Shown: positions 1 through 64,000 of the stretch, in pieces | Layout of the letters: each line of letters begins with the position of its first letter | How positions within the stretch are numbered: the stretch's first letter is position 1 | DNA from: Falsiroseomonas frigidaquae | GTDB taxonomy: Bacteria; Pseudomonadota; Alphaproteobacteria; Acetobacterales; Acetobacteraceae | Reading direction: 5' to 3' | Length of the DNA stretch: 64,000 bases | Assembly (NCBI RefSeq): GCF_012163145.1 | Contig: NZ_JAAVTX010000007.1 | Span: forward strand, 421,656 to 485,655 | Notes under the pieces: generated by a model | The model's database searches: none | Seen by the model: the letters and a program-made list of their open reading frames with translations, nothing else | Told to the model about the DNA's origin: nothing | Program-made: the position numbers and the translations under genes

Positions 1-71
1 GCGGCAAGGGCAGCCGGGTTCCAGGATGAGCGGCGCCCGTTGCCGGCACGATGCCGCGATGCCCGCCGGAG

Positions 72-725
72 CTACCCCGCGGCGCGCGGCACCGGGGTGT
101 TGAGGAGCTGCTGCTCCCACAGGAAGGCAATGCCGCTGCCAGCGGCATGCTGCACCAGCAATCCGGTAAGCTCGGCGGCATGTTCCGTGCGTGCCCAGTC
201 GCGCTGCCATTCGGCCGCGACCGCCATCCAGGTCATCATGTTCGCGCCAGCCGTGATCATGCGCTGGATCGCAACCTGATGCGCTTCGACCGAAGTGCCG
301 CCCGAGGCATCGGTGACGACCGTCACATCCCAGCCTTCACCGAGGGCCTGGATAGCGGGCATGGCGACGCAGACCTCGGTCCAGAGGCCGGCGATGATCA
401 GTTGCTTGCGGCCGGTCGCCTTGACCGCATCGACCACCTTCAGGTCCTGCCAGGTATTGATGAAGGTGCGGTCGATCACCTCCTGGCCGGGGAATACATC
501 GGTGATCTGCGGGAAGATCAGCCCGCCCCGGTCCGCGATCACGCTGGTCAGGATCGTCGGAACCCCGAAGGCCTTGGCGGCCTTGGCGAGCGCCGTGGCG
601 TTGTTGACCACCATCTGCGGCTCATGGCTGTTCAGGTTGGCCAGCTGGTAGGGCTGGTGGTCGATCAGGACGAGGACCGAATCCTCGGGACGGAGAAGCG
701 AATCCAGGCCGTTGCGAAGGGTCAT
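72..725 (-). CDS. Isochorismatase-family cysteine hydrolase (YcaC-like)
   Basis: A 217-residue protein of the isochorismatase-like hydrolase superfamily, cytosolic, expected to cleave an amide or C-N bond of a small substrate that the sequence does not identify. The catalytic Asp is in the N-terminal LVLIDHQPYQ segment (about residues 19-28) and the catalytic Cys in GLWTEVCVAMPAI (about residue 120), both at family positions. The length is typical of the YcaC group. An ATG at 725 is preferred over the GTG at 728 because AAAGGA lies 7 nt upstream of it. It is transcribed divergently from the LysR gene at 879, the usual arrangement for a regulator and its target. The YcaC-like assignment rests on the DHQ and TEVC contexts. 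Confidence 0.9.
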   Translation of the reverse strand: MTLRNGLDSLLRPEDSVLVLIDHQPYQLANLNSHEPQMVVNNATALAKAAKAFGVPTILTSVIADRGGLIFPQITDVFPGQEVIDRTFINTWQDLKVVDAVKATGRKQLIIAGLWTEVCVAMPAIQALGEGWDVTVVTDASGGTSVEAHQVAIQRMITAGANMMTWMAVAAEWQRDWARTEHAAELTGLLVQHAAGSGIAFLWEQQLLNTPVPRAAG

Positions 726-777
726 CACGATGTCCTTTCTCTGCGGTCATGCAGGGCTTTGGGTTGAGGCCAGGCGG

Positions 778-787
778 CCACCGGTGG
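778..787. promoter_or_regulatory. Perfect palindrome in a divergent LysR intergenic region
   Basis: CCACCGGTGG is a perfect 10-bp palindrome lying between the isochorismatase-family gene and the divergent LysR gene. It could be the core of a regulator site, but it has no clear T-N11-A shape and short GC palindromes are common at this base composition. Confidence 0.2.
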
Positions 788-878
788 GCGACGCTGCCTC
801 GCCGCAACTTGCTGTCCCTTCCGGCGATGGGGTAGCGCCGTCGGCAGCGCAGCGGTGTCGCGGAACGGGGAACGCCAG

Positions 879-1802
879 GTGGATATCGAGGATCTGCAGA
901 CCTTCGTCGCCATCGCCGATGCGGGGGGTGTCTCGCCTGCCGCCCGCCGGCTGGGCCTCGCGAAGTCGATCGTCAGCCGGCGGCTTCTGCGGGTCGAGGC
1001 CGAACTCGGCGTTCAGCTTCTTGCCCGCACGACCCGCGGCGCCGCGCTCACGGAAGCGGGGATCACCTTCAGGGCGCATGCGGCGCGCGCCACGGCCGAG
1101 ATCGACACGGCGCGGGACGCCATCGCCCCGGGCGGCGCGCTGCGCGGCCGGCTGAGGGTCGCCATGCCGCTGACCTTCGGCCCCACCCACCTCGCCCCGG
1201 TCCTCTCGGAGATGGCGCGCCAGCATCCGCAACTCCAGATCCACACCTCCTTCAGCGATCGCTTCGTCGATCTCGTCGCGGAGGGCTTCGATTGCGCAAT
1301 CCGCGGCGCCTATCTCGCGGATTCCAACCTCATTGCGCAGCGCGTCGGGCCGCTCCATGGCAAGCTCGTCGCCAGCCCGACCTACATCGCCACGCATGGC
1401 GCACCCGAGACGCCGGACGAACTCACCGCCCACCAGGCGCTCATGCAGGGCGTGGAAGCCTGGCAGTTCCTGGACGGCAGCAGGATTGTCACGGTCCAGC
1501 CGCAGGGCAGGTTCAAGGCCGACAGCGCCACGGCGCTCGCCGCCGCGGCGGCCGCCGGCCTCGGCCTCGCCTGGTTGCCGGATTGCATCATCCACCCCTA
1601 CATCGCCTCGGGCGCGCTGGTCCCGGTCATGACGCGGTATCCGGTCCCGCCGGGGGGCCTCTATGTCGTCCGTCCGCCGGGCCAGCATGCCTCGCGGAAG
1701 GTGCGGGTGCTCACCGAGCTGCTGGCCGCCCATATCAGGCGCAATCCGGATCTTTGGGGGGCTGATCGCCCGCCAGGCTGCTCTACGGCCAGCGTGACCT
1801 GA
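879..1802 (+). CDS. LysR-family transcriptional regulator
   Basis: A LysR-type regulator of about 307 residues. The N-terminal winged helix-turn-helix covers roughly residues 1-60 (VDIEDLQTFVAIADAGG, then SIVSRRLLRVEAELG), followed by a two-lobe co-inducer-binding domain. The GTG at 879 is preferred because LysR proteins normally begin a few residues before the LxxFxxV helix; a GTG at 855 would add eight residues. It is divergent from the isochorismatase-family hydrolase and probably controls it. The effector-domain end GLAWLPDCII followed by G.LVPV is typical of the CrgA/DsdC-like branch that often controls small oxidoreductases and hydrolases. Confidence 0.9.
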   Translation: MDIEDLQTFVAIADAGGVSPAARRLGLAKSIVSRRLLRVEAELGVQLLARTTRGAALTEAGITFRAHAARATAEIDTARDAIAPGGALRGRLRVAMPLTFGPTHLAPVLSEMARQHPQLQIHTSFSDRFVDLVAEGFDCAIRGAYLADSNLIAQRVGPLHGKLVASPTYIATHGAPETPDELTAHQALMQGVEAWQFLDGSRIVTVQPQGRFKADSATALAAAAAAGLGLAWLPDCIIHPYIASGALVPVMTRYPVPPGGLYVVRPPGQHASRKVRVLTELLAAHIRRNPDLWGADRPPGCSTASVT

Positions 1803-1933
1803 TCGATCGCTGCGTCAGCAGCTCAGGCAACTCCGCCGCTTCGCCACGCGCGGCAAAGGCCCTGCGGGACCGCCGGCTCCGGTTGACGTCCACGCCGGCG
1901 GTCACGCCGCATGCCGCGCGCACCCCGATCCCC

Positions 1934-1959
1934 CTGCGGCTGGGTGCCCAGCACCGCAG
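1934..1959. terminator. Hairpin between two convergent LysR genes
   Basis: CTGCGG and CTGGG pair with CCCAG and CCGCAG around a TG loop and a 2-nt bulge. It sits between the ends of two convergent LysR genes, so it can act as a bidirectional terminator. There is no T-tract, so Rho-independent action is uncertain. Confidence 0.4.
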
Positions 1960-1967
1960 CCCGAGCC

Positions 1968-2888
1968 TCATCCCGCCATCCGGTCGCGGAAGACCTGCTG
2001 CAACAGGGTCAGGAAGGCACGCACCGCCGGGTTGGCGCGGCGGCTTTCAGGCCAAAGCGCCGTGATGTTGTGCCGCTCGACGGCGAAGCCCTGCAGCACC
2101 GGCACCAGCTCCCCGCGCGCGACATGAGGTGCCGCGATAAAGCTGGCGCTGAGGCCGATGCCGCCGCCGGCCACGAGCGTTGCCACCAGCGCGTCGCTGG
2201 CATCCACCACGATGCCGGATGGCGGCACGATCTGGACCAGGCGCTCGCCAATGCGGAAGGGCCAGCGCAGCGTCTCGCCCGAGCTCTGGTAGCGCAGGGT
2301 GACGGTCTCATGCCCCTCCAGCTCATCCGGGTGGATCGGCGTGCCGCGCGCGGCGAGATAGGCGGGGGAGGCGAAGCAGCAGAGAAGGTGCGGCGCCAGG
2401 CTGCGCGACAGCAGCCGCGAATCCGTCAGGTCACCGATACGGATGGCGATGTCGATCCCCTCCTCGATGAGGTCGACGATCCGGTCGCTCAGGCGCAGAT
2501 CAACCCGCACCCCTGGGTGAAGCCGGCGGAAGGCCGGCAGCGCGGGCGCCAGGACATGCAGGCCGATGGGCAGCGGCGCGGCGATCCGCAAGGTACCGGA
2601 GGGCTCCGCCCGCGCCGTCATCGCCGCCTGCTCGATCTCCTCCGCATCGCGCAGCAGACGCAGCGCGCGCTCATGCAGATCCCGCCCCTCCGGCGTCAGC
2701 GCCAGGGCGCGGGTCGTGCGGGTGAAGAGGGACACGCCCAGATGGCGCTCCAGCCGCTGCACGCTCTTGCTGACGGCGGAGGGCGAGATTGCCAGGGACC
2801 GGGCGGCGGCGGTGTAGCTGCCCAGGGACCCGGCGCGCGCGAAGGCGATCAGCCCGGTCAGCCGCTCCAGCCCCATTTGTTCCTTCAT
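1968..2888 (-). CDS. LysR-family transcriptional regulator
   Basis: A 306-residue LysR regulator. The helix-turn-helix is clear ([20 protein letters not shown], about residues 20-40, then [16 protein letters not shown]). The C-terminal effector domain carries [20 protein letters not shown]. The ATG at 2888 gives the canonical spacing to the HTH; the upstream ATG at 2942 would add an unconserved 18-residue extension. It is divergent from the quinone-oxidoreductase gene starting at 2981, with about 90 bases between, and is the likely regulator of that gene. This regulator and oxidoreductase pairing is common in proteobacteria. Confidence 0.9.
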
Positions 2889-2920
2889 GGCATGAGTGAA
2901 GCGAATTCCGCACTGATTAT

Positions 2921-2936
2921 CAACCTGCACTAGTTG
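2921..2936. promoter_or_regulatory. Candidate LysR site, CAAC-N8-GTTG
   Basis: CAAC and GTTG arms separated by 8 nt lie between the LysR start (2888) and the oxidoreductase start (2981), about 50 nt upstream of the latter. The position suits an activator site. The arms are short, so chance occurrence is possible. Confidence 0.3.
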
Positions 2937-2980
2937 CGCCAAATGCCCCGGACCCGTGATGCGGGTTCAGGAGGCTCTCG

Positions 2981-3994
2981 ATGACGGACATGATGAAGGC
3001 GATCAGGCTGCAAGCATTCGGCGGGCCGGAGGTGCTGCGCTACGAGCACGCCCCCCGGCCCGAGCCGGCGCCGGGCGAGGTGCTGATCAGGGTCCATGCG
3101 GCCGGCATCAACCCGCCCGACTGGTACCTGCGCGACGGCTACCGGATGCTGCCGCCCGCCTGGCAGCCGCGTGTCACCTTCCCCGTCATCCCCGGCACGG
3201 ATGTCTCGGGCGTCATCGTGGCGGTGGCCGGCGATGTCGGGGATCTTGCCGTCGGCGACGCGGTGTTCGGCATGCTGCGCTTCCCCGCGGGGCTTGCCGG
3301 CGAAAGCCGCGCCTATGCCGAATATGTCAGCGCCCCGGCCACGGAGGTGGCCCGCAAGCCGGCCGCCCTCGACCACCTGCACGCGGCCGCCGCACCGATG
3401 TCGCTGCTGACCGCCTGGCAGTTCCTGGTGGCGCTGGGGCATGATGCGCCGAACCCGCTGCAGCCGGGGCAGCACCGGCCGGTGCCGCTCGCGGGTAGGA
3501 CCGTGCTGGTGAATGGCGCCGCGGGCGGCGTCGGGCATTTCGCCGTGCAGGTCGCGAAGCTGAAGGGCGCGCGGGTCATCGCCGTGGCCTCGGGCCGGCA
3601 TGAAGCGCGGCTGCGCGAGCTCGGCGCCGATGCCTTCATCGACTACACCCGGCCCGCGCCGGAGGTGCAGGACCTGGACCTGGTCCTCGATACTCTCGGC
3701 GGGGCGAGCAGCAGCCGGTTCCTGCGCATGCTGAAGCCCGGCGGCGCCCTGTTCCCGGTGTTCCCCCTGGGCTTCGACGGGGCCGAGGAAGCCGCCAGGC
3801 GCGGCGTCACCGTCTCCGCCACCCAGGTCCGTTCGAACGGGGCGCAGCTTGGCGAGGTCGGGCAGCTGCTGGATGACGGCGGCATCCGCGTGGTCCTCGA
3901 CAGCGTCTTCCCCCTGGCCGAGGCGCGCCAGGCGCATGAGCGGGCGGCCCGGGGGCACATCCAGGGCAAGATCGTGCTGCAGGTCGTGGGCTAG
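2981..3994 (+). CDS. NADP-dependent oxidoreductase, quinone reductase type (MDR family)
   Basis: A 337-residue medium-chain dehydrogenase/reductase without structural zinc cysteines, hence the quinone-oxidoreductase-like branch that reduces quinones or enals with NADPH. The N-terminal GroES-like part begins MKAIRLQAFGGPEVLRYEHA and has AAGINPPDWYLRDG. The Rossmann motif is GAAGGVGHFAVQVAKLKGA near residue 180. The domain order and length are normal. CAGGAGG 7-8 nt before the ATG supports the start. It is divergently transcribed from a LysR gene. The TAG stop is the first base group of a two-armed palindrome (3991-4034). Confidence 0.92.
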   Translation: MTDMMKAIRLQAFGGPEVLRYEHAPRPEPAPGEVLIRVHAAGINPPDWYLRDGYRMLPPAWQPRVTFPVIPGTDVSGVIVAVAGDVGDLAVGDAVFGMLRFPAGLAGESRAYAEYVSAPATEVARKPAALDHLHAAAAPMSLLTAWQFLVALGHDAPNPLQPGQHRPVPLAGRTVLVNGAAGGVGHFAVQVAKLKGARVIAVASGRHEARLRELGADAFIDYTRPAPEVQDLDLVLDTLGGASSSRFLRMLKPGGALFPVFPLGFDGAEEAARRGVTVSATQVRSNGAQLGEVGQLLDDGGIRVVLDSVFPLAEARQAHERAARGHIQGKIVLQVVG

Positions 3995-4034
3995 AGCCAA
4001 TTCACCGAGCGCGAAGACGGTGAAACAGCTCTAG
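3991..4034. repeat. Nested palindrome starting at a stop codon
   Basis: CTAGAGC pairs with GCTCTAG and, inside, TTCACCG pairs with CGGTGAA around a 10-nt loop. The element includes the TAG stop of the quinone-oxidoreductase gene (3992-3994) and fills the first half of a convergent intergenic gap. Two perfect 7-bp arms separated by 3 nt on each side indicate a selected structure, either a terminator or a dispersed palindromic repeat. Confidence 0.6.
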
Positions 4035-4048
4035 CTTATTGTTCTGAC

Positions 4049-4092
4049 GCATTTTCCGGGTCGCCTTGCGAAGCCGCAAGGCTTGAAAATGC
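4049..4092 (-). repeat. Covarying palindromic element, copy A
   Basis: GCATTTTC (4049-4056) pairs with GAAAATGC (4085-4092); an inner stem pairs CCTTGCG (4064-4070) with CGCAAGG (4075-4081) around a 4-nt loop. Read on the minus strand it begins directly after the TGA stop of the flavoprotein gene. A second copy at 61988-62031 has the same outer arms and flanks but a different inner stem sequence that still pairs. It lies between convergent genes and may act as a terminator or 3'-end stabiliser. Confidence 0.75.
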
Positions 4093-4093
4093 T

Positions 4094-6034
4094 TCAGACC
4101 GCCTCCCCCACCCGCTGCCCATCCTGCACCGCCGACATCATCAGCCGCGGCGCCACCGCATCCCCGGCGCGCAGCACCGCGATGCCCTGGGCCACCAGCG
4201 CCGCCTCCAGCCCCTCCTCCGGCCGGCGCGGCGTGGCGTAGGTCAGCAGGGCGACGCCCGGCACGGTTCGCTCCGCGCCGCTCAGCAGGTGGCGGATGCG
4301 CAGCACATCGCGGTCCAGCGCCGCGGGCTCCCGGTGGATCAGGATCTCCACGCGGTCCCCCTGAGCTGCCAGCCGGCGGTGCACGCCTTGGGCGTAGAGC
4401 GCCGGCACGTCGCGGGCGATGGCGTCCCGCGGCGTCAGCAGCAGCAGCCGGTCGAAGCGGGCCAGCAGCAATTCGGCAGCGGCGTAGGTGGCGGCGGTGT
4501 GGTCGTGGTCGTACAGCACGGCCAGGCCACCGCGCGGGCGATCCCTGGCCAGAAGCATGGCAACCGCCTGGCGCAGCGGCAACGCGCCGGGGCAATCGCC
4601 GCGCAGACGCACCATGGCCGCACCGGTCGCCAGCACCACCTGGTCCGGCGCCAGGCGCAGCACATCCGCCGCCGTCTCGCCCTTCTGGCGCGCGACGCCC
4701 GCCGCCGTCACGCGCCGGTCGAGATGATCCAGGAAACGGCCGATATCGCCGCAGCCGGGCAGGCGCGCATGCAGCCTTGCCGCGCCGCCGGCCTGACCGC
4801 CGCGGCCGAGCAGCGTCACCCGGTGCCCCCGCTCCGCCGCCACCGCCGCCGCCTGCATCCCGGCCACGCCATTCCCCACCACCACGATGTGCCGCGGCGA
4901 TGCGGCGGGCGGCGGTGGCGGGGTGGCATCGGCGGCGCCGGCGCGCGGATTGACGCTGCAGGCGATGGTGCTGGCGCGGTCGATCTCGCCCCAGCAGGCA
5001 TTGCAATAGATGCAGGGGCGGATCGCCGCGGCACTTCCCGCGCGCGCCTTGGCCGGCCAGTCCGGGTCGGCGAACAGGGGCCGGGACAGCATCACTAGGT
5101 CGGCGTCGCCTGATTCCAGCAGCGCCTCCGCCATCGCCGGCCCGGCGATACGGCCGATCGCCGCGATCGGCACGCCGCTGGCCGCATGGCGCAGTGGCGC
5201 CCAGGCGGCGCGGAAGGGCATCGGCGGCTCGTGCATGTCCGGCGCATGCATCCACAGGCTCGGCCCATGGCTGCCCTGGCTGAAGCAGAGATAATCCGGC
5301 CGCGTCTCCGCCACGGTGGCGGCCACCAGCCGCGCCGCCTCCGCCGGGTCGATGGAGCCAGGCACGCCATCCTCCGCCGGCAGCTTCACGCCCAGGATGA
5401 AGCCGGCGCCACAGCGGCCGCGCACCGTGGCCAGGATGGCGCGCAGGAAGGCGCTGCGGCCCATGGAATCGCCACCCCAGCGATCCGTCCGCAGATTGGT
5501 GACCGGGGAGAGGAATTGCAGCGGCAGGAAGCCATGCGCGGCGGAGATCTCCACCCCCGCAAAGCCGGCCCGTTGCAGCCGGTGGGCGCTATCCGCGTAT
5601 TCCTCGACCAGCCCCTCGACCTCCGCGCCGGTCAGCGCGCGCGGCACGGTCCAGGATGCGGCATCGACCACGGCGGAGGGCCCCACCGCCTGCAGCGCCC
5701 GCGCATCCCGGTGCGCATTGCCGGCGTGCCAGAGCTGGCCGACCAGCGCCGCGCCCTGCCCGGCCACCGCCTCCGCCAGCCGCGCCAGGCCGGGAAGCTG
5801 CGCCTCGTCGAAGGCCGCGACGCGGGCCGGCACGGCGGCGGACCGGCAGGCGGCCAGCGCCTCCGTCACCACCATCCCGGCACCACCCGCGGCGCGGGCC
5901 GTGAGATGCGCCACCAGCGCCGGCGTCACCGCGCCATCCCGCGGCATGCGGGTGGTCATGGCGCCGAAGGCGATGCGGTTGCGCAGCGGGCGCCCGGCCA
6001 AAGTGACCGGGCTGAACAGGCGCTGGTAGTCCAC
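4094..6034 (-). CDS. NADH:flavin oxidoreductase, Old Yellow Enzyme barrel with Fe-S and FAD modules
   Basis: A 646-residue flavoprotein with the domain order of 2,4-dienoyl-CoA reductase and trimethylamine dehydrogenase. An FMN TIM barrel (about 1-340) contains AAHGFLPLQFLSPVTNLRTD. A [4Fe-4S] segment CIYCNACW plus a Cys twelve residues further on (about 345-365) has the CxxCxxC spacing of trimethylamine dehydrogenase rather than CxxCxxxC. A Rossmann region opens with VVVGNGVAGMQAAAVAAE (about 385). The start is GTG, immediately after the TGA of the upstream Bug gene (TGAGTG), so translation is coupled. The substrate is unknown; demethylation or dehalogenation-like reactions and enoate reduction are all possible. 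Confidence 0.88.
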   Translation of the reverse strand: MDYQRLFSPVTLAGRPLRNRIAFGAMTTRMPRDGAVTPALVAHLTARAAGGAGMVVTEALAACRSAAVPARVAAFDEAQLPGLARLAEAVAGQGAALVGQLWHAGNAHRDARALQAVGPSAVVDAASWTVPRALTGAEVEGLVEEYADSAHRLQRAGFAGVEISAAHGFLPLQFLSPVTNLRTDRWGGDSMGRSAFLRAILATVRGRCGAGFILGVKLPAEDGVPGSIDPAEAARLVAATVAETRPDYLCFSQGSHGPSLWMHAPDMHEPPMPFRAAWAPLRHAASGVPIAAIGRIAGPAMAEALLESGDADLVMLSRPLFADPDWPAKARAGSAAAIRPCIYCNACWGEIDRASTIACSVNPRAGAADATPPPPPAASPRHIVVVGNGVAGMQAAAVAAERGHRVTLLGRGGQAGGAARLHARLPGCGDIGRFLDHLDRRVTAAGVARQKGETAADVLRLAPDQVVLATGAAMVRLRGDCPGALPLRQAVAMLLARDRPRGGLAVLYDHDHTAATYAAAELLLARFDRLLLLTPRDAIARDVPALYAQGVHRRLAAQGDRVEILIHREPAALDRDVLRIRHLLSGAERTVPGVALLTYATPRRPEEGLEAALVAQGIAVLRAGDAVAPRLMMSAVQDGQRVGEAV

Positions 6035-7039
6035 TCAGCCGGCCACCGCGCCGGAGGCCTCGACCGCGCGGCGCCATTTCTCCAGCTCCCGCCGGTGGAT
6101 GGTGGCCGCCTGTTCGGGGGTTGCGCCGGTGACGGTGGCGCCGAGTTCCGCCAGCCGGGCCCGGATCGCCGGCTTGGCGAGCGAGACCTGCACCTCCGCC
6201 GACAGTTTCTCGATGATCGGGGCGGGCGTGCCGGCGGGGGCGAACAGCATCACCCAGGCCCCCGCGTCGAAGCCCGGGATGGTCTCCGCCACCGCCGGTA
6301 CATCCGGCATCAGGGCGGAGCGTTCGGCGCCGGTCACGGCGATGGCGCGCAGGCGGTTGTCGGCCAGGAAGGGCGGCAGGGTCAGGATTCCCTCGATGCA
6401 CATCTGCACGTCATTCGACAGGATCGCCTGCAGCGTGACCAGCCCGCCGCGATAGGGCACATGCGTCGCCGTCAGCCCGGTGGCCGCGCGCAGCATCTCC
6501 ATCGCCAGGTGGTTGGTGGCGCCGACGCCGGAGGAGGCATAGTTAAGCCGCCCGGGATTGGCCTTCGAATAGGCCACCAGCTCCGCCAGGGTGCGGACCG
6601 GCAGGCTGGGGGAGACGACCAGCACCTGCGGGAAGGTCACCATGTGGGTCACGGCGACGAAGTCCCGGCTGACGTCATAGGTCAGGTTGCGCATCAGCGC
6701 CGGCCCGATCGCCATATTGCCGGGGGAACCGACCAGGAAGGTCTCGCCATCCGGCCGGGCGCGGGCGGCGACCTCCGTGCCGATGCTGCCGCCGGCGCCG
6801 GTGCGGCTTTCCACCAAGAAGGGCTGGCCGAGGCGGGCCTGCAGATCCTGCGCCACCAGCCGCGCCACCACATCCACGGCGGATCCGGGGGTGAAGGGAA
6901 AGATGAAGCGCACGCCGGCGCGCGGCCAACCGCTCCGCCCTGCCGCCTGCTGCGCCTGGCCAGATCCGGGGGCCAGGCCCAGCGGCAGCGCCGCCGCCAG
7001 CGCCACCAACCCGCGTCGTCCGAGTGCGATCGCCGTCAT
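6035..7039 (-). CDS. Bug-family tripartite tricarboxylate transporter substrate-binding protein
   Basis: A 334-residue periplasmic binding protein. The Tat-like signal peptide contains LGRRGLVALAAALPLGLA and ends near GQAQQ. The family motif PFTPGSAVDVVAR (about residues 45-57) and the late PAGTPAPIIEKLSAEV segment are characteristic. GGAGGAACCG directly before the ATG at 7039 fixes the start. The gene abuts the downstream flavoprotein gene with no gap, which suggests that the flavoprotein metabolises the captured ligand. No TctA/TctB membrane genes are nearby, so the protein must share a distant permease or act as a sensor. Confidence 0.9.
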   Translation of the reverse strand: MTAIALGRRGLVALAAALPLGLAPGSGQAQQAAGRSGWPRAGVRFIFPFTPGSAVDVVARLVAQDLQARLGQPFLVESRTGAGGSIGTEVAARARPDGETFLVGSPGNMAIGPALMRNLTYDVSRDFVAVTHMVTFPQVLVVSPSLPVRTLAELVAYSKANPGRLNYASSGVGATNHLAMEMLRAATGLTATHVPYRGGLVTLQAILSNDVQMCIEGILTLPPFLADNRLRAIAVTGAERSALMPDVPAVAETIPGFDAGAWVMLFAPAGTPAPIIEKLSAEVQVSLAKPAIRARLAELGATVTGATPEQAATIHRRELEKWRRAVEASGAVAG

Positions 7040-7240
7040 CGGTTCCTCCTCCTGCCGCTGTGTCGCGGCTTGCCTGGACGGGAACGCTGCACCCTGCACC
7101 GCCGATTCCCAAGCACCCATTCAGCAAGGGCGCCTGCGCGGATCGCGATCGCCCGCAGTCACCTCCGCGAGAGCGCGCGCCATCCCGGCGCCGCTGCGGC
7201 GTTGCAGCCGCGGCAAGATTCCAGGACCCGACCGCCCCGC

Positions 7241-8134
7241 ATGAAGCTCCTCCTGCTCCACAACGAAACCGCCGGCGCGGGCGATGTCTCCGCCGAACGC
7301 CTCCAATCCGCCTTCCGCGCCGCCGGCTTCGAGGTGGCGTACCGCGCCCGCACCGCGGGCGGGCTGGCAAGGACCGATCTGCGCGACGCCGATGTGCTGG
7401 TCATTGCCGGCGGCGACGGCACCGTGGCGGGGGCGCTGCGCGACCATCGCGCCGATGTCGCGCGCTTCGCCATCGTGCCGCTCGGCACCGCCAACAACAT
7501 CGCCACGTCGCTCGGCATCGGCGGCTCCGTCGAGGCCATCGCCGCCGGGCTGCGGGATGCGCGGGCGCAGCCGGTCGATATCGGCGTGCTGCGCCGGGCA
7601 CAGGGCGCGGCCGAATTCGTCGAGGGCGTCGGCGCCGGCCCGATCGCGGCGGCGATGCACGCGGCGGATCGGGACGACGCGCCGGGCGAGACCAGCCGGC
7701 AGCGCTGCCTGCGGCTGATCCCGGACTACATCGCCCGCGCCCGGCCGCAGGACTGGGAGGTACGGGTGGATGGCGCGCCGCTGCCGGACGGGCTGCTGCT
7801 GGTGGAGGTGATGAACGGCCCGCTCGTCGGCCCCGGCCTGCAGCCGGCGGCACTCGCCGAACCGGGCGATGGCCTGCTCGATGTCGCCTTCCTGCGGCCG
7901 GAGGGACGTGACGCCCTGCTGCAGGCCGTGGCCCGCGGGGATGCGGAGGGTGGCATGCCGCGCCCGCTGCCGCTGGAGCATCTGCGCGGGCGCGAGGTGA
8001 CGCTGCGGCTGCGCGACACCACGCTGCGGATCGACGACGCATTCGAGCCGCTGCACGGCCCGCAGGACATCACGCTCTCGCTGGCGCCGCCGCCCATCCA
8101 CATCCTTGTGCCGCCCCATGCGAAAGGAGGCTGA
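7241..8134 (+). CDS. Diacylglycerol/lipid kinase family protein
   Basis: A 297-residue member of the DAGK/sphingosine-kinase/YegS fold, predicted cytosolic or membrane-associated, transferring phosphate from ATP to a lipid alcohol. The nucleotide-binding GGDGTVAGAL lies about residues 54-63 and the LGTANNIATSLGI segment at about 83-95. The C-terminal beta-sandwich is shorter than in YegS. The start is the ATG before KLLLLHNETAG, which matches the family N-terminus. The inositol-phosphatase-family gene begins one base after its stop, and that gene's Shine-Dalgarno (AAAGGAGG) lies inside this 3' end. The two genes form one operon. Confidence 0.85.
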   Translation: MKLLLLHNETAGAGDVSAERLQSAFRAAGFEVAYRARTAGGLARTDLRDADVLVIAGGDGTVAGALRDHRADVARFAIVPLGTANNIATSLGIGGSVEAIAAGLRDARAQPVDIGVLRRAQGAAEFVEGVGAGPIAAAMHAADRDDAPGETSRQRCLRLIPDYIARARPQDWEVRVDGAPLPDGLLLVEVMNGPLVGPGLQPAALAEPGDGLLDVAFLRPEGRDALLQAVARGDAEGGMPRPLPLEHLRGREVTLRLRDTTLRIDDAFEPLHGPQDITLSLAPPPIHILVPPHAKGG

Positions 8135-8135
8135 A

Positions 8136-8972
8136 ATGCCGGAACCCCAGCCCGACGCCGCCCTGCTCGAGGAGATGGAGCGTACCGCCGTCACGCTGGC
8201 CGACCTTGCCGGCGCCCGCATCGCGGCAGCGCTCGGCCAGGTGCTCAGCGTGCGCTACAAGCCCGGCGAGTCAGCGCACGCCTTCCGCGACCCGGTTTCC
8301 GAGGTGGATCAGGATGTCGAGAAGCTGATCCGCACGCTGGTCGGCGAGCGCTTCGTCGGGCACGACATCCTTGGCGAGGAAAGCGAGGAACGGCCCGGCC
8401 GCGGCCACGACATCGTCTGGGCGATCGACCCGATCGACGGCACCACCAATTTCGTCAACGGCTTTCCCCTGTTCGCCGCCTCCATCGGCGTGCTCTGGCG
8501 CGGCCGGCCGGTGGTCGGCGCGGTGTGGTGTTCCACGAGCCATGCGCTGCGGCCGGGCGTCTATCACGCGCGGGAAGGTGGCCGGCTGCGGTTCGACTCG
8601 CAGCCGCTGGAGCTGACGCCGAACCCGCAGGTGCGCCGTCGCCTGGCGGGCACCGGGGCACCGGACGACCCTTCCCGCCTGCCCTACGATCTGCGCCGCA
8701 CTGGTTCCGCCGCCGTGGAATGCGCCTTCCTCGCCGCCGGCTTGCTCGGTGTGTCCCGCTTTCAGACGCCGAATGTGTGGGATGTGGCCGGCGGCATCCC
8801 GCTGGTGCGGGCCGCCGGCGGCCAGGTGCTGGTGCGGGGCGAGGAAGACTGGGAAGCGTTCGACGGCTTCCTCGACCCCGCCGCCCCGCAGCGCGACCTG
8901 CGAAGCTGGAACCGCGCCGTGCTGCTCGGCGAGGCCGGCGCCATCGCGGCAATGCGTAGCGCCGGCTGGTAG
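8136..8972 (+). CDS. Inositol monophosphatase family protein
   Basis: A 278-residue Mg-dependent phosphatase of the IMPase/FBPase superfamily. Metal ligands are visible in LGEESEE (about residues 83-89), WAIDPIDGTTNF (about 97-108) and NVWDVAGG (about 214-221). Possible substrates include inositol-1-phosphate, histidinol phosphate, PAP or a sugar phosphate; the sequence does not decide between them. AAAGGAGG five nt before the ATG at 8136 sets the start, giving one base between this gene and the lipid-kinase-like gene. Its last codons are partly duplicated just downstream (8988-9022). Confidence 0.9.
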   Translation: MPEPQPDAALLEEMERTAVTLADLAGARIAAALGQVLSVRYKPGESAHAFRDPVSEVDQDVEKLIRTLVGERFVGHDILGEESEERPGRGHDIVWAIDPIDGTTNFVNGFPLFAASIGVLWRGRPVVGAVWCSTSHALRPGVYHAREGGRLRFDSQPLELTPNPQVRRRLAGTGAPDDPSRLPYDLRRTGSAAVECAFLAAGLLGVSRFQTPNVWDVAGGIPLVRAAGGQVLVRGEEDWEAFDGFLDPAAPQRDLRSWNRAVLLGEAGAIAAMRSAGW

Positions 8973-9022
8973 CTTCCCACACCGGCCCCATCGCCGCGAT
9001 GCGCAGCGCCGGCTGGTAGCTT
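8941..9022 (+). repeat. Partial tandem duplication of a gene end
   Basis: The final 35 bases of the phosphatase gene (8941-8975) recur 47 bp downstream (8988-9022) with about four differences, including the codons for MRSAGW and the TAG stop. The period of 47 is not a multiple of three. The second copy therefore lies outside any reading frame, in the short gap before the convergent cyclase gene. Confidence 0.8.
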
Positions 9023-9025
9023 GGT

Positions 9026-10012
9026 TCAGAACATCGCCGTCGGCGCCACCGTGCTGCCGCTGCCGCCTTCCACCTTCAGCGGCTGCATGGCGAAGGCGAA
9101 TTCCTTCCGCGGGCGCCGCACCAGCTCATCCAGCTTCAGATTCTCCAACAGGTGCACCCCATGCACCACCAGCGCCAGCTGGTGCACCGGCAGGGAGGCA
9201 TCGGGCATGGTCTTGGACGGCGCGCATTCCACCGGCCAGTTGTCGGCGCCCATCAGGATGGGGTTGCGCGAGATCAGCCATTCCGCCGCCGCCACGCCGA
9301 TGCCGGGGCAGCTGCGCACGTAGCGCGGATTGTCGCGGCCCCACAGCGTGCCCCAGCCGGTGTGGATCAGCACGGCATCGCCCTCCGCCAGCTGCAATTC
9401 CTGCCGGCGCAGCGCATCCTCCAGATCCGCCACGGTGATCTCGTAGTCATCGCCCAGCACCGGCACGCCCTTGGCGCCCGCCACGTCGATCAGCACGCCG
9501 CGGGTGAAGACGGTGCCGATGGTGTGCACGCCCATCTCGGTGAAGCCCGAGCGGCCTGAGATGCCCGGCAGGTCGACGCAGTTATAGACCTGGTCGCCGA
9601 TCGTCTGGTGCGGGAAGGCGTCGAGCTGGGTGCCGACCTGGCCGATCTCGGTGATGACGATCTCCTCGTTGGAGCCGCGCCGATTGGCCTGCGGGTTCAT
9701 GAAGGTGCGCTTGGTGTGCAGGTCGAAGCGCCTGGTGCCGAAGAAGGGCATGGTCGGCGACAGCACATGCCCCAGCTCCACCATCTCACCGCTGCGGATC
9801 AGCCCGGCGGCGGATTGCGCGCGTGCCGGCGTCATCAGGTTCATCGATCCGCGCCGGTCCGCCGCACCCCACCGGCTCGGGCAGCGCTGCCCCTCGGCGG
9901 GCGGCGACCAGCCCTGCTGGGCCTGCACCGGGGTTGCCGTCAGCCCCATATGACCGCCGCCACAGGCCAGGCACGCGGCCCCGAACAGGGCGCGCCGCGA
10001 GAGCTTCGTCAT
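9026..10012 (-). CDS. Tat-exported cyclase-family protein (kynurenine-formamidase-like fold)
   Basis: A 328-residue member of the cyclase family (polyketide cyclase/arylformamidase fold). The N-terminus has a twin-arginine signal (KLSRRALFGAACLACGGGH), so the enzyme should act in the periplasm. The family metal motif HxGTHxDxxxH appears as QVGTQLDAFPH (about residues 130-140): two His positions are replaced while the Asp and last His remain. Downstream AEGDAVLIHTGWGTLW is typical of the family. ATG 10012 is chosen over 10027 because it starts directly before the signal. The gene ends 3 bases after the duplicated phosphatase tail. The substrate is unknown. Confidence 0.82.
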   Translation of the reverse strand: MTKLSRRALFGAACLACGGGHMGLTATPVQAQQGWSPPAEGQRCPSRWGAADRRGSMNLMTPARAQSAAGLIRSGEMVELGHVLSPTMPFFGTRRFDLHTKRTFMNPQANRRGSNEEIVITEIGQVGTQLDAFPHQTIGDQVYNCVDLPGISGRSGFTEMGVHTIGTVFTRGVLIDVAGAKGVPVLGDDYEITVADLEDALRRQELQLAEGDAVLIHTGWGTLWGRDNPRYVRSCPGIGVAAAEWLISRNPILMGADNWPVECAPSKTMPDASLPVHQLALVVHGVHLLENLKLDELVRRPRKEFAFAMQPLKVEGGSGSTVAPTAMF

Positions 10013-10092
10013 GTCGTTCCATCCCATCTGCCAAGGCCCGCCGTTCCGGCCGGTGCCGCGCGAAGGCTAACGGGTGGCGGGACGATCCGCGA

Positions 10093-12381
10093 TCAAACCG
10101 GCGGCACCGGCGCGTCGCCATGGGCGCGGATGCGCTCCAGCGGCACGGTGATCCGGCAGACCAGGCCGCCCTCCGCCCAGCACCGCTGCACGGTGCCGCC
10201 GAGCTGGTGTTCCACCGTCGTCGCCACGAGGCGGGAGCCGAAGCCGCGGCGCGTCGGCGGGCCGGCCACCGCCGGGCCGCCCCGCTCCCGCCATTCCAGC
10301 CGCAACACCTCGGTTCCGCGTTCCACCTCCCAGGTGACGCTGAGGCGGCCTTCCGGCGTGGACAGGGCGCCGTGCTTGGCCGCATTCGTCGCCAGCTCAT
10401 GCAGCGTCATGGACAGCGCCTGCACCGCCTCCGGCGCCAAGGCGAGATCCGGCCCATCCAGCGTGATTCGGGCGGTTCCGCTGCGGGCAACCGGGTGGAA
10501 CACCGAAAGCTCCGCCTCCGCCACCACACGCAGCGCCGCGCTCTGCCAGCGCCCCTCGGCCAGCGCGGTGTGCGCGCGGGCCAGGGCGGCGACGCGGCCT
10601 TCCACCGCCCGCGCGAAGGCGGCGGCATCGTGGCGCGGCGTCAGCCGCAGCGCGGCCTGCACCACGGCCAGCGCGTTCTTGGCGCGGTGGTCCACCTCCC
10701 GCGCCATCAGCCGCTGGCGCGCCTCGGCGGCGCGTTCCTGCGTCACGTCGCGCGACACGCCGACCAGCAGCAGCGGGCGGCCGGTCCGCAGGTCGCGGTC
10801 GGCCACGACGGCATGCGATTCGATCACCTGCCAGGGCAGGTCGTCCGCGGTGCGGATGCGGTACTCGATCTGGTAGCCAAGCCGGCGCCCTGCCGTGACC
10901 TCCGCCACCACCTGCTGCACGGCGTCACGGTCCTCCGGATGGACACGTTCCGTCCAGACATGCAGCGGCAGGTCCGTCACCGGCAGCCTCGGCCCCTCCG
11001 GCACGGCGCGGCCGGAACGGGTGACGGTGCCGCGCGTCAGGTCCATCGCGAAGGTGCCGAGGCGGCCGGCCGCGGTGGCCAGCCGCAGCCGCCGCTCCGC
11101 CGTCGCGGTCTGGCGCTGCGCCGCGCGCAGGTCCTCAATGTCACGGAACGCCACGATCACGCCGCCGCCCGCGCGCGGGTAGATGTCCACCTCGATCCAA
11201 TGGCCGATGACGGGCGAGACGACGCAGAGATGCGTCTCCCGCCGCTCCGCCATCGCCTCGAGCTGTGCCTGGAAGGAGAGGCTGCCGGCGGCCTTCGGGA
11301 ACAGATCGAGGAAGGGCTGGCCGAGCAGATCCTCATCCGCGCGGCCCCAGACCTCCAGCGCCCGCCGGCTGACGAAGGCGAAGCGCAGGTCGGCGTCCAG
11401 CGCGTAGATCACCTCCCGCATGCTGGCCAGCACCTCAGCCTGCTGGCGCCCGGCCTGCAGATGCGAGGCCTCGCCCTCCTCGATCTTGCGGGCGAGCGCC
11501 TGGTTGGCAACGGCCAGCGCCCGGTCGCGGCGGCGCATCGTCACGGCAAGGAACAGCAGGGCCAGCGCGGCCGGGCTGCCGAAGGCCAGGTTGACCAGCG
11601 TCGCATCCCGCCACTGCGCCAGGATCGCGGCGCGCGGCCGGGTCGCCGTGACGAAGGCGGGCCAGCCCTGCACCGCCCGGCGCTCCTCCAGCGCGCCCGA
11701 ATCCGAGGCCTCGGCCGGACGGGACCGGGCGAGCATTTCCCCGTCCTGGCGCCACAGCGCGATCACGTCACCCGATCCGGCCCGCCCCAGCCTGTCCAGG
11801 CCATCATCCAGGGCGTCGCGCCGCATCGTGGCGAGGATCAGGCCGCCGCCCTCGCCCGGCGACCGGTCGCTGCCGGAAGCCTCGCGTCGGCGGGTCACCA
11901 TGATGCGCGGCTCCGGCCCCTGCGGCGTCTCAACCTGGCCGAGCCGCAGCGGCGGTGCCTCCAGCCCCGGGCTGGCCGGGGCGTCGGCGCCCTCGTCGTT
12001 CAGCAGGGGGCGGTTTTCGGCGCCATGCACGGAAAGATGGATGGTTGCCGGCGCCTGCCGTCGAGTCGCCAGCTCCCGCAGCGCCGCGCGCAGCGCCACC
12101 CCCTCCGCCGTGATCTCGGCATCGGACAGGCCTGCGACCAGAAGGTTCGCCAGATCCGTCCGCAGCAGCATGCCGTCGAGGACGCGCTGCACATGCTCGG
12201 CGGAGGTCGCGGCGCTACGCGAAAGCTCCCGCTCCGCATCCTTCCAGGCCTCCCGCCAGCTCGCGGCGCCACAGGCGCCGAAGGCCAGCACCGGCCATCC
12301 GATCGCGGCCAGCAGCAATAGCCGCGTCATCAGTCGGGACGCCCCGGCCGGGTCGCCCACCCCATCCCGGCGCCTCACCAT
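10093..12381 (-). CDS. HWE-family membrane sensor histidine kinase with two PAS domains
   Basis: A 762-residue sensor kinase. Transmembrane segments at about 20-36 and 270-287 flank a periplasmic sensing region. Two PAS domains follow (about 310-430 and 440-560, the second ending GVSRDVTQERAAEARQ). The phospho-acceptor block is MAREVDHRAKNALAVVQ (about 565-581). The ATPase domain has LHELATNAAKHGAL and LEWRERGGP, whose W-x-E signature marks the HWE family common in alphaproteobacteria. There is no receiver domain and no response regulator beside it, so it is an orphan. The start is uncertain: ATG 12381 as given, or ATG 12330 just before the first membrane helix. Confidence 0.88.
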   Translation of the reverse strand: MVRRRDGVGDPAGASRLMTRLLLLAAIGWPVLAFGACGAASWREAWKDAERELSRSAATSAEHVQRVLDGMLLRTDLANLLVAGLSDAEITAEGVALRAALRELATRRQAPATIHLSVHGAENRPLLNDEGADAPASPGLEAPPLRLGQVETPQGPEPRIMVTRRREASGSDRSPGEGGGLILATMRRDALDDGLDRLGRAGSGDVIALWRQDGEMLARSRPAEASDSGALEERRAVQGWPAFVTATRPRAAILAQWRDATLVNLAFGSPAALALLFLAVTMRRRDRALAVANQALARKIEEGEASHLQAGRQQAEVLASMREVIYALDADLRFAFVSRRALEVWGRADEDLLGQPFLDLFPKAAGSLSFQAQLEAMAERRETHLCVVSPVIGHWIEVDIYPRAGGGVIVAFRDIEDLRAAQRQTATAERRLRLATAAGRLGTFAMDLTRGTVTRSGRAVPEGPRLPVTDLPLHVWTERVHPEDRDAVQQVVAEVTAGRRLGYQIEYRIRTADDLPWQVIESHAVVADRDLRTGRPLLLVGVSRDVTQERAAEARQRLMAREVDHRAKNALAVVQAALRLTPRHDAAAFARAVEGRVAALARAHTALAEGRWQSAALRVVAEAELSVFHPVARSGTARITLDGPDLALAPEAVQALSMTLHELATNAAKHGALSTPEGRLSVTWEVERGTEVLRLEWRERGGPAVAGPPTRRGFGSRLVATTVEHQLGGTVQRCWAEGGLVCRITVPLERIRAHGDAPVPPV

Positions 12382-12581
12382 CTAGTCAACAAACTATTCT
12401 CCCGACCCGCGGAACATGGCGCGCGGCGTATCGGCGCGCGCGGCCTCCCTCGTTCAAAGCATCGTGAGCGCTCCGCCAGACGGCCGGCGGGGCGTTCCCT
12501 CGCGCGGTCTGGGTGCCGGGGGATGGATCAGCGGCGCCCTGCCCGGCAGGATGTGCCATCATCCTATCACGGAGCCGCCCC

Positions 12582-13049
12582 ATGTCCGCAGAAAGCCGCC
12601 TCATCGAACTGGGGCTGGACCTGCCGCCCTCGCCCAAGCCGATGGGCAACTACGTGCCGTGGCGCATCGGCGGCGGGCTGCTGTTCCTGTCCGGCGTCGG
12701 GCCGCGCCGTGCCGATGGCAGTTCCATTACCGGCCTGGTCGGCGCCGATCTCGACGTGCAGCAGGGCTACGAGGCAGCGCGGCTGTGCGGGATCAACCTG
12801 CTGGCCAATATGCGCGATGCGCTGGGGTCGCTGGACCGGGTGGACACCATCCTGAAGGTGCTCGGCATGGTCCGCGCCGTGCCGGATTTCGGCCACCAGC
12901 CGGAAGTCATCAATGGCTGCACCGACCTGTTCGTCGAGGTGTTCGGCGAGGCCGGGCGCCCGGCGCGGTCCGCCGTCGGCCTGGCCAGCCTGCCGCGCGG
13001 CATCGCGGTGGAGATCGAGGCCGTGGTGCTGCTGAAGTCCGCACCGTGA
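12582..13049 (+). CDS. RidA family protein
   Basis: A 155-residue protein of the RidA/YjgF/YER057c fold, a trimeric enamine/imine deaminase or related binding protein. Family features include GGGLLFLSGVGPRRADG (about residues 29-45) and IEIEAV-like C-terminal strand VEIEAVVLLKSA. The conserved Arg of the archetypal RidA (R105) is not obvious, as in several RidA subgroups. The start follows CGGAG. The TGA stop overlaps the GTG start of the GMC oxidoreductase (GTGA). An enamine-handling protein beside an oxidase suggests it clears or hydrolyses the oxidase product. Confidence 0.87.
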   Translation: MSAESRLIELGLDLPPSPKPMGNYVPWRIGGGLLFLSGVGPRRADGSSITGLVGADLDVQQGYEAARLCGINLLANMRDALGSLDRVDTILKVLGMVRAVPDFGHQPEVINGCTDLFVEVFGEAGRPARSAVGLASLPRGIAVEIEAVVLLKSAP

Positions 13050-14686
13050 CCAGCGCCGGCGCCGAGACCTTCGACTACGTCATCGTCGGCTCCGGCGCCG
13101 CCGGGTCCGTGCTGGCCAACCGGCTGACCGCCGATCCAGCCGTCACCGTCTGCGTGCTGGAGGCCGGGCCGCCGGACCGCAACCCCTTCATCCACATCCC
13201 GGCAGGCTTCATCAAGACGCTGTCCAACCCGGCGGTGACCTGGCAGTTCAAGACCGAGGCCATCCCGATGACCGGCGGGCGGCGGATCAGCACGACGCAG
13301 GGGCGCACGCTGGGCGGGTCCTCCTCCGTCAACGGGCTGATCTACAATCGCGGCCAGCCGACGGATCTGGACAGCTGGGCGCAGCGCGGCAATCGCGGCT
13401 GGGGCTATGACGACTGCCTGCCCTATTACCGGCGCAGCGAGAACCGCATCGGTCCGGCGGGGAAGGAACCGGGCGAGACGCGCGGCCGCAATGCGGATGG
13501 CATCCCGATCACCGACATGGACTGGATCAACCAGGTCTCGGAGGCCTTCATCCGCGGCTGCGAGGGCATCGGGATTCCCCGCGCGCCCGACTACAACAGC
13601 GGCATCCAGGCCGGCGTCGGCTATTACCAGCGCACCATCCGCAACGGCCGCCGCATCTCCGCCGCCGTCGCCTTCCTGAAGCCGGCGATGAAGCGGCCGA
13701 ACCTGGAAGTGCGGACCAATGCCCGCGCCAGCCGCATCCTGTTCGAGGGCACCCGCGCCACCGGCATCGCCTACCAGGCCGCGCGCGGCGCGCCGGCGCG
13801 GCAGGTGATGGCGCGGCGGGAGGTGATTCTCTGCTCCGGCACGGTGAACACGGCGCGGCTGCTGCAGGTCTCGGGCGTCGGGCCGGCGGATCTGCTCGGG
13901 CGGCTCGGCGTGCCGGTGGTGCGCGACGTGCGGGGCGTCGGGTCCAACTTCCGCGACCACTATGCCAGCCGCTTCGTGATGCGCGCGAAGAAGGGCGTGG
14001 AGACGCTGAACGAGCTGTCGCGCGGGTTGAAGCTCGGCGCGCAGATCGCCCGCTGGGCGACCGGAAGGCCCAGCATCCTCGCCACCACGCCCTCCCACGT
14101 CCACGTCTTCTGGAAAAGCTTCGAGGGGCTGGACCAGCCCGACCTGCAATGCGTCTTCACCCCCGGCAGCTATGCCGAGGGCAAGGTCTATGTGCTGGAC
14201 GACTACCCCGGCGTCACCGCCGGCGCCTGGCAGCACCGCCCCGAAAGCACCGGCTGGGTGCGCGCGCGCAGCACGGATGTGTTCGAGGACCCGGAGATCA
14301 ATCCGAACTACCTTTCGGACCCGATGGATATCCGCGTGCATCTCGGCGGCATGAAGCTGCTGCGGCGGATGCTCGGCACGCCGGAACTCGGCCACTACCT
14401 GGAGGGCGAGACGCTGCCCGGCCCCAAGGTGCAGGGCGATGACGAGCTGCTGGATTTCGCCAAGAAGAACGGCAGCACCACCTACCACCTGATCGGCACG
14501 GCGCGGATGGGGCCGGAGACGGACCCCACCGCTGTGGTCAGCGACCGGTTGCTGGTGCATGGGCTGGCCGGGCTGCGGGTGGTGGATGCCTCCATCATGC
14601 CGTCCATGCCCTCCGCCAATACCTACGCGACCACGCTGATGATCGCGGAGCGTGCGGCGGATTTCATCACGGGGGCGGTGGCCTGA
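13046..14686 (+). CDS. GMC-family FAD-dependent oxidoreductase (choline dehydrogenase-like)
   Basis: A 546-residue glucose-methanol-choline oxidoreductase. The FAD-binding motif is IVGSGAAGSVLANRL (about 13-27). The first GMC signature is GRTLGGSSSVNGLIYNRG (about 88-105) and the second GTVNTARLLQVSGVGP (about 268-283). The active-site His is in TTYHLIGTARMG and the His/Asn pair is represented by Asn in PSANTYATTLMIAE near the C-terminus. Length is normal for alcohol or choline dehydrogenases. The GTG start overlaps the RidA stop, so the two are cotranslated. No signal peptide is visible; it should act in the cytosol or at the inner membrane face. Confidence 0.92.
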   Translation: MTSAGAETFDYVIVGSGAAGSVLANRLTADPAVTVCVLEAGPPDRNPFIHIPAGFIKTLSNPAVTWQFKTEAIPMTGGRRISTTQGRTLGGSSSVNGLIYNRGQPTDLDSWAQRGNRGWGYDDCLPYYRRSENRIGPAGKEPGETRGRNADGIPITDMDWINQVSEAFIRGCEGIGIPRAPDYNSGIQAGVGYYQRTIRNGRRISAAVAFLKPAMKRPNLEVRTNARASRILFEGTRATGIAYQAARGAPARQVMARREVILCSGTVNTARLLQVSGVGPADLLGRLGVPVVRDVRGVGSNFRDHYASRFVMRAKKGVETLNELSRGLKLGAQIARWATGRPSILATTPSHVHVFWKSFEGLDQPDLQCVFTPGSYAEGKVYVLDDYPGVTAGAWQHRPESTGWVRARSTDVFEDPEINPNYLSDPMDIRVHLGGMKLLRRMLGTPELGHYLEGETLPGPKVQGDDELLDFAKKNGSTTYHLIGTARMGPETDPTAVVSDRLLVHGLAGLRVVDASIMPSMPSANTYATTLMIAERAADFITGAVA

Positions 14687-14707
14687 GGCCACCCCCCCCG
14701 CGCGGGG

Positions 14708-17700
14708 TCAGGCGATGATCGCGATCTCCGACCCGGCCCAGGCGACCGGGTTCAGGAAGTCCGTCACGATCTGGCGGGCGCCGTCGCCGGTGCCGTCGGC
14801 ATCCCACCAGAGGCGGTTGGCATCGGTCTCGAAGACGAACTGGCCGAAGGCGCCGCTCGCCTGGCCGGTCGTGTTCTCGACGTAGCGGCCGCTGGCCACC
14901 ACATCCATCCCGGCCACCAGGCCACCCCCGAAGCCGGCGGCGGAGATTTCCACCGTATCGGCCGCGGTGAAGTCCTCGATCCGGTCACCGGCCTCGACGG
15001 CCAGGTTGAAACGGAAGATGTCGGCGCCCGTGCCGCCCAGCAGGCGGTCGCGCCCGGCGCCGCCTTCCAGCGTATCGTCGCCGCCCATGCCGCGCAGCAC
15101 GTCGTTGCTGCCCATGCCCAGCAGCACATCGCCGCCGGCGGAGCCGGTCATGCGGTTGCTGCCCGCGCTGCCCGTGCCGGTCAGGCCGGCGGCGGTCAGC
15201 ACCAGGTCCTCGACAGTCTCCGACAGGGTGAAGGACACGGAGGCCAGGACGCGGTCGGCGCCCTGGCCGGCCAGTTCCACCACCACGTCGCCGGCATCAT
15301 CCACCAGGAAGGTGTCGTCGCCGAAGCCGCCCAGCATGCTGTCGGCGCCGAGGCCGCCATTCAGCGTGTCGTTGCCCTCGCCACCCAGCAGCGTATCCGC
15401 GCCGGCACCGCCGAGCACCGCATCGTCGCCGCCCGCGCCATCCAGCACATCATTGCCGCCAAGGCCGAGCACCACGTCATTGGCGCTGGTCGCCACGATG
15501 CTGTCGTCCTGGCCGGTGCCGACCGCCTCAAAGACCAGCATGTCGCGGCGGCCGTCATGCTCCACCGCCGCTTCAGTGGTGGTCTCGCCGCCGCTGGTGC
15601 GGGTGAAGCTCGGCGCGGCGAATTCCTCCGGCGCCTCGACCAGCGAGGTCACCTTCACATCGTCGAAGGCGAGGCCGGCATTGCCCCAGGAATACAGCCC
15701 CACCGTGCCCTGCATCAGCGACCGGTCCTCGACCGCATAGGCGAAGATCTCCTCGCCATCGATGAAGGCGCTCATCTTCTGGTCGATGATCTCGAAGCGC
15801 AGGTGGAAGGTCTCGCCCGGCGTGTAGCGCTGCGGCACCTGGGCCAGGATCTCCTCCACCCCGTCGCGCATGCGGATCAGGTTGAACAGCGGGCCGGCGC
15901 CGTTGCTCGGGTTGCGGTCATAGGTGCCGTCCGCATCCAGCTCCAGCTTGTAGTAGTTCTTGGCGTCCTTGTAGTGGATCAGGAAGCCGAGCCCGTCATT
16001 GTCCGGCGTGACGATACTGGCCTCGATGGCGTAGTCGGTCCATTCGGACGCGCCCTCGCCCTGGTACAGCGCGTAGGTGCCGAGCCGCAGCACGTTCACG
16101 CCATCGCCCAGCGGCGACCAGCCATTCAGCCACTTGTCCGGGTTGGATGCGCCATCCCATTCCAGCTGGCGGGACTGCAGGTCCGAACGCTGCACCAGCT
16201 TGCCATCCTCGATCGCCCAGTCGGACTGCTTCCCATCCGGGCCGAGGCCGCCCATCTCGCCCTCATCCACGATCACCCAGTCGGTCGGGATATTCGCGCC
16301 GGAGAAGCTCTCGCTCACCAGCACCGGGCCTTCCGGCGCGGCCACCGGCGCCTCCGGCTGCAGCGGCGCATAGGCATCGACGGTGATGTTGTCGAATTGC
16401 GAGGAGCGCTGGTTGTTGGAGTAGAGGCCGACCGTGCCGCCGGTGAGCGGCGTGGCATCCACCACCTCGCCGCCGAACAGCAGCTGGCCGTCCAGCATCG
16501 CGGTGATGCGGCCATCCTGGATGCCGACCGCGAGTTCCTGGTCCACGTTGAAGCGCGTGCCGCCGGTCTCCGTCGCCAGCACCGTCTCCACGCCTTCCGC
16601 CACGCGGATCAGGCTGCGCGTGTTGGTCTCGCCATCCAGCACCAGGCGGTAGTGGTTGTCCGCGTCCTGCCAGTAGAAGACCAGGCCGATGCCGTCATTG
16701 TCGGTGGAGCGGATGGTCGCCGCCAGGGTGTAGTCCTTCCAGCCCAGCGCGGCCTCCGCCTTCCACAGCAGCACGTTGTCGGCGCTGTCGGACATCTCGA
16801 AGACCCGGCCTTCCGGCGCCGGGTCGCCGGCCTGCGGCGTGCCGGGCGCGAAGACCGTGCCCTTCAGCAGGAAGTTGCTGGCGGTCTCGCCCGTCTGGCC
16901 GAAGCTCAGCGTCGCCGGGCCGAAGCTCGGCGCCAGCGTCGGCTCGTTGAAGTCGAACTGCGCGGAGAGCGCCGTCGGCGCGGTGGCCTCGATGCCGCCG
17001 GCCTTGGCGCCGCCGAGCGCCGTCATCTCGGCGTCCGTATAGACCTTCTCGGTGACCAGCACGGAGGAGACGTAGAGGTTGGAGGTCTCGCCATCCTCAT
17101 CCGTGAACAGGCTGGCGCCGGCGCCGACATCGAGGCTGAAGCGCGCGGCGGAGACGGTCTGCTCGCCGACCTTCACGCCCTCGATGTACTTGCTCATCAG
17201 CAGCGTGTCAGCGCCGTTCGGCGTGAAGGTGAAGCCAACGCGCTGCCAGGTGTCGTAGGCGAAGCTGCCCTGGTAGTTGCCGCCGATGCCGATGCCGCCG
17301 GTGCCGTCGCCGCCCATGCGGATGAACAGGTCGCCGTCATCCACATTGTTCGGGTTGAGCTGGACCAGCGCGGCCCAGTTGCCCTGGCCGGAGGGCACCA
17401 GGATGTCCATGATCAGCGACCAGGTCGGCACAAGCGTGCCGATCTCCTGGCCCAGATTCGGCTGCAGCAGCAGGCCCTGATTCGGCGCCAGCTTGGGGAT
17501 GTAGCCCACGCTCTCCGCGCCGCCGGGCAGCGCCGCGATGCCGAAGCTCTCCGGCGTGCCCGTCTCGATCAGCGTGGCGGAGGCGCCGGGGCGGTCCCAG
17601 CCCTCCATGTTGCCGTCGTTGAAGTTGTCGGTCAGCAGATTGCCCGGTCCGGCAACGAGGACCAGCTTCTCATCCGTGGTGACGCGGCCTTCCGCATCCG

Positions 17701-19921
17701 TGACGGCCAGCGTGAGGTGGTGGCGACCGGCGCCGAGCTGGATCTCCGCCACCTCGCCGCGCGCGATCGCATTGCCCTCGGCATCGTACCAGATGTGGGA
17801 GACGACATTGTCGGCCGGGTCCAGCGTGCGGCTGGCATCGAGCGTGACATTGGCCAGGCCGCGCAGGTTCGGCGCGGAGACGAACAGGTCGTCGCCCGCC
17901 TTGGCCTGTGCGCGCAGTTCCGGCGTGCCGACATCGATGTCGGTGAACACCTCCTCATGGCCGCGATACGGGCCGGTCAGGCCGTCGCGGTCCATCTCCT
18001 CCTTGGTGCGGTAGCCGTCGAGGTAGTCGTCGAATTCGGTGAAGTAGGTCTCGGTGGAGATGCGGTCATTGTCCGGGTCGATGACGACCAGGCGCATCGC
18101 GCCATTGCCGCCGCGGCCGCCGAGGGATTCATCGCCATTTCCGGTGATCTCGCGGGCGATGCCGTTCTGGTAGTTCACCAGGCTTTCGAAGATGGCGTTG
18201 CCGTGCTGGCTGTAGCTGACATTGGTCTCCGCGCCATCGCCGAAGATGTGGCCGGAGAAGGTGAAAGTGATGTTCGGATACTTTGCCAGCAGCTCGCGAT
18301 ACACCGTCTCGCCGTCATTGGCGCCTTCCGGGTCGCGGCCGATGCCGTAGTCATAGCCCGCACCCTCGTCATACAGCGGGCCGCCGGCCGGGTCGTGGCG
18401 GCTGGCATAGTCGGTGAGCGAGTGGGAAACGAGGATGACGCGGTGGTCGAGATGCGCGTCCAGCACTTCGCCGGCCCAGCGCAACACGTCGTCGCGCGGC
18501 CCGAACTCCATCGACAGCACCAGCCACTTCGTGCCGTCCGTCGCGGTGAAGGTGTTGTAGTTGTTCACCGCGCGATCCGGCTCGCGGTCATAGACGCCGC
18601 CGAAGGTCCCGGGGTTGGAAGCCGCCTGGCGATCCGGGGAGAAGTAGGTGTCGAGGCCGGAGGTGTGGTCGCTGGCGCTGCCACCGGGACCCTGGTCGTG
18701 ATTGCCCGGCAGCACGGAGTAGGGGATGATTCCGTCCAGCTGCGACAGCGCCGCATCCACCACCGTCCATTCGGTCGGCAGGTTGTTCTGCGTGATGTCG
18801 CCGACATGGGCGACGAAGTTGATGTTGTGGCTGCCCTTGTTGGCGACCAGCCAGCTCGTCATGTCCATGAACATCTGCGGCGTGCCATTGGTCAGGCTCG
18901 CGTCGGAATAGTCCTGCGTGTCCGGCAGCACGGCCACGGTATAGGCGTTGGGGCCGGCGACGCGAACGCGGAAATTGTCGTGCGCGACATTGCCCTCGGA
19001 ATCCGTCGCCGTCAGGCGCAGGTCGGCATGGCCGAGCGCGCCGAGGTCGAGCGTCAGCGTCTCCCCATCCAGCACCGCGCCGGTGACCACGCTGTCATCG
19101 TCATTGCCGATGCTGAAGGTGACGTCGTCGCGGTTGAACACCTCGGACAGGTCGATGGTGACGGTGGAGCCAGGGGTCTTCATCACGTCGCTGATGCGGT
19201 TCACCACCTGCAGCTCCGGTGCCGGCGGCGGGTCCGTGTCGCCCGGCGCGGCCAGGGTCCCGGCGCCGTAGGTGGCGGCGAAGCTGCCCGCCTCGAAGTC
19301 GAACTGCGTGGCGCCGGCGGAGACCGCGGTGGCGGAGATGCCGTCGGCATCCGCCCCGCCCAGGGCCGCCACTTCCTCCGCCGTCAGCGCGCGTTCCGCC
19401 ACCATGACGGAGGAGATCGCGCCGGCATTCGTCTCGCCATCCTCATCGGCCAGCAGCAGGGCGCCGCCGACATCACTGATGTCCCAGCGCGTGCCGGACA
19501 GGGTCTGCGTCCCCACCAACGCGCCGTCGATATACTTGTCCAGCACCAGGCCGCCCGGCGTCGTCTCCGCCGTGACCACCACGCGGTGCCAGGCATTGAA
19601 GGTGAAGTCGCCCTCATAGGTGCCGGAGATGCCGATGCCGCCGCCGGCCGGGCTGGTGGCACGGACGAACAGCTCGCCATCGCTGGCATTGGTCGTGTCG
19701 GTCTGCAGCAGCGCCGTGAAGGCGCCGGTCGGCGTCGGCAGCAGGATGTCGAGCGCCAGGGTCCATTCGGTCAGCGTGCCATCGGCATCGCCGGCATTCG
19801 GCTGCAGCAGCAGCGCCTCATCCACCGTGAAGGCGGAGAATTTCAGCACACCGGATTCGCCACCGGCGAGCGCCGGCAGGCCGAGGCCGGACGATGTTCC
19901 AAACTGCACGAAGTCGGACAT
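14708..19921 (-). CDS. Large secreted mosaic: LamG-like modules, calcineurin-type phosphoesterase, RTX repeats
   Basis: A 1737-residue predicted type I-secreted protein. Order: a LamG-like beta-sandwich (about 1-205); an Ig-like linker; a metallophosphoesterase core with LPDTQDY (about 335), HVGDITQN (about 375), LPGNHDQG (about 408), LVSHSLTD and FSGHIFGDG (about 559), all ligand motifs intact; a PKD-like stretch; a second LamG-like module (about 800-970); two more carbohydrate-binding-like sandwiches ending GTVGLYSNN and GTVGLYSWGN; then two blocks of GGxGxD nonapeptides (about 1480-1550 and 1597-1645). No N-terminal signal is present, as expected for RTX export. The ATG before SDFVQFGTSSG is preferred. 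No secretion ABC genes are nearby. It may release phosphate from an extracellular polymer. Confidence 0.88.
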   Translation of the reverse strand: MSDFVQFGTSSGLGLPALAGGESGVLKFSAFTVDEALLLQPNAGDADGTLTEWTLALDILLPTPTGAFTALLQTDTTNASDGELFVRATSPAGGGIGISGTYEGDFTFNAWHRVVVTAETTPGGLVLDKYIDGALVGTQTLSGTRWDISDVGGALLLADEDGETNAGAISSVMVAERALTAEEVAALGGADADGISATAVSAGATQFDFEAGSFAATYGAGTLAAPGDTDPPPAPELQVVNRISDVMKTPGSTVTIDLSEVFNRDDVTFSIGNDDDSVVTGAVLDGETLTLDLGALGHADLRLTATDSEGNVAHDNFRVRVAGPNAYTVAVLPDTQDYSDASLTNGTPQMFMDMTSWLVANKGSHNINFVAHVGDITQNNLPTEWTVVDAALSQLDGIIPYSVLPGNHDQGPGGSASDHTSGLDTYFSPDRQAASNPGTFGGVYDREPDRAVNNYNTFTATDGTKWLVLSMEFGPRDDVLRWAGEVLDAHLDHRVILVSHSLTDYASRHDPAGGPLYDEGAGYDYGIGRDPEGANDGETVYRELLAKYPNITFTFSGHIFGDGAETNVSYSQHGNAIFESLVNYQNGIAREITGNGDESLGGRGGNGAMRLVVIDPDNDRISTETYFTEFDDYLDGYRTKEEMDRDGLTGPYRGHEEVFTDIDVGTPELRAQAKAGDDLFVSAPNLRGLANVTLDASRTLDPADNVVSHIWYDAEGNAIARGEVAEIQLGAGRHHLTLAVTDAEGRVTTDEKLVLVAGPGNLLTDNFNDGNMEGWDRPGASATLIETGTPESFGIAALPGGAESVGYIPKLAPNQGLLLQPNLGQEIGTLVPTWSLIMDILVPSGQGNWAALVQLNPNNVDDGDLFIRMGGDGTGGIGIGGNYQGSFAYDTWQRVGFTFTPNGADTLLMSKYIEGVKVGEQTVSAARFSLDVGAGASLFTDEDGETSNLYVSSVLVTEKVYTDAEMTALGGAKAGGIEATAPTALSAQFDFNEPTLAPSFGPATLSFGQTGETASNFLLKGTVFAPGTPQAGDPAPEGRVFEMSDSADNVLLWKAEAALGWKDYTLAATIRSTDNDGIGLVFYWQDADNHYRLVLDGETNTRSLIRVAEGVETVLATETGGTRFNVDQELAVGIQDGRITAMLDGQLLFGGEVVDATPLTGGTVGLYSNNQRSSQFDNITVDAYAPLQPEAPVAAPEGPVLVSESFSGANIPTDWVIVDEGEMGGLGPDGKQSDWAIEDGKLVQRSDLQSRQLEWDGASNPDKWLNGWSPLGDGVNVLRLGTYALYQGEGASEWTDYAIEASIVTPDNDGLGFLIHYKDAKNYYKLELDADGTYDRNPSNGAGPLFNLIRMRDGVEEILAQVPQRYTPGETFHLRFEIIDQKMSAFIDGEEIFAYAVEDRSLMQGTVGLYSWGNAGLAFDDVKVTSLVEAPEEFAAPSFTRTSGGETTTEAAVEHDGRRDMLVFEAVGTGQDDSIVATSANDVVLGLGGNDVLDGAGGDDAVLGGAGADTLLGGEGNDTLNGGLGADSMLGGFGDDTFLVDDAGDVVVELAGQGADRVLASVSFTLSETVEDLVLTAAGLTGTGSAGSNRMTGSAGGDVLLGMGSNDVLRGMGGDDTLEGGAGRDRLLGGTGADIFRFNLAVEAGDRIEDFTAADTVEISAAGFGGGLVAGMDVVASGRYVENTTGQASGAFGQFVFETDANRLWWDADGTGDGARQIVTDFLNPVAWAGSEIAIIA

Positions 19922-20040
19922 TCGGAGAGGACCCTGTCTTGGGAGAGGGGCGCACACTCCGGCCGAACCGTGTCACGACTTGTAGCGGTTCTGTTAAGCT
20001 CCGGTGTCGAATTGGGCAGCGGTTAATTCGGGAACGGTCG

Positions 20041-20061
20041 GGCGCCAAGGGCGTTGGCGCC
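20041..20061 (+). promoter_or_regulatory. Hairpin in the leader of the glycosyltransferase gene
   Basis: GGCGCCAA pairs perfectly with TTGGCGCC around a 5-nt loop and ends 8 nt before the ATG at 20069. A stem this close would cover the ribosome-binding region of that start. It could restrict initiation, or initiation may use the TTG at 20054 inside the stem. Confidence 0.45.
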
Positions 20062-20068
20062 GCACCCC

Positions 20069-21226
20069 ATGTCCATGCCGCCCCATCCCGCCCCGCAACT
20101 CGTCATTGCCATCCCGGCCCGCGACGAGGCCACCCAGATCACCTCCTGCCTCGACGCGCTGGCGAGGCAGCAGGGCGTGCAACCGGATTCGATGGCCGTG
20201 CTGGTCATGGCCAACAATTGCAGCGACGACACCGCCACCCTGGCCCGCATCCACGCCGAGCGCCTGCCCTACCGGCTGGAGGTGGCGGAATGCACGCTAC
20301 CGCGAGAGCGCGCCCATGCCGGCGGCGCCCGTCGTGCCGCGATGGAGGCTGGCGCCGCCCTGTTCGGTGCCGCACCTCCGGCCGATGCATTGCTGTTCAG
20401 CACGGATGCGGATGGCCGGGCCGAACCCGGCTGGATCGCGGCCAACCTCGCCGCCTTCGCTGCCGGCGCCGATGCGGTGGCCGGCACCTACGCCCCCGAC
20501 CCCGCCGAGGCCGCCCTGCTGCCCGCACCCCTGCGGCGACGCGAGGCGATGGAAGCCAGCTACGCCACCCTGCTGGAGGAAATGGCCAGCCTGATCGATT
20601 CCGACCCGCACGACCCCTGGCCGCGCCACGCCGTGCATTCCGGTGCCTCCATCGCGCTGCGCCTGTCTGCCTACCACGCCGTGGGCGGATTGCCGGAGGT
20701 GCCGGTGGGCGAGGATCGCGCGCTGTTCGCGGCGCTGCTGCGGGCCGGGCTGCGGGTGCGGCACTGCCCGTCGGCGCGCGTCATCGTCTCCTGCCGCCTG
20801 GAGGGTCGGGCCGTGGGCGGCATGGCCGATACGCTGCGCCAGCGCCTGGCGCAGCCGGATGCGCCCGTGGATGAACGGCTGGAACCCGCCCTGGCCGCGC
20901 TGCTGCGGCTGCGCTGCCGGCACGCGCTGCGGCGCCTGCATGGCGGCCGGCCGCGTATCGGCGATCCCGCACGGTTGGCCATTGCACTGGGCCTGCCTGC
21001 CGGCAAGCTGGGCGCCATCGCGGCGATGCAGCATTTCTGGCCAGCCTGGGAGGAACTGCAGCGCGTCGCACCGGCGCTGGCCCGACGACCGCTTCGCCTG
21101 GTTGACCTGCCTCGCGAGATCGCCCGCATCCACACCCTGCTGCGGCTGTTGCGGATGGGGCGGGCGCTGGTCAGCGCGCGCGCAGCAGGTCCAGCCGGTA
21201 GCGATCTGCGCGGCTTCGCCACGTAA
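20069..21226 (+). CDS. Family 2 glycosyltransferase
   Basis: A 385-residue GT-A fold glycosyltransferase. The N-terminus LVIAIPARDEATQI (about 10-23) is the nucleotide-sugar strand. LLFSTDADGRAEPGW (about 107-121) holds the metal-binding DxD-like Asp residues, and VGEDRALFAALLRAG is the ED acceptor motif. Only the catalytic domain plus an alpha-rich tail is present, without membrane helices. The 3' end overlaps the convergent methyltransferase gene by 56 bases. The neighbours (NodS-like methyltransferase, PIG-L deacetylase, acyl-CoA-dehydrogenase-like protein) suggest that the four enzymes build or modify one glycoconjugate. TTG 20054 is an alternative start. Confidence 0.87.
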   Translation: MSMPPHPAPQLVIAIPARDEATQITSCLDALARQQGVQPDSMAVLVMANNCSDDTATLARIHAERLPYRLEVAECTLPRERAHAGGARRAAMEAGAALFGAAPPADALLFSTDADGRAEPGWIAANLAAFAAGADAVAGTYAPDPAEAALLPAPLRRREAMEASYATLLEEMASLIDSDPHDPWPRHAVHSGASIALRLSAYHAVGGLPEVPVGEDRALFAALLRAGLRVRHCPSARVIVSCRLEGRAVGGMADTLRQRLAQPDAPVDERLEPALAALLRLRCRHALRRLHGGRPRIGDPARLAIALGLPAGKLGAIAAMQHFWPAWEELQRVAPALARRPLRLVDLPREIARIHTLLRLLRMGRALVSARAAGPAGSDLRGFAT

Positions 21227-21749
21227 CGTCGGCGCGGTGCGACAGCGCCGTACAGAACGCCTCCGCCGCCGCATCACCGGTGAGCGGATAATCCGTCTCC
21301 CCGGTCCAGTGCACCAGCAGGATGTCAGCCTCCGGCGCCAGGCTCTCGGCCACCCGGAGCGCCAGCCGGGCGAGGTCATCCTGGTCCAGATAGTACAGAA
21401 CCTCAGAAAACAGCATCAGGTCGAAGGTCGCTTCCGGCCAATCCGCCGGCAGAACCGCCTGGCGCAGCGAAACCTGTGGCAGCGCCGCGCAGCGGGCGCG
21501 GGCGGTATGCAGCGGCGCCGCCGCCGCATCCACCGCCAGCAGCGCGCCACAGCGTGGCGCGAGCGCGGCGGTCAGCACCCCGATGGAACAGCCGGCCTCG
21601 AAGGCGCTGGCGTAGCGGGGGCGAGGCAGGGCGGCGAGGGTGGCGGCGTATTTGTCACGCTCATAATCGCTCTCGGCAAAGCGCCACGGGTCAGGATCGG
21701 CCTGGTACAACGCCTCAAAGTAATCGGGCGGCAGGCTGGCCCTGGTCAT
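21171..21749 (-). CDS. NodS-like SAM-dependent methyltransferase
   Basis: A 192-residue class I methyltransferase. The N-terminal DYFEALYQADPDPWRF followed by YERDKYAATL is the hallmark of the NodS family, whose founding member N-methylates a deacetylated glucosamine in rhizobial Nod factors. The SAM motif is FEAGCSIGVLTAALAPR (about 49-65), motif II LLAVDAAAAPL, and FDLMLFSEVLYYL the post-II motif. The start ATG overlaps the deacetylase stop (ATGA). It is the last gene of the three-gene minus-strand operon. N-methylation of an amino sugar freed by the deacetylase is the natural inference, not shown by sequence. Confidence 0.88.
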   Translation of the reverse strand: MTRASLPPDYFEALYQADPDPWRFAESDYERDKYAATLAALPRPRYASAFEAGCSIGVLTAALAPRCGALLAVDAAAAPLHTARARCAALPQVSLRQAVLPADWPEATFDLMLFSEVLYYLDQDDLARLALRVAESLAPEADILLVHWTGETDYPLTGDAAAEAFCTALSHRADVTWRSRADRYRLDLLRAR

Positions 21750-22528
21750 GCCGGCTCCTCCAGGAACAGCTCCGCCGGCCGGCAGGCGAGGTCCAGCAGG
21801 GCCTGCGGCAGCACGAAGCCTCCAGGATCATCCCGGATCACCTGGCCCAACTGGGACCGGTGGGCCGCGATCGCCCGGCGCTTCGCCGGGAGCCAGGACG
21901 AGACATCCAGCCGATACCCCCGTGGCGGTGCCGGCAGCTCGGGCGGCGCGGGCAGCGGGAAGCCCGGCACCGGATGCGCATGCGCCAGCCCCCAGACCGG
22001 ATAGGCGAAAAGCCGCGTTCCCGGCGCCAGGCATTGCCGCAGCGCCGAGGCCAGGACGAAACTGGCGGCATGATCGGCGTGGGGGTCGTGCCGCCAGGCG
22101 GCGAAGACGGTGCAATCCGCCGGTGCCAGCGCCACCAGCCGCGCCAGCGCGGCCTCGAAAGCCGGGCCTTCGCGGGGCACGCTGCGATCGGGAAGCCCCA
22201 GGAAATGCAGATCGCGCGCCGCATCCAGCCCCAGCGCGGCGACTGCATCCCGCGTCTCCGCCTGGCGCAACTCGGCCAGGCGCGCGGGCGGCCAGGCGCG
22301 GGAGCCGGGGTGAGACCCGGCGCCGTCGCTGACCACGACCACCGTCACGCGTCGCCGGGCCGCCGCGCAGGCGGCCAGCAGCCCGCCGCAGCCCAGGCTT
22401 TCATCATCGGGATGCGGCGCCAGCACCAGCGCCGCGCCATCCGGGCCCATCAGCGCTGTCAGGCCCGTGCCATGTGGCAGGTCGCGCTCCGCCGCGCGCA
22501 GCCAGGTCGCGGCCGGTATCAGCCCCAC
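21746..22528 (-). CDS. PIG-L family deacetylase
   Basis: A protein of about 260 residues of the LmbE/PIG-L family, zinc-dependent N-deacetylases acting on N-acetylglucosamine-containing substrates. The zinc motif LVLAPHPDDESLGCGG is at about residues 35-50, and the third ligand is in WRHDPHADHAA (about 152-162). The GTG at 22528 overlaps the end of the acyl-CoA-dehydrogenase-like gene by ten bases; an internal ATG at 22450 would still keep the zinc motif. The stop overlaps the methyltransferase start (ATGA). Pairing with a NodS-like enzyme and a glycosyltransferase supports an amino-sugar substrate. Confidence 0.9.
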   Translation of the reverse strand: MGLIPAATWLRAAERDLPHGTGLTALMGPDGAALVLAPHPDDESLGCGGLLAACAAARRRVTVVVVSDGAGSHPGSRAWPPARLAELRQAETRDAVAALGLDAARDLHFLGLPDRSVPREGPAFEAALARLVALAPADCTVFAAWRHDPHADHAASFVLASALRQCLAPGTRLFAYPVWGLAHAHPVPGFPLPAPPELPAPPRGYRLDVSSWLPAKRRAIAAHRSQLGQVIRDDPGGFVLPQALLDLACRPAELFLEEPA

Positions 22529-23655
22529 AGGTCGCCCGGCTCCGCTGCCGCCTCCAGCACATGCGCCGCCGCCCCGACCAGCGCACGGTCGGGTGCCGGC
22601 TGGCGCAGATAGGTGGCGAGGTCGCGGGCGACGCGCTCGATGGGGTTGGGGCGCATGAAGGCCTGCAGGCCGATGGAGCGCTGAGCCAGTTCCAATACAT
22701 CCAGCGCCGCCCGCTCCACCGCCAGCCGCGCCAGGTTCACATAGGCCACCGTATCCGCCGGCGGTGCCGCCGCTTCCGCGCGCTCGGCCGCGGAGTGCAC
22801 CCAGAGTCGCGCCGTCTCGGCGGCCATCGCGGCCTGGCCGAGCCGCGCCGCCTGATGCGGGTCGCCGCCGCGGCCGGTGTGGCTGAGATGCGCCCGCAGC
22901 AGGCCCAGCACCGCCTCCACCCCACCGCATTGCACGGCGGCGAAGCGCCAGGCCCCGCCGGAGAAATCCGGCTGCCGCAGATAGTCGCCGGGCTGGCCGA
23001 TCGGCACCGCCCGCAGCCCGGTGAAGTCCACGGCGCCGGTGGCGGAGGCGCGCATGCCCTGCGCGGTCCAGGGCGAAAGATCCGCCCGCCCCCCCGGCGC
23101 CAGATCCACCAGCAGCATCTGCGGCGGGTCCTGCGGGTCATCCCGGGCGGTTACCAGGGCACGATCCACCCGGCCGGCACCGGAGCACAACACCTTGCGC
23201 CCGCGCAGCACGCCTTCGCTCCAGGCCAGGGGCGCTTCGCCGAAGCCATCGGTGTTCCAGACGCCGAAGAGCCGTCCCTGCCGCGCATCCCGCGCGGCCG
23301 CTTCGGCCTGCGCGCGGTCGCCATGGCACAGCACCAGGCGCAGCGCGTTCACATGCCCCTCGAACAGCCGACCGAGCGGCAGGCTGGCCCGGCCGACCAG
23401 GCGCAGCGCCGCGGCGAGCGGCATCGCACCTTCCGGCGAGGTGCCAAGCCCCAGGCCGCCGAAGGCCGCGGGCAACGGCGCCATGAGCAGCCCGATCCTG
23501 TGCAGCGTCGCGACACCGGCCTCCGGGAAGGCGCCGTCGGTATCGAGTGTCGCAGCCTCCGCCGCGATGCCCGGCGCCGCATCCCGCAGCCCGGCGAGCA
23601 GCGCCGCCACGGGGTCGCGGGGCGCCGGGTCCGGCAGGCGGTGCAGACTTCTCAT
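22519..23655 (-). CDS. Acyl-CoA dehydrogenase-like protein
   Basis: A 378-residue protein with the acyl-CoA dehydrogenase fold: N-terminal helices, a middle beta domain (about 125-215, GVWNTDGFGE and LRGRKVLCSGAG) and a C-terminal helical bundle ending LVGAAAHVLEAA. The usual catalytic Glu in a YEGT or GGxGY/E context is not visible; the corresponding stretch reads RSIGLQAFMRPNPIERVARD. It may therefore be a hydroxylase-like or non-canonical flavoprotein rather than a true dehydrogenase. It is the first gene of the operon with the deacetylase and methyltransferase, which it overlaps by ten bases. Confidence 0.8.
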   Translation of the reverse strand: MRSLHRLPDPAPRDPVAALLAGLRDAAPGIAAEAATLDTDGAFPEAGVATLHRIGLLMAPLPAAFGGLGLGTSPEGAMPLAAALRLVGRASLPLGRLFEGHVNALRLVLCHGDRAQAEAAARDARQGRLFGVWNTDGFGEAPLAWSEGVLRGRKVLCSGAGRVDRALVTARDDPQDPPQMLLVDLAPGGRADLSPWTAQGMRASATGAVDFTGLRAVPIGQPGDYLRQPDFSGGAWRFAAVQCGGVEAVLGLLRAHLSHTGRGGDPHQAARLGQAAMAAETARLWVHSAAERAEAAAPPADTVAYVNLARLAVERAALDVLELAQRSIGLQAFMRPNPIERVARDLATYLRQPAPDRALVGAAAHVLEAAAEPGDLWG

Positions 23656-23760
23656 ATGGCAGCGCGGCGGCGCATCGCGGTTCCCTTCGTCCCGGCGCCC
23701 CGCGGAATACGGCGAGCCGGGTCGGTAACGGCCGGGGCCGCGAAAGGATGCAGCGACGGT

Positions 23761-24762
23761 TCAGGCGGCCAGGGATACCGCCTGCCGCGCCTCCGCCAGG
23801 ATGCCGAAGGACCGCAGCCGCGCCGCGTGGTCATGCACCTGCGCCGTCACCATCAGCTCATCAGCGCCGGTCCGCGCGACGAAATCCGCCAGGCCCTGGC
23901 GCACCGTCTCCGGCCCGCCGACGATCGAGCAGGACAGCGCATTGTCCAGCATCGCCTGCGCCCGCGGGTCCAGCCGCTCCGCGAAGCCCTCCACCGGGGC
24001 GGGCAGCTTACCGGCGCGGCCGGTCCGCAGGTTCACGAAGGCCTGCTGCAGGGAGGAGTACAGGAAGCGCGCCTCCGCATCCGTCGGCGCCGCCACCACA
24101 TTGACGCCGAGCATCACATGCGGCGCCGCCAGCCGGGCGGAGGGACGGAAGCGGGCCCGGTAGATCTCCACCGCATCCCGCATCTGCGCCGGCGCGAAAT
24201 GCGAGGCGAAGGCATAGGGCAGCCCGAGCATGGCAGCCAGCTGCGCGCCGAAGGTCGAGGAGCCGAGGATCCAGGCCTCCACCGCCAGCCCGGCGCCGGG
24301 CACGGCCTGCACCGCCTGGCCGGGCTGGGCGGGCTCGAAATAGGCCAGCAGCTCCATCACGTCGCGCGGGAAGTCATCGACATCCGCATGCAGGTTGCGG
24401 CGCAGCGCCTGGGCGGCGTGGCCATCCGTGCCCGGGGCGCGGCCGAGGCCGAGGTCGATGCGGCCGGGATGCAGCGCGGCCAGCGTGCCGAACTGCTCCG
24501 CCACCACCAGCGGCGCATGGTTCGGCAACATCACGCCGCCGGCGCCGATGCGGATGCGGCTGGTGCCATGGGCGACATGCGCCAGCGCCACCGCCGTCGC
24601 CGCGCTGGCGATGCCTGGCATGTTGTGATGCTCCGCCATCCAGAAGCGGTTGTAGCCAAGCTGTTCCGCATGCCGCGCCAGGTCGGCGGAGTTGCGGAGC
24701 GCCTGCCCGGCATCGCTGCCTTCGGGGATGGGCGAGAGGTCGAGGACGGATAGGGTGATCAT
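23761..24762 (-). CDS. LLM-class flavin-dependent oxidoreductase (luciferase-like)
   Basis: A 333-residue bacterial-luciferase-like monooxygenase or reductase using FMN or F420. Typical segments are [20 protein letters not shown] (about 39-58), [20 protein letters not shown] and [14 protein letters not shown] (about 99-112), and a C-terminal [14 protein letters not shown]. The N-terminus [14 protein letters not shown] places it with the MsnO8/YhbW-type group that often has no known substrate. The start ATG at 24762 is the first one consistent with the family. Divergent from the UGT-type gene. No partner flavin reductase is adjacent. Confidence 0.88.
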
Positions 24763-24836
24763 GTGCCGGATATGGGCATCGGCGCGTGGCGGCAAAACCC
24801 TGGCGCGCGAGGATGTGCCATGCGCGTGGAGGATTG

Positions 24837-26078
24837 ATGCCGGGACCGCTGATCGTATTGCAGACGTTGGGCACGCGCGGCGATGTGCAGCCCTTCCTGG
24901 CGCTCGGCAGCGGATTGCGAAAGGCGGGTTTCGCCGTGCGCCTGGCCACCGCGCCTCGTTTCCAGGCGGCGGTGGAGGCGGAGGGCGTGGCCTTCGCGCC
25001 GCTGCCGGGGGAGATGCTGGAGCTGATCGACACACCGCAGGGCCAAGCGGCGATCTCCGGCCGCCACCGGCTGCTGGCGACGCTACGCCTGGTGCGCGGG
25101 CGTGGGCCGATGTTCCGACGGTTGCTGGAGGCGCAGTGGCAGGCGGCCCAGGGCGCGGCGCTGCTGGTCTGCCACCCGAAGGCGCTGGGCGGGGCGCATA
25201 TCGCGGAACGGCTCGGCATACCGGCCTTCGTCGCGCTGCCGCTGCCGGCCCTGGCGCCGACCGCCGCCTTCCCCTCCCCGCTGCTGCCCTTCGCCGATCT
25301 GGGACCGCTGAACCGGGCGAGCCATGCCCTGATGCTGCGCGCCGCGGAGCGGATCGCGCGCGCGCCGCTGCGGGCATGGCGAGCGCAGGCGCTGGGCCTG
25401 CCGCCGGCCGGGCGCGGCGCGCCGCCCGCCGGGCGTCTGCATGCCTACAGCCCGGCGCTGCTGCCGCGCCCGGCCGATTGGGATGCAGGCACCCATGTGA
25501 CAGGCGCCTGGACGCTGCCTGTGCCGAAGGACTGGACCCCGCCCCCCGAACTCACCGCCTTCCTGGCCGCCGGGCCACCACCGGTGCATGTCGGCTTCGG
25601 CAGCCTGCCGACGGAGGATGCGGCGCGGATGGGCAGCCTGGTGGCGGAGGCGCTGGCGCTCGCCGGGCAACGCGGCGTGATCGCGACCGGCTGGGGCGGA
25701 CTGGCGCTGCAGGCACCGAGGCCGGGCATCCTCGTCATCCCGGACGCGCCGCATGGCTGGCTGTTCCCGCGCATGGCCGCGGTTGTGCACCATGGCGGGG
25801 CCGGTACCACGGATGCCGGGCTGCGCGCCGGCCGCCCGTCCATCCTATGCCCGTTCTTCGGCGACCAGCCCTTCTGGGGCCGAAGGGTTCAGGCGCTGGG
25901 GGCCGGGCCGGCGCCGATTCCGTTCCGCAGACTGACGGCGCCGCGCCTGGCGGCGGCCATCCGGCAGGCGGTCGGCGACCCGGGGATGGGCGCTGCGGCC
26001 GGGCGCATCTCGGCGCGCATGGCGGGCGAGGACGGGGTGGCCGAAGCCATCCGCATCCTCACCGCGGCCCTGGTCTAG
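24837..26078 (+). CDS. UGT/MGT-type glycosyltransferase (GT1 family)
   Basis: A 413-residue GT-B glycosyltransferase related to sterol and macrolide glycosyltransferases. The N-terminal [20 protein letters not shown] (about 5-24) is the acceptor-side loop common to sterol 3-beta-glucosyltransferases. The donor site is [20 protein letters not shown] (about 311-330), followed by [17 protein letters not shown] seven nt before the ATG at 24837 sets the start. The acceptor could be a hopanoid, carotenoid or glycolipid. Its TAG stop shares the palindromic CTAG with the stop of the convergent minE. Confidence 0.9.
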
Positions 26079-26368
26079 CCGGCGGCGGCGCGCCGGTTGG
26101 CGGTGGCGGGCGGCCCCGGCAGGTCGATCTCGATGGCGAGCGTGGACATGTCCCCGCCGCGGTCCAGCGAGACGTTCACCCGGCCCGGATCGATCGCGAC
26201 GTAGCGCGCCACCACCGCGACGATCTCCATCTGCAGCTTCGGCAGGAAATCCTCCCGCGTCCGCCCGATGCGCTCATGCGCCAGGACGATCTGCAGCCGT
26301 TCCTTGGCGTTGCTCGCCGTCGGCGGCTCCGGTTTGCGACTCTTGAAGAGATCAGCGAGCCAGCTCAT
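26075..26368 (-). CDS. minE: Cell division topological specificity factor MinE
   Basis: A 97-residue MinE. The N-terminal amphipathic membrane-targeting segment is MSWLADLFKSRK. The MinD-contact helix contains AKERLQIVLAHERI (about 21-34). The topological-specificity domain ends DRGGDMSTLAIEIDLPG. MinE stimulates MinD ATPase and drives the pole-to-pole oscillation that keeps Z-rings at mid-cell. The start overlaps the minD stop (ATGA), and the stop overlaps the convergent glycosyltransferase stop through a shared CTAG. Confidence 0.96.
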   Translation of the reverse strand: MSWLADLFKSRKPEPPTASNAKERLQIVLAHERIGRTREDFLPKLQMEIVAVVARYVAIDPGRVNVSLDRGGDMSTLAIEIDLPGPPATANRRAAAG

Positions 26369-27183
26369 GCCGCCCTCCCCCCGAACAGACGTGAAAACAG
26401 GCCCTTCTTGGCCGGCTCCAGGAAGCGGTGCTCGATCTTGTCGCCGAGGAAGCGGCCCACCGCGTCCTTGTAGGCCTGACCGGCGGCGCTTTCCTGGTCC
26501 ATGATCACCGGATTGCCGGTGTTGGACGCCTTCAGCACGCTCTCGCTTTCCGGGATCACGCCGAGCAGCGGGATGGCGAGGATCTCGCGGATATCCTCCA
26601 GCTTCAGCATCTCGCCCCGCTCGACGCGGGCGGGGTCGTAGCGCGTGACCAGCAGGTGTTCGCGCACCGGGTCCCGCTTTTCCTCGGCCCGCTTCGACTT
26701 GGATTGCAGCACGCCCAGGATGCGGTCGCTGTCGCGGACGGAGGAGACTTCGGGGTTCGTCACGATGATCGCCTGGTCGGCGAAGTACAGCGCCAGCAGC
26801 GCGCCCTTCTCGATGCCGGCGGGGCTGTCGCAGACGATGAAGTCGTGGTCCTTCGACAATTCGTCGATGATCTTGCCGACGCCTTCCTTGGTCAGCGCGT
26901 CCTTGTCCCGGGTCTGGCTGGCCGGCAGGATCGACAGCGTATCGACGCGCTTGTCCTTGATCAGCGCCTGGTTCAGCCGCGCCTCGCCGCTGATGACGTT
27001 GACGATGTCGAATACGACGCGCCGCTCGACGCCCATGATCAGGTCGAGGTTGCGCAGCCCGACGTCGAAATCGATGACCACGGTCTTCTTGCCACGCTGC
27101 GCCAGGCCGGTGGCGATGGCTGCGGACGATGTCGTCTTGCCGACCCCCCCCTTGCCCGAAGTGACGACGATGATTTCCGCCAT
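26365..27183 (-). CDS. minD: Septum site-determining ATPase MinD
   Basis: A 272-residue ParA/MinD ATPase. The deviant Walker A is VVTSGKGGVGKTTSSAAI (about 5-22), VVIDFDVGLRNLDLIMG the switch I/Walker A' region, and FIVCDSPAGIEKGA the Walker B. The C-terminal amphipathic membrane-targeting helix is present (KKGLFSRLFGG). MinD recruits MinC to the membrane and is released by MinE. The ATG at 27183 starts the conserved AEIIVVTSGKGG. It follows minC by 97 bases that contain two hairpins, and overlaps minE. Confidence 0.97.
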   Translation of the reverse strand: MAEIIVVTSGKGGVGKTTSSAAIATGLAQRGKKTVVIDFDVGLRNLDLIMGVERRVVFDIVNVISGEARLNQALIKDKRVDTLSILPASQTRDKDALTKEGVGKIIDELSKDHDFIVCDSPAGIEKGALLALYFADQAIIVTNPEVSSVRDSDRILGVLQSKSKRAEEKRDPVREHLLVTRYDPARVERGEMLKLEDIREILAIPLLGVIPESESVLKASNTGNPVIMDQESAAGQAYKDAVGRFLGDKIEHRFLEPAKKGLFSRLFGGRAA

Positions 27184-27241
27184 GCTGACCCCCTCAACCG
27201 CGGCCCCGCGGGGCACGCCGCAACCATTTCCGAATGACCTC

Positions 27242-27289
27242 GGCGGCGTCAGCCGCCAGGGAACAAAGCCCGGTCGGCTTTCAGCCGAC
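27242..27289 (-). promoter_or_regulatory. Two hairpins between minC and minD
   Basis: GGCGGC/GCCGCC around GTCA (27242-27257) and GTCGGCT/AGCCGAC around a 3-nt loop (27273-27289) are stacked between the two genes; the second spans the minC stop codon. They lack T-tracts and could be attenuation or RNA-processing elements that set the ratio of MinC to MinD. Confidence 0.4.
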
Positions 27290-28060
27290 GGGGTCGAACC
27301 GCATATGCTCGCCGACCAGCCGCGCCTGCACGGTCTTGCCGATCGGTGCCTCCCCCAACCCTTCCCGCACCGCGTAGTAGCCGGCGATGGAGACGAGCTC
27401 GGGGTCGAAATTCAGCGCGAAGACGCGCGCCTCCGCATTGTCCTGGCCACCCGCGATGGCGCGGCCGAGCAGCCGGCCATAGACGTGGATGTTGCCATCC
27501 GCGATCACCTCCGCACCGCGATTGACGGTGCCGACGATGATCAGGTCGGTGCCCTGCGCCCAGATGCGCTGGCCGGCGCGGACCGGCTGGTCCACCACCA
27601 TGGCGGCGCGGAGTGCCGGGGCCTCGGCCGGCGGTGCCGGGTGGGGCGCGGCGACGGGCGGCGGCGGGGGCATCGGCGCGCCGGGGGGTGCCATCGGCAG
27701 ATCCTCCTCCCGCGCGCCGCCGGCCTGGCGCAGCGGCGGCAGGCCGGCGCCTTGCGCTGCGATCCGCATCTCATGCGTGCCGCCGGTGGTGCCGATCGGC
27801 ACGATCTCGATGGCGCGCAGCCCCTGCACCAGGGCGGCGAAATCCACCTCCTCCGGCCGCGCGGGGATGTCGTCCAGCCCGATCACAACGGGGGCGAAGC
27901 GCAGGAAGCCGGGCGCGCGGCGGAACTGGTCGCCCAGCGCCGGCACCAGGGCCTCCACCCGATGGTCCAGCAGCCGCATCACCAGCAGGTTGAAATTCGC
28001 CCCCCGCAGGCGGAAGGGCTCGAGGCGCGGGGTGGCGGAAGACTGGGGCGCGGCGGACAT
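27281..28060 (-). CDS. minC: Septum site-determining protein MinC
   Basis: A 259-residue MinC, inhibitor of FtsZ polymerisation. The N-terminal FtsZ-binding domain (about 1-105) is diverged. A proline- and alanine-rich linker (about 120-148, with MPPPPP) is longer than in enterobacteria. The C-terminal beta-helix has VVDQPVRAGQRIWAQGTDLI and GNIHVYGRLLGRAIAGG, then AGYYAVREGLG, all diagnostic of MinC. It is the first gene of the minC-minD-minE operon; a 42-nt palindromic structure lies upstream at 28169-28210. Confidence 0.95.
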   Translation of the reverse strand: MSAAPQSSATPRLEPFRLRGANFNLLVMRLLDHRVEALVPALGDQFRRAPGFLRFAPVVIGLDDIPARPEEVDFAALVQGLRAIEIVPIGTTGGTHEMRIAAQGAGLPPLRQAGGAREEDLPMAPPGAPMPPPPPVAAPHPAPPAEAPALRAAMVVDQPVRAGQRIWAQGTDLIIVGTVNRGAEVIADGNIHVYGRLLGRAIAGGQDNAEARVFALNFDPELVSIAGYYAVREGLGEAPIGKTVQARLVGEHMRFDPVG

Positions 28061-28168
28061 CGCGAGGGGGGGTTTCCCGGGCCGGAGGGGTCGAGGATGG
28101 AATCTGGGGGACGGCGTGATCCTGCTCTATACCGGCCCGGCCACGGGGAGCGAAGCCTTCTCACGCAG

Positions 28169-28210
28169 GCATGACACTTTGCAGGCGCTTGGCGCCTGCT
28201 TTTATCATGC
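28169..28210 (+). terminator. Two-tier hairpin with T-run
   Basis: GCATGA (28169-28174) pairs with TCATGC (28205-28210), enclosing GCAGGCGC/GCGCCTGC around TTG. A run of five T follows the inner stem on the plus strand. It lies between the end of a minus-strand Bug gene and the start of minC. The T-run is on the strand opposite to both genes, so a classic terminator role for them is doubtful. Confidence 0.5.
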
Positions 28211-28236
28211 CGCGTGAGGCCCGAATCGAGGCAGGG

Positions 28237-29199
28237 TCAGCCGCGCAGGCCAAGGTCGCGCACCAGCCCGCCCCATTTCGCCACCTCCGCGGACAGATGC
28301 CGCGCCGCCGCCTCGGGGGAATTATCCTCATAGGCGTCCACGCCGGCATCGTTCAGGCGCTTCAAGGTGCCGGGGTCCTTCAGCGCGGCGGCGGCGGCAT
28401 CGGCGATCGCGCGGATCGGCGCCGCCGGGGTGCCGGCCGGGGCATAGATAGCCTGCCAGGCGGCGGCATCGTAGCCGGGCACCCCGGCCTCCGCGATGGT
28501 CGGCAGGGCGGGCAGCAGGGTGGACCGCACGGAACTGGTCACCGCCAGGCCGCGGACGCGGTTATCCGCCATCAGCGGCGCCAGCAGGGTCTGGCTGTCG
28601 ATCATGAAGTCGATTCGCCCGGCCGTCAGATCCGCCACCGCCGCCGGCGTGCCGCGATAGGGCACCACGGTGAAGGCCACACCCGCCATCTTCCGCAGCA
28701 GCTCCGCCGCGAGGTGGGAGGAGGCGCCGATGCCGGCGGTACCGAAATTCGCCTCGCCGTTGCGCGACTTCAGCCAGGCGATGAAGCCGGCCAGGTCCGT
28801 CACCGGGATGGCGGGATGCACCGCCGCCACGAAGGGCTGCCGGGTGACCAGCGAAACCGGCGCGAAGCTCGCCACCGGATCGTACTGGAAGCTGGCATAG
28901 AGTGCCTTCATGGCCGCATGGCCGACGCTGCCGACCATGATGGAATTGCCGTCCGGTGCCGAGCGGGCGAGGTTCGAGGCGCCGATGGTGCTGCCGGCAC
29001 CGCCGATGTTCTCGATCACCATCGGCCGGGCCAGGGTCTGCGACATGTGCTCCGCCAGGATGCGTGCCACCACATCGGTCAGCCCGCCGGCGCCGAAGGG
29101 CACCACCACCCGCAGCGGCCGCGACTGCGCCCGCGCGAGGGAGGGCAGGACCGCCGGGGCGGCGAGGATGGCGAGCAGGTGGCGGCGGGATAGCGGCAT
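28237..29199 (-). CDS. Bug-family tripartite tricarboxylate transporter substrate-binding protein
   Basis: A 320-residue periplasmic binding protein. The Tat-type signal is PLSRRHLLAILAAPAVLPSL, cleaved near ARAQS. The ligand-loop motif VVPFGAGGLTDVVAR lies at about 32-46; VPYRGTPAAVADLTAGRIDF is the second-lobe signature and APAGTPAAPIRAIAD the C-terminal one. ATG 29199 places the signal at the N-terminus, whereas the longer ORF start (29274) would overlap the divergent gene's start. It is divergent from the NMT1-like binding protein and thioesterase pair. No membrane subunits are nearby. Confidence 0.92.
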   Translation of the reverse strand: MPLSRRHLLAILAAPAVLPSLARAQSRPLRVVVPFGAGGLTDVVARILAEHMSQTLARPMVIENIGGAGSTIGASNLARSAPDGNSIMVGSVGHAAMKALYASFQYDPVASFAPVSLVTRQPFVAAVHPAIPVTDLAGFIAWLKSRNGEANFGTAGIGASSHLAAELLRKMAGVAFTVVPYRGTPAAVADLTAGRIDFMIDSQTLLAPLMADNRVRGLAVTSSVRSTLLPALPTIAEAGVPGYDAAAWQAIYAPAGTPAAPIRAIADAAAAALKDPGTLKRLNDAGVDAYEDNSPEAAARHLSAEVAKWGGLVRDLGLRG

Positions 29200-29266
29200 G
29201 GCCGGGGTGGTCCCTTCTCTCGGATGCGCGGGTGTTGTCACATGCCCACCGAAGCGGGAGACGGGC

Positions 29267-30169
29267 GTGACCACGATTACCTTGCAAGAGCCGTTCCGGG
29301 CGCTGTTCTACAGCCCCTTCTATGCCGCGCTGGCACGCGGGGATTTCGCCGCCCAGGGGGTGGCCGTGAAGCTCATCACGGTGGGGGAGCCGGACCGCGC
29401 CGTGGCCAATCTGCTGTCCGGTGCGGCGGATCTCGCCTGGTCGGGGCCGATGCGGGTGATCCGCGACCACGCCGCGAATCCCGACAGCCCGCTGGTCAGC
29501 TTCGCCGGGGTTGTGATGCGCGACCCCTTCCTGCTGGTCGGTGCCGGGCCACAGCCTGGATTCAAGTTGCACGATCTGGCAGCATTCCGCCTTGGCGTGG
29601 TCAGCGAGGTGCCGACGCCCTGGTGGTGCCTGCAACAGGATCTGCTCGGCCTGGGGCTGGATCCGGCCGCGATGAAGGTCACTGCCGGCCGGAGCATGGC
29701 GGAGAATGCGGCGGCGCTGCGGGATGGCACGCTGGATGTGGCGCAGCTTTTCGAGCCCTTCGCCAGCCAGGCGGTCGCCGCCGGCGGCGCGGTGTGGCAC
29801 GCCCAGGCCAGCCGTGGCCCCACCTCCTACACCGCCTTCTACGCGACGCGCGCCGCGCTGGTGGCGAAGCGGCCCGCGATGCTGGGCCTGGTGCGCGGGC
29901 TGGCCGCGATGCAACGCTGGCTGCACGCGGCGCCGGTGGCGGAGGTGGCGGCAACCGTGGCGCCGTATTTCGAGGGGCTGGACCGTGCGCTGCTCGAATC
30001 CGGTATCGCGCGCTACCGCGAGCTCGGCGTCTGGGCGAAGGACCCGGTCTTCCCCGAGGCGGCGTTCGATTCGCTGGAGGGGGCGATGTTCGGCGTCGGC
30101 GCGATCCCGCGCCGCCCCGGCTTCGCCGCCTGCGTCGATACGGCGCTGGTGGCGGAGGCGCTGGCATGA
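29267..30169 (+). CDS. NMT1/THI5-like ABC-type substrate-binding protein without signal peptide
   Basis: A 300-residue protein of the SsuA/THI5-like type 2 periplasmic-binding fold. It begins TTITLQEPFRALFYSPFYAA and continues LAWSGPMRVIRDHA; RLGVVSEVPTPWWCLQQDLL (about 106-125) is the hinge region. The GTG at 29267 is the only start with a ribosome-binding site (GGGAG); no hydrophobic signal precedes the domain. It therefore probably stays in the cytosol as a ligand-sensing or substrate-presenting protein, or a THI5-like synthase. Its stop overlaps the thioesterase start (ATGA). Confidence 0.82.
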   Translation: MTTITLQEPFRALFYSPFYAALARGDFAAQGVAVKLITVGEPDRAVANLLSGAADLAWSGPMRVIRDHAANPDSPLVSFAGVVMRDPFLLVGAGPQPGFKLHDLAAFRLGVVSEVPTPWWCLQQDLLGLGLDPAAMKVTAGRSMAENAAALRDGTLDVAQLFEPFASQAVAAGGAVWHAQASRGPTSYTAFYATRAALVAKRPAMLGLVRGLAAMQRWLHAAPVAEVAATVAPYFEGLDRALLESGIARYRELGVWAKDPVFPEAAFDSLEGAMFGVGAIPRRPGFAACVDTALVAEALA

Positions 30170-30603
30170 CGAAGATCCTCCCAGGCCGGGACGATTACCG
30201 GTTCTTCCTGGAGATCCCGACCCGCTGGATGGACAACGACATCTACGGGCACGTCAACAATGTGACGTATTATTCCTATTTCGATACGATAGTCGCGCGC
30301 TTCCTGTTGGGCAGCGGGGCCATCAACCTGGTGGACAGCCCCGTGATCGGCGTGGTGGTGGAAACGCAATGCCGCTTCCACGCGCCGCTCGCCTTCCCGG
30401 ACCCGGTGACCGCCGGGCTGAGGGTTGAGCGCCTCGGCAATACCTCGATCCGCTACGGCATCGGCATCTTTCGCGGCGAGGAACGGCAGGTGAGCGCGGA
30501 GGGCCATTTCGTGCATGTCTATGTGGACCGCGCGACGCAGCGCCGCCCGACGCCACTGCCTGACGTGCTGCGCCAGGCAGCCTCCGCCATCCTTGCATCC
30601 TGA
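30166..30603 (+). CDS. Acyl-CoA thioesterase, 4-hydroxybenzoyl-CoA thioesterase type
   Basis: A 145-residue single hot-dog-fold thioesterase. TRWMDNDIYGHVNNVTYYSY (about 19-38) carries the catalytic Asp of the 4HBT/FadM group, where Asp is followed by the HVNN strand-helix. It should hydrolyse a short or aromatic acyl-CoA in the cytosol. The start overlaps the stop of the binding-protein gene by ATGA, so the two are translationally coupled, implying that the bound ligand or its CoA ester is related. A weak hairpin follows at 30640-30655. Confidence 0.9.
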   Translation: MTKILPGRDDYRFFLEIPTRWMDNDIYGHVNNVTYYSYFDTIVARFLLGSGAINLVDSPVIGVVVETQCRFHAPLAFPDPVTAGLRVERLGNTSIRYGIGIFRGEERQVSAEGHFVHVYVDRATQRRPTPLPDVLRQAASAILAS

Positions 30604-30639
30604 TCAGTCTGGACAACCGAAGGTTGCGGCATTTTCGTG

Positions 30640-30655
30640 CAGACGTTAGCGTCTG
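30640..30655 (+). terminator. Weak hairpin after the thioesterase gene
   Basis: CAGACG pairs with CGTCTG around TTAG, 37 bases after the thioesterase stop. The T-tract is poor (GGCTTCC). Outer CCTGATC and GATCAGG segments (about 30599 and 30670) could extend the structure. Confidence 0.4.
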
Positions 30656-30705
30656 GCTTCCATCGTCAAGGATCAGGTGATGCAAGCCGGCAGGCCCCGT
30701 TCCGC

Positions 30706-31575
30706 ATGAGCGCCACCGGCCTTCTGCCTGCCTGGCGCTTCGCGCCGCCGCCCCGCATCCAGGCGGAGCCGGCGCTCTCGGTCCATGCCCTGCGCTATGA
30801 GGCGGAGGGAAGGCCCGGCGGGCTGCCGGCGATCGCCGGGCTGCGGTTGCAGGCGGTCGGGGTGGCCGGTGCCGAGCAGGGCTTCGACCCGATCACCGGC
30901 GTGACCAGCCTGCATGAGCTGCCGCCGGGCCCGCGCCGGATCCTGGTGACGGACCCGCAGCGCCGCTATCTGCCGGCGGCGCTGACGGTGGTCGTCCCCT
31001 CCCGCTTCCCGGCCCGGCCGACAGCGCCGCAATCCGGTATCGGCGCGCCGCCGCGGGGCGCCAATGCGCCACAAGCGAGGGCTGGCGCGGCATTGCGGGT
31101 TTCGCTTCGCCTGCGCCCCTCGCCGGGCCGCGCCATCCCGGCCGGCATGACGGCGGTGATCGGGCGGCTGCGGGACGCGCGGGGCCGCGGCATCGCCCTC
31201 GGGCGGCTCGAATGCGCCACGCTGCTGCATGGCCAGCTTGTGCGGCTGGTCACCTGGTCCGATGCCGATGGCAGCTTCGCGCTGCTGCTGCCCGGGGAGG
31301 CGCCGCGCCTGGATGCCCCGCCGCCGGCACCGGTCAGCCGCGGGCTGGAGGTGCGGGTACCGGTGCCGGCGCTGGCGGCGGCGCTGGCCACGGACTTCCT
31401 GGCGGCGCTGCCGGATGGGCTGGACGGCATGGATGAAGGCCGCCAGGCGCTGCTGTTCACCCCCTGCCCCGTGCAGCTTCGTGCCGCCGACGGCACGCCT
31501 TGCGACCAGCCCGCCGGCCTGCTGCCGATCCGTCCGGGTCGCACCATCCGCTGGGACCTCGTCGCCCCCCATTGA
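30706..31575 (+). CDS. Protein of unknown function with prealbumin-like repeats
   Basis: A 289-residue protein that I do not recognise. It is rich in Pro, Ala and Arg and predicted mostly beta. Two stretches resemble carboxypeptidase-regulatory or Cna-B-like sandwiches: LRLQAVGVAGAEQGFDPITG followed by LPPGPRRILVTDPQRRYLP (about 45-90), and a second with RGIALGRLECATL then WSDADGSFALLLPG (about 162-195). No signal peptide or membrane helix is visible. The reading frame keeps strong third-position GC bias, so it is very likely coding. It lies between the thioesterase and a hydroxyacid dehydrogenase; the start lacks a clear Shine-Dalgarno. Confidence 0.65.
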   Translation: MSATGLLPAWRFAPPPRIQAEPALSVHALRYEAEGRPGGLPAIAGLRLQAVGVAGAEQGFDPITGVTSLHELPPGPRRILVTDPQRRYLPAALTVVVPSRFPARPTAPQSGIGAPPRGANAPQARAGAALRVSLRLRPSPGRAIPAGMTAVIGRLRDARGRGIALGRLECATLLHGQLVRLVTWSDADGSFALLLPGEAPRLDAPPPAPVSRGLEVRVPVPALAAALATDFLAALPDGLDGMDEGRQALLFTPCPVQLRAADGTPCDQPAGLLPIRPGRTIRWDLVAPH

Positions 31576-31633
31576 CGACACGCCGCCGCAGCACGCATTC
31601 CGGACGCTCCCGATCCGGAAGGAACCACACGGC

Positions 31634-32611
31634 ATGGCAACGCTGAGCAGGCTGGCGATCCTCGATGACTTCCAGGGCGTCGCCCGGGAAATGGGTCCGT
31701 GGGACAGGCTGCCGCCGGGCCTGCAGATCGAGGTGTTCCAGGATGCGCTGGCCGACCAGGATGCGCTGGTGGCCCGCCTGCTGCCCTTCGACGCCATCCT
31801 CGGCATCCGCGAGCGCACCCCCTTCCCGGCCGCGCTGCTGAAGCGCCTGCCGAACCTGAAGCTGCTGATGACCACCGGGGAGCGCAACCGCGCCTTCGAC
31901 GTGGCCGCCGCCAATGCGCAGGGCGTCACCGTCTGCGGCACGCCGAGCAGCGGCGCGCCCACCGTGGACATCACCTGGGGCCTGATCCTCGGCCTGCTGC
32001 GCGACCTGCCGGCGCAGATGGCCAGCCTGCGCGCCGGCACCTGGCAGGCCAAGGGCCAGCCCAACAGCGTCGGCACGGCGGTGGAGGGGCTGACGCTCGG
32101 CATCCTCGGCCTCGGCAAGCTCGGCACGCGGGTGGCGAAGGTTGGCCAGGCCTTCGGCATGAAGACCATCGCCTGGAGCCAGAACCTGACGGCCGAGGCG
32201 GCGGCGGCCGTCGGCGCGACGCGGGTGGAGAAGGCGGAACTGTTCGCCCAGGCGGATGTGGTGACGCTGCACATGATCCTGTCCGACCGGTCCCGCGGCA
32301 TCGTGGCCGCGCCGGAACTCGCGGCGATGAAGTCCAGCGCCTACATCGTGAACACCAGCCGCGGCCCGCTGATCGACCAGCCGGCGCTGATCGCGGCGCT
32401 GAAGGAAGGGCGCATCGCCGGTGCCGGGCTGGATGTGTTCGACCGCGAGCCGCTGCCGCTGGATCATCCGCTGATGTCCTGTCCGAACACGATGCTGACG
32501 CCGCATCTCGGCTATGTCTCGCGGCAGAATTTCGCGGCCTACTTCCAGGGCGCGGTGGAGGCGATCGAGGCCTACCTGGCCGATGCGCCCGTCCGCGTGC
32601 TGACGCCGTGA
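31634..32611 (+). CDS. D-2-hydroxyacid dehydrogenase (NAD-dependent)
   Basis: A 325-residue D-isomer-specific 2-hydroxyacid dehydrogenase. The NAD site is LGILGLGKLGTRVAKVGQAF (about 155-174). Catalytic residues are Arg in NTSRGPLIDQ (about 239-248), Glu in DVFDREPLP and His in LTPHLGYVS (about 297-305). AAGGAAC precedes the ATG. Its TGA overlaps the GTG start of the HGGxW hydrolase. Likely it reduces a 2-keto acid produced by the operon; homologues annotated as phosphoglycerate dehydrogenase-like are common and the substrate is open. Confidence 0.92.
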   Translation: MATLSRLAILDDFQGVAREMGPWDRLPPGLQIEVFQDALADQDALVARLLPFDAILGIRERTPFPAALLKRLPNLKLLMTTGERNRAFDVAAANAQGVTVCGTPSSGAPTVDITWGLILGLLRDLPAQMASLRAGTWQAKGQPNSVGTAVEGLTLGILGLGKLGTRVAKVGQAFGMKTIAWSQNLTAEAAAAVGATRVEKAELFAQADVVTLHMILSDRSRGIVAAPELAAMKSSAYIVNTSRGPLIDQPALIAALKEGRIAGAGLDVFDREPLPLDHPLMSCPNTMLTPHLGYVSRQNFAAYFQGAVEAIEAYLADAPVRVLTP

Positions 32612-33438
32612 CCGCGCTTCCCGGCTTCTGGGCGGCGGCCAGCCAGGCCGAGCGCGACACCGCCTACAACAATGCCGAAGCGGTGGCGGACAGCGCGGCA
32701 CTGATGGCGGAACGCGATGCGGCGGCGGAGGCTTTCCGGGCCGCGCATCCCGGGCATCTCGACCTGCTCTACGGCGAGGGCGAGCGCGAGGCGTGGGACC
32801 TGTTCCCGGGCCGCGACCCGGCGGCGCCCTGCCTGGTCTTCATCCATGGCGGCTACTGGCAGCGCAACCGACGGGAGAATTTCTCCCACCTCGCGGAGGG
32901 CGCGCTGGCGATGGGCTGGTCGGTGGCCTTCAACGGCTACACGCTGGCGCCGGCGGCGAGCCTGACGCAGATCGCCTGGCAGGTGCACCGGGCGCTGGAC
33001 TGGCTTTCGCAGCATGGCGCGCAGCATGGCATCGCGGGGCCGCTGGTCGCCTCCGGCTGGTCCGCCGGCGGGCATCTGACGGCGCTGGCGCTGGAGCATC
33101 CGGCGGTGACGGCGGGGCTGGCGATTTCCGGCATCTTCGAACTGGCGCCGATCCGCGACACCTACCTGAACGCGGCGCTGAAGCTCAGCGAGGCCGAGAT
33201 CGCCGAGCTGTCGCCGATGCGCCGGCCGGTGGTGCACAAGCCGCTCGCCATTGCCTACGGCACCGCGGAGCTGCCGGAACTGGTGCGCCACAGCCGCGAC
33301 TTCCATGCGTTGCGCAGCGCGGCGCATGCGCCGGGGCCGCTGGTGCCGATTCCGGGCGCCGACCACTTTCGGGTGCTGGAGGCGCTGCGCCAGCCGGGCG
33401 GGTCGCTGCTGCGGCTGGCGGAGACGCTGCTGAGCTGA
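32608..33438 (+). CDS. Alpha/beta hydrolase, arylformamidase-like (HGGxW type)
   Basis: A 276-residue alpha/beta hydrolase. The oxyanion-hole motif FIHGGYWQRN (about 80-89) is the HGGxW signature of kynurenine formamidase and related esterases. The nucleophile elbow is ASGWSAGGHLTALALEHP (about 149-166) and the catalytic His lies in PGADHFRVL (about 249-257). Start GTG overlaps the dehydrogenase stop (GTGA). It could hydrolyse N-formylkynurenine or another carbamate or ester; no other tryptophan-degradation genes are adjacent, so the latter remains open. Confidence 0.9.
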   Translation: MTALPGFWAAASQAERDTAYNNAEAVADSAALMAERDAAAEAFRAAHPGHLDLLYGEGEREAWDLFPGRDPAAPCLVFIHGGYWQRNRRENFSHLAEGALAMGWSVAFNGYTLAPAASLTQIAWQVHRALDWLSQHGAQHGIAGPLVASGWSAGGHLTALALEHPAVTAGLAISGIFELAPIRDTYLNAALKLSEAEIAELSPMRRPVVHKPLAIAYGTAELPELVRHSRDFHALRSAAHAPGPLVPIPGADHFRVLEALRQPGGSLLRLAETLLS

Positions 33439-33471
33439 CGAGCGGCGACGGAGCGGCCAGCGCCGGTCCAT

Positions 33472-33507
33472 GACGGCGTGCGGTCCCGGAAAGGGACCTG
33501 CGCCGTC
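33472..33507. terminator. Long bidirectional hairpin
   Basis: GACGGCG and GGTCCC pair with GGGACC and CGCCGTC around a GGAAA loop, with a small internal mismatch. It lies between the convergent hydrolase and pyruvyltransferase-fusion genes and is well placed to terminate both. T-tracts are poor on both sides. Confidence 0.65.
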
Positions 33508-33519
33508 AGTCCTGGATGA

Positions 33520-36500
33520 TCATGAGGGTCTGTTCTGCGGCTTGTCCGCCTTGGGCTCGCCCAGACGGACCGCCTTCGCCTCCAGCAGCGCCGCCCGCAA
33601 CAGGTTGAGGAACACCTGCTGCCCCTGGGCCCGGCGCATCAGCCAACGCAGCATGGGCTGGCGTCCCGCCACGCCGCGCTGCGCCTGGCGAAGGTTTCGG
33701 ATCTGCGGTTTTGCCAACAGCGCCGTCAGCTTCTCACCACTGCCGTCCCTGCGGGATGCCGTCGCCACCTTCAGCTCATCGAGCGACGCCCGCATCTTTC
33801 CCATGAAGGATCCGAAGTTCCTGGTCTCGTTCCAGTAGCGGAGGCTTTTCGAGCGCGTCCGCTCGCGATGCAACTGCACCACCGCATCGGGGAGCGAGAT
33901 CTGCCGCATGTGCCTCGCGCGCATGGCAGGAACGGGAATTGCGGAGAAATAATCCGCCAGCCAGGCCCGGAACTTCGCCGCATTCTGCCTGTGATTGAAA
34001 CCGCCACTCTGCGATTCGACGACACGGGCGACGGGAACCTCCTCGAGGACAAGCTCTCCTGCTGCGATCCCGGACCGGATAATCGTTTCCGCTAGCGCGC
34101 TCCGCGTCAACACGACGCTGTTGCCCATTCCGTCCGACTTGTATTTCGGCAGCCAGGCATCTCCCAGGGAAATGTCAGCCAGTTCCGTCAGGACGTCGGT
34201 GCAGAAATCGCAGGCCTTTGCCTTGAAGAGCCCGGTTCCCCACATGTCGCCCACGCGCCGCATCTTGACCTGCCGCAGCCTGGATTCCTCATCCAGCGCA
34301 GCAAATGAATAATCTCCGGCCGAGCTTCCGGCATCCTTCACCCGGTATTCGGGGTTAGTATAGGCGCCTTCGATTCCGGCACTCTGCGCCAGAAAATCGG
34401 TGTACCAGCGATTCTTGAGGCCGCCGCAGATGATGCCCACAAGGAATGGAATTTTTTCCTTGAGTTCCGGATTGTAATGCTGCTTAAGTCGAATTGCCTT
34501 GATGAAACACGCCACGCCGGACACGGCCACGCGGCCTTCGGTCTGCTCGATGACGGAGAACAGCTTCTCCATCGTCACGGGAAAGTAGCGCGTCTTTGAA
34601 ATCTTCTGGATGTTGTCGGCATTGTCGACGACCTGGTACTGATAGCCACTGCCACCATCGCTGCGCACCACGAACAGGTAGTCGACCTCGCGCTGCTCCA
34701 GCACCTTCTTCAACACATAGGTGGCGATGCCGCCCGATGAGGAAGTCGGCCGGAATTCCCTGCTGTAGCCAATATAGGCGTTTTCGAACCGCCCTGCCCT
34801 GGCGTCGATGTTCCTGGCGGCGGGCAGGAACATCCTGCCCAGGGCGTCCTCGTCCTCGACCTCCTTTTCCGGTCGCGGATTGAAGGGACAGACCTTGACG
34901 GCCTCGGCTGGAACGGTGCCGGAGGTCGCCCGCGGTACCAGGAACCCGTCCTCGCTCCAGGCCATCTTGAGGGTGCCGCGCGATTCGGAAACACAGACGC
35001 CGCATCCCGTGCAGAGAACGTTCAGCGGGTGCCTCTGGCTTGGCTCCGCTGCCGTATCGAGCCCAGCCCCTGCCACAGGCGCCGCACCGGCAACCGTGCT
35101 CCGCGACGGGGCTGTTCCACGCGTATCACCGTCATCCGACAGCGCCGATTTCAGGAACTGGAGGGAGGCCGTACGCAGCTTTGCCAGCCGCTCGTTCACG
35201 ATCCGCCAATCGACAGGTCGCGTTATTTTCTCGATATCGACTTCATCAGCCGCGCCAACAAGACGGTCCTCCAACCCGAACATCTTCAGGAGGGAGGTGA
35301 ACCGCGCCATGCCGCGGCTCGGATTGCCGTAGGCGATGAACGGCTTGTTGAAAAGGATCGAGAAAGCCACGCCGTGAAAGGAATCCGTGACCACGAAGGC
35401 AGCGCCATGGAAGGCCGCAAGCCAGCCCTGGACTGATCTGTCGCCCCCGGCCTTTCCCGATGTCGCCTCGCCGCCAACGGGAAGTCCATTGGTGTAATAC
35501 GCACTTATCGAAAGCCTTCGCGCCAGCGCCTCGGTAACCTGCGCCTTGTCGTCGTTGCCATCCAGAATATAGGTCAGCAGACGATCACCGCCGGAGGGCT
35601 GCGGCCTGGCTGAAAACAGACGCGAATATTGCCCGGGCTCCAGCAGCAGCGTCGGATCAAGGACGTGTTGCGCATCCACGCCGAGATGGTCCCGGGCCAG
35701 CGCAACGCCGCTGTCTTCCCGGACCGAGACAGCCGCGAACCGCCCGATAAGGCGCCGCGCCTCGGCCGTCTGCCGGCCGTCGAATTCCCAGTTTGGCGCG
35801 CCGAAGGACGCCGCGTAGCTGATCCGCCTGGTCCTGTGGTCATCCTCCGGCAGGAAGCCCAGGAAGAAATCGGACAGGATCGACTTCGCGTATTTCGGGC
35901 GCCAGACCTGGTCGCTTCCGACGATGATCGCGTCCAGCTCATACCGGCCGATGGTCCGGCGCAGATCGGAGGACGAATCGAAACGCCGCGACAGCGGCGC
36001 GACATGCTTTTCAATGAAGGGCGCGTGCAGCGTCGCCTTGCCCATCGCGATCGATTTCGAGATCAGCGGCAGATCCGCATCGGTTTCGGCCGTCGCGGCG
36101 GGATCGGCAGCGCCAGGCTGCGGATGCCGGCGGTTCAGCAGCACAGGCTCGTGGCCGAGCTGCCGCAGCACCTGCATCATCGCATAGGCCTGTAGGTTGC
36201 CGCCGAAATTGGTGTTCAGCGGCAGGGTCAGGACGCCGACCTTTTTCGAGCCCGGGTGCCGCTCCGCTGCCGTGGCGGCGCCCGCCTGAACCTGCGCCGC
36301 GGCTGGTGCCGGCCTGTCCAGATGGCTGTCGATGGCTTCGATAAGCTGGAGCGTCTTGGCTTCCAGCATCCCGAGCGCCGCATCCAGCGCCACGCCGGAT
36401 GCCAGGTGGTCCTTGCCGCCAGGGCTGGCGGTGACCTGGAAGCGGGATTTATGCGCCCGGCGGACGATGTCGAGCGAAACCAGGCCTTCCGGGGACGGCG

Positions 36501-36645
36501 TTATGTTGAAACCAAAACGGACATCGCGGTAGGAGAAATCCACAACCGAGCACAGATCGTTATACACCCATTTCCTTGCGACATGCCGGTCGAGTCCACG
36601 CGCTGCCAGCACGGGCACGAGTGCATCCGATATGTCCTTGAACAT
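33520..36645 (-). CDS. Fusion of polysaccharide pyruvyl transferase and F420-hydrogenase-beta-like Fe-S module
   Basis: A 1041-residue protein of four parts. An unassigned alpha/beta domain (about 1-115) begins MFKDISDALVPVLAARGLD. A WcaK-like pyruvyl transferase (about 133-500) shows VGVLTLPLNTNFGGNLQAYA, DAIIVGSDQVWRP, ISYAASFGAPN and VVTDSFHGVAFSILFNKP. A ferredoxin-like CTGCGVC with a later CPFNP (about 550-600) leads into an FrhB/FdhB-like region (about 625-900) with TSSSGGIATYVLKK, GIICGGLKNRW and KACDFCTDVLTELADISLGD. A basic tail ends the protein. CGGAG precedes the ATG. Base composition is visibly less GC-rich than the surroundings and the gene stands alone, both suggesting transfer. 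Possible role: redox-linked modification of a surface polysaccharide. Confidence 0.88.
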   Translation of the reverse strand: MFKDISDALVPVLAARGLDRHVARKWVYNDLCSVVDFSYRDVRFGFNITPSPEGLVSLDIVRRAHKSRFQVTASPGGKDHLASGVALDAALGMLEAKTLQLIEAIDSHLDRPAPAAAQVQAGAATAAERHPGSKKVGVLTLPLNTNFGGNLQAYAMMQVLRQLGHEPVLLNRRHPQPGAADPAATAETDADLPLISKSIAMGKATLHAPFIEKHVAPLSRRFDSSSDLRRTIGRYELDAIIVGSDQVWRPKYAKSILSDFFLGFLPEDDHRTRRISYAASFGAPNWEFDGRQTAEARRLIGRFAAVSVREDSGVALARDHLGVDAQHVLDPTLLLEPGQYSRLFSARPQPSGGDRLLTYILDGNDDKAQVTEALARRLSISAYYTNGLPVGGEATSGKAGGDRSVQGWLAAFHGAAFVVTDSFHGVAFSILFNKPFIAYGNPSRGMARFTSLLKMFGLEDRLVGAADEVDIEKITRPVDWRIVNERLAKLRTASLQFLKSALSDDGDTRGTAPSRSTVAGAAPVAGAGLDTAAEPSQRHPLNVLCTGCGVCVSESRGTLKMAWSEDGFLVPRATSGTVPAEAVKVCPFNPRPEKEVEDEDALGRMFLPAARNIDARAGRFENAYIGYSREFRPTSSSGGIATYVLKKVLEQREVDYLFVVRSDGGSGYQYQVVDNADNIQKISKTRYFPVTMEKLFSVIEQTEGRVAVSGVACFIKAIRLKQHYNPELKEKIPFLVGIICGGLKNRWYTDFLAQSAGIEGAYTNPEYRVKDAGSSAGDYSFAALDEESRLRQVKMRRVGDMWGTGLFKAKACDFCTDVLTELADISLGDAWLPKYKSDGMGNSVVLTRSALAETIIRSGIAAGELVLEEVPVARVVESQSGGFNHRQNAAKFRAWLADYFSAIPVPAMRARHMRQISLPDAVVQLHRERTRSKSLRYWNETRNFGSFMGKMRASLDELKVATASRRDGSGEKLTALLAKPQIRNLRQAQRGVAGRQPMLRWLMRRAQGQQVFLNLLRAALLEAKAVRLGEPKADKPQNRPS

Positions 36646-36985
36646 TGCGTACTCCGAAATCGCGAAAGTTACCTACCGGCGCCTCGGCGCTGCCCGCTCT
36701 GAGGTGAAGCCCGGCGGCCATGTGGTGATGCCTCCAGCTTCATCTCCGGAGCCCGGAAGGACATGCATGAGAATGCCCGAACAGCGCCGCCCGGTCGATA
36801 GCTACGGTTAAGCGGCTTCACATCGACTGGCATTTAGCGCCACTCGCCGGTGCGGGCACACTGTTTGATGTCACCGCTCGCAAACATTGGGGGGAATGCC
36901 GTCGGCTGAACGCGGCCGCCGGATGCAGCCGGCCTGGCTGCATCGGCAGATCCGGCTCCGCGCACAGCCCGATGAGGCGAAGGGC
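36646..36985. other. 340-base gap without a convincing gene
   Basis: It separates the start of the fusion gene from the end of the amidohydrolase gene, both on the minus strand. It should contain the fusion-gene promoter and an amidohydrolase terminator, but no clear hexamers, T-tract or long hairpin stand out. Frames that stay open here are opposite-strand shadows of neighbouring genes. Confidence 0.5.
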
Positions 36986-38200
36986 CTATTCCACGGCCTG
37001 GCCGGCGGCCAGATACCGTGCCGCGCCCTCTGCCAGTACCTCCACGCACTTCGCCAGGTCCTCGTCCTTCGTATCCTCCGCCCAATGGTGGCTGATGCCG
37101 CCGATCGAGGGGGAGAACAGCATGGCGGCAGGCATCACCTTCGCCATGTACTGGGCGTCGTGCCCGGCGCCGGAGGGCATGTGGCGCCAGGCGCCCGGGG
37201 CCAGCGCCTCGGCCGCGCCGGCCAGGGCGTCCTGCATCGCCTCGTCGCACAAGGCCGGCTTCGACAGGCTCAGCGCCTCCAGCGTCACGGCGCAGCGTTC
37301 GCGGCGATTGGCTTCCTGCACGCAGGCGCGCAGGCAGGCCTCCATGCGGGCGAGCACCGGCTCCTCCACATCGCGGAACTGGAACAGCACTTCGGCCTTG
37401 CCGGGGATGATGGAGGCGGCGCCGGGGTCCAGCGCGATGCGGCCGCAGGTCCAGGTGCTGCGCGGGCCGCAGGCCATGGGCATGCGTTCATCCAGCATCG
37501 CCAGCAGCCGCACCGCCGTCAGCCCGGCGTCGCGGCGTTCCGCCATGGTGGTGCCGCCGGCATGGTCCTGCATGCCCTCGATGGTGATGCGCCACTGCCA
37601 GATGGCGACGATGCCCTTCACCACGCCAACCTGCTGCCCGGCCGATTCCAGCTGCGTGCCCTGCTCGATATGCAATTCGAGAAAGCCCTTGTGGCGGCCG
37701 GGCTCCCGCTGGATGCGGGGCAGCCCCTCCAGCCCCGCCTCGCGCAGCGCCTGGCGCAGCGTCTTGCCGTGGTAGCGGTTCGACAGGCGATCGATTTCAT
37801 CCTCGGAAAGTTCGCCGATGAAGCTGCGGCTGCCGATGAAGCCGCCGTAGTGGCCTTCCTCATCGGCGAAGGCGATGACATCCACCGGCAGGCCGCTGCG
37901 GGCCAGAGCCACGCCCGCCATCACGCCCAGTGCGCCGTCCAGCCAGCCGGCCTGGTTCTGGCTTTCGATATGGCTGCCGACCAGCAGCTTCGGACCCGGG
38001 CCGGGATGGCGGCCGATGACATTGCCGATGCCGTCGATGCTGGGCTCCAGCCCGCACTCCTTCATGCGCTCCATCAGCCAGCGGCGGCTTTCCATATCCT
38101 CGGGCGAGAAGGTCGGGCGGTGCACGCCGGTCTTGTAGGCGCCGATCTTTCGGAGCTCGTGCAAATCCTTCAGGAAACGGGCGGTATCGACCTGCGGCAT
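36986..38200 (-). CDS. Zn-dependent amidohydrolase, hydantoinase/carbamoylase family (M20-like)
   Basis: A 404-residue enzyme of the N-carbamoyl-L-amino-acid hydrolase/allantoate amidohydrolase/beta-ureidopropionase family. Metal ligands: His in VGSHIESQNQAGWLDGALG (Asp of the usual HxD is Glu; about 73-91), Glu-Glu in FADEEGHYGG (about 112-121), ELHIEQGTQLE (about 174-184) and the late SHHWAEDT. The dimerisation segment has GMQDHAGGTTM. It hydrolyses a C-N bond in a carbamoyl or ureido compound in the cytosol. Divergent from a RidA gene, whose family handles enamines from such pathways. A urate operon lies 5 kb away, so an allantoate-like role is possible but unproven. Confidence 0.88.
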   Translation of the reverse strand: MPQVDTARFLKDLHELRKIGAYKTGVHRPTFSPEDMESRRWLMERMKECGLEPSIDGIGNVIGRHPGPGPKLLVGSHIESQNQAGWLDGALGVMAGVALARSGLPVDVIAFADEEGHYGGFIGSRSFIGELSEDEIDRLSNRYHGKTLRQALREAGLEGLPRIQREPGRHKGFLELHIEQGTQLESAGQQVGVVKGIVAIWQWRITIEGMQDHAGGTTMAERRDAGLTAVRLLAMLDERMPMACGPRSTWTCGRIALDPGAASIIPGKAEVLFQFRDVEEPVLARMEACLRACVQEANRRERCAVTLEALSLSKPALCDEAMQDALAGAAEALAPGAWRHMPSGAGHDAQYMAKVMPAAMLFSPSIGGISHHWAEDTKDEDLAKCVEVLAEGAARYLAAGQAVE

Positions 38201-38274
38201 GATGTGTCCGGCTTGGCTGTTGCAGGATGATGGTGGAACGCGCTTGGTGGCGCCGTAAAGCCAGGAGAGCCGCC

Positions 38275-38661
38275 ATGCCCGAGATCAGCCGCTTCATGCC
38301 GCCCGCCACCGGCCGCGCCTGGCCACCCTTCGCCATCTCGGTGCGCCATGGCGCGACGCTCTATGTCTCCGGCATCGGGCCGATGGGGCCGGATGGGGTG
38401 CCGAAGGATGATTTCGCGGCGCAGTTCGCCCTGGTCATCGGCCATCTGCAACGTGCGCTGGCGGAAGGCGGCAGCAACATGCGGAGCATCCTCAAGGCGA
38501 ATGTGCTGCTGACGCGGGCGGGCGACGTGGCGGAGATGAACCGCCTCTACGCCGCGGCCTTCCCGGCGGATTCGCTGCCGGCGCGCACCACCTGCGTGGT
38601 GGCAGCACTTCCGGTGCCGGATTTCCTGCTCGAGATCGAGTGCATCGCCGCCGTCTACTAG
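38275..38661 (+). CDS. RidA family protein
   Basis: A 128-residue RidA/YjgF homologue. ISVRHGATLYVSGIGPMGPDG (split: ISVRHGATLYVSG about 19-31, then IGPMGPDG) and KANVLLTRAGDVAEMN are typical; ARTTCVVAALPVPDFLLEIE near the C-terminus contains the R-x-x-x-x-V strand and the conserved C-terminal Glu. The Arg of canonical RidA is present in this context, making imine deaminase activity more likely than for the first RidA of the window. CAGGAGAG precedes the ATG. It is divergent from the amidohydrolase, and its TAG shares CTAG with the convergent Bug gene stop. Confidence 0.9.
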   Translation: MPEISRFMPPATGRAWPPFAISVRHGATLYVSGIGPMGPDGVPKDDFAAQFALVIGHLQRALAEGGSNMRSILKANVLLTRAGDVAEMNRLYAAAFPADSLPARTTCVVAALPVPDFLLEIECIAAVY

Positions 38662-39611
38662 GATTGCTTCCAGGGCGTGCTGCGCCAGATCGCGCCATAG
38701 GCGGCATTCTCCCGCTGCACGAAGGCGGCCATGGTGGCGCGGTCCATGTAGCGCAGGATCAGGTAGTCCCGGTCCGTCATCGCCTTGAACTCAGGGTCCT
38801 GCGCGGTCCGGCGCACCGCCTCCTCCCACCGCTGCAGGATCGGCGCGGGAGTGGCGGCGGGCAGGGCGAAGCCGCGGGCGGAACCAGCCTCCAGCTTCCA
38901 GCCGGATTCGGCGGTGGTCGGCAGGTTCGGCGCGCGGTCCCAGCGGCTTTCGGACATCAGCGCCAGCACGCGCAGCGTGCCCTGGATATGCGCCCGCACG
39001 GTCAGGCTGACGGTGGAGATGGAGCCCGCCACATGCCCGCCCTGGACCAGCTGCATCGCCTGGCCCGCGCCCGGCGTCGGCACCCAGGTGAAGCGCACGC
39101 CGGCGGCGCGTTCCAGCTGCATCAGCGCGAGATGCGGCGCGCTGCCGACGCCGGCGCCGGCCATGGTGATCGTCTCCGGCTGCGCGCGCGCCGCGGCGAC
39201 CAGGTCGGCCAGCGACCGGTAGGGCGAATTGGGGCCGACGAAGATGGTGTAGGGCTCATCGGTCAGCAGGCCGACATAGGCGAAGCTGTCCACCGTGTAG
39301 CGAGGCGTATTGTCGTACAGCGCGGTGACCAGCGCGGGGAAGGACACCAGCGCCGCTGTGCGGCCATCCGGCGCGGCGGCGGCCAGCTCGTTCAGCATGA
39401 TCATGCCGCCCGCGCCGGGCTTGTTCACGACGATGACCTGGTGGCCGAGATACTTCTCGAAGAAGGGCGCGGCCATGCGGGCGGCGAGATCGATGTTGCC
39501 GCCGGGCGTGAAGCCCACCATCAGCTGCGCCGGACGATCCTGCGCATGGGCGCGGGAGACGAGGGCCGGCAGTGCGAGGCTGGCGGCGAGAAGGCTGCGG
39601 CGCTTGGGCAA
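38658..39611 (-). CDS. Bug-family tripartite tricarboxylate transporter substrate-binding protein
   Basis: A 317-residue periplasmic binding protein. The signal PKRRSLLAASLALPALVS ends near RAHAQD. The loop motif is VGFTPGGNIDLAAR (about 32-45), with VVNKPGAGGMIMLNELAAA following. The start is TTG, supported by GGAGG eight bases upstream and by the signal peptide starting right there. The last codons overlap the stop of the convergent RidA gene through CTAG. Transport subunits are absent nearby. Confidence 0.9.
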   Translation of the reverse strand: MPKRRSLLAASLALPALVSRAHAQDRPAQLMVGFTPGGNIDLAARMAAPFFEKYLGHQVIVVNKPGAGGMIMLNELAAAAPDGRTAALVSFPALVTALYDNTPRYTVDSFAYVGLLTDEPYTIFVGPNSPYRSLADLVAAARAQPETITMAGAGVGSAPHLALMQLERAAGVRFTWVPTPGAGQAMQLVQGGHVAGSISTVSLTVRAHIQGTLRVLALMSESRWDRAPNLPTTAESGWKLEAGSARGFALPAATPAPILQRWEEAVRRTAQDPEFKAMTDRDYLILRYMDRATMAAFVQRENAAYGAIWRSTPWKQS

Positions 39612-39679
39612 GGCTTGAACCTCCGCAAGGGGCAGGCCTCATCCTAGCATCCGCACATTGCCGCGCTGCAAGGAGAAGG

Positions 39680-39708
39680 TTGCGGGCATGGAATACGCTG
39701 GCTAGGGT
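39680..39708 (+). promoter_or_regulatory. Candidate sigma-70-type promoter
   Basis: TTGCGG, a 17-base spacer and TAGGGT lie 28 bases upstream of the LLM oxidoreductase start. Both boxes match four of six consensus positions. Position and spacing are right; sequence evidence is moderate. Confidence 0.35.
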
Positions 39709-39735
39709 TTGTGCTGACGTTTCGGAGCGGCCCGC

Positions 39736-40803
39736 ATGCTGCGCTTCAGCAACTTCCTGTTCCCCGAAAGCCGCGACCCGGATCGCGATGCGGATGCGAT
39801 CCGCGAGGCGATGGAGGAAGCGCTGCTCTGCGAGGAGCTGGGCTTCGAAGTCATATGGCTCGCGGAGCATCACTTCGATGGCAATTGCGCATACGTCGAT
39901 CCGGTGACCTTCGCCGCCGCGATCCTCTCGGCGACCAAGCGCATCAAGGTGGGCTTCGCCGTGGCGCAGGTCTCGCTGCACCACCCGACACGGCTGGCGG
40001 AGCAGATGTCGCTGCTCGACAACCTTTCGAGCGGCCGCGTCATCGTCGGGCTGGGGCGCGGCACCGCCTACAACGTCTACGAATACCAGGGCTACGGCAT
40101 TCCGGCGGAGGAGGCGCTGGAGCGTTATGAGGAAGCCGAGGGCATCATGCTCAAGGCCTGGACCAGTCCCGAGGGCATGCGGCATGAGGGCAAGCACTGG
40201 ACGCTGAACATCCCGCGCCTGAGGCCGACGCCGTTCACCAAGCCGCATCCCTATGTTGTCAGTGCGGCATCGTCGGAAGCGGGTGCACTGCATCTCGCAC
40301 GGCGCGGCCTGCCTTTCCTGATGAATGTGCAGTCCTACGAGACCACGCGCGACCGCCTGCTGCAGTACCGCGCCACCATGGCGGAATCCGGCTTCAGCGC
40401 CGAACAGGTGGAAGCCTGCCTTCAGGAAAGCTGGTGCTGGCGCAACATCTTCGTGGCGGAGACGGATGACGAGGCACTGCGCATCGCCGTGCCGAACTTC
40501 GTCGCCATGCAGGAACAGCGCAAATCCCTGCGGGAGCGGATCTACCGCGAGCAGGGCATCATCATGAAGAAGGAAACCGCGCCGCCCGCGCGCGTCGACC
40601 CGGCGAAGGCGCTGATCGCCGGTTCCCCCGCCACGGTCGCCGCGCGCATGGCGGAGATCGAGGCGACAGGAATCGGCGGTGTCATCGGCAGCTTCCGCCT
40701 CGGCCCGATGCCGGCGGAGCTCGCCGCGCAATCGCTGCGGCTGTTCATGCAGGAGGTGGCGCCGCGCTTCCGCGCGACGGCACCCGCTTTGGCGGCGGAG
40801 TAG
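39736..40803 (+). CDS. LLM-class flavin-dependent oxidoreductase
   Basis: A 355-residue luciferase-like flavoprotein of the two-component monooxygenase type. FEVIWLAEHHFDG (about 37-49), RIKVGFAVAQVSLHHPTRLA (about 69-88) and SGRVIVGLGRGTAYN (about 99-113) match the luciferase alpha core; SPATVAARMAEIEATG is the usual C-terminal helix. It should oxygenate a small organic substrate with reduced FMN delivered by a separate reductase, which is not adjacent. GGAG lies 9 nt before the ATG. Divergent from a Bug protein gene that may supply its substrate. Confidence 0.9.
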   Translation: MLRFSNFLFPESRDPDRDADAIREAMEEALLCEELGFEVIWLAEHHFDGNCAYVDPVTFAAAILSATKRIKVGFAVAQVSLHHPTRLAEQMSLLDNLSSGRVIVGLGRGTAYNVYEYQGYGIPAEEALERYEEAEGIMLKAWTSPEGMRHEGKHWTLNIPRLRPTPFTKPHPYVVSAASSEAGALHLARRGLPFLMNVQSYETTRDRLLQYRATMAESGFSAEQVEACLQESWCWRNIFVAETDDEALRIAVPNFVAMQEQRKSLRERIYREQGIIMKKETAPPARVDPAKALIAGSPATVAARMAEIEATGIGGVIGSFRLGPMPAELAAQSLRLFMQEVAPRFRATAPALAAE

Positions 40804-40819
40804 CGTTCCTACGCCGCCG

Positions 40820-41239
40820 TCACGCGGCGGGCGCCTGGCCGGCAGCTTCCATGTTCATCCAGAACACCTCCCAGATGTGGCCATCCGGGTCCTCGAAGCT
40901 GCGGCCATACATGAAGCCGAGATCCTGCGTCGGCGTCGGATCCTTCACGCCGCCCGCGGCGCCGGCGCGGCCCACCAGATCGTCAACCTCCTCGCGGCTG
41001 TCGGCCGAGAGCGCGTTCATCACCTCGCAGGATCCGTGCGCGTCGATGATGGGCTTGCTGGTGAACTGCGCGAATTTGGCGTGGGTCAGCAGCATGGCGT
41101 GGATGGTGTCGGAGAAGACGATGCAGGCTGCGGTGTCGTCGCTGAACTGCGGGTTCTTCCGCGCGCCGATCGCCTCGTAGAAGGCGACCGCGCGCGGCAG
41201 ATCCGTGACGGGCAGGTTGACGAAGATCATCCGGGGCAT
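40820..41239 (-). CDS. VOC family protein (glyoxalase/bleomycin-resistance fold)
   Basis: A 139-residue vicinal-oxygen-chelate protein: two beta-alpha-beta-beta-beta modules beginning RMIFVNLPVTDLPRAVAFYE and ending FEDPDGHIWEVFWMN, where the late His and Glu are metal-ligand positions. Members include dioxygenases, glyoxalases and metal-free binding proteins; this one resembles the PhnB/YaeR-like lactoylglutathione-lyase-related group. AGGAAA precedes the ATG at 41239. A palindromic operator at 41269-41288 lies just upstream, pointing to repressor control. Confidence 0.88.
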   Translation of the reverse strand: MPRMIFVNLPVTDLPRAVAFYEAIGARKNPQFSDDTAACIVFSDTIHAMLLTHAKFAQFTSKPIIDAHGSCEVMNALSADSREEVDDLVGRAGAAGGVKDPTPTQDLGFMYGRSFEDPDGHIWEVFWMNMEAAGQAPAA

Positions 41240-41268
41240 GGCGGGTTTTCCTGCTGGGGCGCCGCAAA

Positions 41269-41288
41269 ACTTAACCATTCAGTTAAGT
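41269..41288 (-). promoter_or_regulatory. Palindromic operator upstream of the VOC gene
   Basis: ACTTAAC and GTTAAGT are perfect 7-bp arms separated by 6 nt. The site is strikingly AT-rich for this genome and ends 30 nt upstream of the VOC start codon, inside the expected promoter. The TTAAC/GTTAA arms resemble ArsR-type operators. No regulator gene is adjacent. Confidence 0.6.
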
Positions 41289-41325
41289 GTTGCAACCCAC
41301 CCGCCGCATCACGGCACCGCGACGC

Positions 41326-42090
41326 TCAGGTGGTCAGCCCGCCATCCACCACGATGGTCTGGCCGGTCACCATGGCCGCGCCGGCGAGCAGGAAGACGAT
41401 GACCTCCGCCAGATCCTCCGGCGTACAGCGGCGCTTCAGCAACGCGTTCTCGATGGAAGACCGGCGCTGTTCCTCCGTCCATTCGATCATCCAGGTGCTG
41501 TCCACGGCGCCGGGCGCCACGGCGTTCACCCGCACCTCCGGCGACAGGCCGCGCGCCAGGTTCTTGGTCAGCGAGATGACGCCAGCCTTGGTCGCCCCAT
41601 AGGCCATGGAAGACCCGGCCGAGTTGATGCCGGCGATCGAGGCGATGTTGACCATCGCACCCCCCGCCGCGCGCAGCGCCGGCCCGGCCGCCTTGGCGCA
41701 GCGGAACACGCCGCGGAGATTCACTTCCAGCACCGCATCCCACAGCTCCTCCGTCAGCCGGTCGAATTCATGCGGTGCGATGGCGGTGGGCGTGCCGGGC
41801 GTGCCGGCATTGTTCACCAGGTAGTCGAGCCGGCCGAGATCGGCCACCGCCTGCCCAACCATCCGCGCCGCATCCGCCGCATCGGCCACATTGCCGGGCG
41901 CGGGCAGGATGCGCGCATTGGTCTCGGCCTGGAGGCGCGCGACGGATTCGGCACCGCGCGCATCGCCTTCGAGAAAATTGATCGCGACATCGCAGCCGCT
42001 GCGCGCCAGCAGCGTCGCGGTGGCCAGCCCGATGCCGGAGGCGCCGCCGGTGACCAGCGCCGCCTTGCCCCGAAGATCGTAGGTGATCAT
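41326..42090 (-). CDS. Short-chain dehydrogenase/reductase
   Basis: A 254-residue classical SDR. The cofactor site is ALVTGGASGIGLATATLLAR (about 11-30); NNAG follows at about 92-95. The catalytic Ser sits in NIASIAGINSAGSS and the Tyr-Lys pair in MAYGATKAGVISLTKNLAR (about 162-180). The C-terminus GQTIVVDGGLTT is typical of FabG-like members. Its ATG overlaps the stop of the 3-hydroxyacyl-CoA dehydrogenase gene. Both enzymes oxidise or reduce hydroxyl groups, so they probably act in succession on one substrate. Confidence 0.93.
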   Translation of the reverse strand: MITYDLRGKAALVTGGASGIGLATATLLARSGCDVAINFLEGDARGAESVARLQAETNARILPAPGNVADAADAARMVGQAVADLGRLDYLVNNAGTPGTPTAIAPHEFDRLTEELWDAVLEVNLRGVFRCAKAAGPALRAAGGAMVNIASIAGINSAGSSMAYGATKAGVISLTKNLARGLSPEVRVNAVAPGAVDSTWMIEWTEEQRRSSIENALLKRRCTPEDLAEVIVFLLAGAAMVTGQTIVVDGGLTT

Positions 42091-43061
42091 TGGTCCCGTC
42101 CCTCCCCCGCCAGCGTGCCGATCTGTCGCAGCGCGCGCTTCAGCGCGAGCAGCCGGCGGTCACGATCCTCCAGCACCGTGGCCGTCTCGCCCGGCCAATC
42201 GTAGAAGCCGGCGCCAGCCATCACGCCGGTGCGACCCTGCGCCACCAGCGCATCCACCGCATCGCATTGCCCACGCACCGGCGGCGGCTCGTACATGCGG
42301 TTCTTCAGGCTGGTCTGGGTGAAGGCGAGGCCGGTGAAATCCGCCTTCGCCAGCACGCCGAGGATCGGCAGGCGCAGCGAGATGCCCTCGATGATCGCGG
42401 TGTCGATCTCGGCCGCGGTGGCGACGCCCTCATCCAGCAGCTTCTGGACTTCCAGCGCGATGGCGGATTGCACCCGGTTGGCGATGTAGCCGGGCACGAA
42501 CTTCCGCATCACCACCGGGCGCTTGCCCATGGCGCGGCAGAAGCCCACGGCGAATTCCACCACCGCCGGGTCGCAGGTCGGGCCGCCGACGATGTCCACC
42601 AGATCCACCAGATAGGGTGGCGTGTACCAATGCATGATGAGCGCCCGGCCCTGCCGGCGCTCCGGGATCAGCGGAAAAGGGTCGAGGTAGCTGGTGTTGC
42701 TGGCGATGATGGCGCCGGGCGGGGCCAGGCGGTCCACCTCCTCGAACAGGGCGCGCTTGGCGTCCGGCTGCTCGACGATCGCCTCCAACACCAGATCGGC
42801 GTCTTCCAGCGCCTCGGCCAGCACCGGCAGGCGGGTCACGGCGTGATGCAGCCATTCGGCATCCGCCTCGCGCGGCGCCTCCCCGGCCACCACCAGCGTC
42901 TCCAGCGCCGTCTCCATCAGGCCACCGGCCTTGTCGAGGGTGGCCATGCTGCTGTCCGTCAGCCGCACCTCATGCCCGCCCAGGGCGAAGACCAAGGCGA
43001 GGGCGTGCCCCATGGTGCCGGCGCCGATGACGGCGACCTTGATGCCCGTTGCGCTGGCCAT
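42087..43061 (-). CDS. 3-hydroxyacyl-CoA dehydrogenase family protein
   Basis: A 324-residue NAD-binding dehydrogenase of the 3-hydroxyacyl-CoA dehydrogenase/lambda-crystallin family. The Rossmann motif is VAVIGAGTMGHALALVFAL (about 9-27). ASNTSYLD and MHWYTPPYLVDLVDIV (His of the catalytic dyad) fit the family, and FVPGYIANRVQSAIALEV is the dimer-domain signature. Stand-alone members act on 3-hydroxybutyryl-CoA, L-gulonate or carnitine-like substrates. Start ATG 43061 is chosen; ATG 43073 is possible. It overlaps the SDR gene by four bases (ATGA). Confidence 0.92.
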   Translation of the reverse strand: MASATGIKVAVIGAGTMGHALALVFALGGHEVRLTDSSMATLDKAGGLMETALETLVVAGEAPREADAEWLHHAVTRLPVLAEALEDADLVLEAIVEQPDAKRALFEEVDRLAPPGAIIASNTSYLDPFPLIPERRQGRALIMHWYTPPYLVDLVDIVGGPTCDPAVVEFAVGFCRAMGKRPVVMRKFVPGYIANRVQSAIALEVQKLLDEGVATAAEIDTAIIEGISLRLPILGVLAKADFTGLAFTQTSLKNRMYEPPPVRGQCDAVDALVAQGRTGVMAGAGFYDWPGETATVLEDRDRRLLALKRALRQIGTLAGEGRDQ

Positions 43062-43127
43062 ATGCGTTCCCATCCCGAATCCCGGCCGCGAAACTGGCCC
43101 GGCCCCGCGCTTCGGGCAAGTCGCGGG

Positions 43128-43745
43128 TCAGCGAGGGGGCGCGATCCGCGTCCAGGCGGCGCAGAAGCCGGGCAGCAGGCCGCCGGTGACGATCTGCTGC
43201 ACCGCCGGGTCCACCTGGCGCGGCGGCAGCGCCGAGGCCGGGGCGCCGGCCAGCACGCAGGCGGCGAGCCCCGCCGCAACGGTACGCCCGCCCCCGCCAC
43301 TCCGCCGACGCGAAACCCAGATGCCCAGCGCCACGCTCACCAGGCCCAGCCCGAAAAACACCAGGTCCCAGGCCAGCAGGTTGGGCGAACCCTCCCTGAT
43401 TCGGTGCAGGCCGAGGATCCAGTGGTTCAGCACCGCATCCAGCAGGTGCCAGGCGCCGAAGCCGATCAGGCTGGCACTCACCAGGGCTCGCCGCGCGCCC
43501 GGATCGGTGGCATGCGCGCGGCGGGACAGCAACATCCAGAGCCCGGCAAAGCCCAGCAGGTAGTGGGCGGCGTGGAAGATGCCGTCCCAGAACATCTGCA
43601 GCCGCAGGTCGGAGGCGGCGGTGACGCCACTCAGCAAATGGTGCCATTGCAGGATCTGGTGCAGCAGGATGCCGTCCAGGAAGCCGCCGAGGGCGAAGCC
43701 GATCAGCAGCGCGGGCAGGGTCAGGCGGCCGGGGTTGGTCTGCAT
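43128..43745 (-). CDS. DUF2243 family integral membrane protein
   Basis: A 205-residue membrane protein with about four helices: LPALLIGFALGGFLDGILLH (about 9-28), GIFHAAHYLLGFAGLWMLL (about 54-72), VSASLIGFGAWHLLDAVLNH (about 87-106) and LAWDLVFFGLGLVSVALGIW (about 123-142). His residues inside helices (HQILQWHH, AHY, WHLLD, NHW) are typical of DUF2243 and could bind metal or haem. The C-terminal tail contains PPRQVDPAVQQIVTGG. It lies downstream of uraH in the urate operon, gap 35 bases. The function is unknown. Confidence 0.85.
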   Translation of the reverse strand: MQTNPGRLTLPALLIGFALGGFLDGILLHQILQWHHLLSGVTAASDLRLQMFWDGIFHAAHYLLGFAGLWMLLSRRAHATDPGARRALVSASLIGFGAWHLLDAVLNHWILGLHRIREGSPNLLAWDLVFFGLGLVSVALGIWVSRRRSGGGGRTVAAGLAACVLAGAPASALPPRQVDPAVQQIVTGGLLPGFCAAWTRIAPPR

Positions 43746-43780
43746 GGCGCGGCAACGCCGGAGGCTGCCGCGCGGTTCGT

Positions 43781-44119
43781 TCAGCTGCCGCGATAGGTGG
43801 CGTAGGACCAGGGCGAGCACAGCAGCGGCACGTGATAATGCCCCTGCCCCGCCGCCAGCCGCACCACGATCGGCACCACATCGAGGAACCCCTCGCCACC
43901 GAAATGCGCGCCGATGTGGAAGCGCAGCTCATAGGTGCCTGGGGCGAAAGTCGTTGCATCGAGCAAAGGCGCATCCGTGCGGCCATCGGCGTTGGTCACC
44001 GCCTGCGTGACCTTCACCGGACCGGCGGCCTCGTGGCGGAACAGCTCCACCGTCACGCCCGGCATCGGCCGGCCGCTGGCCGTATCCAGGATGTGGGTGG
44101 TGAGCGCGGAGGGCTTCAT
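43781..44119 (-). CDS. uraH: 5-hydroxyisourate hydrolase
   Basis: A 112-residue transthyretin-related hydrolase that opens 5-hydroxyisourate to OHCU after urate oxidation. Catalytic residues are present: His in LTTHILDTASGRPMPG (about 6-21), Arg in LRFHIGAHFGG, His in GHYHVPLLCSPWSYATYRGS and the diagnostic C-terminal YRGS. No periplasmic signal is visible, so it acts in the cytosol. The start overlaps the puuD stop (ATGA). Confidence 0.96.
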   Translation of the reverse strand: MKPSALTTHILDTASGRPMPGVTVELFRHEAAGPVKVTQAVTNADGRTDAPLLDATTFAPGTYELRFHIGAHFGGEGFLDVVPIVVRLAAGQGHYHVPLLCSPWSYATYRGS

Positions 44120-45297
44120 TCGCGCGGCGCCCCGGCGGCGACCCAGGCGATCAGGCTGGCGCGTTCCTCCGCCGTGATCTCCGTCAGGTTGCCGGGCGGC
44201 ATCGCCTCCGTCGCCACCTGCTGGCGGATCGATTGCGCCCAGCGGCGGATCTGCCCAGGCTCATCCAGCCGCACGCCCTTCGGCGCCTCGGCGAAGCCTT
44301 CCTGCGTCGGGCGGGCGGCGTGGCAGGTGGCGCAGCGGGCGGCGGTGATGGCCTGCACCTCGGCGAAGGCCGGCGCCGCCATCCCGGCCGGGGTGCGGGC
44401 CGGCATCAGCACGAAGGCCATGATGCCAATGACCACGGCGGCGGCGGCGGGCAGCGCTACCGGGTTGCGGCCGAACTGCCGCTGCACGAAGAACTGCCGC
44501 ACCAGCGCACCCGCCAGGGTGATGGCCAGCAGCACCACCCAGTTCCACTCCGCCCCCCAGGTCATCGGGTAGTGCGGGCTGATCATCAGGAACAGCACCG
44601 GCAGGGTCAGGTAGGTGTTGTGGACGCTGCGCTGCTTGCCCCAGCGGCCATATTTGGCATCCGGCACCTGCCCCGCCTGCATCGCGGCCACCATCTTCCG
44701 CTGACCCGGGATGATCACCATGGCGACATTGGCCACCATGATGGTGCCCGTCATCGCGCCGATCTGCAGGAAGGCGCCGCGGCCGGAGAAGATGTGGCAG
44801 GCCGCGAAGGCCGCCACCACCAGCAGCCCGACGCCGAAGGCCGAGAGCAGCGCCTCGTTCTCCCCCCATTTCGACCGGCAGGCGAGGTCGTAGACCACCC
44901 ACCCCGCCACCAGCATCGCCGCCGAGATCGCCACGGCGACGCCAGGCGACAGGTCCATCACGGCGGGGTCGACCAGATAGGTGTTGGCCTGGCCCCAGTA
45001 GATCAGCATGAACAGGCTGAACCCGCTGATCCAGGTCCAGTACGCCTCCCATTTGAACCAGTGGAGCTTCTCCGGCAGGCTGGCAGGGGCATTGGCGTAT
45101 TTCTGCTTGTGGTAGAAGCCGCCGCCATGGATCGACCATTGCTCCCCCTTCACCAGGGGGTTGCCATCGCGTGGCGGGTCGAGCTGGTTGTCCAGGCCGA
45201 TGAAGTAGAAGCTGGTGCCGATCCAGGCGATGCCGGTGATCAGGTGCAGCCAGCGGATCAGCAGGTTCGCCCATTCGGCGAGGTAGGCGAGGTCCAT
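44116..45297 (-). CDS. puuD: Urate hydroxylase PuuD, membrane-bound with C-terminal cytochrome c domain
   Basis: A 393-residue urate oxidase of the PuuD type. About eight membrane helices follow the N-terminus LAEWANLLIRWLHLITGIAW. HGGGFYHKQKY (about 50-60) and WFKWEAYWTWISGFSLFML are family hallmarks. The C-terminal cytochrome c domain has the haem motif CATCH (about 329-333) and the axial Met in EAMPPGN. Urate is oxidised to 5-hydroxyisourate and electrons pass to the respiratory chain. It is the first gene of the puuD-uraH-DUF2243 operon. The palindrome TGTTGCAAAGCAACA lies 43 bases upstream. Confidence 0.95.
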   Translation of the reverse strand: MDLAYLAEWANLLIRWLHLITGIAWIGTSFYFIGLDNQLDPPRDGNPLVKGEQWSIHGGGFYHKQKYANAPASLPEKLHWFKWEAYWTWISGFSLFMLIYWGQANTYLVDPAVMDLSPGVAVAISAAMLVAGWVVYDLACRSKWGENEALLSAFGVGLLVVAAFAACHIFSGRGAFLQIGAMTGTIMVANVAMVIIPGQRKMVAAMQAGQVPDAKYGRWGKQRSVHNTYLTLPVLFLMISPHYPMTWGAEWNWVVLLAITLAGALVRQFFVQRQFGRNPVALPAAAAVVIGIMAFVLMPARTPAGMAAPAFAEVQAITAARCATCHAARPTQEGFAEAPKGVRLDEPGQIRRWAQSIRQQVATEAMPPGNLTEITAEERASLIAWVAAGAPRE

Positions 45298-45339
45298 CGT
45301 CCCGGGGGTCCTTGGGCGCGGGAGAGGCCCCGCGGCGCG

Positions 45340-45354
45340 TGTTGCAAAGCAACA
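45340..45354 (-). promoter_or_regulatory. Candidate operator of the urate operon
   Basis: TGTTGC and GCAACA flank AAA, giving a perfect 15-base palindrome centred 50 bases upstream of puuD. The position and form suit a GntR- or LacI-type repressor. No regulator gene is adjacent. Confidence 0.45.
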
Positions 45355-45374
45355 TTCGCGCCAGGCGGGGCTGC

Positions 45375-45402
45375 CGTCCAGCGTCCCCCGTCCAGCGTCC
45401 CC
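45375..45402. repeat. Exact 14-bp tandem repeat, two copies
   Basis: CGTCCAGCGTCCCC occurs twice head to tail in the gap between divergent puuD and the CNNM-family gene. A further 12-base direct repeat (CGGCCTTGTGTG at 45431 and 45473) lies in the same gap. No role is apparent. Confidence 0.7.
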
Positions 45403-45560
45403 CGGCAATGGCGGCCGGGGATCCCGCCCGCGGCCTTGTGTGCCCGCCCGCCGCCCCGACCCCTGCAAGCGGCGGCCTTGTGTGGTAGCTGTTGCGCCCG
45501 GCAGGCGCCCGGCCGCATTCCGCGGCGCGGTCCCTGCCGTGGCGGAGGTCTTGGCGGTCG

Positions 45561-46850
45561 ATGGACGGAACCAGTCTGGTGATGCTCGGGATCATCCTGG
45601 CATTGCTGTGTGCCTCCGCCATGTTTTCCGGCACGGAAACCGCCTTCACCGCAGCAAGCCGCGCCTTCGTCACCCGGCGCGCCAAGGAAGGCGACCGCAA
45701 GGCAGCAACTCTCGGCCGGCTGAGCGAGCGCAAGGACCGGGTGGTGGCTGCCATCCTGGTCGGCAACAACCTGGTCAACACCACCGCCACGGCGCTGGCC
45801 TCGGCGCTGCTGATCTCCTGGTTCGGCGAAGGCGGCGTCGCCTATGCGTCGTTGGTGATGACCGCCCTGCTGGTCATCTTCTCCGAGGTTCTGCCGAAGA
45901 CGCTGGCGCTGCGATCGCCGGATGCCGCGGCGCTGCGGGTGGTGCCGGTGCTGTCCACCACCATGAAGCTGCTCGGCCCGGTGGCGGATCTGGTGAACAT
46001 GGTGGTGCGCGGCACCCTGCGCCTGTTCGGCTTCAAGGCGCCGGAGGGCGAGCGGCCCGGCATCACGGAGGATGAACTGCTCGGCGCCATCGACCTGCAC
46101 GGCATGGGCCAGGCGGGCCCCGCGGATCTCGCGGCACGGCAGGAACGCGGCATGCTGCGCGGCGTGCTGGCGCTGGACGACATGGCGGTGCGCGACGTGA
46201 TGACCCACCGGTCCCGCGTCGTCGCGCTGAATGTGGCGGAGAAGCCGGAAGCGTTGTTGGCCAAGGTCCTCGCCTCCCCGCATGCGCGGTTCCCGCTATG
46301 GGGCCGGGATGGGGAGGAGATTCTCGGCGTGGTGCATGCGCGGGACGTGCTGCGGGCGCTGCAGGCGGCAGAGGGCGACGCGGCCAGAATGGACCTCACC
46401 GCCGTGGCGCATCCGGCCTCCCTGGTGATCGAGACGCGGCCGCTGCGCGAGCAGCTGCAGGAATTCCGCAAGGCGCCGATCAAGATGGCGATGGTGCTGG
46501 ACGAATACGGATCCCTGAAGGGCATCGTCACGCTGGAGGACATCGTCGAGGTCGTGGTCGGGCAGATCGTGCAGCGCGGCGAGGCCATCCTCGGCGACCT
46601 GTCGCAGAACGGGGAAGTCGAGGTGCGCGGCGACCTGCGCGTGCGCGACATCAACCGGGAACTCGGCTGGGAATTGCCGGAGGACGAGGCGGCGACGATC
46701 GGCGGCCTGCTGGTGGCGCGCCAGCGCGGCATCCCGAAGGTGGGCACCGAGGTCGCGATCGGTCCCTATACCCTGCGCGTGCTGGAACGCCGCGGCCAGC
46801 GGATCGACCGGCTGGTGGTGCGGCCGCTGCCGGCCGCGCCGGAGGCCTGA
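45561..46850 (+). CDS. CNNM/CorC-type hemolysin-family transporter with CBS pair
   Basis: A 429-residue protein of the YfjD/CorB family, linked to Mg or Co efflux. An N-terminal DUF21 membrane domain (about 1-175) starts LVMLGIILALLCASAMFSGT; LVGNNLVNTTATALASALLI and SEVLPKTLAL (about 107-116) are hallmarks. A CBS pair follows (VRDVMTHRSRVVAL about 212-225; IKMAMVLDEYGSLKGIVTLE about 308-327). The C-terminal CorC/HlyC domain contains LGWELPEDEAATIGGLL. The ATG at 45561 precedes the first helix. Divergent from puuD, convergent with the response regulator. Confidence 0.92.
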   Translation: MDGTSLVMLGIILALLCASAMFSGTETAFTAASRAFVTRRAKEGDRKAATLGRLSERKDRVVAAILVGNNLVNTTATALASALLISWFGEGGVAYASLVMTALLVIFSEVLPKTLALRSPDAAALRVVPVLSTTMKLLGPVADLVNMVVRGTLRLFGFKAPEGERPGITEDELLGAIDLHGMGQAGPADLAARQERGMLRGVLALDDMAVRDVMTHRSRVVALNVAEKPEALLAKVLASPHARFPLWGRDGEEILGVVHARDVLRALQAAEGDAARMDLTAVAHPASLVIETRPLREQLQEFRKAPIKMAMVLDEYGSLKGIVTLEDIVEVVVGQIVQRGEAILGDLSQNGEVEVRGDLRVRDINRELGWELPEDEAATIGGLLVARQRGIPKVGTEVAIGPYTLRVLERRGQRIDRLVVRPLPAAPEA

Positions 46851-46873
46851 GCGGCGGAGTTCTTCCGGGGCTG

Positions 46874-47587
46874 CTATTCCGGGATGTGGGCCGGCAGGGC
46901 GTGGCTGGCGAAGACCTCCAGCGCCCAGTCCCGGCTATCCGGCGCGACGGCGCGAATTTCCAGGCCAAGGCGCCGCCGCCGCGAATCGCTCCAGCACAGG
47001 ATGGCCTGGGCCTCGATGCGGCGCGCCTCGTCCGCGAATTCCAGCGCCAGTCTCAGCGGCTCGTTGGTCTGCATCGTGCTGCTCGCTTCCAGGGAAAGCC
47101 CGCCCTGCCCCAACCGCAACCCGCCTTCGCCCAATGCCTGTGGCAGGCTGGGATAGGAAGCGCGCAGCCCATTGCGGAGCGGCTCCGTCATCGGGCCGCA
47201 CCACCGCGCCGCCCGGTCCTGCAGTGCGCGCTCCGCCTCCGCCAGCAAGGCGCTGCGTCGCGTCGGCTTGGACAGGATGCTCTGCACGCTGCCAAGCGCA
47301 TACGCCTCCATCACCGAGAGATCCGCGAAACCGGTGACGAGGAGGATCTTCGGCACAGGACTCCGCCCGTCCTGCAGCCGGCGGGCCAGGGTGATGCCAT
47401 CCATCACCGGCATCCGCATGTCACTCACGACCAGGTCGATGCGCCGGTCGCCGCAGATCGAAAGCGCCTCCGCCCCATTCTGCGCCGCGCTCACTTCGTA
47501 GCCCGCGCGCCTGAACCAGGCGACGAAGATGTCGCGCAGCGCGTTCTCGTCATCGACCACCAGGACCGACCGGTTATTTCCGGGCAT
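46874..47587 (-). CDS. Response regulator with C-terminal PilZ-like domain
   Basis: A 237-residue response regulator. The receiver domain (about 5-120) has DD at 12-13, phospho-acceptor Asp 56 in LVVSDMRMPVMDG and the conserved Lys in SILSKPTRR. The C-terminal part (about 150-237) lacks a DNA-binding helix-turn-helix; LRLALEFADEARRIEAQAIL and RLGLEIRAVAP resemble a PilZ-type beta-barrel, possibly binding cyclic di-GMP, though the RxxxR motif is not clear. GGGAG precedes ATG 47587; ATG 47599 is an alternative. It overlaps the histidine kinase gene by 14 bases and is its cognate regulator. Confidence 0.87.
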   Translation of the reverse strand: MPGNNRSVLVVDDENALRDIFVAWFRRAGYEVSAAQNGAEALSICGDRRIDLVVSDMRMPVMDGITLARRLQDGRSPVPKILLVTGFADLSVMEAYALGSVQSILSKPTRRSALLAEAERALQDRAARWCGPMTEPLRNGLRASYPSLPQALGEGGLRLGQGGLSLEASSTMQTNEPLRLALEFADEARRIEAQAILCWSDSRRRRLGLEIRAVAPDSRDWALEVFASHALPAHIPE

Positions 47588-49646
47588 TTGCGCTCCCATT
47601 GCTGAACATCGGCAGGGTCAGCACGAAGCGCGAACCCACAGCGACGTCCTGATATTCGAGCTTGCCGCCATGCTCATCCGCGATTCCACGCGAAAGGCTG
47701 AGGCCGAGACCCGTTCCCTTCCCCGGCGGCTTGGTGGTGAAGAAGGGCTCCATGATCCGGTTGCGCAGCGCGTCCGGCACGCCGGGACCGTTATCGGTGA
47801 CGGCGATCCGCACCATCCCATCGGCCTCGGCGACTTCAAGCCGCACCTGTCGTTCGCCCGGCTGTTCCTGCACCGCATCGAACGCGTTCTGCAGCAGGTT
47901 GAGCAGCACCTGGGCAACCTGCACCTCGCGGCACAGCAGTACCGGCGAGGGTTCGGGCTGCGTCACGGTCAGCCCGACGCCACGGTCGCGGAAGCGTTCG
48001 CGGCACACATCCATCACGTAGGCGACGATGTCCCCCACCGGCACCTCGGCCGGCGGATCGCTCACGCCATCCCGCGCAATGCGCCGCATGCTGGCGATGA
48101 TGCCGGCGATGCGTTCGGTATACTGAACGATCTGCCGCGCCGTCTCCATCACCTGCGCCGGCTCCAGCAGGTCTTCCTCGAGATCCTCCACCAGATCCAT
48201 CGATTTCGCGTGGATCACCGCCAGCGGGTTGTTGATTTCATGCGCGATGCCGCCGGCCATGGTGCCGAGGGCCGAAAGCCGGGCGGAGGCCATCATCTGC
48301 AGGCGGCTGTTCTCGAATGCGGCTTCCAGGCGCCGTCGCTCCGTGGTGTCGCGCACCTGGGCGATGAGAAGCGCCTCGCCATCCAACTGCACCGGGCTGA
48401 CGGTCACGTCGGCCGGGAAGGTGCTGCCACTGGTGCGCCGCCCGGTCAGTTCCAGGCCCTGGAGAGGCGGCGCTTCCTCCGACCAGACGAAGTCCCGGCC
48501 GCGCTGCAATTGCTCCATGGCGCCGGATTCCCCGGTGATCAGCGCATCCAGGCGCGTGCCCTGCGGAATGCCGCCGGCATAGCCGAAGACCCGGCCCGCC
48601 TGGTTATTGGCGAAGGTGATGGTGAGGTCCTGCCGGACCACCATCATGGGGTCCGGTGCCGCGTTCAGCACCCCGGCGAAGCGCGCCGCCATCCGCTCGG
48701 CCACGACGCGGTCCCGGATTCGTCGCACCGCGATGGCCGTGAGCACCGCGAAGCCGGCGGTGGCGAGCAGGAAGAACAGGCCATAGACCACGAGATGTTC
48801 GCGCCAGGGCGCCAGCGCCTGATTGACGCTGATGCCATGGGCGACCACCACGGGAAAGCCGTCGATGCGGTGGAAGGCCATGATGTGGGGCTCGGAGGAT
48901 CCATCCGGAATCCCCCAGAACAGGCCGGATTCGTCGCCTGCGACCTGCCGCATCAGTATGCCCTCCGGGTCCAGCGGCGCATATTGCCGGTCCGGCTCCA
49001 GGCTGCGCGCCAGCACGGCGCCATCGTCGCGGAACAGCAGGCTCATCGAAGCCATGTTCGGTACGACCTGGCTCCAGAAGTTGCTCAGGGTGGATGGCCA
49101 CGCCGAGACCACCACCACCCCGTCGAAGGTGCCATCCGGCCTGTTGCGGCGACGCGCGATGTTGAAGTTCGCGTTGTTGGACACCCGCCCGAGAACCACC
49201 TGCCCGATATAGAGCGGCTCATCCCGGGAACTGAGGGCGCGGAAATAATCCCGCGTCGCGATCGAGAAGGGCTCCACCGGGAACAGCATGCTCGTGCTTC
49301 GGATCTGCCCGGCGGCATCCGCCAGCCAGATCGAATGGACCTGCGGGAAGTGGTCCGCGATCGCGCGCAGCTCGTCATGCAGCTTGCCCGAAGTCGCGAT
49401 CGCGTCCCAGTCCAGATTCCGCACCAGGGCCTCGGTCAGGGCACCGACCAGCTCATGGCTCTGCAGGACGCTGCGGGCGTTCTCCTCCAGGATGGCAGTG
49501 ACGTCATGTACCCGCTGCTCGGCCTGGCGCAGCACGGCGCCACGGTCGTGCCAGGCGACGAAGCCGAACAGAAGCCCCGGCAGGGCCAATGCCAGCGCCA
49601 TCAACCAGGGCACCCGAATCCTGCCCGCGATTTTTGTTGAAGGCAT
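47574..49646 (-). CDS. Sensor histidine kinase with Cache and PAS domains
   Basis: A 690-residue membrane sensor kinase. The first membrane helix [19 protein letters not shown] (about 14-32) is followed by a periplasmic dCache region (about 40-280, with [18 protein letters not shown]) and a second helix [20 protein letters not shown] (about 288-307). A PAS domain spans about 325-440. HisKA has [18 protein letters not shown] (about 463-480). The ATPase boxes [18 protein letters not shown] and [12 protein letters not shown] are intact. The receiver protein is encoded in the next gene, overlapping by 14 bases. The Cache domain suggests it senses an amino acid or small organic acid. Confidence 0.93.
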
Positions 49647-49671
49647 TTAACTTCCCGACAACTGGGCGGAC

Positions 49672-49688
49672 GTATCCGAGCGGGATAC
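49672..49688 (-). promoter_or_regulatory. Inverted repeat upstream of the sensor kinase gene
   Basis: GTATCC and GGATAC flank GAGCG, 26 bases before the kinase start codon. It is placed where a promoter or autoregulatory operator is expected. The evidence is limited to symmetry and position. Confidence 0.35.
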
Positions 49689-49851
49689 AATGGCTCAGAA
49701 TCTGCCGGCGGCAGCCATACTTGTTACGGCTCGTGGCGCCTAGTCATGAATTGGAGCCGCAGAGGGCCGAAACGAGACGAAACGCGAAGGCAGTATGCCT
49801 GCGCTAGGGTGCATGGACTAGAATGCCCCTTTCCTCGCAAGGTAAAGCCCC

Positions 49852-51606
49852 ATGCATCTCCGCCTCGCAAGCTTCGCCCTTGTCGGCATATTGGGCCTGT
49901 CAACCGCCGGCGCCGTGGCCCAGGCCGAGGCGGAGCGCCAGCTCGATGCGGCGCTGGAGCGGCTACGCCTGGCTTTCGGGCCGGAGGCGCGGCTGGCCGT
50001 CGGGATGCGGCAGGTGGATCCGGTGACGGGCCGCGCCCGGCTCGGCGACCTGACCATCACGGCACCGCGGGAACGCATCTCCGTCACCGAATTGCTGCTG
50101 CAGGACGTGACGGAAACCCGGCTCGGCCGGGCGGAGGCGCGGTCCGTGGTGCTGGTGACGAATATCGGCACGGATGACGACCGCTTCGAGGTCGCCCGCC
50201 TGGTGCTCGGCGGCATGGCGCTGCCCGCGGCGGGGCAGAGCTTCAGCCTGGCTACCTTCGAGCTGGGCTCGATGGAACTGGAGGCGCTGAGCGGCACCGG
50301 CAAGCCGGGCGTCCTGGCCGTTGGTCGCGCCTCGCTGGAAGGCTATGGGCCCGGCGTGCTCGGCGCCGCCACGGTCGAGGGGATGGATTTCCGCGATCCG
50401 GCCAAGGATGGCGTCGCCTTCCGCCTCGGCCGCGCCGCGGTGCAATCCATGGTGCTGCCGCCGCTGGACGGGTCGATGCCCGACCCGCGGCAATTCTCCG
50501 TCCAGATGCTGACGCTGGAAGGCGCGGAGCTGCGCGACCCGGACAAGCAGGTGGATGTGGCGGTCGGCCGCTTCGCGCTGCGCGACTGGGTGCCGGGGCG
50601 GCTGACCGACCTGGCGCTGGAAGGCGTGCGGGTGGCGGCGCCCTTCGGCACGTTGGGCGCGGGCGATGTCCGCATCGGGCGCATCGCCTCCCAGGGCATC
50701 GACATGGCCGCCACCACGGCGGCGCTGATGGACGGGGTGCAGGTACCGGACCCGGTGGCGGGCACGCCCCAGACCGTGGTGATGGAGGGGCTGACGGCGG
50801 AGGCCGCAGGCCAGCCGGTCTTCGCCCTCGGCCGCACCACGATCGAGGCCTCGATGGATGCAAGCGGCCTGGCCGAGACCAGCATGGCCCTGCAGGGGCT
50901 GCGCCTGACTCTGCCGCCCGGCACCGCCGCATGGCTCGACCAGCATGGCTACCGCGAGATCGCGGGCGGGCTGGAGCTGCGCGGTTCCGCGCGGCGGGAG
51001 GGCGGCGTGCTGGATGTGGCGCCCTTCGGCCTGAACTGGGACCAGGCCGGCAGCGTCGCGCTCAGCACCAGCCTGACCGGCATGCCGCTGCCCCGGCCGG
51101 GCGAGAAGCAGGATGATGATGCGATCATGGCGCAGTTGATGCGGGCGCGACTGCATGGGCTGACCCTGTCGCTGCGCGACCAGGGGCTGGTCGGGCGCGT
51201 GCTGGCCCAGCAGGCGCGCAGCCAGGGCGTGCCGGAGGCGCAGCTGCGTGAGCAGTATGCGCAGATGGCGCTCGCCATGCCGGTCCCGGGCGCGGAGCCT
51301 TCGGGCCCCGGCCGCCGCCCGGCCCCTGGCCGCACCGAGGCGCCTGCCCCGGCGCGGAAGGGCGCCCCGGCACCGGCGCCGCAGCCGGGTGTCTCCAAGC
51401 GCGGAACGGCGGAGGCCACCCCGCCGGCGGCGGACCCGTTCCAGTCCGTGCGGCAGGCCCTGGCCAGCTTCATCCGCCAGCCTGGGGAACTGGAATTCAC
51501 CCTGCGCCCGCCGCAGCCGGTCAGCTTCGAGGCGATGCAGGGGCTGACGGCCGCCGGGCCGGTGGAAGCGGCACGGCGTCTCGGCCTGTCCGCCGTGGCG
51601 CGCTGA
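49852..51606 (+). CDS. Exported repetitive beta-rich protein of unknown function
   Basis: A 584-residue protein with a clear Sec signal (LASFALVGILGLSTAGAVA, cleaved near AQAEA). The mature part is built of loosely repeated strands of the form LxGxxLxxxxxxFxLGxxxV: GDLTITAPRE, VEGMDFRDPAKDGVAFRLG, LEGAELRDPDKQVDVAVGRF, LEGVRVAAPFGTLGAGDVRI and MEGLTAEAAGQPVFALGR. This resembles AsmA-like or DUF2125-like periplasmic sheets, but I do not assign a family. A Pro/Ala-rich linker (about 490-530) precedes a short C-terminal domain. It stands alone between the divergent sensor kinase and sodC. Confidence 0.8.
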   Translation: MHLRLASFALVGILGLSTAGAVAQAEAERQLDAALERLRLAFGPEARLAVGMRQVDPVTGRARLGDLTITAPRERISVTELLLQDVTETRLGRAEARSVVLVTNIGTDDDRFEVARLVLGGMALPAAGQSFSLATFELGSMELEALSGTGKPGVLAVGRASLEGYGPGVLGAATVEGMDFRDPAKDGVAFRLGRAAVQSMVLPPLDGSMPDPRQFSVQMLTLEGAELRDPDKQVDVAVGRFALRDWVPGRLTDLALEGVRVAAPFGTLGAGDVRIGRIASQGIDMAATTAALMDGVQVPDPVAGTPQTVVMEGLTAEAAGQPVFALGRTTIEASMDASGLAETSMALQGLRLTLPPGTAAWLDQHGYREIAGGLELRGSARREGGVLDVAPFGLNWDQAGSVALSTSLTGMPLPRPGEKQDDDAIMAQLMRARLHGLTLSLRDQGLVGRVLAQQARSQGVPEAQLREQYAQMALAMPVPGAEPSGPGRRPAPGRTEAPAPARKGAPAPAPQPGVSKRGTAEATPPAADPFQSVRQALASFIRQPGELEFTLRPPQPVSFEAMQGLTAAGPVEAARRLGLSAVAR

Positions 51607-51749
51607 AGCCGGGCGCCCTTCCGGCGCCGTGAACCCCGCCCCGGCGGCGGTTCGCGGCGCAGTTGCGTATCCCTCGTGGAATGGTGGGCAACCTCGCCCC
51701 CCTGCGGCGCATTACCGCCACGCCATTCAACAGGGAAGGCATCCTAGCC

Positions 51750-52298
51750 ATGAAGACCATGCTCTTCGCCGCGGCCGCCTGTCTCGCGGTCGCCGGTACC
51801 GCGCACGCCCAGCAGAACCAGGTGTCCGGGCCGATCACCGTGCAGATGGCCGATGCGCGCGGCAATGCCATCGGGACCGTCGAGATCCGCCAGCTGCGCC
51901 ACGGCACGCTTTTCGTCGCGAACCTGCGGAACCTGCCGCCGGGGCCGCACGGCTTCCACGTGCATGAACGGGGCGTCTGCGAGGCCCCGGGATTCCAATC
52001 CGCGGGCGGCCACTACAACCCCGGCAATGCCGGACACGGCTTCGACAGCGAGGGCGGCCCGCATGCGGGCGACCTGCCGAACATCCATGTGACGCAGCAG
52101 GGCGTCGCCATGGCGGAATTCCACAGCGAACGCCTGTCGCTCGGCAGCAGGCCGGATCAGGCGACCGGAGGCGGCCCCCACACGCTGCTCGACAATGACG
52201 GCTCCGCCATCATGATCCACCAGGGCGCCGACAATTACCGCGACATGGACAGCGCCGGCAGCCGGCTTGCCTGCGGCGTCATCAAGGCGCCGTCATGA
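51750..52298 (+). CDS. sodC: Periplasmic Cu/Zn superoxide dismutase
   Basis: A 182-residue SodC. The Sec signal MKTMLFAAAACLAVAGTAHA is followed by the enzyme. Copper ligands are in GFHVHERGVC (about 70-79) and later PNIHV; bridging and zinc ligands are in AGGHYNPGNAGHGFDSEGG (about 87-105). The disulfide Cys pair is GVCEAPG and LACGVI. It dismutates superoxide in the periplasm. The stop overlaps the sugar-dehydrogenase start (ATGA), linking protection against superoxide to a periplasmic oxidation. Confidence 0.94.
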   Translation: MKTMLFAAAACLAVAGTAHAQQNQVSGPITVQMADARGNAIGTVEIRQLRHGTLFVANLRNLPPGPHGFHVHERGVCEAPGFQSAGGHYNPGNAGHGFDSEGGPHAGDLPNIHVTQQGVAMAEFHSERLSLGSRPDQATGGGPHTLLDNDGSAIMIHQGADNYRDMDSAGSRLACGVIKAPS

Positions 52299-53509
52299 TG
52301 GCCCGCCCCCAGATCCCGGTCGCGCTGTTCGCGGCGGCCGCGCTTCCGCTCGCCCTGGCGCTGCCCGCGGCGGCCCAGCAGGCGGCACAACAGGCCAGGA
52401 CCGTGCAGACGGATGGCGGCCCGGTGCGCGTCGAAACCCTGGCCGATGGCCTGGTCCGCCCCTGGGGCATGGCCTTCCTGCCGGATGGCCGCCTGCTGGT
52501 GACGGAACGCCCGGGCCGGTTGCGCGTGGTGACCCGGCAGGGCGAGGTCGCGGACCCAGTGACCGGCACGCCGGAGGTGTTCAGCGAGGGCCAGGGCGGG
52601 CTGCTCGATGTCGCGCTCGATCCCGATTTCGGCGAGAACCGCAGCATCTACCTGTCCTTCGCGGAACCCGGCGATGGTGGCACCGCCTCCACCGCCGTGG
52701 CACGCGGGCGGCTGAATGCGGATGCGACGGCGTTGGAGCAGGTGGAGGTCATCTTCCGCCAGATGCCGCGGATCGAGGGCAAGATGCATTTCGGCTCCCG
52801 CCTCGCCTTCGCGCGGGATGGCAGGTTGTTCATCACCACCGGGGAACGCTTCCAGTTCCAGCCGGCGCAGGATCTGTCCTCGCATCTCGGCAAGGTCATC
52901 CGCATCGAGCGTGATGGCTCCGTGCCGCAGGACAACCCCTTCACCGGCCGGCAGGACGCGAAGCCGGAGATCTGGTCCTATGGCCACCGCAACATCGAGG
53001 CCGCCGCCGTGCATCCGCAGAGCGGTGCGCTATGGGTGGTGGAGATGGGCCCGCGCGGCGGCGACGAGCTGAACCGCCCGGAGGCCGGCCGCAACTACGG
53101 CTGGCCCCTGGTGAGCTGGGGCAGCCACTATGACGGAGAGCCGATTCCCGACCCGCCGACACGGCCGGACCTGGCCGGGTCGGCGCATCGCTGGACGCCG
53201 GTGATCTCGCCTTCCGGCCTCGTGTTCTACACCGGCGAGGCCTTCTCGGCCTGGCGCGGCAATATGCTGATCGGCGCGCTGACGGCGCCCGGCATCGTGC
53301 GGCTGGAGCTGGACGGCAACGAGGTGCGCGGCGAGCACCGGATCGAGCTGGGCCAGCAGATCCGCGACGTGGAACAGGGGCCGGAAGGCGCCGTCTATGC
53401 ACTGACCCATGCCGAGGAGGGGCGGATCCTGCGCCTGACGCCGGGCGAGGCCGCCACCGGCGGCAACGCGCCGGCGCGCCCCGCCGCGGGTGGCGGCAGC
53501 GGCCGCTGA
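52295..53509 (+). CDS. PQQ-dependent sugar dehydrogenase family protein (YliI-like)
   Basis: A 404-residue six-bladed beta-propeller of the soluble aldose dehydrogenase type. The Sec signal ends near PAAAQQ. Diagnostic segments are GLVRPWGMAFLPDGRLLVTE (about 51-70), EGQGGLLDVALDPDFG, MHFGSRLAFARDGRLFITTG (about 165-184), WSYGHRNIEAAAVHP and GPRGGDELNRPEAGRNYGWP. His and Arg residues contacting PQQ in YliI lie in these loops. No PQQ synthesis genes are here. Periplasmic oxidation of an aldose is expected; a Gly/Ala-rich tail ends the protein. Confidence 0.9.
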   Translation: MMARPQIPVALFAAAALPLALALPAAAQQAAQQARTVQTDGGPVRVETLADGLVRPWGMAFLPDGRLLVTERPGRLRVVTRQGEVADPVTGTPEVFSEGQGGLLDVALDPDFGENRSIYLSFAEPGDGGTASTAVARGRLNADATALEQVEVIFRQMPRIEGKMHFGSRLAFARDGRLFITTGERFQFQPAQDLSSHLGKVIRIERDGSVPQDNPFTGRQDAKPEIWSYGHRNIEAAAVHPQSGALWVVEMGPRGGDELNRPEAGRNYGWPLVSWGSHYDGEPIPDPPTRPDLAGSAHRWTPVISPSGLVFYTGEAFSAWRGNMLIGALTAPGIVRLELDGNEVRGEHRIELGQQIRDVEQGPEGAVYALTHAEEGRILRLTPGEAATGGNAPARPAAGGGSGR

Positions 53510-53512
53510 GGC

Positions 53513-54112
<600 letters not shown>

Positions 54113-54187
54113 GAACTGCGGTTCCTCCTGTGGCGGCGCAGTCTCGGCCGCGCGGCGTATCCTCGCAATATCAGGTGCCGGGGCGCC

Positions 54188-55123
54188 TCACGCGCGGGCG
54201 GGTCGCCGGCGCAGGCTGCGCCGCAATGCCGCCGCTTCGCCGCGCGCGGTCTCGGCCACCAGCGTGGCGAAGCGGTCGACGAAACCGGGGCGCGGCTGCC
54301 AGGCCGGGAAGAACAGGCCATAGGGAATCGGGATGGCGCAGGCGAAGGGGCGCATGACCAGCTGCGGCGCCGGCGTGGACAGCGCGACGAAGGGGTCCGC
54401 CAGCGCCACCCCCAGCCCCTGCGCCACCATCTGGCACACCACCACGCCGTTCGACGCCTCGAACCGGTGCCGCAGGGTCAGCCCGGCCTCGCGGCAATGC
54501 CGCTCCAGCCCCTGCCGCAGCAGCGACCGCGGGTGGGTCACCACCAGATCATGCGCCAGAAGCTCCGCCAGGCCGACCTGCGGCAGCCGCGCCATCGGGT
54601 TGTCGCGCCGCATCACCACCACCGCCTCCAGCTCACACACCGGCTCCACCTTCAGCCGTGGATGGGCCAGCGGCAGCACCGTGACGCCAAGGTCGAAATG
54701 CTCCTGCTCCACCACCGTCTCGGCATCCAGGCGGATGCGGGTATCGACCAGCGCGGTGAAGTCCGGCAGCTCCGCCGCCATCGCCCGCAAGGCCGGCGCC
54801 AGTACCACGCTGGCGACCTGCGGTGCCGTCAGCACGCGCAGATGGCTGTCGCTGCTGCCCTCACGTATGCCGGTGGCCAGGCGCTGCAGCCCGTCATGCC
54901 CGGCCAGCACCCGTTCCGCCTGCTGGTAGAAGCGCAGGCCCTCGGCCGTCAGGCTCAGCCGGCGGTTGTGGCGGTTGAACAGCCGGAAGCCGAGATCCGC
55001 CTCGAGCGCCGCCAATAGCCGCCCGACCTGCGGCTGGGTCCGCCCCAGCCGCAGCGCGGCCTGGGAGACGGAGCCGGTCTCGACAAAGGCGCGCAGCGCA
55101 TCCAGCGACCGCAGGTTGTGCAT
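54188..55123 (-). CDS. LysR-family transcriptional regulator
   Basis: A 311-residue LysR regulator. HTH: SLDALRAFVETGSVSQAALR then RTQPQVGRLLAALEADLGFR (about 6-45). The effector domain has VVCQMVAQGLGVALADPFVA (about 225-244). An Arg-rich tail ends it. The TGCGGAATCCGCA box (55142-55154) is 19 bases upstream of its start, in the gap shared with the divergent CocE-type acylase. It most likely regulates the acylase-binding-protein operon and itself. Confidence 0.92.
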   Translation of the reverse strand: MHNLRSLDALRAFVETGSVSQAALRLGRTQPQVGRLLAALEADLGFRLFNRHNRRLSLTAEGLRFYQQAERVLAGHDGLQRLATGIREGSSDSHLRVLTAPQVASVVLAPALRAMAAELPDFTALVDTRIRLDAETVVEQEHFDLGVTVLPLAHPRLKVEPVCELEAVVVMRRDNPMARLPQVGLAELLAHDLVVTHPRSLLRQGLERHCREAGLTLRHRFEASNGVVVCQMVAQGLGVALADPFVALSTPAPQLVMRPFACAIPIPYGLFFPAWQPRPGFVDRFATLVAETARGEAAALRRSLRRRPARA

Positions 55124-55141
55124 GCTGCCTCCTCCACATCA

Positions 55142-55154
55142 TGCGGAATCCGCA
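55142..55154. promoter_or_regulatory. LysR-type T-N11-A box
   Basis: TGCGGAATCCGCA is a perfect palindrome (5-bp arms, AAT centre) that fits T-N11-A. It sits between the LysR gene and the divergent acylase, the position of the recognition-binding site in LysR systems. A TTGACG hexamer at 55177-55182 may be the -35 element of the acylase promoter. Confidence 0.6.
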
Positions 55155-55268
55155 CATGAAGCCACCCATAACGCATTTGACGCAGTCCGGCAGCGGCGCG
55201 CATGGATGACGGGCCAATGACAGGGTCGGCGACATGGCCGATCTCCCGGCTCCAGCAAGGCTGTGCCC

Positions 55269-57104
55269 ATGTCCGATCGCGACCAATCCGGCGCCGCCTG
55301 GCGCCTCGCCCCCTCCGACTACGCCGCCACGCGCGCCGTGGACTTCGCGCTGCCGGAGGTGCCGGAATCCCGCTATCTGACCATGCGCGATGGCTGCCGC
55401 ATCGCGGTGGATGTCTGGCTGCCCCAAGAGGCTAACCAGGGTGCGACCGGCCTGGTGCCGGCCATCCTGATCCTGACGCCCTACTACCGCCGCTTCCGCC
55501 TGGTGGAGGGCGGCCAGGGCGATGCCATCCCCAATGCCGGCAAGTTCGTGCGGCACCTGGTGCCGCGCGGCTATGCCGTGGTGGTGGTGGATGTGCGCGG
55601 CACCGGCGCCTCCTTCGGCACGCGCGACAGTTTTCGGTCGCCGCGGGAGCGCGAGGATTCGCGGGAGATCACGGATTGGGTGGTGGCGCAGCCCTGGTCG
55701 GATGGGCAGGTCGGCGCCACCGGCATCTCCTACCCCGGCGCGGCGTCCGACTTCCTGGCCAGCACCGGCCACCCGGCGGTGAAGGCGATCGCGCCGCTTT
55801 TCGCCGTGTGGGACACCTATGCGGACAACTACTTCCCCGGCGGCATCGCGCTGAAGCAGCTGGCGAAGAGCTATGACGACCTGATGGTCGCCATGGACCA
55901 CGACCGGCGCGACCTGCTGCGCAACTACGTCTACTACGCCAACCCGGACCTCGCCGGGCCGCATCCGGTGGATGAGGATGCGGATGGCAGCCTGCTGGCC
56001 GAGGCGCTGCGCGAGCATGCCGGCAATTTCCGCCAGCCCGATTTCATGGCCGAGTTCCGCTTCCGCGAGGACCCGCTGCCCTATGATCCGGGCTTCAGCT
56101 CGGCCTCCTTCAGCCCCTATTCCGTGGGCGCGGGCATCCGGCCGGATGTGGCGGTGCTGGCGGTGTCCGGCTGGATGGATGGTGCCGGCTACGCCAATGG
56201 CGCGATCAGCCGCTTCCTGACTTTGCGCGACAATCCGGTGCACCTGGTCCTGGGGCCCTGGGACCATGGGGCGCGGTGCAACATCTCCCCCTGGCGGCGC
56301 GACCAGACGCCGGATTTCGACCTGCTCGGCGCCGTTCTGCGCTTCTTCGACCACTACCTGCTGCGTCGCGACACCGGGCTCGACCAGGAAGCGCCGGTGC
56401 ATTTCTTCAGCCTGCATGCCGAGGCCTGGCGCGCGGCGGAATCCTGGCCGCCGGTCGAGGCGACGCAGCGCCTCTACCTGGCCGCCGGCAGCGCGCTGGC
56501 GGATGCGCCGGGTGAAACGGGCCAGGATGCGACGCGGGCGGATTTCGCCTGGGGCAGCGGCGACGGCACGCGGTATGAGCGCATCGCCGGCATCAACAGC
56601 ACCACCTACTACGCCGATTGGGGCCAGCGTCAGGCGGGGCTGATCGGCTGGACCTCCGCGCCGCTGGCGCAGGACATGGAGCTGGCGGGGCATGGCCTGG
56701 CCGATCTGTGGCTGGAGTCGAGCGAGCCGGATGCGGCGCTCTTCGCCTATCTCTCGGAGGTCGAGGCGGATGGCAGCATCCGCTACGTCACCGAGGGCCT
56801 GCTGCGCGCGCTGCACCGCCAGGAAAGCCCGGCGCCGGAGACCTACCGCACCAGCTGGCCGTTCCGCAGTTTCCGGCGCGCGGATGCGGCGCCGCTGGTG
56901 CCGGGGCAGGCCGCGCGGCTCCGCATTCCGCTGCTGCCCACCGCCTGGGTGTTCCGCCAGGGCAGCCGCATCCGCCTGTCCCTGTCGGGGGCGGATGCCG
57001 ACCACGCGGCCCAGGTGCCGCATGGCAGGCCGCCGCGCCTGACCCTGCTGCGCGGCGGCGACAGGGCCTCCGCCCTGGAATTGCCGCTGCGACCCTGCCC
57101 ATGA
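55269..57104 (+). CDS. CocE/NonD family hydrolase (acylase/esterase)
   Basis: A 611-residue member of the cocaine-esterase/glutaryl-7-ACA-acylase/X-Pro-dipeptidyl-peptidase-like family. The alpha/beta domain has VVVVDVRGTGASFG, the nucleophile in GATGISYPGAASDF (about 157-170), Asp in VSGWMDGAGYANG (about 302-314) and His in LGPWDHGARCN (about 333-343). The C-terminal jelly-roll (about 390-611) ends LPTAWVFRQGSRIRLSLSGA. No signal is visible. AAGG precedes the ATG at 55269. The TGA overlaps an ATG at 57101. It should hydrolyse an ester or amide taken up by the downstream binding proteins. Confidence 0.92.
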   Translation: MSDRDQSGAAWRLAPSDYAATRAVDFALPEVPESRYLTMRDGCRIAVDVWLPQEANQGATGLVPAILILTPYYRRFRLVEGGQGDAIPNAGKFVRHLVPRGYAVVVVDVRGTGASFGTRDSFRSPREREDSREITDWVVAQPWSDGQVGATGISYPGAASDFLASTGHPAVKAIAPLFAVWDTYADNYFPGGIALKQLAKSYDDLMVAMDHDRRDLLRNYVYYANPDLAGPHPVDEDADGSLLAEALREHAGNFRQPDFMAEFRFREDPLPYDPGFSSASFSPYSVGAGIRPDVAVLAVSGWMDGAGYANGAISRFLTLRDNPVHLVLGPWDHGARCNISPWRRDQTPDFDLLGAVLRFFDHYLLRRDTGLDQEAPVHFFSLHAEAWRAAESWPPVEATQRLYLAAGSALADAPGETGQDATRADFAWGSGDGTRYERIAGINSTTYYADWGQRQAGLIGWTSAPLAQDMELAGHGLADLWLESSEPDAALFAYLSEVEADGSIRYVTEGLLRALHRQESPAPETYRTSWPFRSFRRADAAPLVPGQAARLRIPLLPTAWVFRQGSRIRLSLSGADADHAAQVPHGRPPRLTLLRGGDRASALELPLRPCP

Positions 57105-57124
57105 TCCGTCAAAAGGAGATGCTG

Positions 57125-58720
57125 ATGCATCGTCGCGATCTTCTCGCCGCCGCCGGCGCCCTCGTCACCACCGGCTGGGGCGCCCTGGCGCCGCGCCCGG
57201 CGGGTGCGGCCGGCACCAGCCTGCAGATCGGCCTCGGCGGAGCCTTCACCACCATGGACCCGCATTTCTACCACGCGGTGCCCAACCACACCGTCGCGAT
57301 GCACATCTATGAGCGGCTGATCAACCGCGCGCCGGATGGCCGGCTGATCCCTGGCCTGGCGACCGAATGGAAGCCGCTGACCGACACGCTGTGGGAATTC
57401 AAGCTGCGCCCCGGCGTCAAATTCCACGATGGCGGCGACTTCACCGCGGACGACGTGGTCTTCACCTTCGAACGCGCCCGCGACGTGCCGAACAGCCCCG
57501 GCGGCTTCGGCGGCTTCCTGCGCGCGGTGCAGCGGGTGGAGGTGATGGACCCGCTGACCATCCGCCTGCACACCCCCGTGCCGGCGCCCGATCTCGGCCC
57601 GAACCTCACCTATGTCGGCATCGTCTCCCGCCGCGTGGGCGAAGGCGCGACCACGGCGGACTACAATTCCGGCAAGGCGGCGGTGGGCACCGGCCCCTAT
57701 CGCTACGCATCCTACACCCCGGGCAACCGGGTGGAGATGACCCGGAACGACGCCTGGTGGGGCCCGAAGCCGGCATGGGAGACGGTCTCCCTCCGCCTGC
57801 TGAGCAACCCCGCCGCGCGCACCGCGGCGCTGCTGTCCGGCGATGTGGACCTGATCGACACACCCTCCGTCAGCGACCTGCCGCGGCTGCGCTCGGATGA
57901 CCGGTTCAAGGTGGAGGCGATCCCCGGCATCCGGCTGATCTACCTGGTGCCCGACCTGTCGCGGGAGGGGGAGAGCCCCTTCGTCACCGATGCCAACGGC
58001 ACCCCGCTGCCGCGCAACCCCTTCCGCGACCTGCGGGTGCGCCAGGCGCTGTCGCTGGCGCTGCGGCGGGATGCGCTGGCCGAGCGGATCATGCTCGGCA
58101 CCGCCACCCCGACGGGCCAGTGGATGCCGCCGGGCGCCTATTCCTACGCCCCCAGCGTGAAGCCGCCCGAAGAGGATGCGGCCCGCGCCCGCGCTCTGCT
58201 GGCCGAGGCCGGCCTGCCCAACGGCTTCCGCCTGACCCTGCACACGCCGAACGACCGCTACCCGAACGATGCGCGGCTGGCGCAGGCGGTGGCGCAGATG
58301 TGGGCGCGGATCGGCGTGCAGACCACGGTGGAGGCCCTGCCCTGGGCGAGCTACGCGGCGCGCGGCGGCCGGCAGGAATTCTCCATGGGCCTGTGGGGCT
58401 GGGGCAGCGCGACCTTCGAGGGCGGCTATATGCTGACCCAGTGCTTCGCCACGCATGACCGCCCGCGCAGCATCGGTCTGTACAATTACGGCCGCTACAG
58501 CAACCCGGCGCTCGATGCCCTCGCCGCCCGCGCCGTCTCCACGGTGGATGAGGCGGCGCGGGAGAAGCTGCTGATCGAGGTGACGGAGCTGGCGATGGCC
58601 GACACGCCGATCATCCCCATGCTGATGCTGCAGAATCTGTGGGCGGTGCGAAAGGGCATCGCCTTCCTGCCGCGCTCGGATGAGCGGACGCTGGCTGTCG
58701 ATGCGCGGATGGCGGGCTGA
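57125..58720 (+). CDS. ABC transporter substrate-binding protein, peptide/opine type (SBP family 5)
   Basis: A 531-residue periplasmic binding protein of the DppA/OppA type. The twin-arginine signal MHRRDLLAAAGALVTTGWGA is cleaved near GAAGT. Family segments: YERLINRAPDGRLIPGLATE (about 62-81), FKLRPGVKFHDGGDFTADDV (about 93-112), RVRQALSLALRRDALAERIM-like block and IPMLMLQNLWAVRKGI. AAAGGAG six nt before 57125 favours this start over 57101, which would overlap the acylase stop. No permease or ATPase genes follow in the window, so it must use distant subunits. Confidence 0.92.
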   Translation: MHRRDLLAAAGALVTTGWGALAPRPAGAAGTSLQIGLGGAFTTMDPHFYHAVPNHTVAMHIYERLINRAPDGRLIPGLATEWKPLTDTLWEFKLRPGVKFHDGGDFTADDVVFTFERARDVPNSPGGFGGFLRAVQRVEVMDPLTIRLHTPVPAPDLGPNLTYVGIVSRRVGEGATTADYNSGKAAVGTGPYRYASYTPGNRVEMTRNDAWWGPKPAWETVSLRLLSNPAARTAALLSGDVDLIDTPSVSDLPRLRSDDRFKVEAIPGIRLIYLVPDLSREGESPFVTDANGTPLPRNPFRDLRVRQALSLALRRDALAERIMLGTATPTGQWMPPGAYSYAPSVKPPEEDAARARALLAEAGLPNGFRLTLHTPNDRYPNDARLAQAVAQMWARIGVQTTVEALPWASYAARGGRQEFSMGLWGWGSATFEGGYMLTQCFATHDRPRSIGLYNYGRYSNPALDALAARAVSTVDEAAREKLLIEVTELAMADTPIIPMLMLQNLWAVRKGIAFLPRSDERTLAVDARMAG

Positions 58721-58722
58721 GC

Positions 58723-59259
58723 ATGGCCCGCCCCGACCCCCTGCCCCACCTGGCCCGCCTGGCCCTGGCCCAGGCCGAGCCGGCGCAGCCCGGCGCGACG
58801 CTGGCCGCGCTGGAGGCGGCGCTGGCCGGCGCCGTCGGGCACATCCTGTGCACGATGCAGGTGCATCATGCGGGTGGGGAGGCGGAGCGGGTCTGGTCCA
58901 ACCTGCCCGACGCCTATCCGGTCGGCGGCCGCAAGCGGGCCTCCGCCGCGCCGCGGATGCAGGAACTGATGCAGCATGGCCGCCCCATCCTGATCCGCAC
59001 GCAGGATGAGCTGCGTGCCAGCTACCCGGACCATGCCGGGGCCAGCGCGCTCGGCTGCGGCAGCGCCATGAATACGCCCGTGCGCTGGCAGGGCCGCACC
59101 ATCGGCCAGGTCAACCTGATGCACCGCGAGGGATGGTACACGGAGGACGACCTGCTGCTGGTCCGCAGCTTCGCCCAATACGCGCTGCCGGCCTTCCTGA
59201 TGCTGGCCGGAAGCGGCACGATCCCGACAGCGACGCCCCCCTCAGCCACTGGAGCATGA
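58723..59259 (+). CDS. GAF domain-containing protein
   Basis: A 178-residue protein consisting almost entirely of one GAF-like sensor domain: LAALEAALAGAVGHILCTMQ (about 27-46), RPILIRTQDELRASYPDHA and MNTPVRWQGRTIGQVNLMHR (about 116-135), then a helix with LVRSFAQYALPAFLML. No catalytic or DNA-binding module is attached. It starts 2 bases after the binding-protein stop and overlaps the next Bug gene by ATGA. In this catabolic operon it may bind a small ligand or assist an enzyme. Confidence 0.82.
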   Translation: MARPDPLPHLARLALAQAEPAQPGATLAALEAALAGAVGHILCTMQVHHAGGEAERVWSNLPDAYPVGGRKRASAAPRMQELMQHGRPILIRTQDELRASYPDHAGASALGCGSAMNTPVRWQGRTIGQVNLMHREGWYTEDDLLLVRSFAQYALPAFLMLAGSGTIPTATPPSATGA

Positions 59260-60257
59260 CCATGCCTGCCGGATTCACCCGCCGAACCCTCCTCGGCGCC
59301 GCCACCGCCCTGGCCGCCACGTCCCTGCTGCCCCGCCGCGCCGCCGCGCAGGGCCAGCCCTGGCCGCAGGCGCAGCCGATTCGCATGGTGGTACCCTTCG
59401 GCGCCGGCGGCGCCACGGACATCGCCGCCCGCGTCATCGCGCAGGAAATGCAGGCGACCCTCGGCCAGACCATCGTGATGGAGAACCGCGCCGGCGCCGG
59501 CTCCACCCTCGGCACCGGCTATGTCGCGCGCATGCCGGCGGATGGCTACACGCTGCTGATCACCACCATCAGCGGCCTGGCCATCGGGCAGACGCTGTAT
59601 CGCGACCGCATCCAGTACGATGCGGACAAGTCCTTCGAGCACATCGCCATCATGATGGGCACGCCCTACCTGCTCTGCGTCGCGCCGAACCAGCCGATCC
59701 GCGACGTGGCCGGCTATGTCGCCGCTGCCAAGGCGCGGCCGATGTACTACGGCACCTCCGGCGCCGGCGGCGTCGCGCACCTGCTCGGCATGCGCCTGGC
59801 CGCGGCCACCGGGGCGCCGCTGGAGCATGTGCCCTATCGCGGCTCGACCCAGGCGATCACGGACCTGATGGCCGGCGTGGTGCCGAGCGTGCTGGACAGC
59901 CTGACCGCGACCAGCGCCCACATCAAATCCGGCGCGCTGCGGCCGCTGGCGACCACGGCGCCGGAACGCTCCCCGGATTTCCCGGATGTGCCGACCTTCC
60001 GCGAGCTGGGCTATCCGCAGGTGGTGGCCGATGGCTGGGCCGGCCTCGCCGCCCCCGCCGGCACGCCGCGGCCGATCCTGGAGAAACTGGCCGAGGCGGT
60101 GCGCGGCGCGCAGGCCAGCGCCAATGTCCAGCGGCGCTTCGCCGAGACCTCGACCAGCCCGGGGCGCTACTACCTGGAGGACGCGCAGGATTTCGTGCGG
60201 CGTGAGGTGGCGGCGTGGGCGCCGGTGATCCGCGCCTCCGGCATCACGCCGGACTGA
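59256..60257 (+). CDS. Bug-family tripartite tricarboxylate transporter substrate-binding protein
   Basis: A 333-residue periplasmic binding protein. Tat-like signal FTRRTLLGAATALAATSLLP, cleaved near AAAQG. The loop motif is VVPFGAGGATDIAAR (about 45-59); VPYRGSTQAITDLMAGVVPS (about 192-211) and AAPAGTPRPILEKLAEAVRG complete the family signature. Its ATG overlaps the GAF-protein stop. It is the second binding protein of this operon. Four stacked hairpins (60279-60351) separate it from the gamma-glutamyltransferase-family gene. Confidence 0.93.
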   Translation: MTMPAGFTRRTLLGAATALAATSLLPRRAAAQGQPWPQAQPIRMVVPFGAGGATDIAARVIAQEMQATLGQTIVMENRAGAGSTLGTGYVARMPADGYTLLITTISGLAIGQTLYRDRIQYDADKSFEHIAIMMGTPYLLCVAPNQPIRDVAGYVAAAKARPMYYGTSGAGGVAHLLGMRLAAATGAPLEHVPYRGSTQAITDLMAGVVPSVLDSLTATSAHIKSGALRPLATTAPERSPDFPDVPTFRELGYPQVVADGWAGLAAPAGTPRPILEKLAEAVRGAQASANVQRRFAETSTSPGRYYLEDAQDFVRREVAAWAPVIRASGITPD

Positions 60258-60278
60258 ACCTGCCCTCAGGCGCCGGGC

Positions 60279-60351
60279 GCGGCCTCCGGCCGCTTGGCTC
60301 GCCGCTGGGGCGGCGGGCGCCGTTCGGCGCCTCGGTCAGCCATGCTGACCG
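60279..60351 (+). repeat. Four stacked hairpins between binding protein and GGT-family gene
   Basis: In order: GCGGCC/GGCCGC (60279-60293), CGCCGC/GCGGCG (60300-60315), GGCGCC/GGCGCC around GTTC (60316-60331) and CGGTCAG/CTGACCG (60333-60351). They fill most of a 120-base gap inside one operon. They could stabilise the upstream mRNA, terminate partially, or act as an RNase site. Confidence 0.55.
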
Positions 60352-60378
60352 CCAATTCTGATGAGAAGGGATGAAGCG

Positions 60379-61986
60379 ATGCGGGGCATGGTGGTCGCGG
60401 CACAGCCGGAGGCGGCGGAGGCGGGGGTGGAGATCCTTCGCCAGGGCGGCAATGCGGTGGATGCCGCCATCGCCTGCGCCTTCAGCCAGGGCGTGGTCGA
60501 TCCGCAGATGTGCGGCATCGGCGGCTTCGGCGCGATGCAGATCTGCATGCCGGCCAGCGGCGTGCACACGGTGCTGGAATTCTTCGGCCGCGCGCCGCTC
60601 TCCGCCACGCCCGACATGTGGGCGGACAGGTTCATCGGCCAGTCGCGCGACGGCTTCGTCTATCTGCTGCGCGACCAGAGCAACGACATGGGCTACGGCG
60701 CCGTCGGCACGCCGGGCAATGTCGCGGGCTATACCGAGGCGCTGTCCCGCTTCGGCACCATGAAGCTGCGCGACGTGATGCAGCCGGCGATCGGCCAGGC
60801 ACATCGCGGCGTGATGGTGCGGCCCTACATGCATTACTACTGGGCCCTCGACCATGGCGGTGACGGCCAGGTGAATACCGCCGACAAGCTGCGCTTCAGC
60901 GAGACCGGGCGGCAGGTCTATTTCCGCGCCGATGGCACGCTGAAGCGCCCCGGCGACGTGCTGCACAACCCCGACATGGCGCGCAGCCTGGAGCGGATCG
61001 CCGAGGGCGGCGCGGAGGTGTTCTACCGCGGCGACATGGCGCGCGAGATGGCGGCCGACATGGCAGCCCAGGGCGGCGGCGTGACGCTGGAGGACCTGGC
61101 CGTCTACCGGGTGCGGGAGAAGGCGCCGAGCTGGGGAATGTATCGCGGGCTGCGCATCGCCTCCAACCCGCCGCCGGCCGGTGGCGGGTCGCTGATCGAG
61201 CTGCTGCACATCCTGGGCTGCTTCGACATCGGCGCGCTGGAGCACAACAGCCCCGAGCATCTGCGCATCCTGGCGGAAGCCATGAAGTGGATGACGATCG
61301 ACAAGGACGCCCATATGGGCGACCCGGATTTCGTCGATGTGCCGCTGGACCGCCTGCTCTCGGCCGGGCATGCCGCGGCGCTGGCCGCGCGCATCCGCGC
61401 CGGGGAGAAGGCCAGCGTGGCGCGGGCGGAGGAACCGCAGGACCCGCCGGATACCACCGTGGTCTGCGTGGTGGATGGGCAGGGCAATGCCGTCAGCCTG
61501 ACCCACACGCTCGGCATCCCCTCTGGCGCCATCACGCCGGGGCTGGGCTTCATGTACAATGGCTGCATGAGCGGCTTCGACCCGCGCCCCGGCCGCGCCG
61601 GCTCCATCGCGCCGGGCAAGAGCCGCGCCAGCGCCATGGCGCCGAGCATCCTATTCCGCGGCGAGGCCATCGCCATGGTGCTGGGCGCGCCCGGCGGCAC
61701 CTACATCGTGCCGGCGCTGGCGCAGGCCATCAGCAATGTGCTGGATTTCGGCATGAGCATGTCGGATGCCGTGGCCGCGCCGCGCATCGTGGCGCTGAGC
61801 GACACCATCGATGTCGCCAACCGCATCCCACACCGCGTGACCGATGCGCTACGCGAGATGGGCTACCCGGTCGCGCGATCCTACCAGAGCTACGCCTTCG
61901 GCGCGGCGCATGGCGTGCTGATCAAGGACGGCGCCTGCTTCGGCGGCGCCGATCCGCAGCGGGATGGGGTGGCGCTGCAGGCCTGA
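60379..61986 (+). CDS. Gamma-glutamyltransferase-family Ntn-hydrolase without signal peptide
   Basis: A 535-residue member of the gamma-glutamyltranspeptidase family. The N-terminal MVVAAQPEAAEAGVEILRQG then GNAVDAAIACAFSQG is typical; the autoprocessing Thr is the second T of PPDTTVVCVVDGQGNAVSL (about 362-380). SNPPPAGGGSLIELLHILG and the late LGAPGGTYIVPALAQAISNV are conserved. No signal peptide precedes the family start, so it should be cytosolic, as for the oxamate amidohydrolase HpxW. AAGGGA before 60379 favours this ATG over 60361. The TGA is followed at once by palindromic element copy B. Substrate: a gamma-glutamyl or oxamate-like amide. Confidence 0.9.
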   Translation: MRGMVVAAQPEAAEAGVEILRQGGNAVDAAIACAFSQGVVDPQMCGIGGFGAMQICMPASGVHTVLEFFGRAPLSATPDMWADRFIGQSRDGFVYLLRDQSNDMGYGAVGTPGNVAGYTEALSRFGTMKLRDVMQPAIGQAHRGVMVRPYMHYYWALDHGGDGQVNTADKLRFSETGRQVYFRADGTLKRPGDVLHNPDMARSLERIAEGGAEVFYRGDMAREMAADMAAQGGGVTLEDLAVYRVREKAPSWGMYRGLRIASNPPPAGGGSLIELLHILGCFDIGALEHNSPEHLRILAEAMKWMTIDKDAHMGDPDFVDVPLDRLLSAGHAAALAARIRAGEKASVARAEEPQDPPDTTVVCVVDGQGNAVSLTHTLGIPSGAITPGLGFMYNGCMSGFDPRPGRAGSIAPGKSRASAMAPSILFRGEAIAMVLGAPGGTYIVPALAQAISNVLDFGMSMSDAVAAPRIVALSDTIDVANRIPHRVTDALREMGYPVARSYQSYAFGAAHGVLIKDGACFGGADPQRDGVALQA

Positions 61987-61987
61987 A

Positions 61988-62031
61988 GCATTTTCAAGGC
62001 AGGCGGAAACGCCTGCCGACTCGGAAAATGC
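61988..62031 (+). repeat. Covarying palindromic element, copy B
   Basis: GCATTTTC (61988-61995) pairs with GAAAATGC (62024-62031); the inner stem GGCAGGCG/CGCCTGCC closes a GAAA tetraloop. It starts one base after the TGA of the GGT-family gene and is followed by a segment ending ATAAG, also seen after copy A. It sits between convergent genes. Confidence 0.75.
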
Positions 62032-62052
62032 GCCGAAATATAAGGCCCGACT

Positions 62053-63393
62053 TCAGATCCCGGCGCGCGGCAGGGACCGCGGTGCCCCGGGCGCGAAGCG
62101 GTCCAGGCTGAAGGGCGCGGGGTCCACGACACAGGGCGCCCCGGTGGCCAGGTCGGCAGCCAGCCGGCCGGCGCCCGGCCCGATGCCGAAGCCATGGCCG
62201 CTGAAGCCCGCCGCCACCACCAGCCCCGGCAGCGCCGCCACCTGGCTGATCACCGGCACCGCATCCGGCGTGCTGTCGATCCAGCCGGCCCAGATCCGCG
62301 CTGCCTGGATGCCGGCGAGTTCCGGGTAGGCGGCGACGATCTCGCGCAGCGAAGGCTCGATGATCGACATCTTGGGCTCGGGGTCCAGCACGCGCATCCG
62401 CTCGAACACCGTGGGCGCATCGAAGGACCAGCGGCCGTGCCAGGCATCCGGCCCCTCGAAGAAGGACCGGCCGAAGCGCAGCTCCACCAGCTTCCAATTG
62501 GCGCGCAGGCTGGGCAGGAAGTGGCGGGCATAGCGCAGGCCGGCGGGCGTCAGCTCCAGCCGCCCGCGCGCCTTGGCGGCCACCAGGTAGCCGCCATCCA
62601 GCAGCGGCGTCAGGATGAATTCCGGCGTCAGCAGCGGCCCGGTACTGACCTGCTTCGCCGGGGTGGTGGCGAAGACCGTGGAATGGACGGAGGATTGCGG
62701 CATGTCGATGCCGTGCCGCCGCAGGAACATCGATGCCCAGGCGCCGCCCGCCAGCACCACGGATTGGCAGCGGATGCGGCCCTTCTCGGTGAACACGCCG
62801 GCGATGCGCCCGCCCTGCGTATCCAGCCCGCGCACCGCGCAGTTCTGGTGCAGCGAAGCGCCGAGCGCCCGCGCCGCACGCGCCAAGGCGGGCGCCGCCA
62901 TGGCGGGTTCGGCGCGGCCATCGCGCGGGGAGACGACGCCGCCCGCCCAATCCTGTTCATTGCCCGGCGTGCGCTGCTTCGCCTCCGCCGCATCGATGAT
63001 GCGTGCCTGCACCTGGTAGGGCTGCGCCATCTCCAGCCAGGCCTGCCAGCCCGCGAGCTGCGCCGGGTCCTTGGTGACATAGGTGAGGCCGGAGCGCCGG
63101 AAGCCCATGTCAGCGCCGATCTCGGCCGGCAGCCGGTCCCACAATTCCATGCTGTGCTGCATCAGCGGGATCTCGCGCTCATCCCGGTTCAGCACGCGGC
63201 ACCAGCCCCAGTTGCGGCTGGATTGCTCCCCCGCCACCACGCCCTTCTCCAGCAGCGCCACCGAATGGCCGGCCTTCGCCGCGGCATAGGCCGCCGCGAC
63301 GCCGATCATGCCGGCGCCGATGACGACGACGTCCACTGCCTCCGGCAGCGTCGTGTCGCTTCCCACCTTGTCCAGGAGCCGGGTGCCGACCAT
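62053..63393 (-). CDS. FAD-dependent oxidoreductase, D-amino-acid/glycine oxidase type (DadA-like)
   Basis: A 446-residue DAO-family flavoprotein. The dinucleotide motif is VVVIGAGMIGVAAAYAAAKA (about 22-41). SSRNWGWCRVLNRDERE (about 58-74) is the flavin-contact loop; VVLAGGAWASMFLRRHGIDM and GFSGHGFGIGPGAGRLAADL (near the C-terminus) complete the fold. ATG 63393 is preferred because 63426 adds an unconserved stretch. It oxidises an amine or amino acid and passes electrons to the respiratory chain or oxygen. Convergent with the GGT-family gene; it could act on the released amino acid. Confidence 0.92.
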   Translation of the reverse strand: MVGTRLLDKVGSDTTLPEAVDVVVIGAGMIGVAAAYAAAKAGHSVALLEKGVVAGEQSSRNWGWCRVLNRDEREIPLMQHSMELWDRLPAEIGADMGFRRSGLTYVTKDPAQLAGWQAWLEMAQPYQVQARIIDAAEAKQRTPGNEQDWAGGVVSPRDGRAEPAMAAPALARAARALGASLHQNCAVRGLDTQGGRIAGVFTEKGRIRCQSVVLAGGAWASMFLRRHGIDMPQSSVHSTVFATTPAKQVSTGPLLTPEFILTPLLDGGYLVAAKARGRLELTPAGLRYARHFLPSLRANWKLVELRFGRSFFEGPDAWHGRWSFDAPTVFERMRVLDPEPKMSIIEPSLREIVAAYPELAGIQAARIWAGWIDSTPDAVPVISQVAALPGLVVAAGFSGHGFGIGPGAGRLAADLATGAPCVVDPAPFSLDRFAPGAPRSLPRAGI

Positions 63394-63608
63394 CAGGCGG
63401 CGCGCCCACGATGGGGTGTGGCGCAAGGCTGCGCTTTCGGGGCGGCGTGTCGCCGGATGACAAGGTCCTGCATGACCGAAGTCATCTCCCGGATCGGCCG
63501 CTTCTGTCCAGCCGCGCCAGCCTCTTGATTCGACCCCGAGGAGCCGCGCTGGGGAATGGCGTCGAAACCTCGGATAGGCCCACTAGGATTCGGAGCCTGG
63601 ACCCTGCG

Positions 63609-63709
63609 AAGGCGGCCGGATTGTTGGCCGCCTTTCTCTCTGCCCTGCAGAAGGCGGCCCGTTCCGTGATGATGTTCGGAACGGGCCGCCGCTGCCGTGC
63701 TGCGGCAGC
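63609..63709. terminator. Three stacked hairpins after the RTX-type gene
   Basis: AAGGCGGCC/GGCCGCCTT (63609-63634) with a TTTCTCTC tract on the plus strand; a perfect 14-bp stem from 63653 to 63690 around a 10-nt loop; and GCTGCCG/CGGCAGC (63691-63709) touching the stop of the exported-protein gene. Together they should stop minus-strand transcription of that gene before the DadA-like gene. Confidence 0.7.
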
Positions 63710-64000
63710 CTACAGGATGAAGTCGCTGGCCTGCAGGTTGTGCGCCCCGGTGATCTCGATCTGGAAGTCGCGGGTGTTGCCCGCATCCACACCGGCGATG
63801 ACGTAGGTGTTGCCGCCGAGCACGTAGCTCCACAGTTCGCCCGCCGCCGCGTCCATGTAGTTCGCCGTGGCGCCCTGGTAGACGAAGGACTGATCCCCAC
63901 CCAGCAGCGTGTTCGCATCGAAGCCGGACAGGTCGATCAGGTCACCCGTGCTCCAATCCGTGATCACGTCGCGCCCCGTCGGCGTCGCCCGGCTGTCGCT
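63710..64000 (-). CDS. C-terminal part of an RTX-type exported protein (cut by the window edge)
   Basis: At least 96 residues in one open frame to the right edge. The segment TPTGRDVITDW then STGDLIDLSGFDANTLLGGD is the C-terminal region that follows the calcium-binding nonapeptides in serralysin-type and related type I-secreted proteins; the sequence ends QASDFIL, a typical hydrophobic secretion end. The catalytic part lies outside the window. A start cannot be given. It may share a secretion system with the large phosphoesterase at 14.7-19.9 kb. Confidence 0.8.
   Translation of the reverse strand, partial: SDSRATPTGRDVITDWSTGDLIDLSGFDANTLLGGDQSFVYQGATANYMDAAAGELWSYVLGGNTYVIAGVDAGNTRDFQIEITGAHNLQASDFIL

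Follow-up and report, generated by a model that had tools for sequence, protein, structure and literature searches.

The locus encodes a fused pyruvyl transferase and FrhB-like protein

The window (the full 64,000-nt stretch that was analyzed) carries on its minus strand a single frame of 1041 codons, which begins with ATG and is free of internal stops (Table 1). Its product joins a pyruvyl transferase (PT; PF04230) to a ferredoxin-like segment and an FrhB/FdhB-like module.

Table 1. Parts of the fusion gene, with positions in the window and in the protein.
Feature	Residues	Position	Strand	Remarks
Whole gene (1041 aa)		33520..36645	-	N-terminal domain, PT, ferredoxin-like segment, FrhB-like module, C-terminal tail
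N-terminal domain (alpha/beta)	1-115	36301..36645	-	Without assigned family
PT domain	133-505	35131..36249	-	PF04230; motifs GSDQ 243, YAASFG 277, SVRE 307, SFHG 422
Linker	506-539	35029..35130	-	Ala/Gly/Pro-rich; GC 0.716
Ferredoxin-like [4Fe-4S] segment	540-600	34846..35028	-	Cys 545, 548, 551, 586
FrhB/FdhB-like flavin and second Fe-S module	624-870	34036..34776	-	Cys 713, 740, 812, 815
C-terminal tail and stop	901-1041	33520..33945	-	Alignment with E. coli WP_000236767.1 extends to residue 966

Pfam searches placed PS_pyruv_trans (PF04230) at residues 146-441 (6.8e-30; 105.4 bits against a curated cut-off of 25.3), FrhB_FdhB_N (PF04422) at residues 624-695 (1.5e-9; 38.3 bits, cut-off 22) and FrhB_FdhB_C (PF04432) at residues 705-870 (4e-22; 79.2 bits, cut-off 23.3). 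All three matches lie above their cut-offs, which assigns the first half to the PT family and, by both of its domains, the second half to the FrhB/FdhB family. The first-pass annotation had read a PT and an Fe-S FrhB-like module in one frame, and this reading is borne out, as are its motifs, which were located at residues 545 (CTGCGVC), 586 (CPFNP), 737 (GIICGG) and 812 (CDFC). The extra N-terminal domain that it had left unassigned (residues 1-115) matched no family in the Pfam search of the window protein.

In the PT domain the conserved Asp, Arg and His are present in 30/30, 31/31 and 30/32 aligned rows, respectively. Each of the four cysteines of the ferredoxin-like segment (CxxCxxC...CP) is kept in 33/33 rows covering it, as expected of ferredoxin ligands; this segment of the window protein gave no Pfam match, Fer4 included, at E values up to 1. 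(In the E. coli relative described below, Fer4 scores 16.4 bits, under its cut-off of 21.1.) The four cysteines of the FrhB-like module are likewise each retained in 33/33 aligned rows. Judging from the family and the Cys pattern, this module probably binds FAD and two [4Fe-4S] clusters.

Genomic setting

The gene is isolated and surrounded by catabolic genes, in agreement with the first-pass annotation: the neighbors scanned encode a 2-hydroxyacid dehydrogenase, an alpha/beta hydrolase, an M20 peptidase, a RidA-type protein, a TctC receptor and a luciferase-like monooxygenase. Since it sits alone among such genes, no acceptor glycan is in sight. Its GC content is 0.629 and its GC3 0.770, against a GC3 of 0.855-0.915 in the four neighbors measured. 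The GC profile also confirmed the AT-richer stretch remarked on earlier: the 3 kb beginning at about 33,900 have a lower GC content (0.624) than any other 3-kb stretch, the window mean being 0.705. A search of 11 other genomes of the genus did not find the gene. Some relatives are likewise found apart from glycan genes, within the regions scanned.

The description of the gene as an orphan is valid for its isolation among its neighbors, but not for the protein, which has a full-length relative in Marinibacterium anthonyi (QEW23941.1; 52.8% identity over residues 1-1039, with the PT and both FrhB domains). Unlike the window gene, that of QEW23941.1 is borne on a plasmid, between genes for a glycosyltransferase and a UDP-glucose dehydrogenase. 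QEW23941.1 is annotated as an F420-reducing hydrogenase beta subunit, and nothing more.

Relatives and linkage of the two modules

Analysis of 80 retrieved FrhB relatives revealed that the PT is fused in 10 (one of which, locus L043, carries only part of it), lies within 300 bp in 55 and within 3 kb in 4. Because the fusion recurs in these 10 loci, a frameshift or an assembly join is excluded and the window gene is a genuine, uninterrupted fusion; by the same count, the arrangement is not unique, contrary to what the first-pass annotation implied. In three of the 10 fused relatives, PT-FrhB is preceded by a glycosyltransferase in the same chain. Eight FrhB relatives were unmatched by the PT profile, and five of them adjoin a PF04230 gene (in the case of L072, read on the same contig, G176). 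For three of the 80 (L085, L094 and L104), no PT was found in the regions tested. A distant pair of the two genes is carried by pSymB of Sinorhizobium meliloti 1021, and strain R28 has it annotated.

The PT subfamily of the window protein was detected in 7/398 genomes (E <= 1e-15), and six of its seven members have an FrhB or nitroreductase gene at most 0.6 kb away; the seventh, G815, lacks a partner on the piece of contig that carries it. P. liaowanqingii possesses the N-terminal domain and PT without a redox partner. Among 20 sampled PF04230 genes, none had an FrhB of this kind within the fetched 5 kb, and two had a nitroreductase nearby. FrhB modules also adjoin PF04230 genes from other subfamilies which, together with these two nitroreductases, means that the subfamily alone is not diagnostic of the product.

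A profile of 10 redox-linked PTs, narrow by construction, gave nothing at E <= 1e-3 against the WcaK region and the 20 sampled PF04230 stretches in all frames. When the sampled PTs were scored singly, the best value was 0.0013 among 19 of the 20, and the remaining one gave 0.0024; the profile also misses some FrhB-linked PTs.

Identity of the FrhB-like module

The host genome (97.9% complete) contains no match to the F420 ligase PF01996, the one marker used, at E <= 0.001, and the F420 name should therefore not be taken to indicate the cofactor. The FrhB equivalog TIGR03289 was rejected for the window protein (34 bits against a cut-off of 331.5). When profile A1 was compared with structures, it matched the F420 hydrogenase/dehydrogenase beta protein 8riu_B (5.4e-23) and FrhB 3zfs (1.9e-10), and weakly reached 7-hydroxymethyl chlorophyll a reductase (HCAR, 5dqr; 0.011), but the FrhB structures and HCAR have different substrates.

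FrhB and nitroreductase interchange as partners of the PT

In Paracoccus alcaliphilus, the N-terminal domain and PT are fused to a nitroreductase. This fusion and the FrhB fusion of P. onubensis fall into one group of three rows (SH-aLRT 100), which is nested in the fused group (99), and parsimony places seven partner changes on this tree. The exchange can also be seen in plasmid loci, where one slot is occupied by either enzyme: LPS-biosynthesis protein - FrhB - PT - glycosyltransferase versus LPS-biosynthesis protein - nitroreductase - PT - glycosyltransferase. Nitroreductases are a family without Fe-S clusters of this kind.

The E. coli O124/O164 gene pair

Both halves of the window protein have homologs in a gene pair of E. 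coli: the FrhB half matches WP_000236767.1 (52% over 427 columns) and the PT half WP_000861297.1 (38% over 384 columns), and the same eight cysteines were recognized by eye. In contrast to the window gene, these are separate genes (FrhB, then PT) within an O-antigen cluster, and they lack the N-terminal domain. The pair adjoins a wzx gene labelled 'O124/O164 family', and at least 80% of it was covered at one place in 5/5426 genomes, all five with the O124/O164 label.

The lactic acid ether 4-O-(1-carboxyethyl)glucose is taken here to be part of the O124/O164 O antigen; the Shigella dysenteriae source of this sugar is presumably S. dysenteriae 3, corresponding to O124, with O164 alike. 4-O-[(R)-1-Carboxyethyl]-D-glucose has been reported in S. 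dysenteriae (PMC10609480). The structure of the E. coli O124/O164 antigen was not found in the literature searched, nor was a characterized function of the pair. WP_000236767.1 is labelled 'coenzyme F420 hydrogenase beta'.

Klebsiella capsules and other lactyl sugars

Various bacteria bear lactic acid ethers on their O antigens, capsules or exopolysaccharides, and no enzyme forming them on sugars was found named in the literature searched. In a table titled as covering 79 K-antigens, O-lac is filled in for K22, K37 and K66 only (PMC6856556); the text of that paper says 'O-lactose', which is read here as lactate. The title of a cited reference gives the K22 sugar as 4-O-[(S)-1-carboxyethyl]-GlcA. 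PMC4616057 lists PT genes without pyruvylation for K8, K22, K37 and K66, against which the table of PMC6856556 enters a pyruvylated galactose for K8. PMC4616057 also counts two nitroreductases and one F420 hydrogenase over all surveyed Klebsiella loci combined, and from these totals we infer that the redox genes belong to the O-lac types K22, K37 and K66. Compared by gene counts, and with the redox genes so assigned to types, the K22/K37 and K66 loci resemble the arrangement considered here: a PT without a ketal, an O-lac sugar and flavoenzymes in the locus set. Lactyl and ketal versions of one repeat are also on record: Salinivibrio has Man4Lac, and a similar tetrasaccharide from another source has a 4,6-pyruvate (PMC8466920).

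Proposed function and alternatives

From the comparison with relatives, we think it likely that the window protein is a lactyl-ether synthase that acts on surface glycans as a single chain. The PT would transfer the enolpyruvyl group of phosphoenolpyruvate to a single sugar hydroxyl, generating an enolpyruvyl ether rather than the usual cyclic pyruvate ketal. The FrhB-like module would then reduce this enol ether with electrons from ferredoxin or flavodoxin, not F420, and so yield a 1-carboxyethyl (lactic acid) ether. With both sites on one polypeptide, the enol ether would be held between them. The redox-dependent surface-sugar enzyme envisaged in the first-pass annotation is probable, but ketal transfer is probably not its net reaction, because the O124/O164 pair, the nearest one linked to a sugar, and the Klebsiella types with otherwise unexplained PT genes point to a lactic acid ether instead.

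A precedent for such chemistry is provided by MurA and MurB, where enolpyruvyl is transferred to UDP-GlcNAc and the product is reduced to UDP-MurNAc, MurB being an NADPH flavoenzyme. The proposed route would be analogous (phosphoenolpyruvate reacts with a hydroxyl, and the product is reduced to a 1-carboxyethyl ether), but the proteins are unrelated, and a flavin/Fe-S reductase would take the place of MurB. No MurA or MurB family was among the Pfam matches of the window protein up to E 1, and the likeness is one of proposed chemistry only.

The PT could instead form an ordinary pyruvate ketal on a glycan that the FrhB-like module independently oxidizes or reduces (e.g. on the sugar ring), the fusion only co-localizing two decorations. 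The window PT retains the three conserved residues, and the PF04230 members whose products are known to us are ketal transferases, such as WcaK of colanic acid. We nevertheless judge this unlikely, since unrelated flavoenzymes are exchanged while the PT stays, and since K22, K37 and K66, with PT genes and no ketal according to PMC4616057, are the three O-lac types (PMC6856556). Alternatively, the module might reductively open a ketal made by the PT, the ketal and not the enol ether being the intermediate. To our knowledge, reductive cleavage of a ketal by a flavoprotein is without precedent, whereas reduction of an enol ether has one in MurB. Although the occurrence of similar tetrasaccharides in 4,6-ketal and 4-lactyl ether forms (PMC8466920) would suit this route, we give it very little credence.

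Two further explanations dispense with catalysis on the PT product or with a glycan in this host. The Fe-S/flavin module may gate the PT, either as a redox switch or as a scaffold; the presence of both modules in one chain would permit this, and oxygen-sensitive Fe-S clusters can indeed serve as sensors. Retention of all eight cysteines in 33/33 rows argues against such a role, and the replacement of the module by a cluster-free nitroreductase is not explained by a sensor, which makes it highly improbable. That the gene is a horizontally acquired relic with no glycan partner would agree with its isolation, its low GC and the negative search of the 11 genomes, but the 1041-codon frame is open, the eight cysteines and the PT motifs are intact, and some relatives too stand away from glycan genes in the regions scanned; we attach scant probability to it.

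If the lactyl-ether synthase is placed in a wider context, it is conceivable, though somewhat short of probable, that it represents a second, independently evolved chemistry of the MurA/MurB type, in which a set of PF04230 enolpyruvyl (not ketal) transferases recruited two or more flavoenzymes that are unrelated to each other (Fe-S FrhB-like and nitroreductase) and so form lactyl ethers. Which stereoisomer arises may depend on the reductase: FrhB would go with (R), as in the Shigella/O124-type glucose, and nitroreductase with (S), as in K22, a suggestion drawn from these two points and their presumed assignments. The glycosyltransferase-PT-FrhB chain of Paracoccus would combine transfer, enolpyruvylation and reduction in one polypeptide, and its substrates may be glycans of RTX proteins, which are encoded by neighboring genes.

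If these proposals are correct, a lactyl ether would be predictable from genome sequence, genes labelled 'pyruvyl transferase' and 'F420 hydrogenase' would have to be renamed where they occur in surface-polysaccharide loci, and muramic-acid chemistry would have had at least two origins, in different protein families.

The fusion protein and its genomic setting

The gene forms one uninterrupted frame in which a polysaccharide pyruvyl transferase (PT) is joined to an Fe-S FrhB-like module, as the first-pass annotation had proposed; three Pfam domains exceed their curated cut-offs (see the table). Eight cysteines (545, 548, 551, 586, 713, 740, 812 and 815) are kept in 33/33 aligned rows covering them, and the PT motifs retain the Asp of GSDQ (30/30 rows), the Arg of SVRE (31/31) and the His of SFHG (30/32). 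Residues 1-115 had been described as an extra domain lacking a family, which the Pfam search bore out with no match; the structure of this N-domain is predicted confidently (pLDDT 91.5), and a search with it returned no clear fold relative.

Coordinates of the features discussed
Feature	Location	Strand	Description
PT-FrhB fusion gene	window 33520-36645	minus	single open frame, 1041 codons
PF04230	residues 146-441	minus	Pfam, over curated cut-off
PF04422	residues 624-695	minus	Pfam, over curated cut-off
PF04432	residues 705-870	minus	Pfam, over curated cut-off
1749-aa ORF	window 14708-19957	minus	laminin-G, calcineurin-like phosphoesterase, RTX repeats
L181 (host genome G000, contig C18)	26961-27371		second FrhB_FdhB_C protein of the host genome, 416 aa
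L043 (Paracoccus shandongensis)	6501-10491		glycosyltransferase-like frame running on into another segment, PT-like by eye, then a stop and a partial PT joined to FrhB
L153	2565-4961	plus	nitroreductase beside a PF04230 gene of another subfamily
L161	3943-4917	plus	nitroreductase beside a PF04230 gene of another subfamily

The AT-richness and isolation noted for the gene were both confirmed: its GC content is 0.629 (GC3 0.770) in a window of 70% GC, the least GC-rich 3 kb there begin inside the gene, and the neighbours scanned are catabolic, with no adjoining glycan locus among them. The host genome has two more PF04230 genes, on another contig. A survey of 396 genomes of the order, 11 of them from further members of the genus, did not find the fusion gene in any of these 11, and at family level matches occur in 3/200 genomes, including its own; it was likely acquired by transfer. 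The 1749-aa ORF sits in another, shallower GC dip, and the L181 protein matches the profile of PT-linked FrhB modules weakly (37 bits).

A recurrent PT-FrhB family

In one sense the earlier description of the fusion as an orphan does not hold. The best single relative, a Marinibacterium plasmid protein, is 52.8% identical over residues 1-1039, and its gene is flanked by glycosyltransferase and UDP-glucose dehydrogenase genes. A profile of 11 FrhB modules gave 320 confirmed relatives in one-per-species genomes; in the best 80 of these, FrhB is fused to a PT in 10 and has a separate PT gene at most 300 bp away in 55 loci; this distance is up to 3 kb in another 4 and larger in 3. The remaining 8 loci lacked a match to the PT profile; when their flanking genes were rescanned with Pfam, five (L079, L091, L092, L110 and L072, the last read on the same contig as G176) had a PF04230 gene directly adjoining FrhB, and none was found in the flanking sequence examined of L085, L094 and L104. 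In genomes G710 (L175) and G555 (L177), too, FrhB adjoins a PF04230 gene from a different subfamily. All seven of these PF04230 genes are missed by the profile of the PT subfamily to which the fusion belongs. The PT-FrhB link thus spans several PT subfamilies.

Fused members occur in Bordetella, a Zoogloeaceae MAG, Methylopila, Paracoccus, Ruegeria and other Rhodobacterales. Three of them carry a GT2/GT92-type glycosyltransferase ahead of PT and FrhB within a single polypeptide of approx. 1540 aa, and in one a hexapeptide-repeat domain lies C-terminal to the fusion. The Bordetella and P. onubensis fusions are flanked by glycosyltransferases or alginate lyase; no glycan genes were detected in the scanned flanks of L046 and L047. 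Such fusions make up a family and are no accident. In G811 PT and FrhB share a reading frame and are parted by a single TGA, plausibly a step preceding fusion, though this genome falls in a distant group. In L043 the stopped frame is succeeded by FrhB fused to a partial PT, an arrangement that looks like PT replacement through recombination.

An ORF with at least four RTX nonapeptide motifs was present in 5/14 fused-PT loci vs 0/70 unfused loci (of the best 80 of 320), downstream of the fusion in L041, L043, L044 and L067 and upstream of a PT-nitroreductase fusion in L033; three of these five loci come from related Paracoccus. Secreted RTX proteins may bear the glycans on which the fused enzymes act.

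Interchange of two flavoenzymes beside the PT

A subfamily profile built from 10 redox-linked PTs gave no match at E <= 1e-3, in any frame, in 20 sampled Pseudomonadota PF04230 stretches or in the E. coli K-12 wcaK region (best single-sequence score of the sampled PTs, 0.0013). At E <= 1e-15 the subfamily was found in 7 of 398 genomes, with FrhB fused or adjoining in three and a nitroreductase within 0.6 kb in three; the contig piece of the seventh, G815, carries neither. The fetched stretches of the 20 sampled PTs held no such FrhB and two nitroreductases (6/7 vs 2/20; Fisher p = 0.0006, most of the seven being rows of the search profile). PTs of this kind are linked to flavoenzymes; the subfamily alone is not diagnostic, because the link extends past it. 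The PT-nitroreductase link does so too (L153 and L161, one of whose nitroreductases is the end of a 799-aa protein).

In a PT tree of 91 rows (SH-aLRT supports), one group (support 99) combines 12 FrhB fusions with a single nitroreductase fusion and a single stand-alone PT. Within this group, the Paracoccus alcaliphilus chain (N-domain, PT, nitroreductase) clusters with that of P. onubensis (N-domain, PT, FrhB) and that of P. liaowanqingii (N-domain, PT) with a support of 100. FrhB and nitroreductase partners occur mixed in an enterobacterial group, and parsimony requires seven partner changes. Gene orders on two plasmids correspond, with FrhB and nitroreductase exchanged: LPS-biosynthesis protein - FrhB - PT - glycosyltransferase in Klebsiella aerogenes, and LPS-biosynthesis protein - nitroreductase - PT - glycosyltransferase in E. 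coli. One E. coli plasmid carries both versions, its nitroreductase being annotated as a short piece. The small E. coli plasmids p30COLEC-2 and pBDSF8-3_3 (L034, L122) have cassettes for surface polysaccharides, with PT and nitroreductase or FrhB, near insertion sequences.

That two unrelated flavoenzymes interchange beside one PT is most simply explained by a common task, the reduction of the PT product.

Proposed reaction and candidate products

The PT domain would transfer enolpyruvate from PEP to one sugar hydroxyl, and the FrhB-like module (FAD, two clusters) would then add two electrons and protons to this enolpyruvyl ether, giving a lactyl (1-carboxyethyl) ether. This would be the chemistry of MurA/MurB, carried out by other proteins. 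The electrons would come from a ferredoxin or flavodoxin, because the module has its own ferredoxin-like segment, no F420 ligase match was obtained in the host genome, and E. coli, which bears the same pair, is said to make no F420 (PMC8571402). Among structures, the FrhB-module profile matched FrhB and other F420 hydrogenase/dehydrogenase beta subunits, and the chlorophyll reductase HCAR weakly; with the PT profile, yeast pyruvyl transferase 5ax7 ranked first, also as a weak match (0.031). The listings from the accessible literature searched contained no earlier proposal that the O124 or Klebsiella genes act in this way.

Known sugars bear on the product. FrhB and PT genes also occur in an E. 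coli cluster in which wzx bears the label 'O124/O164 family'; they align with the corresponding halves of the fusion at 52% (427 columns) and 38% (384 columns), respectively. A survey of 5426 E. coli genomes located the pair in five, each with this label. For Shigella dysenteriae, 4-O-[(R)-1-carboxyethyl]-D-glucose has been reported (PMC10609480). We assume that this is type 3, equivalent to O124, with O164 alike.

In Klebsiella, PT genes without pyruvylation are reported for K8, K22, K37 and K66, and the loci surveyed contain in total two nitroreductases and one coenzyme F420 hydrogenase (PMC4616057); K8 is entered with pyruvylated galactose in the table titled 79 K-antigens, where O-lac is entered in rows K22, K37 and K66 only (PMC6856556). 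We read the 'O-lactose' of the latter text as lactate because the K22 sugar, according to a reference title, is 4-O-[(S)-1-carboxyethyl]-D-glucuronic acid (PMC3857182). The K22 and K37 loci are described as alike but for one frameshift (PMC3857182), and the counts fit an assignment, which we infer, of the nitroreductases to K22/K37 and the hydrogenase to K66. Salinivibrio is reported to have 4-O-(1-carboxyethyl)mannose, where Raoultella terrigena, S. dysenteriae 10 and E. coli K50 have a similar tetrasaccharide whose mannose bears pyruvate at positions 4 and 6 (PMC8466920). The known sugars suggest that the PT makes a precursor of lactyl ethers.
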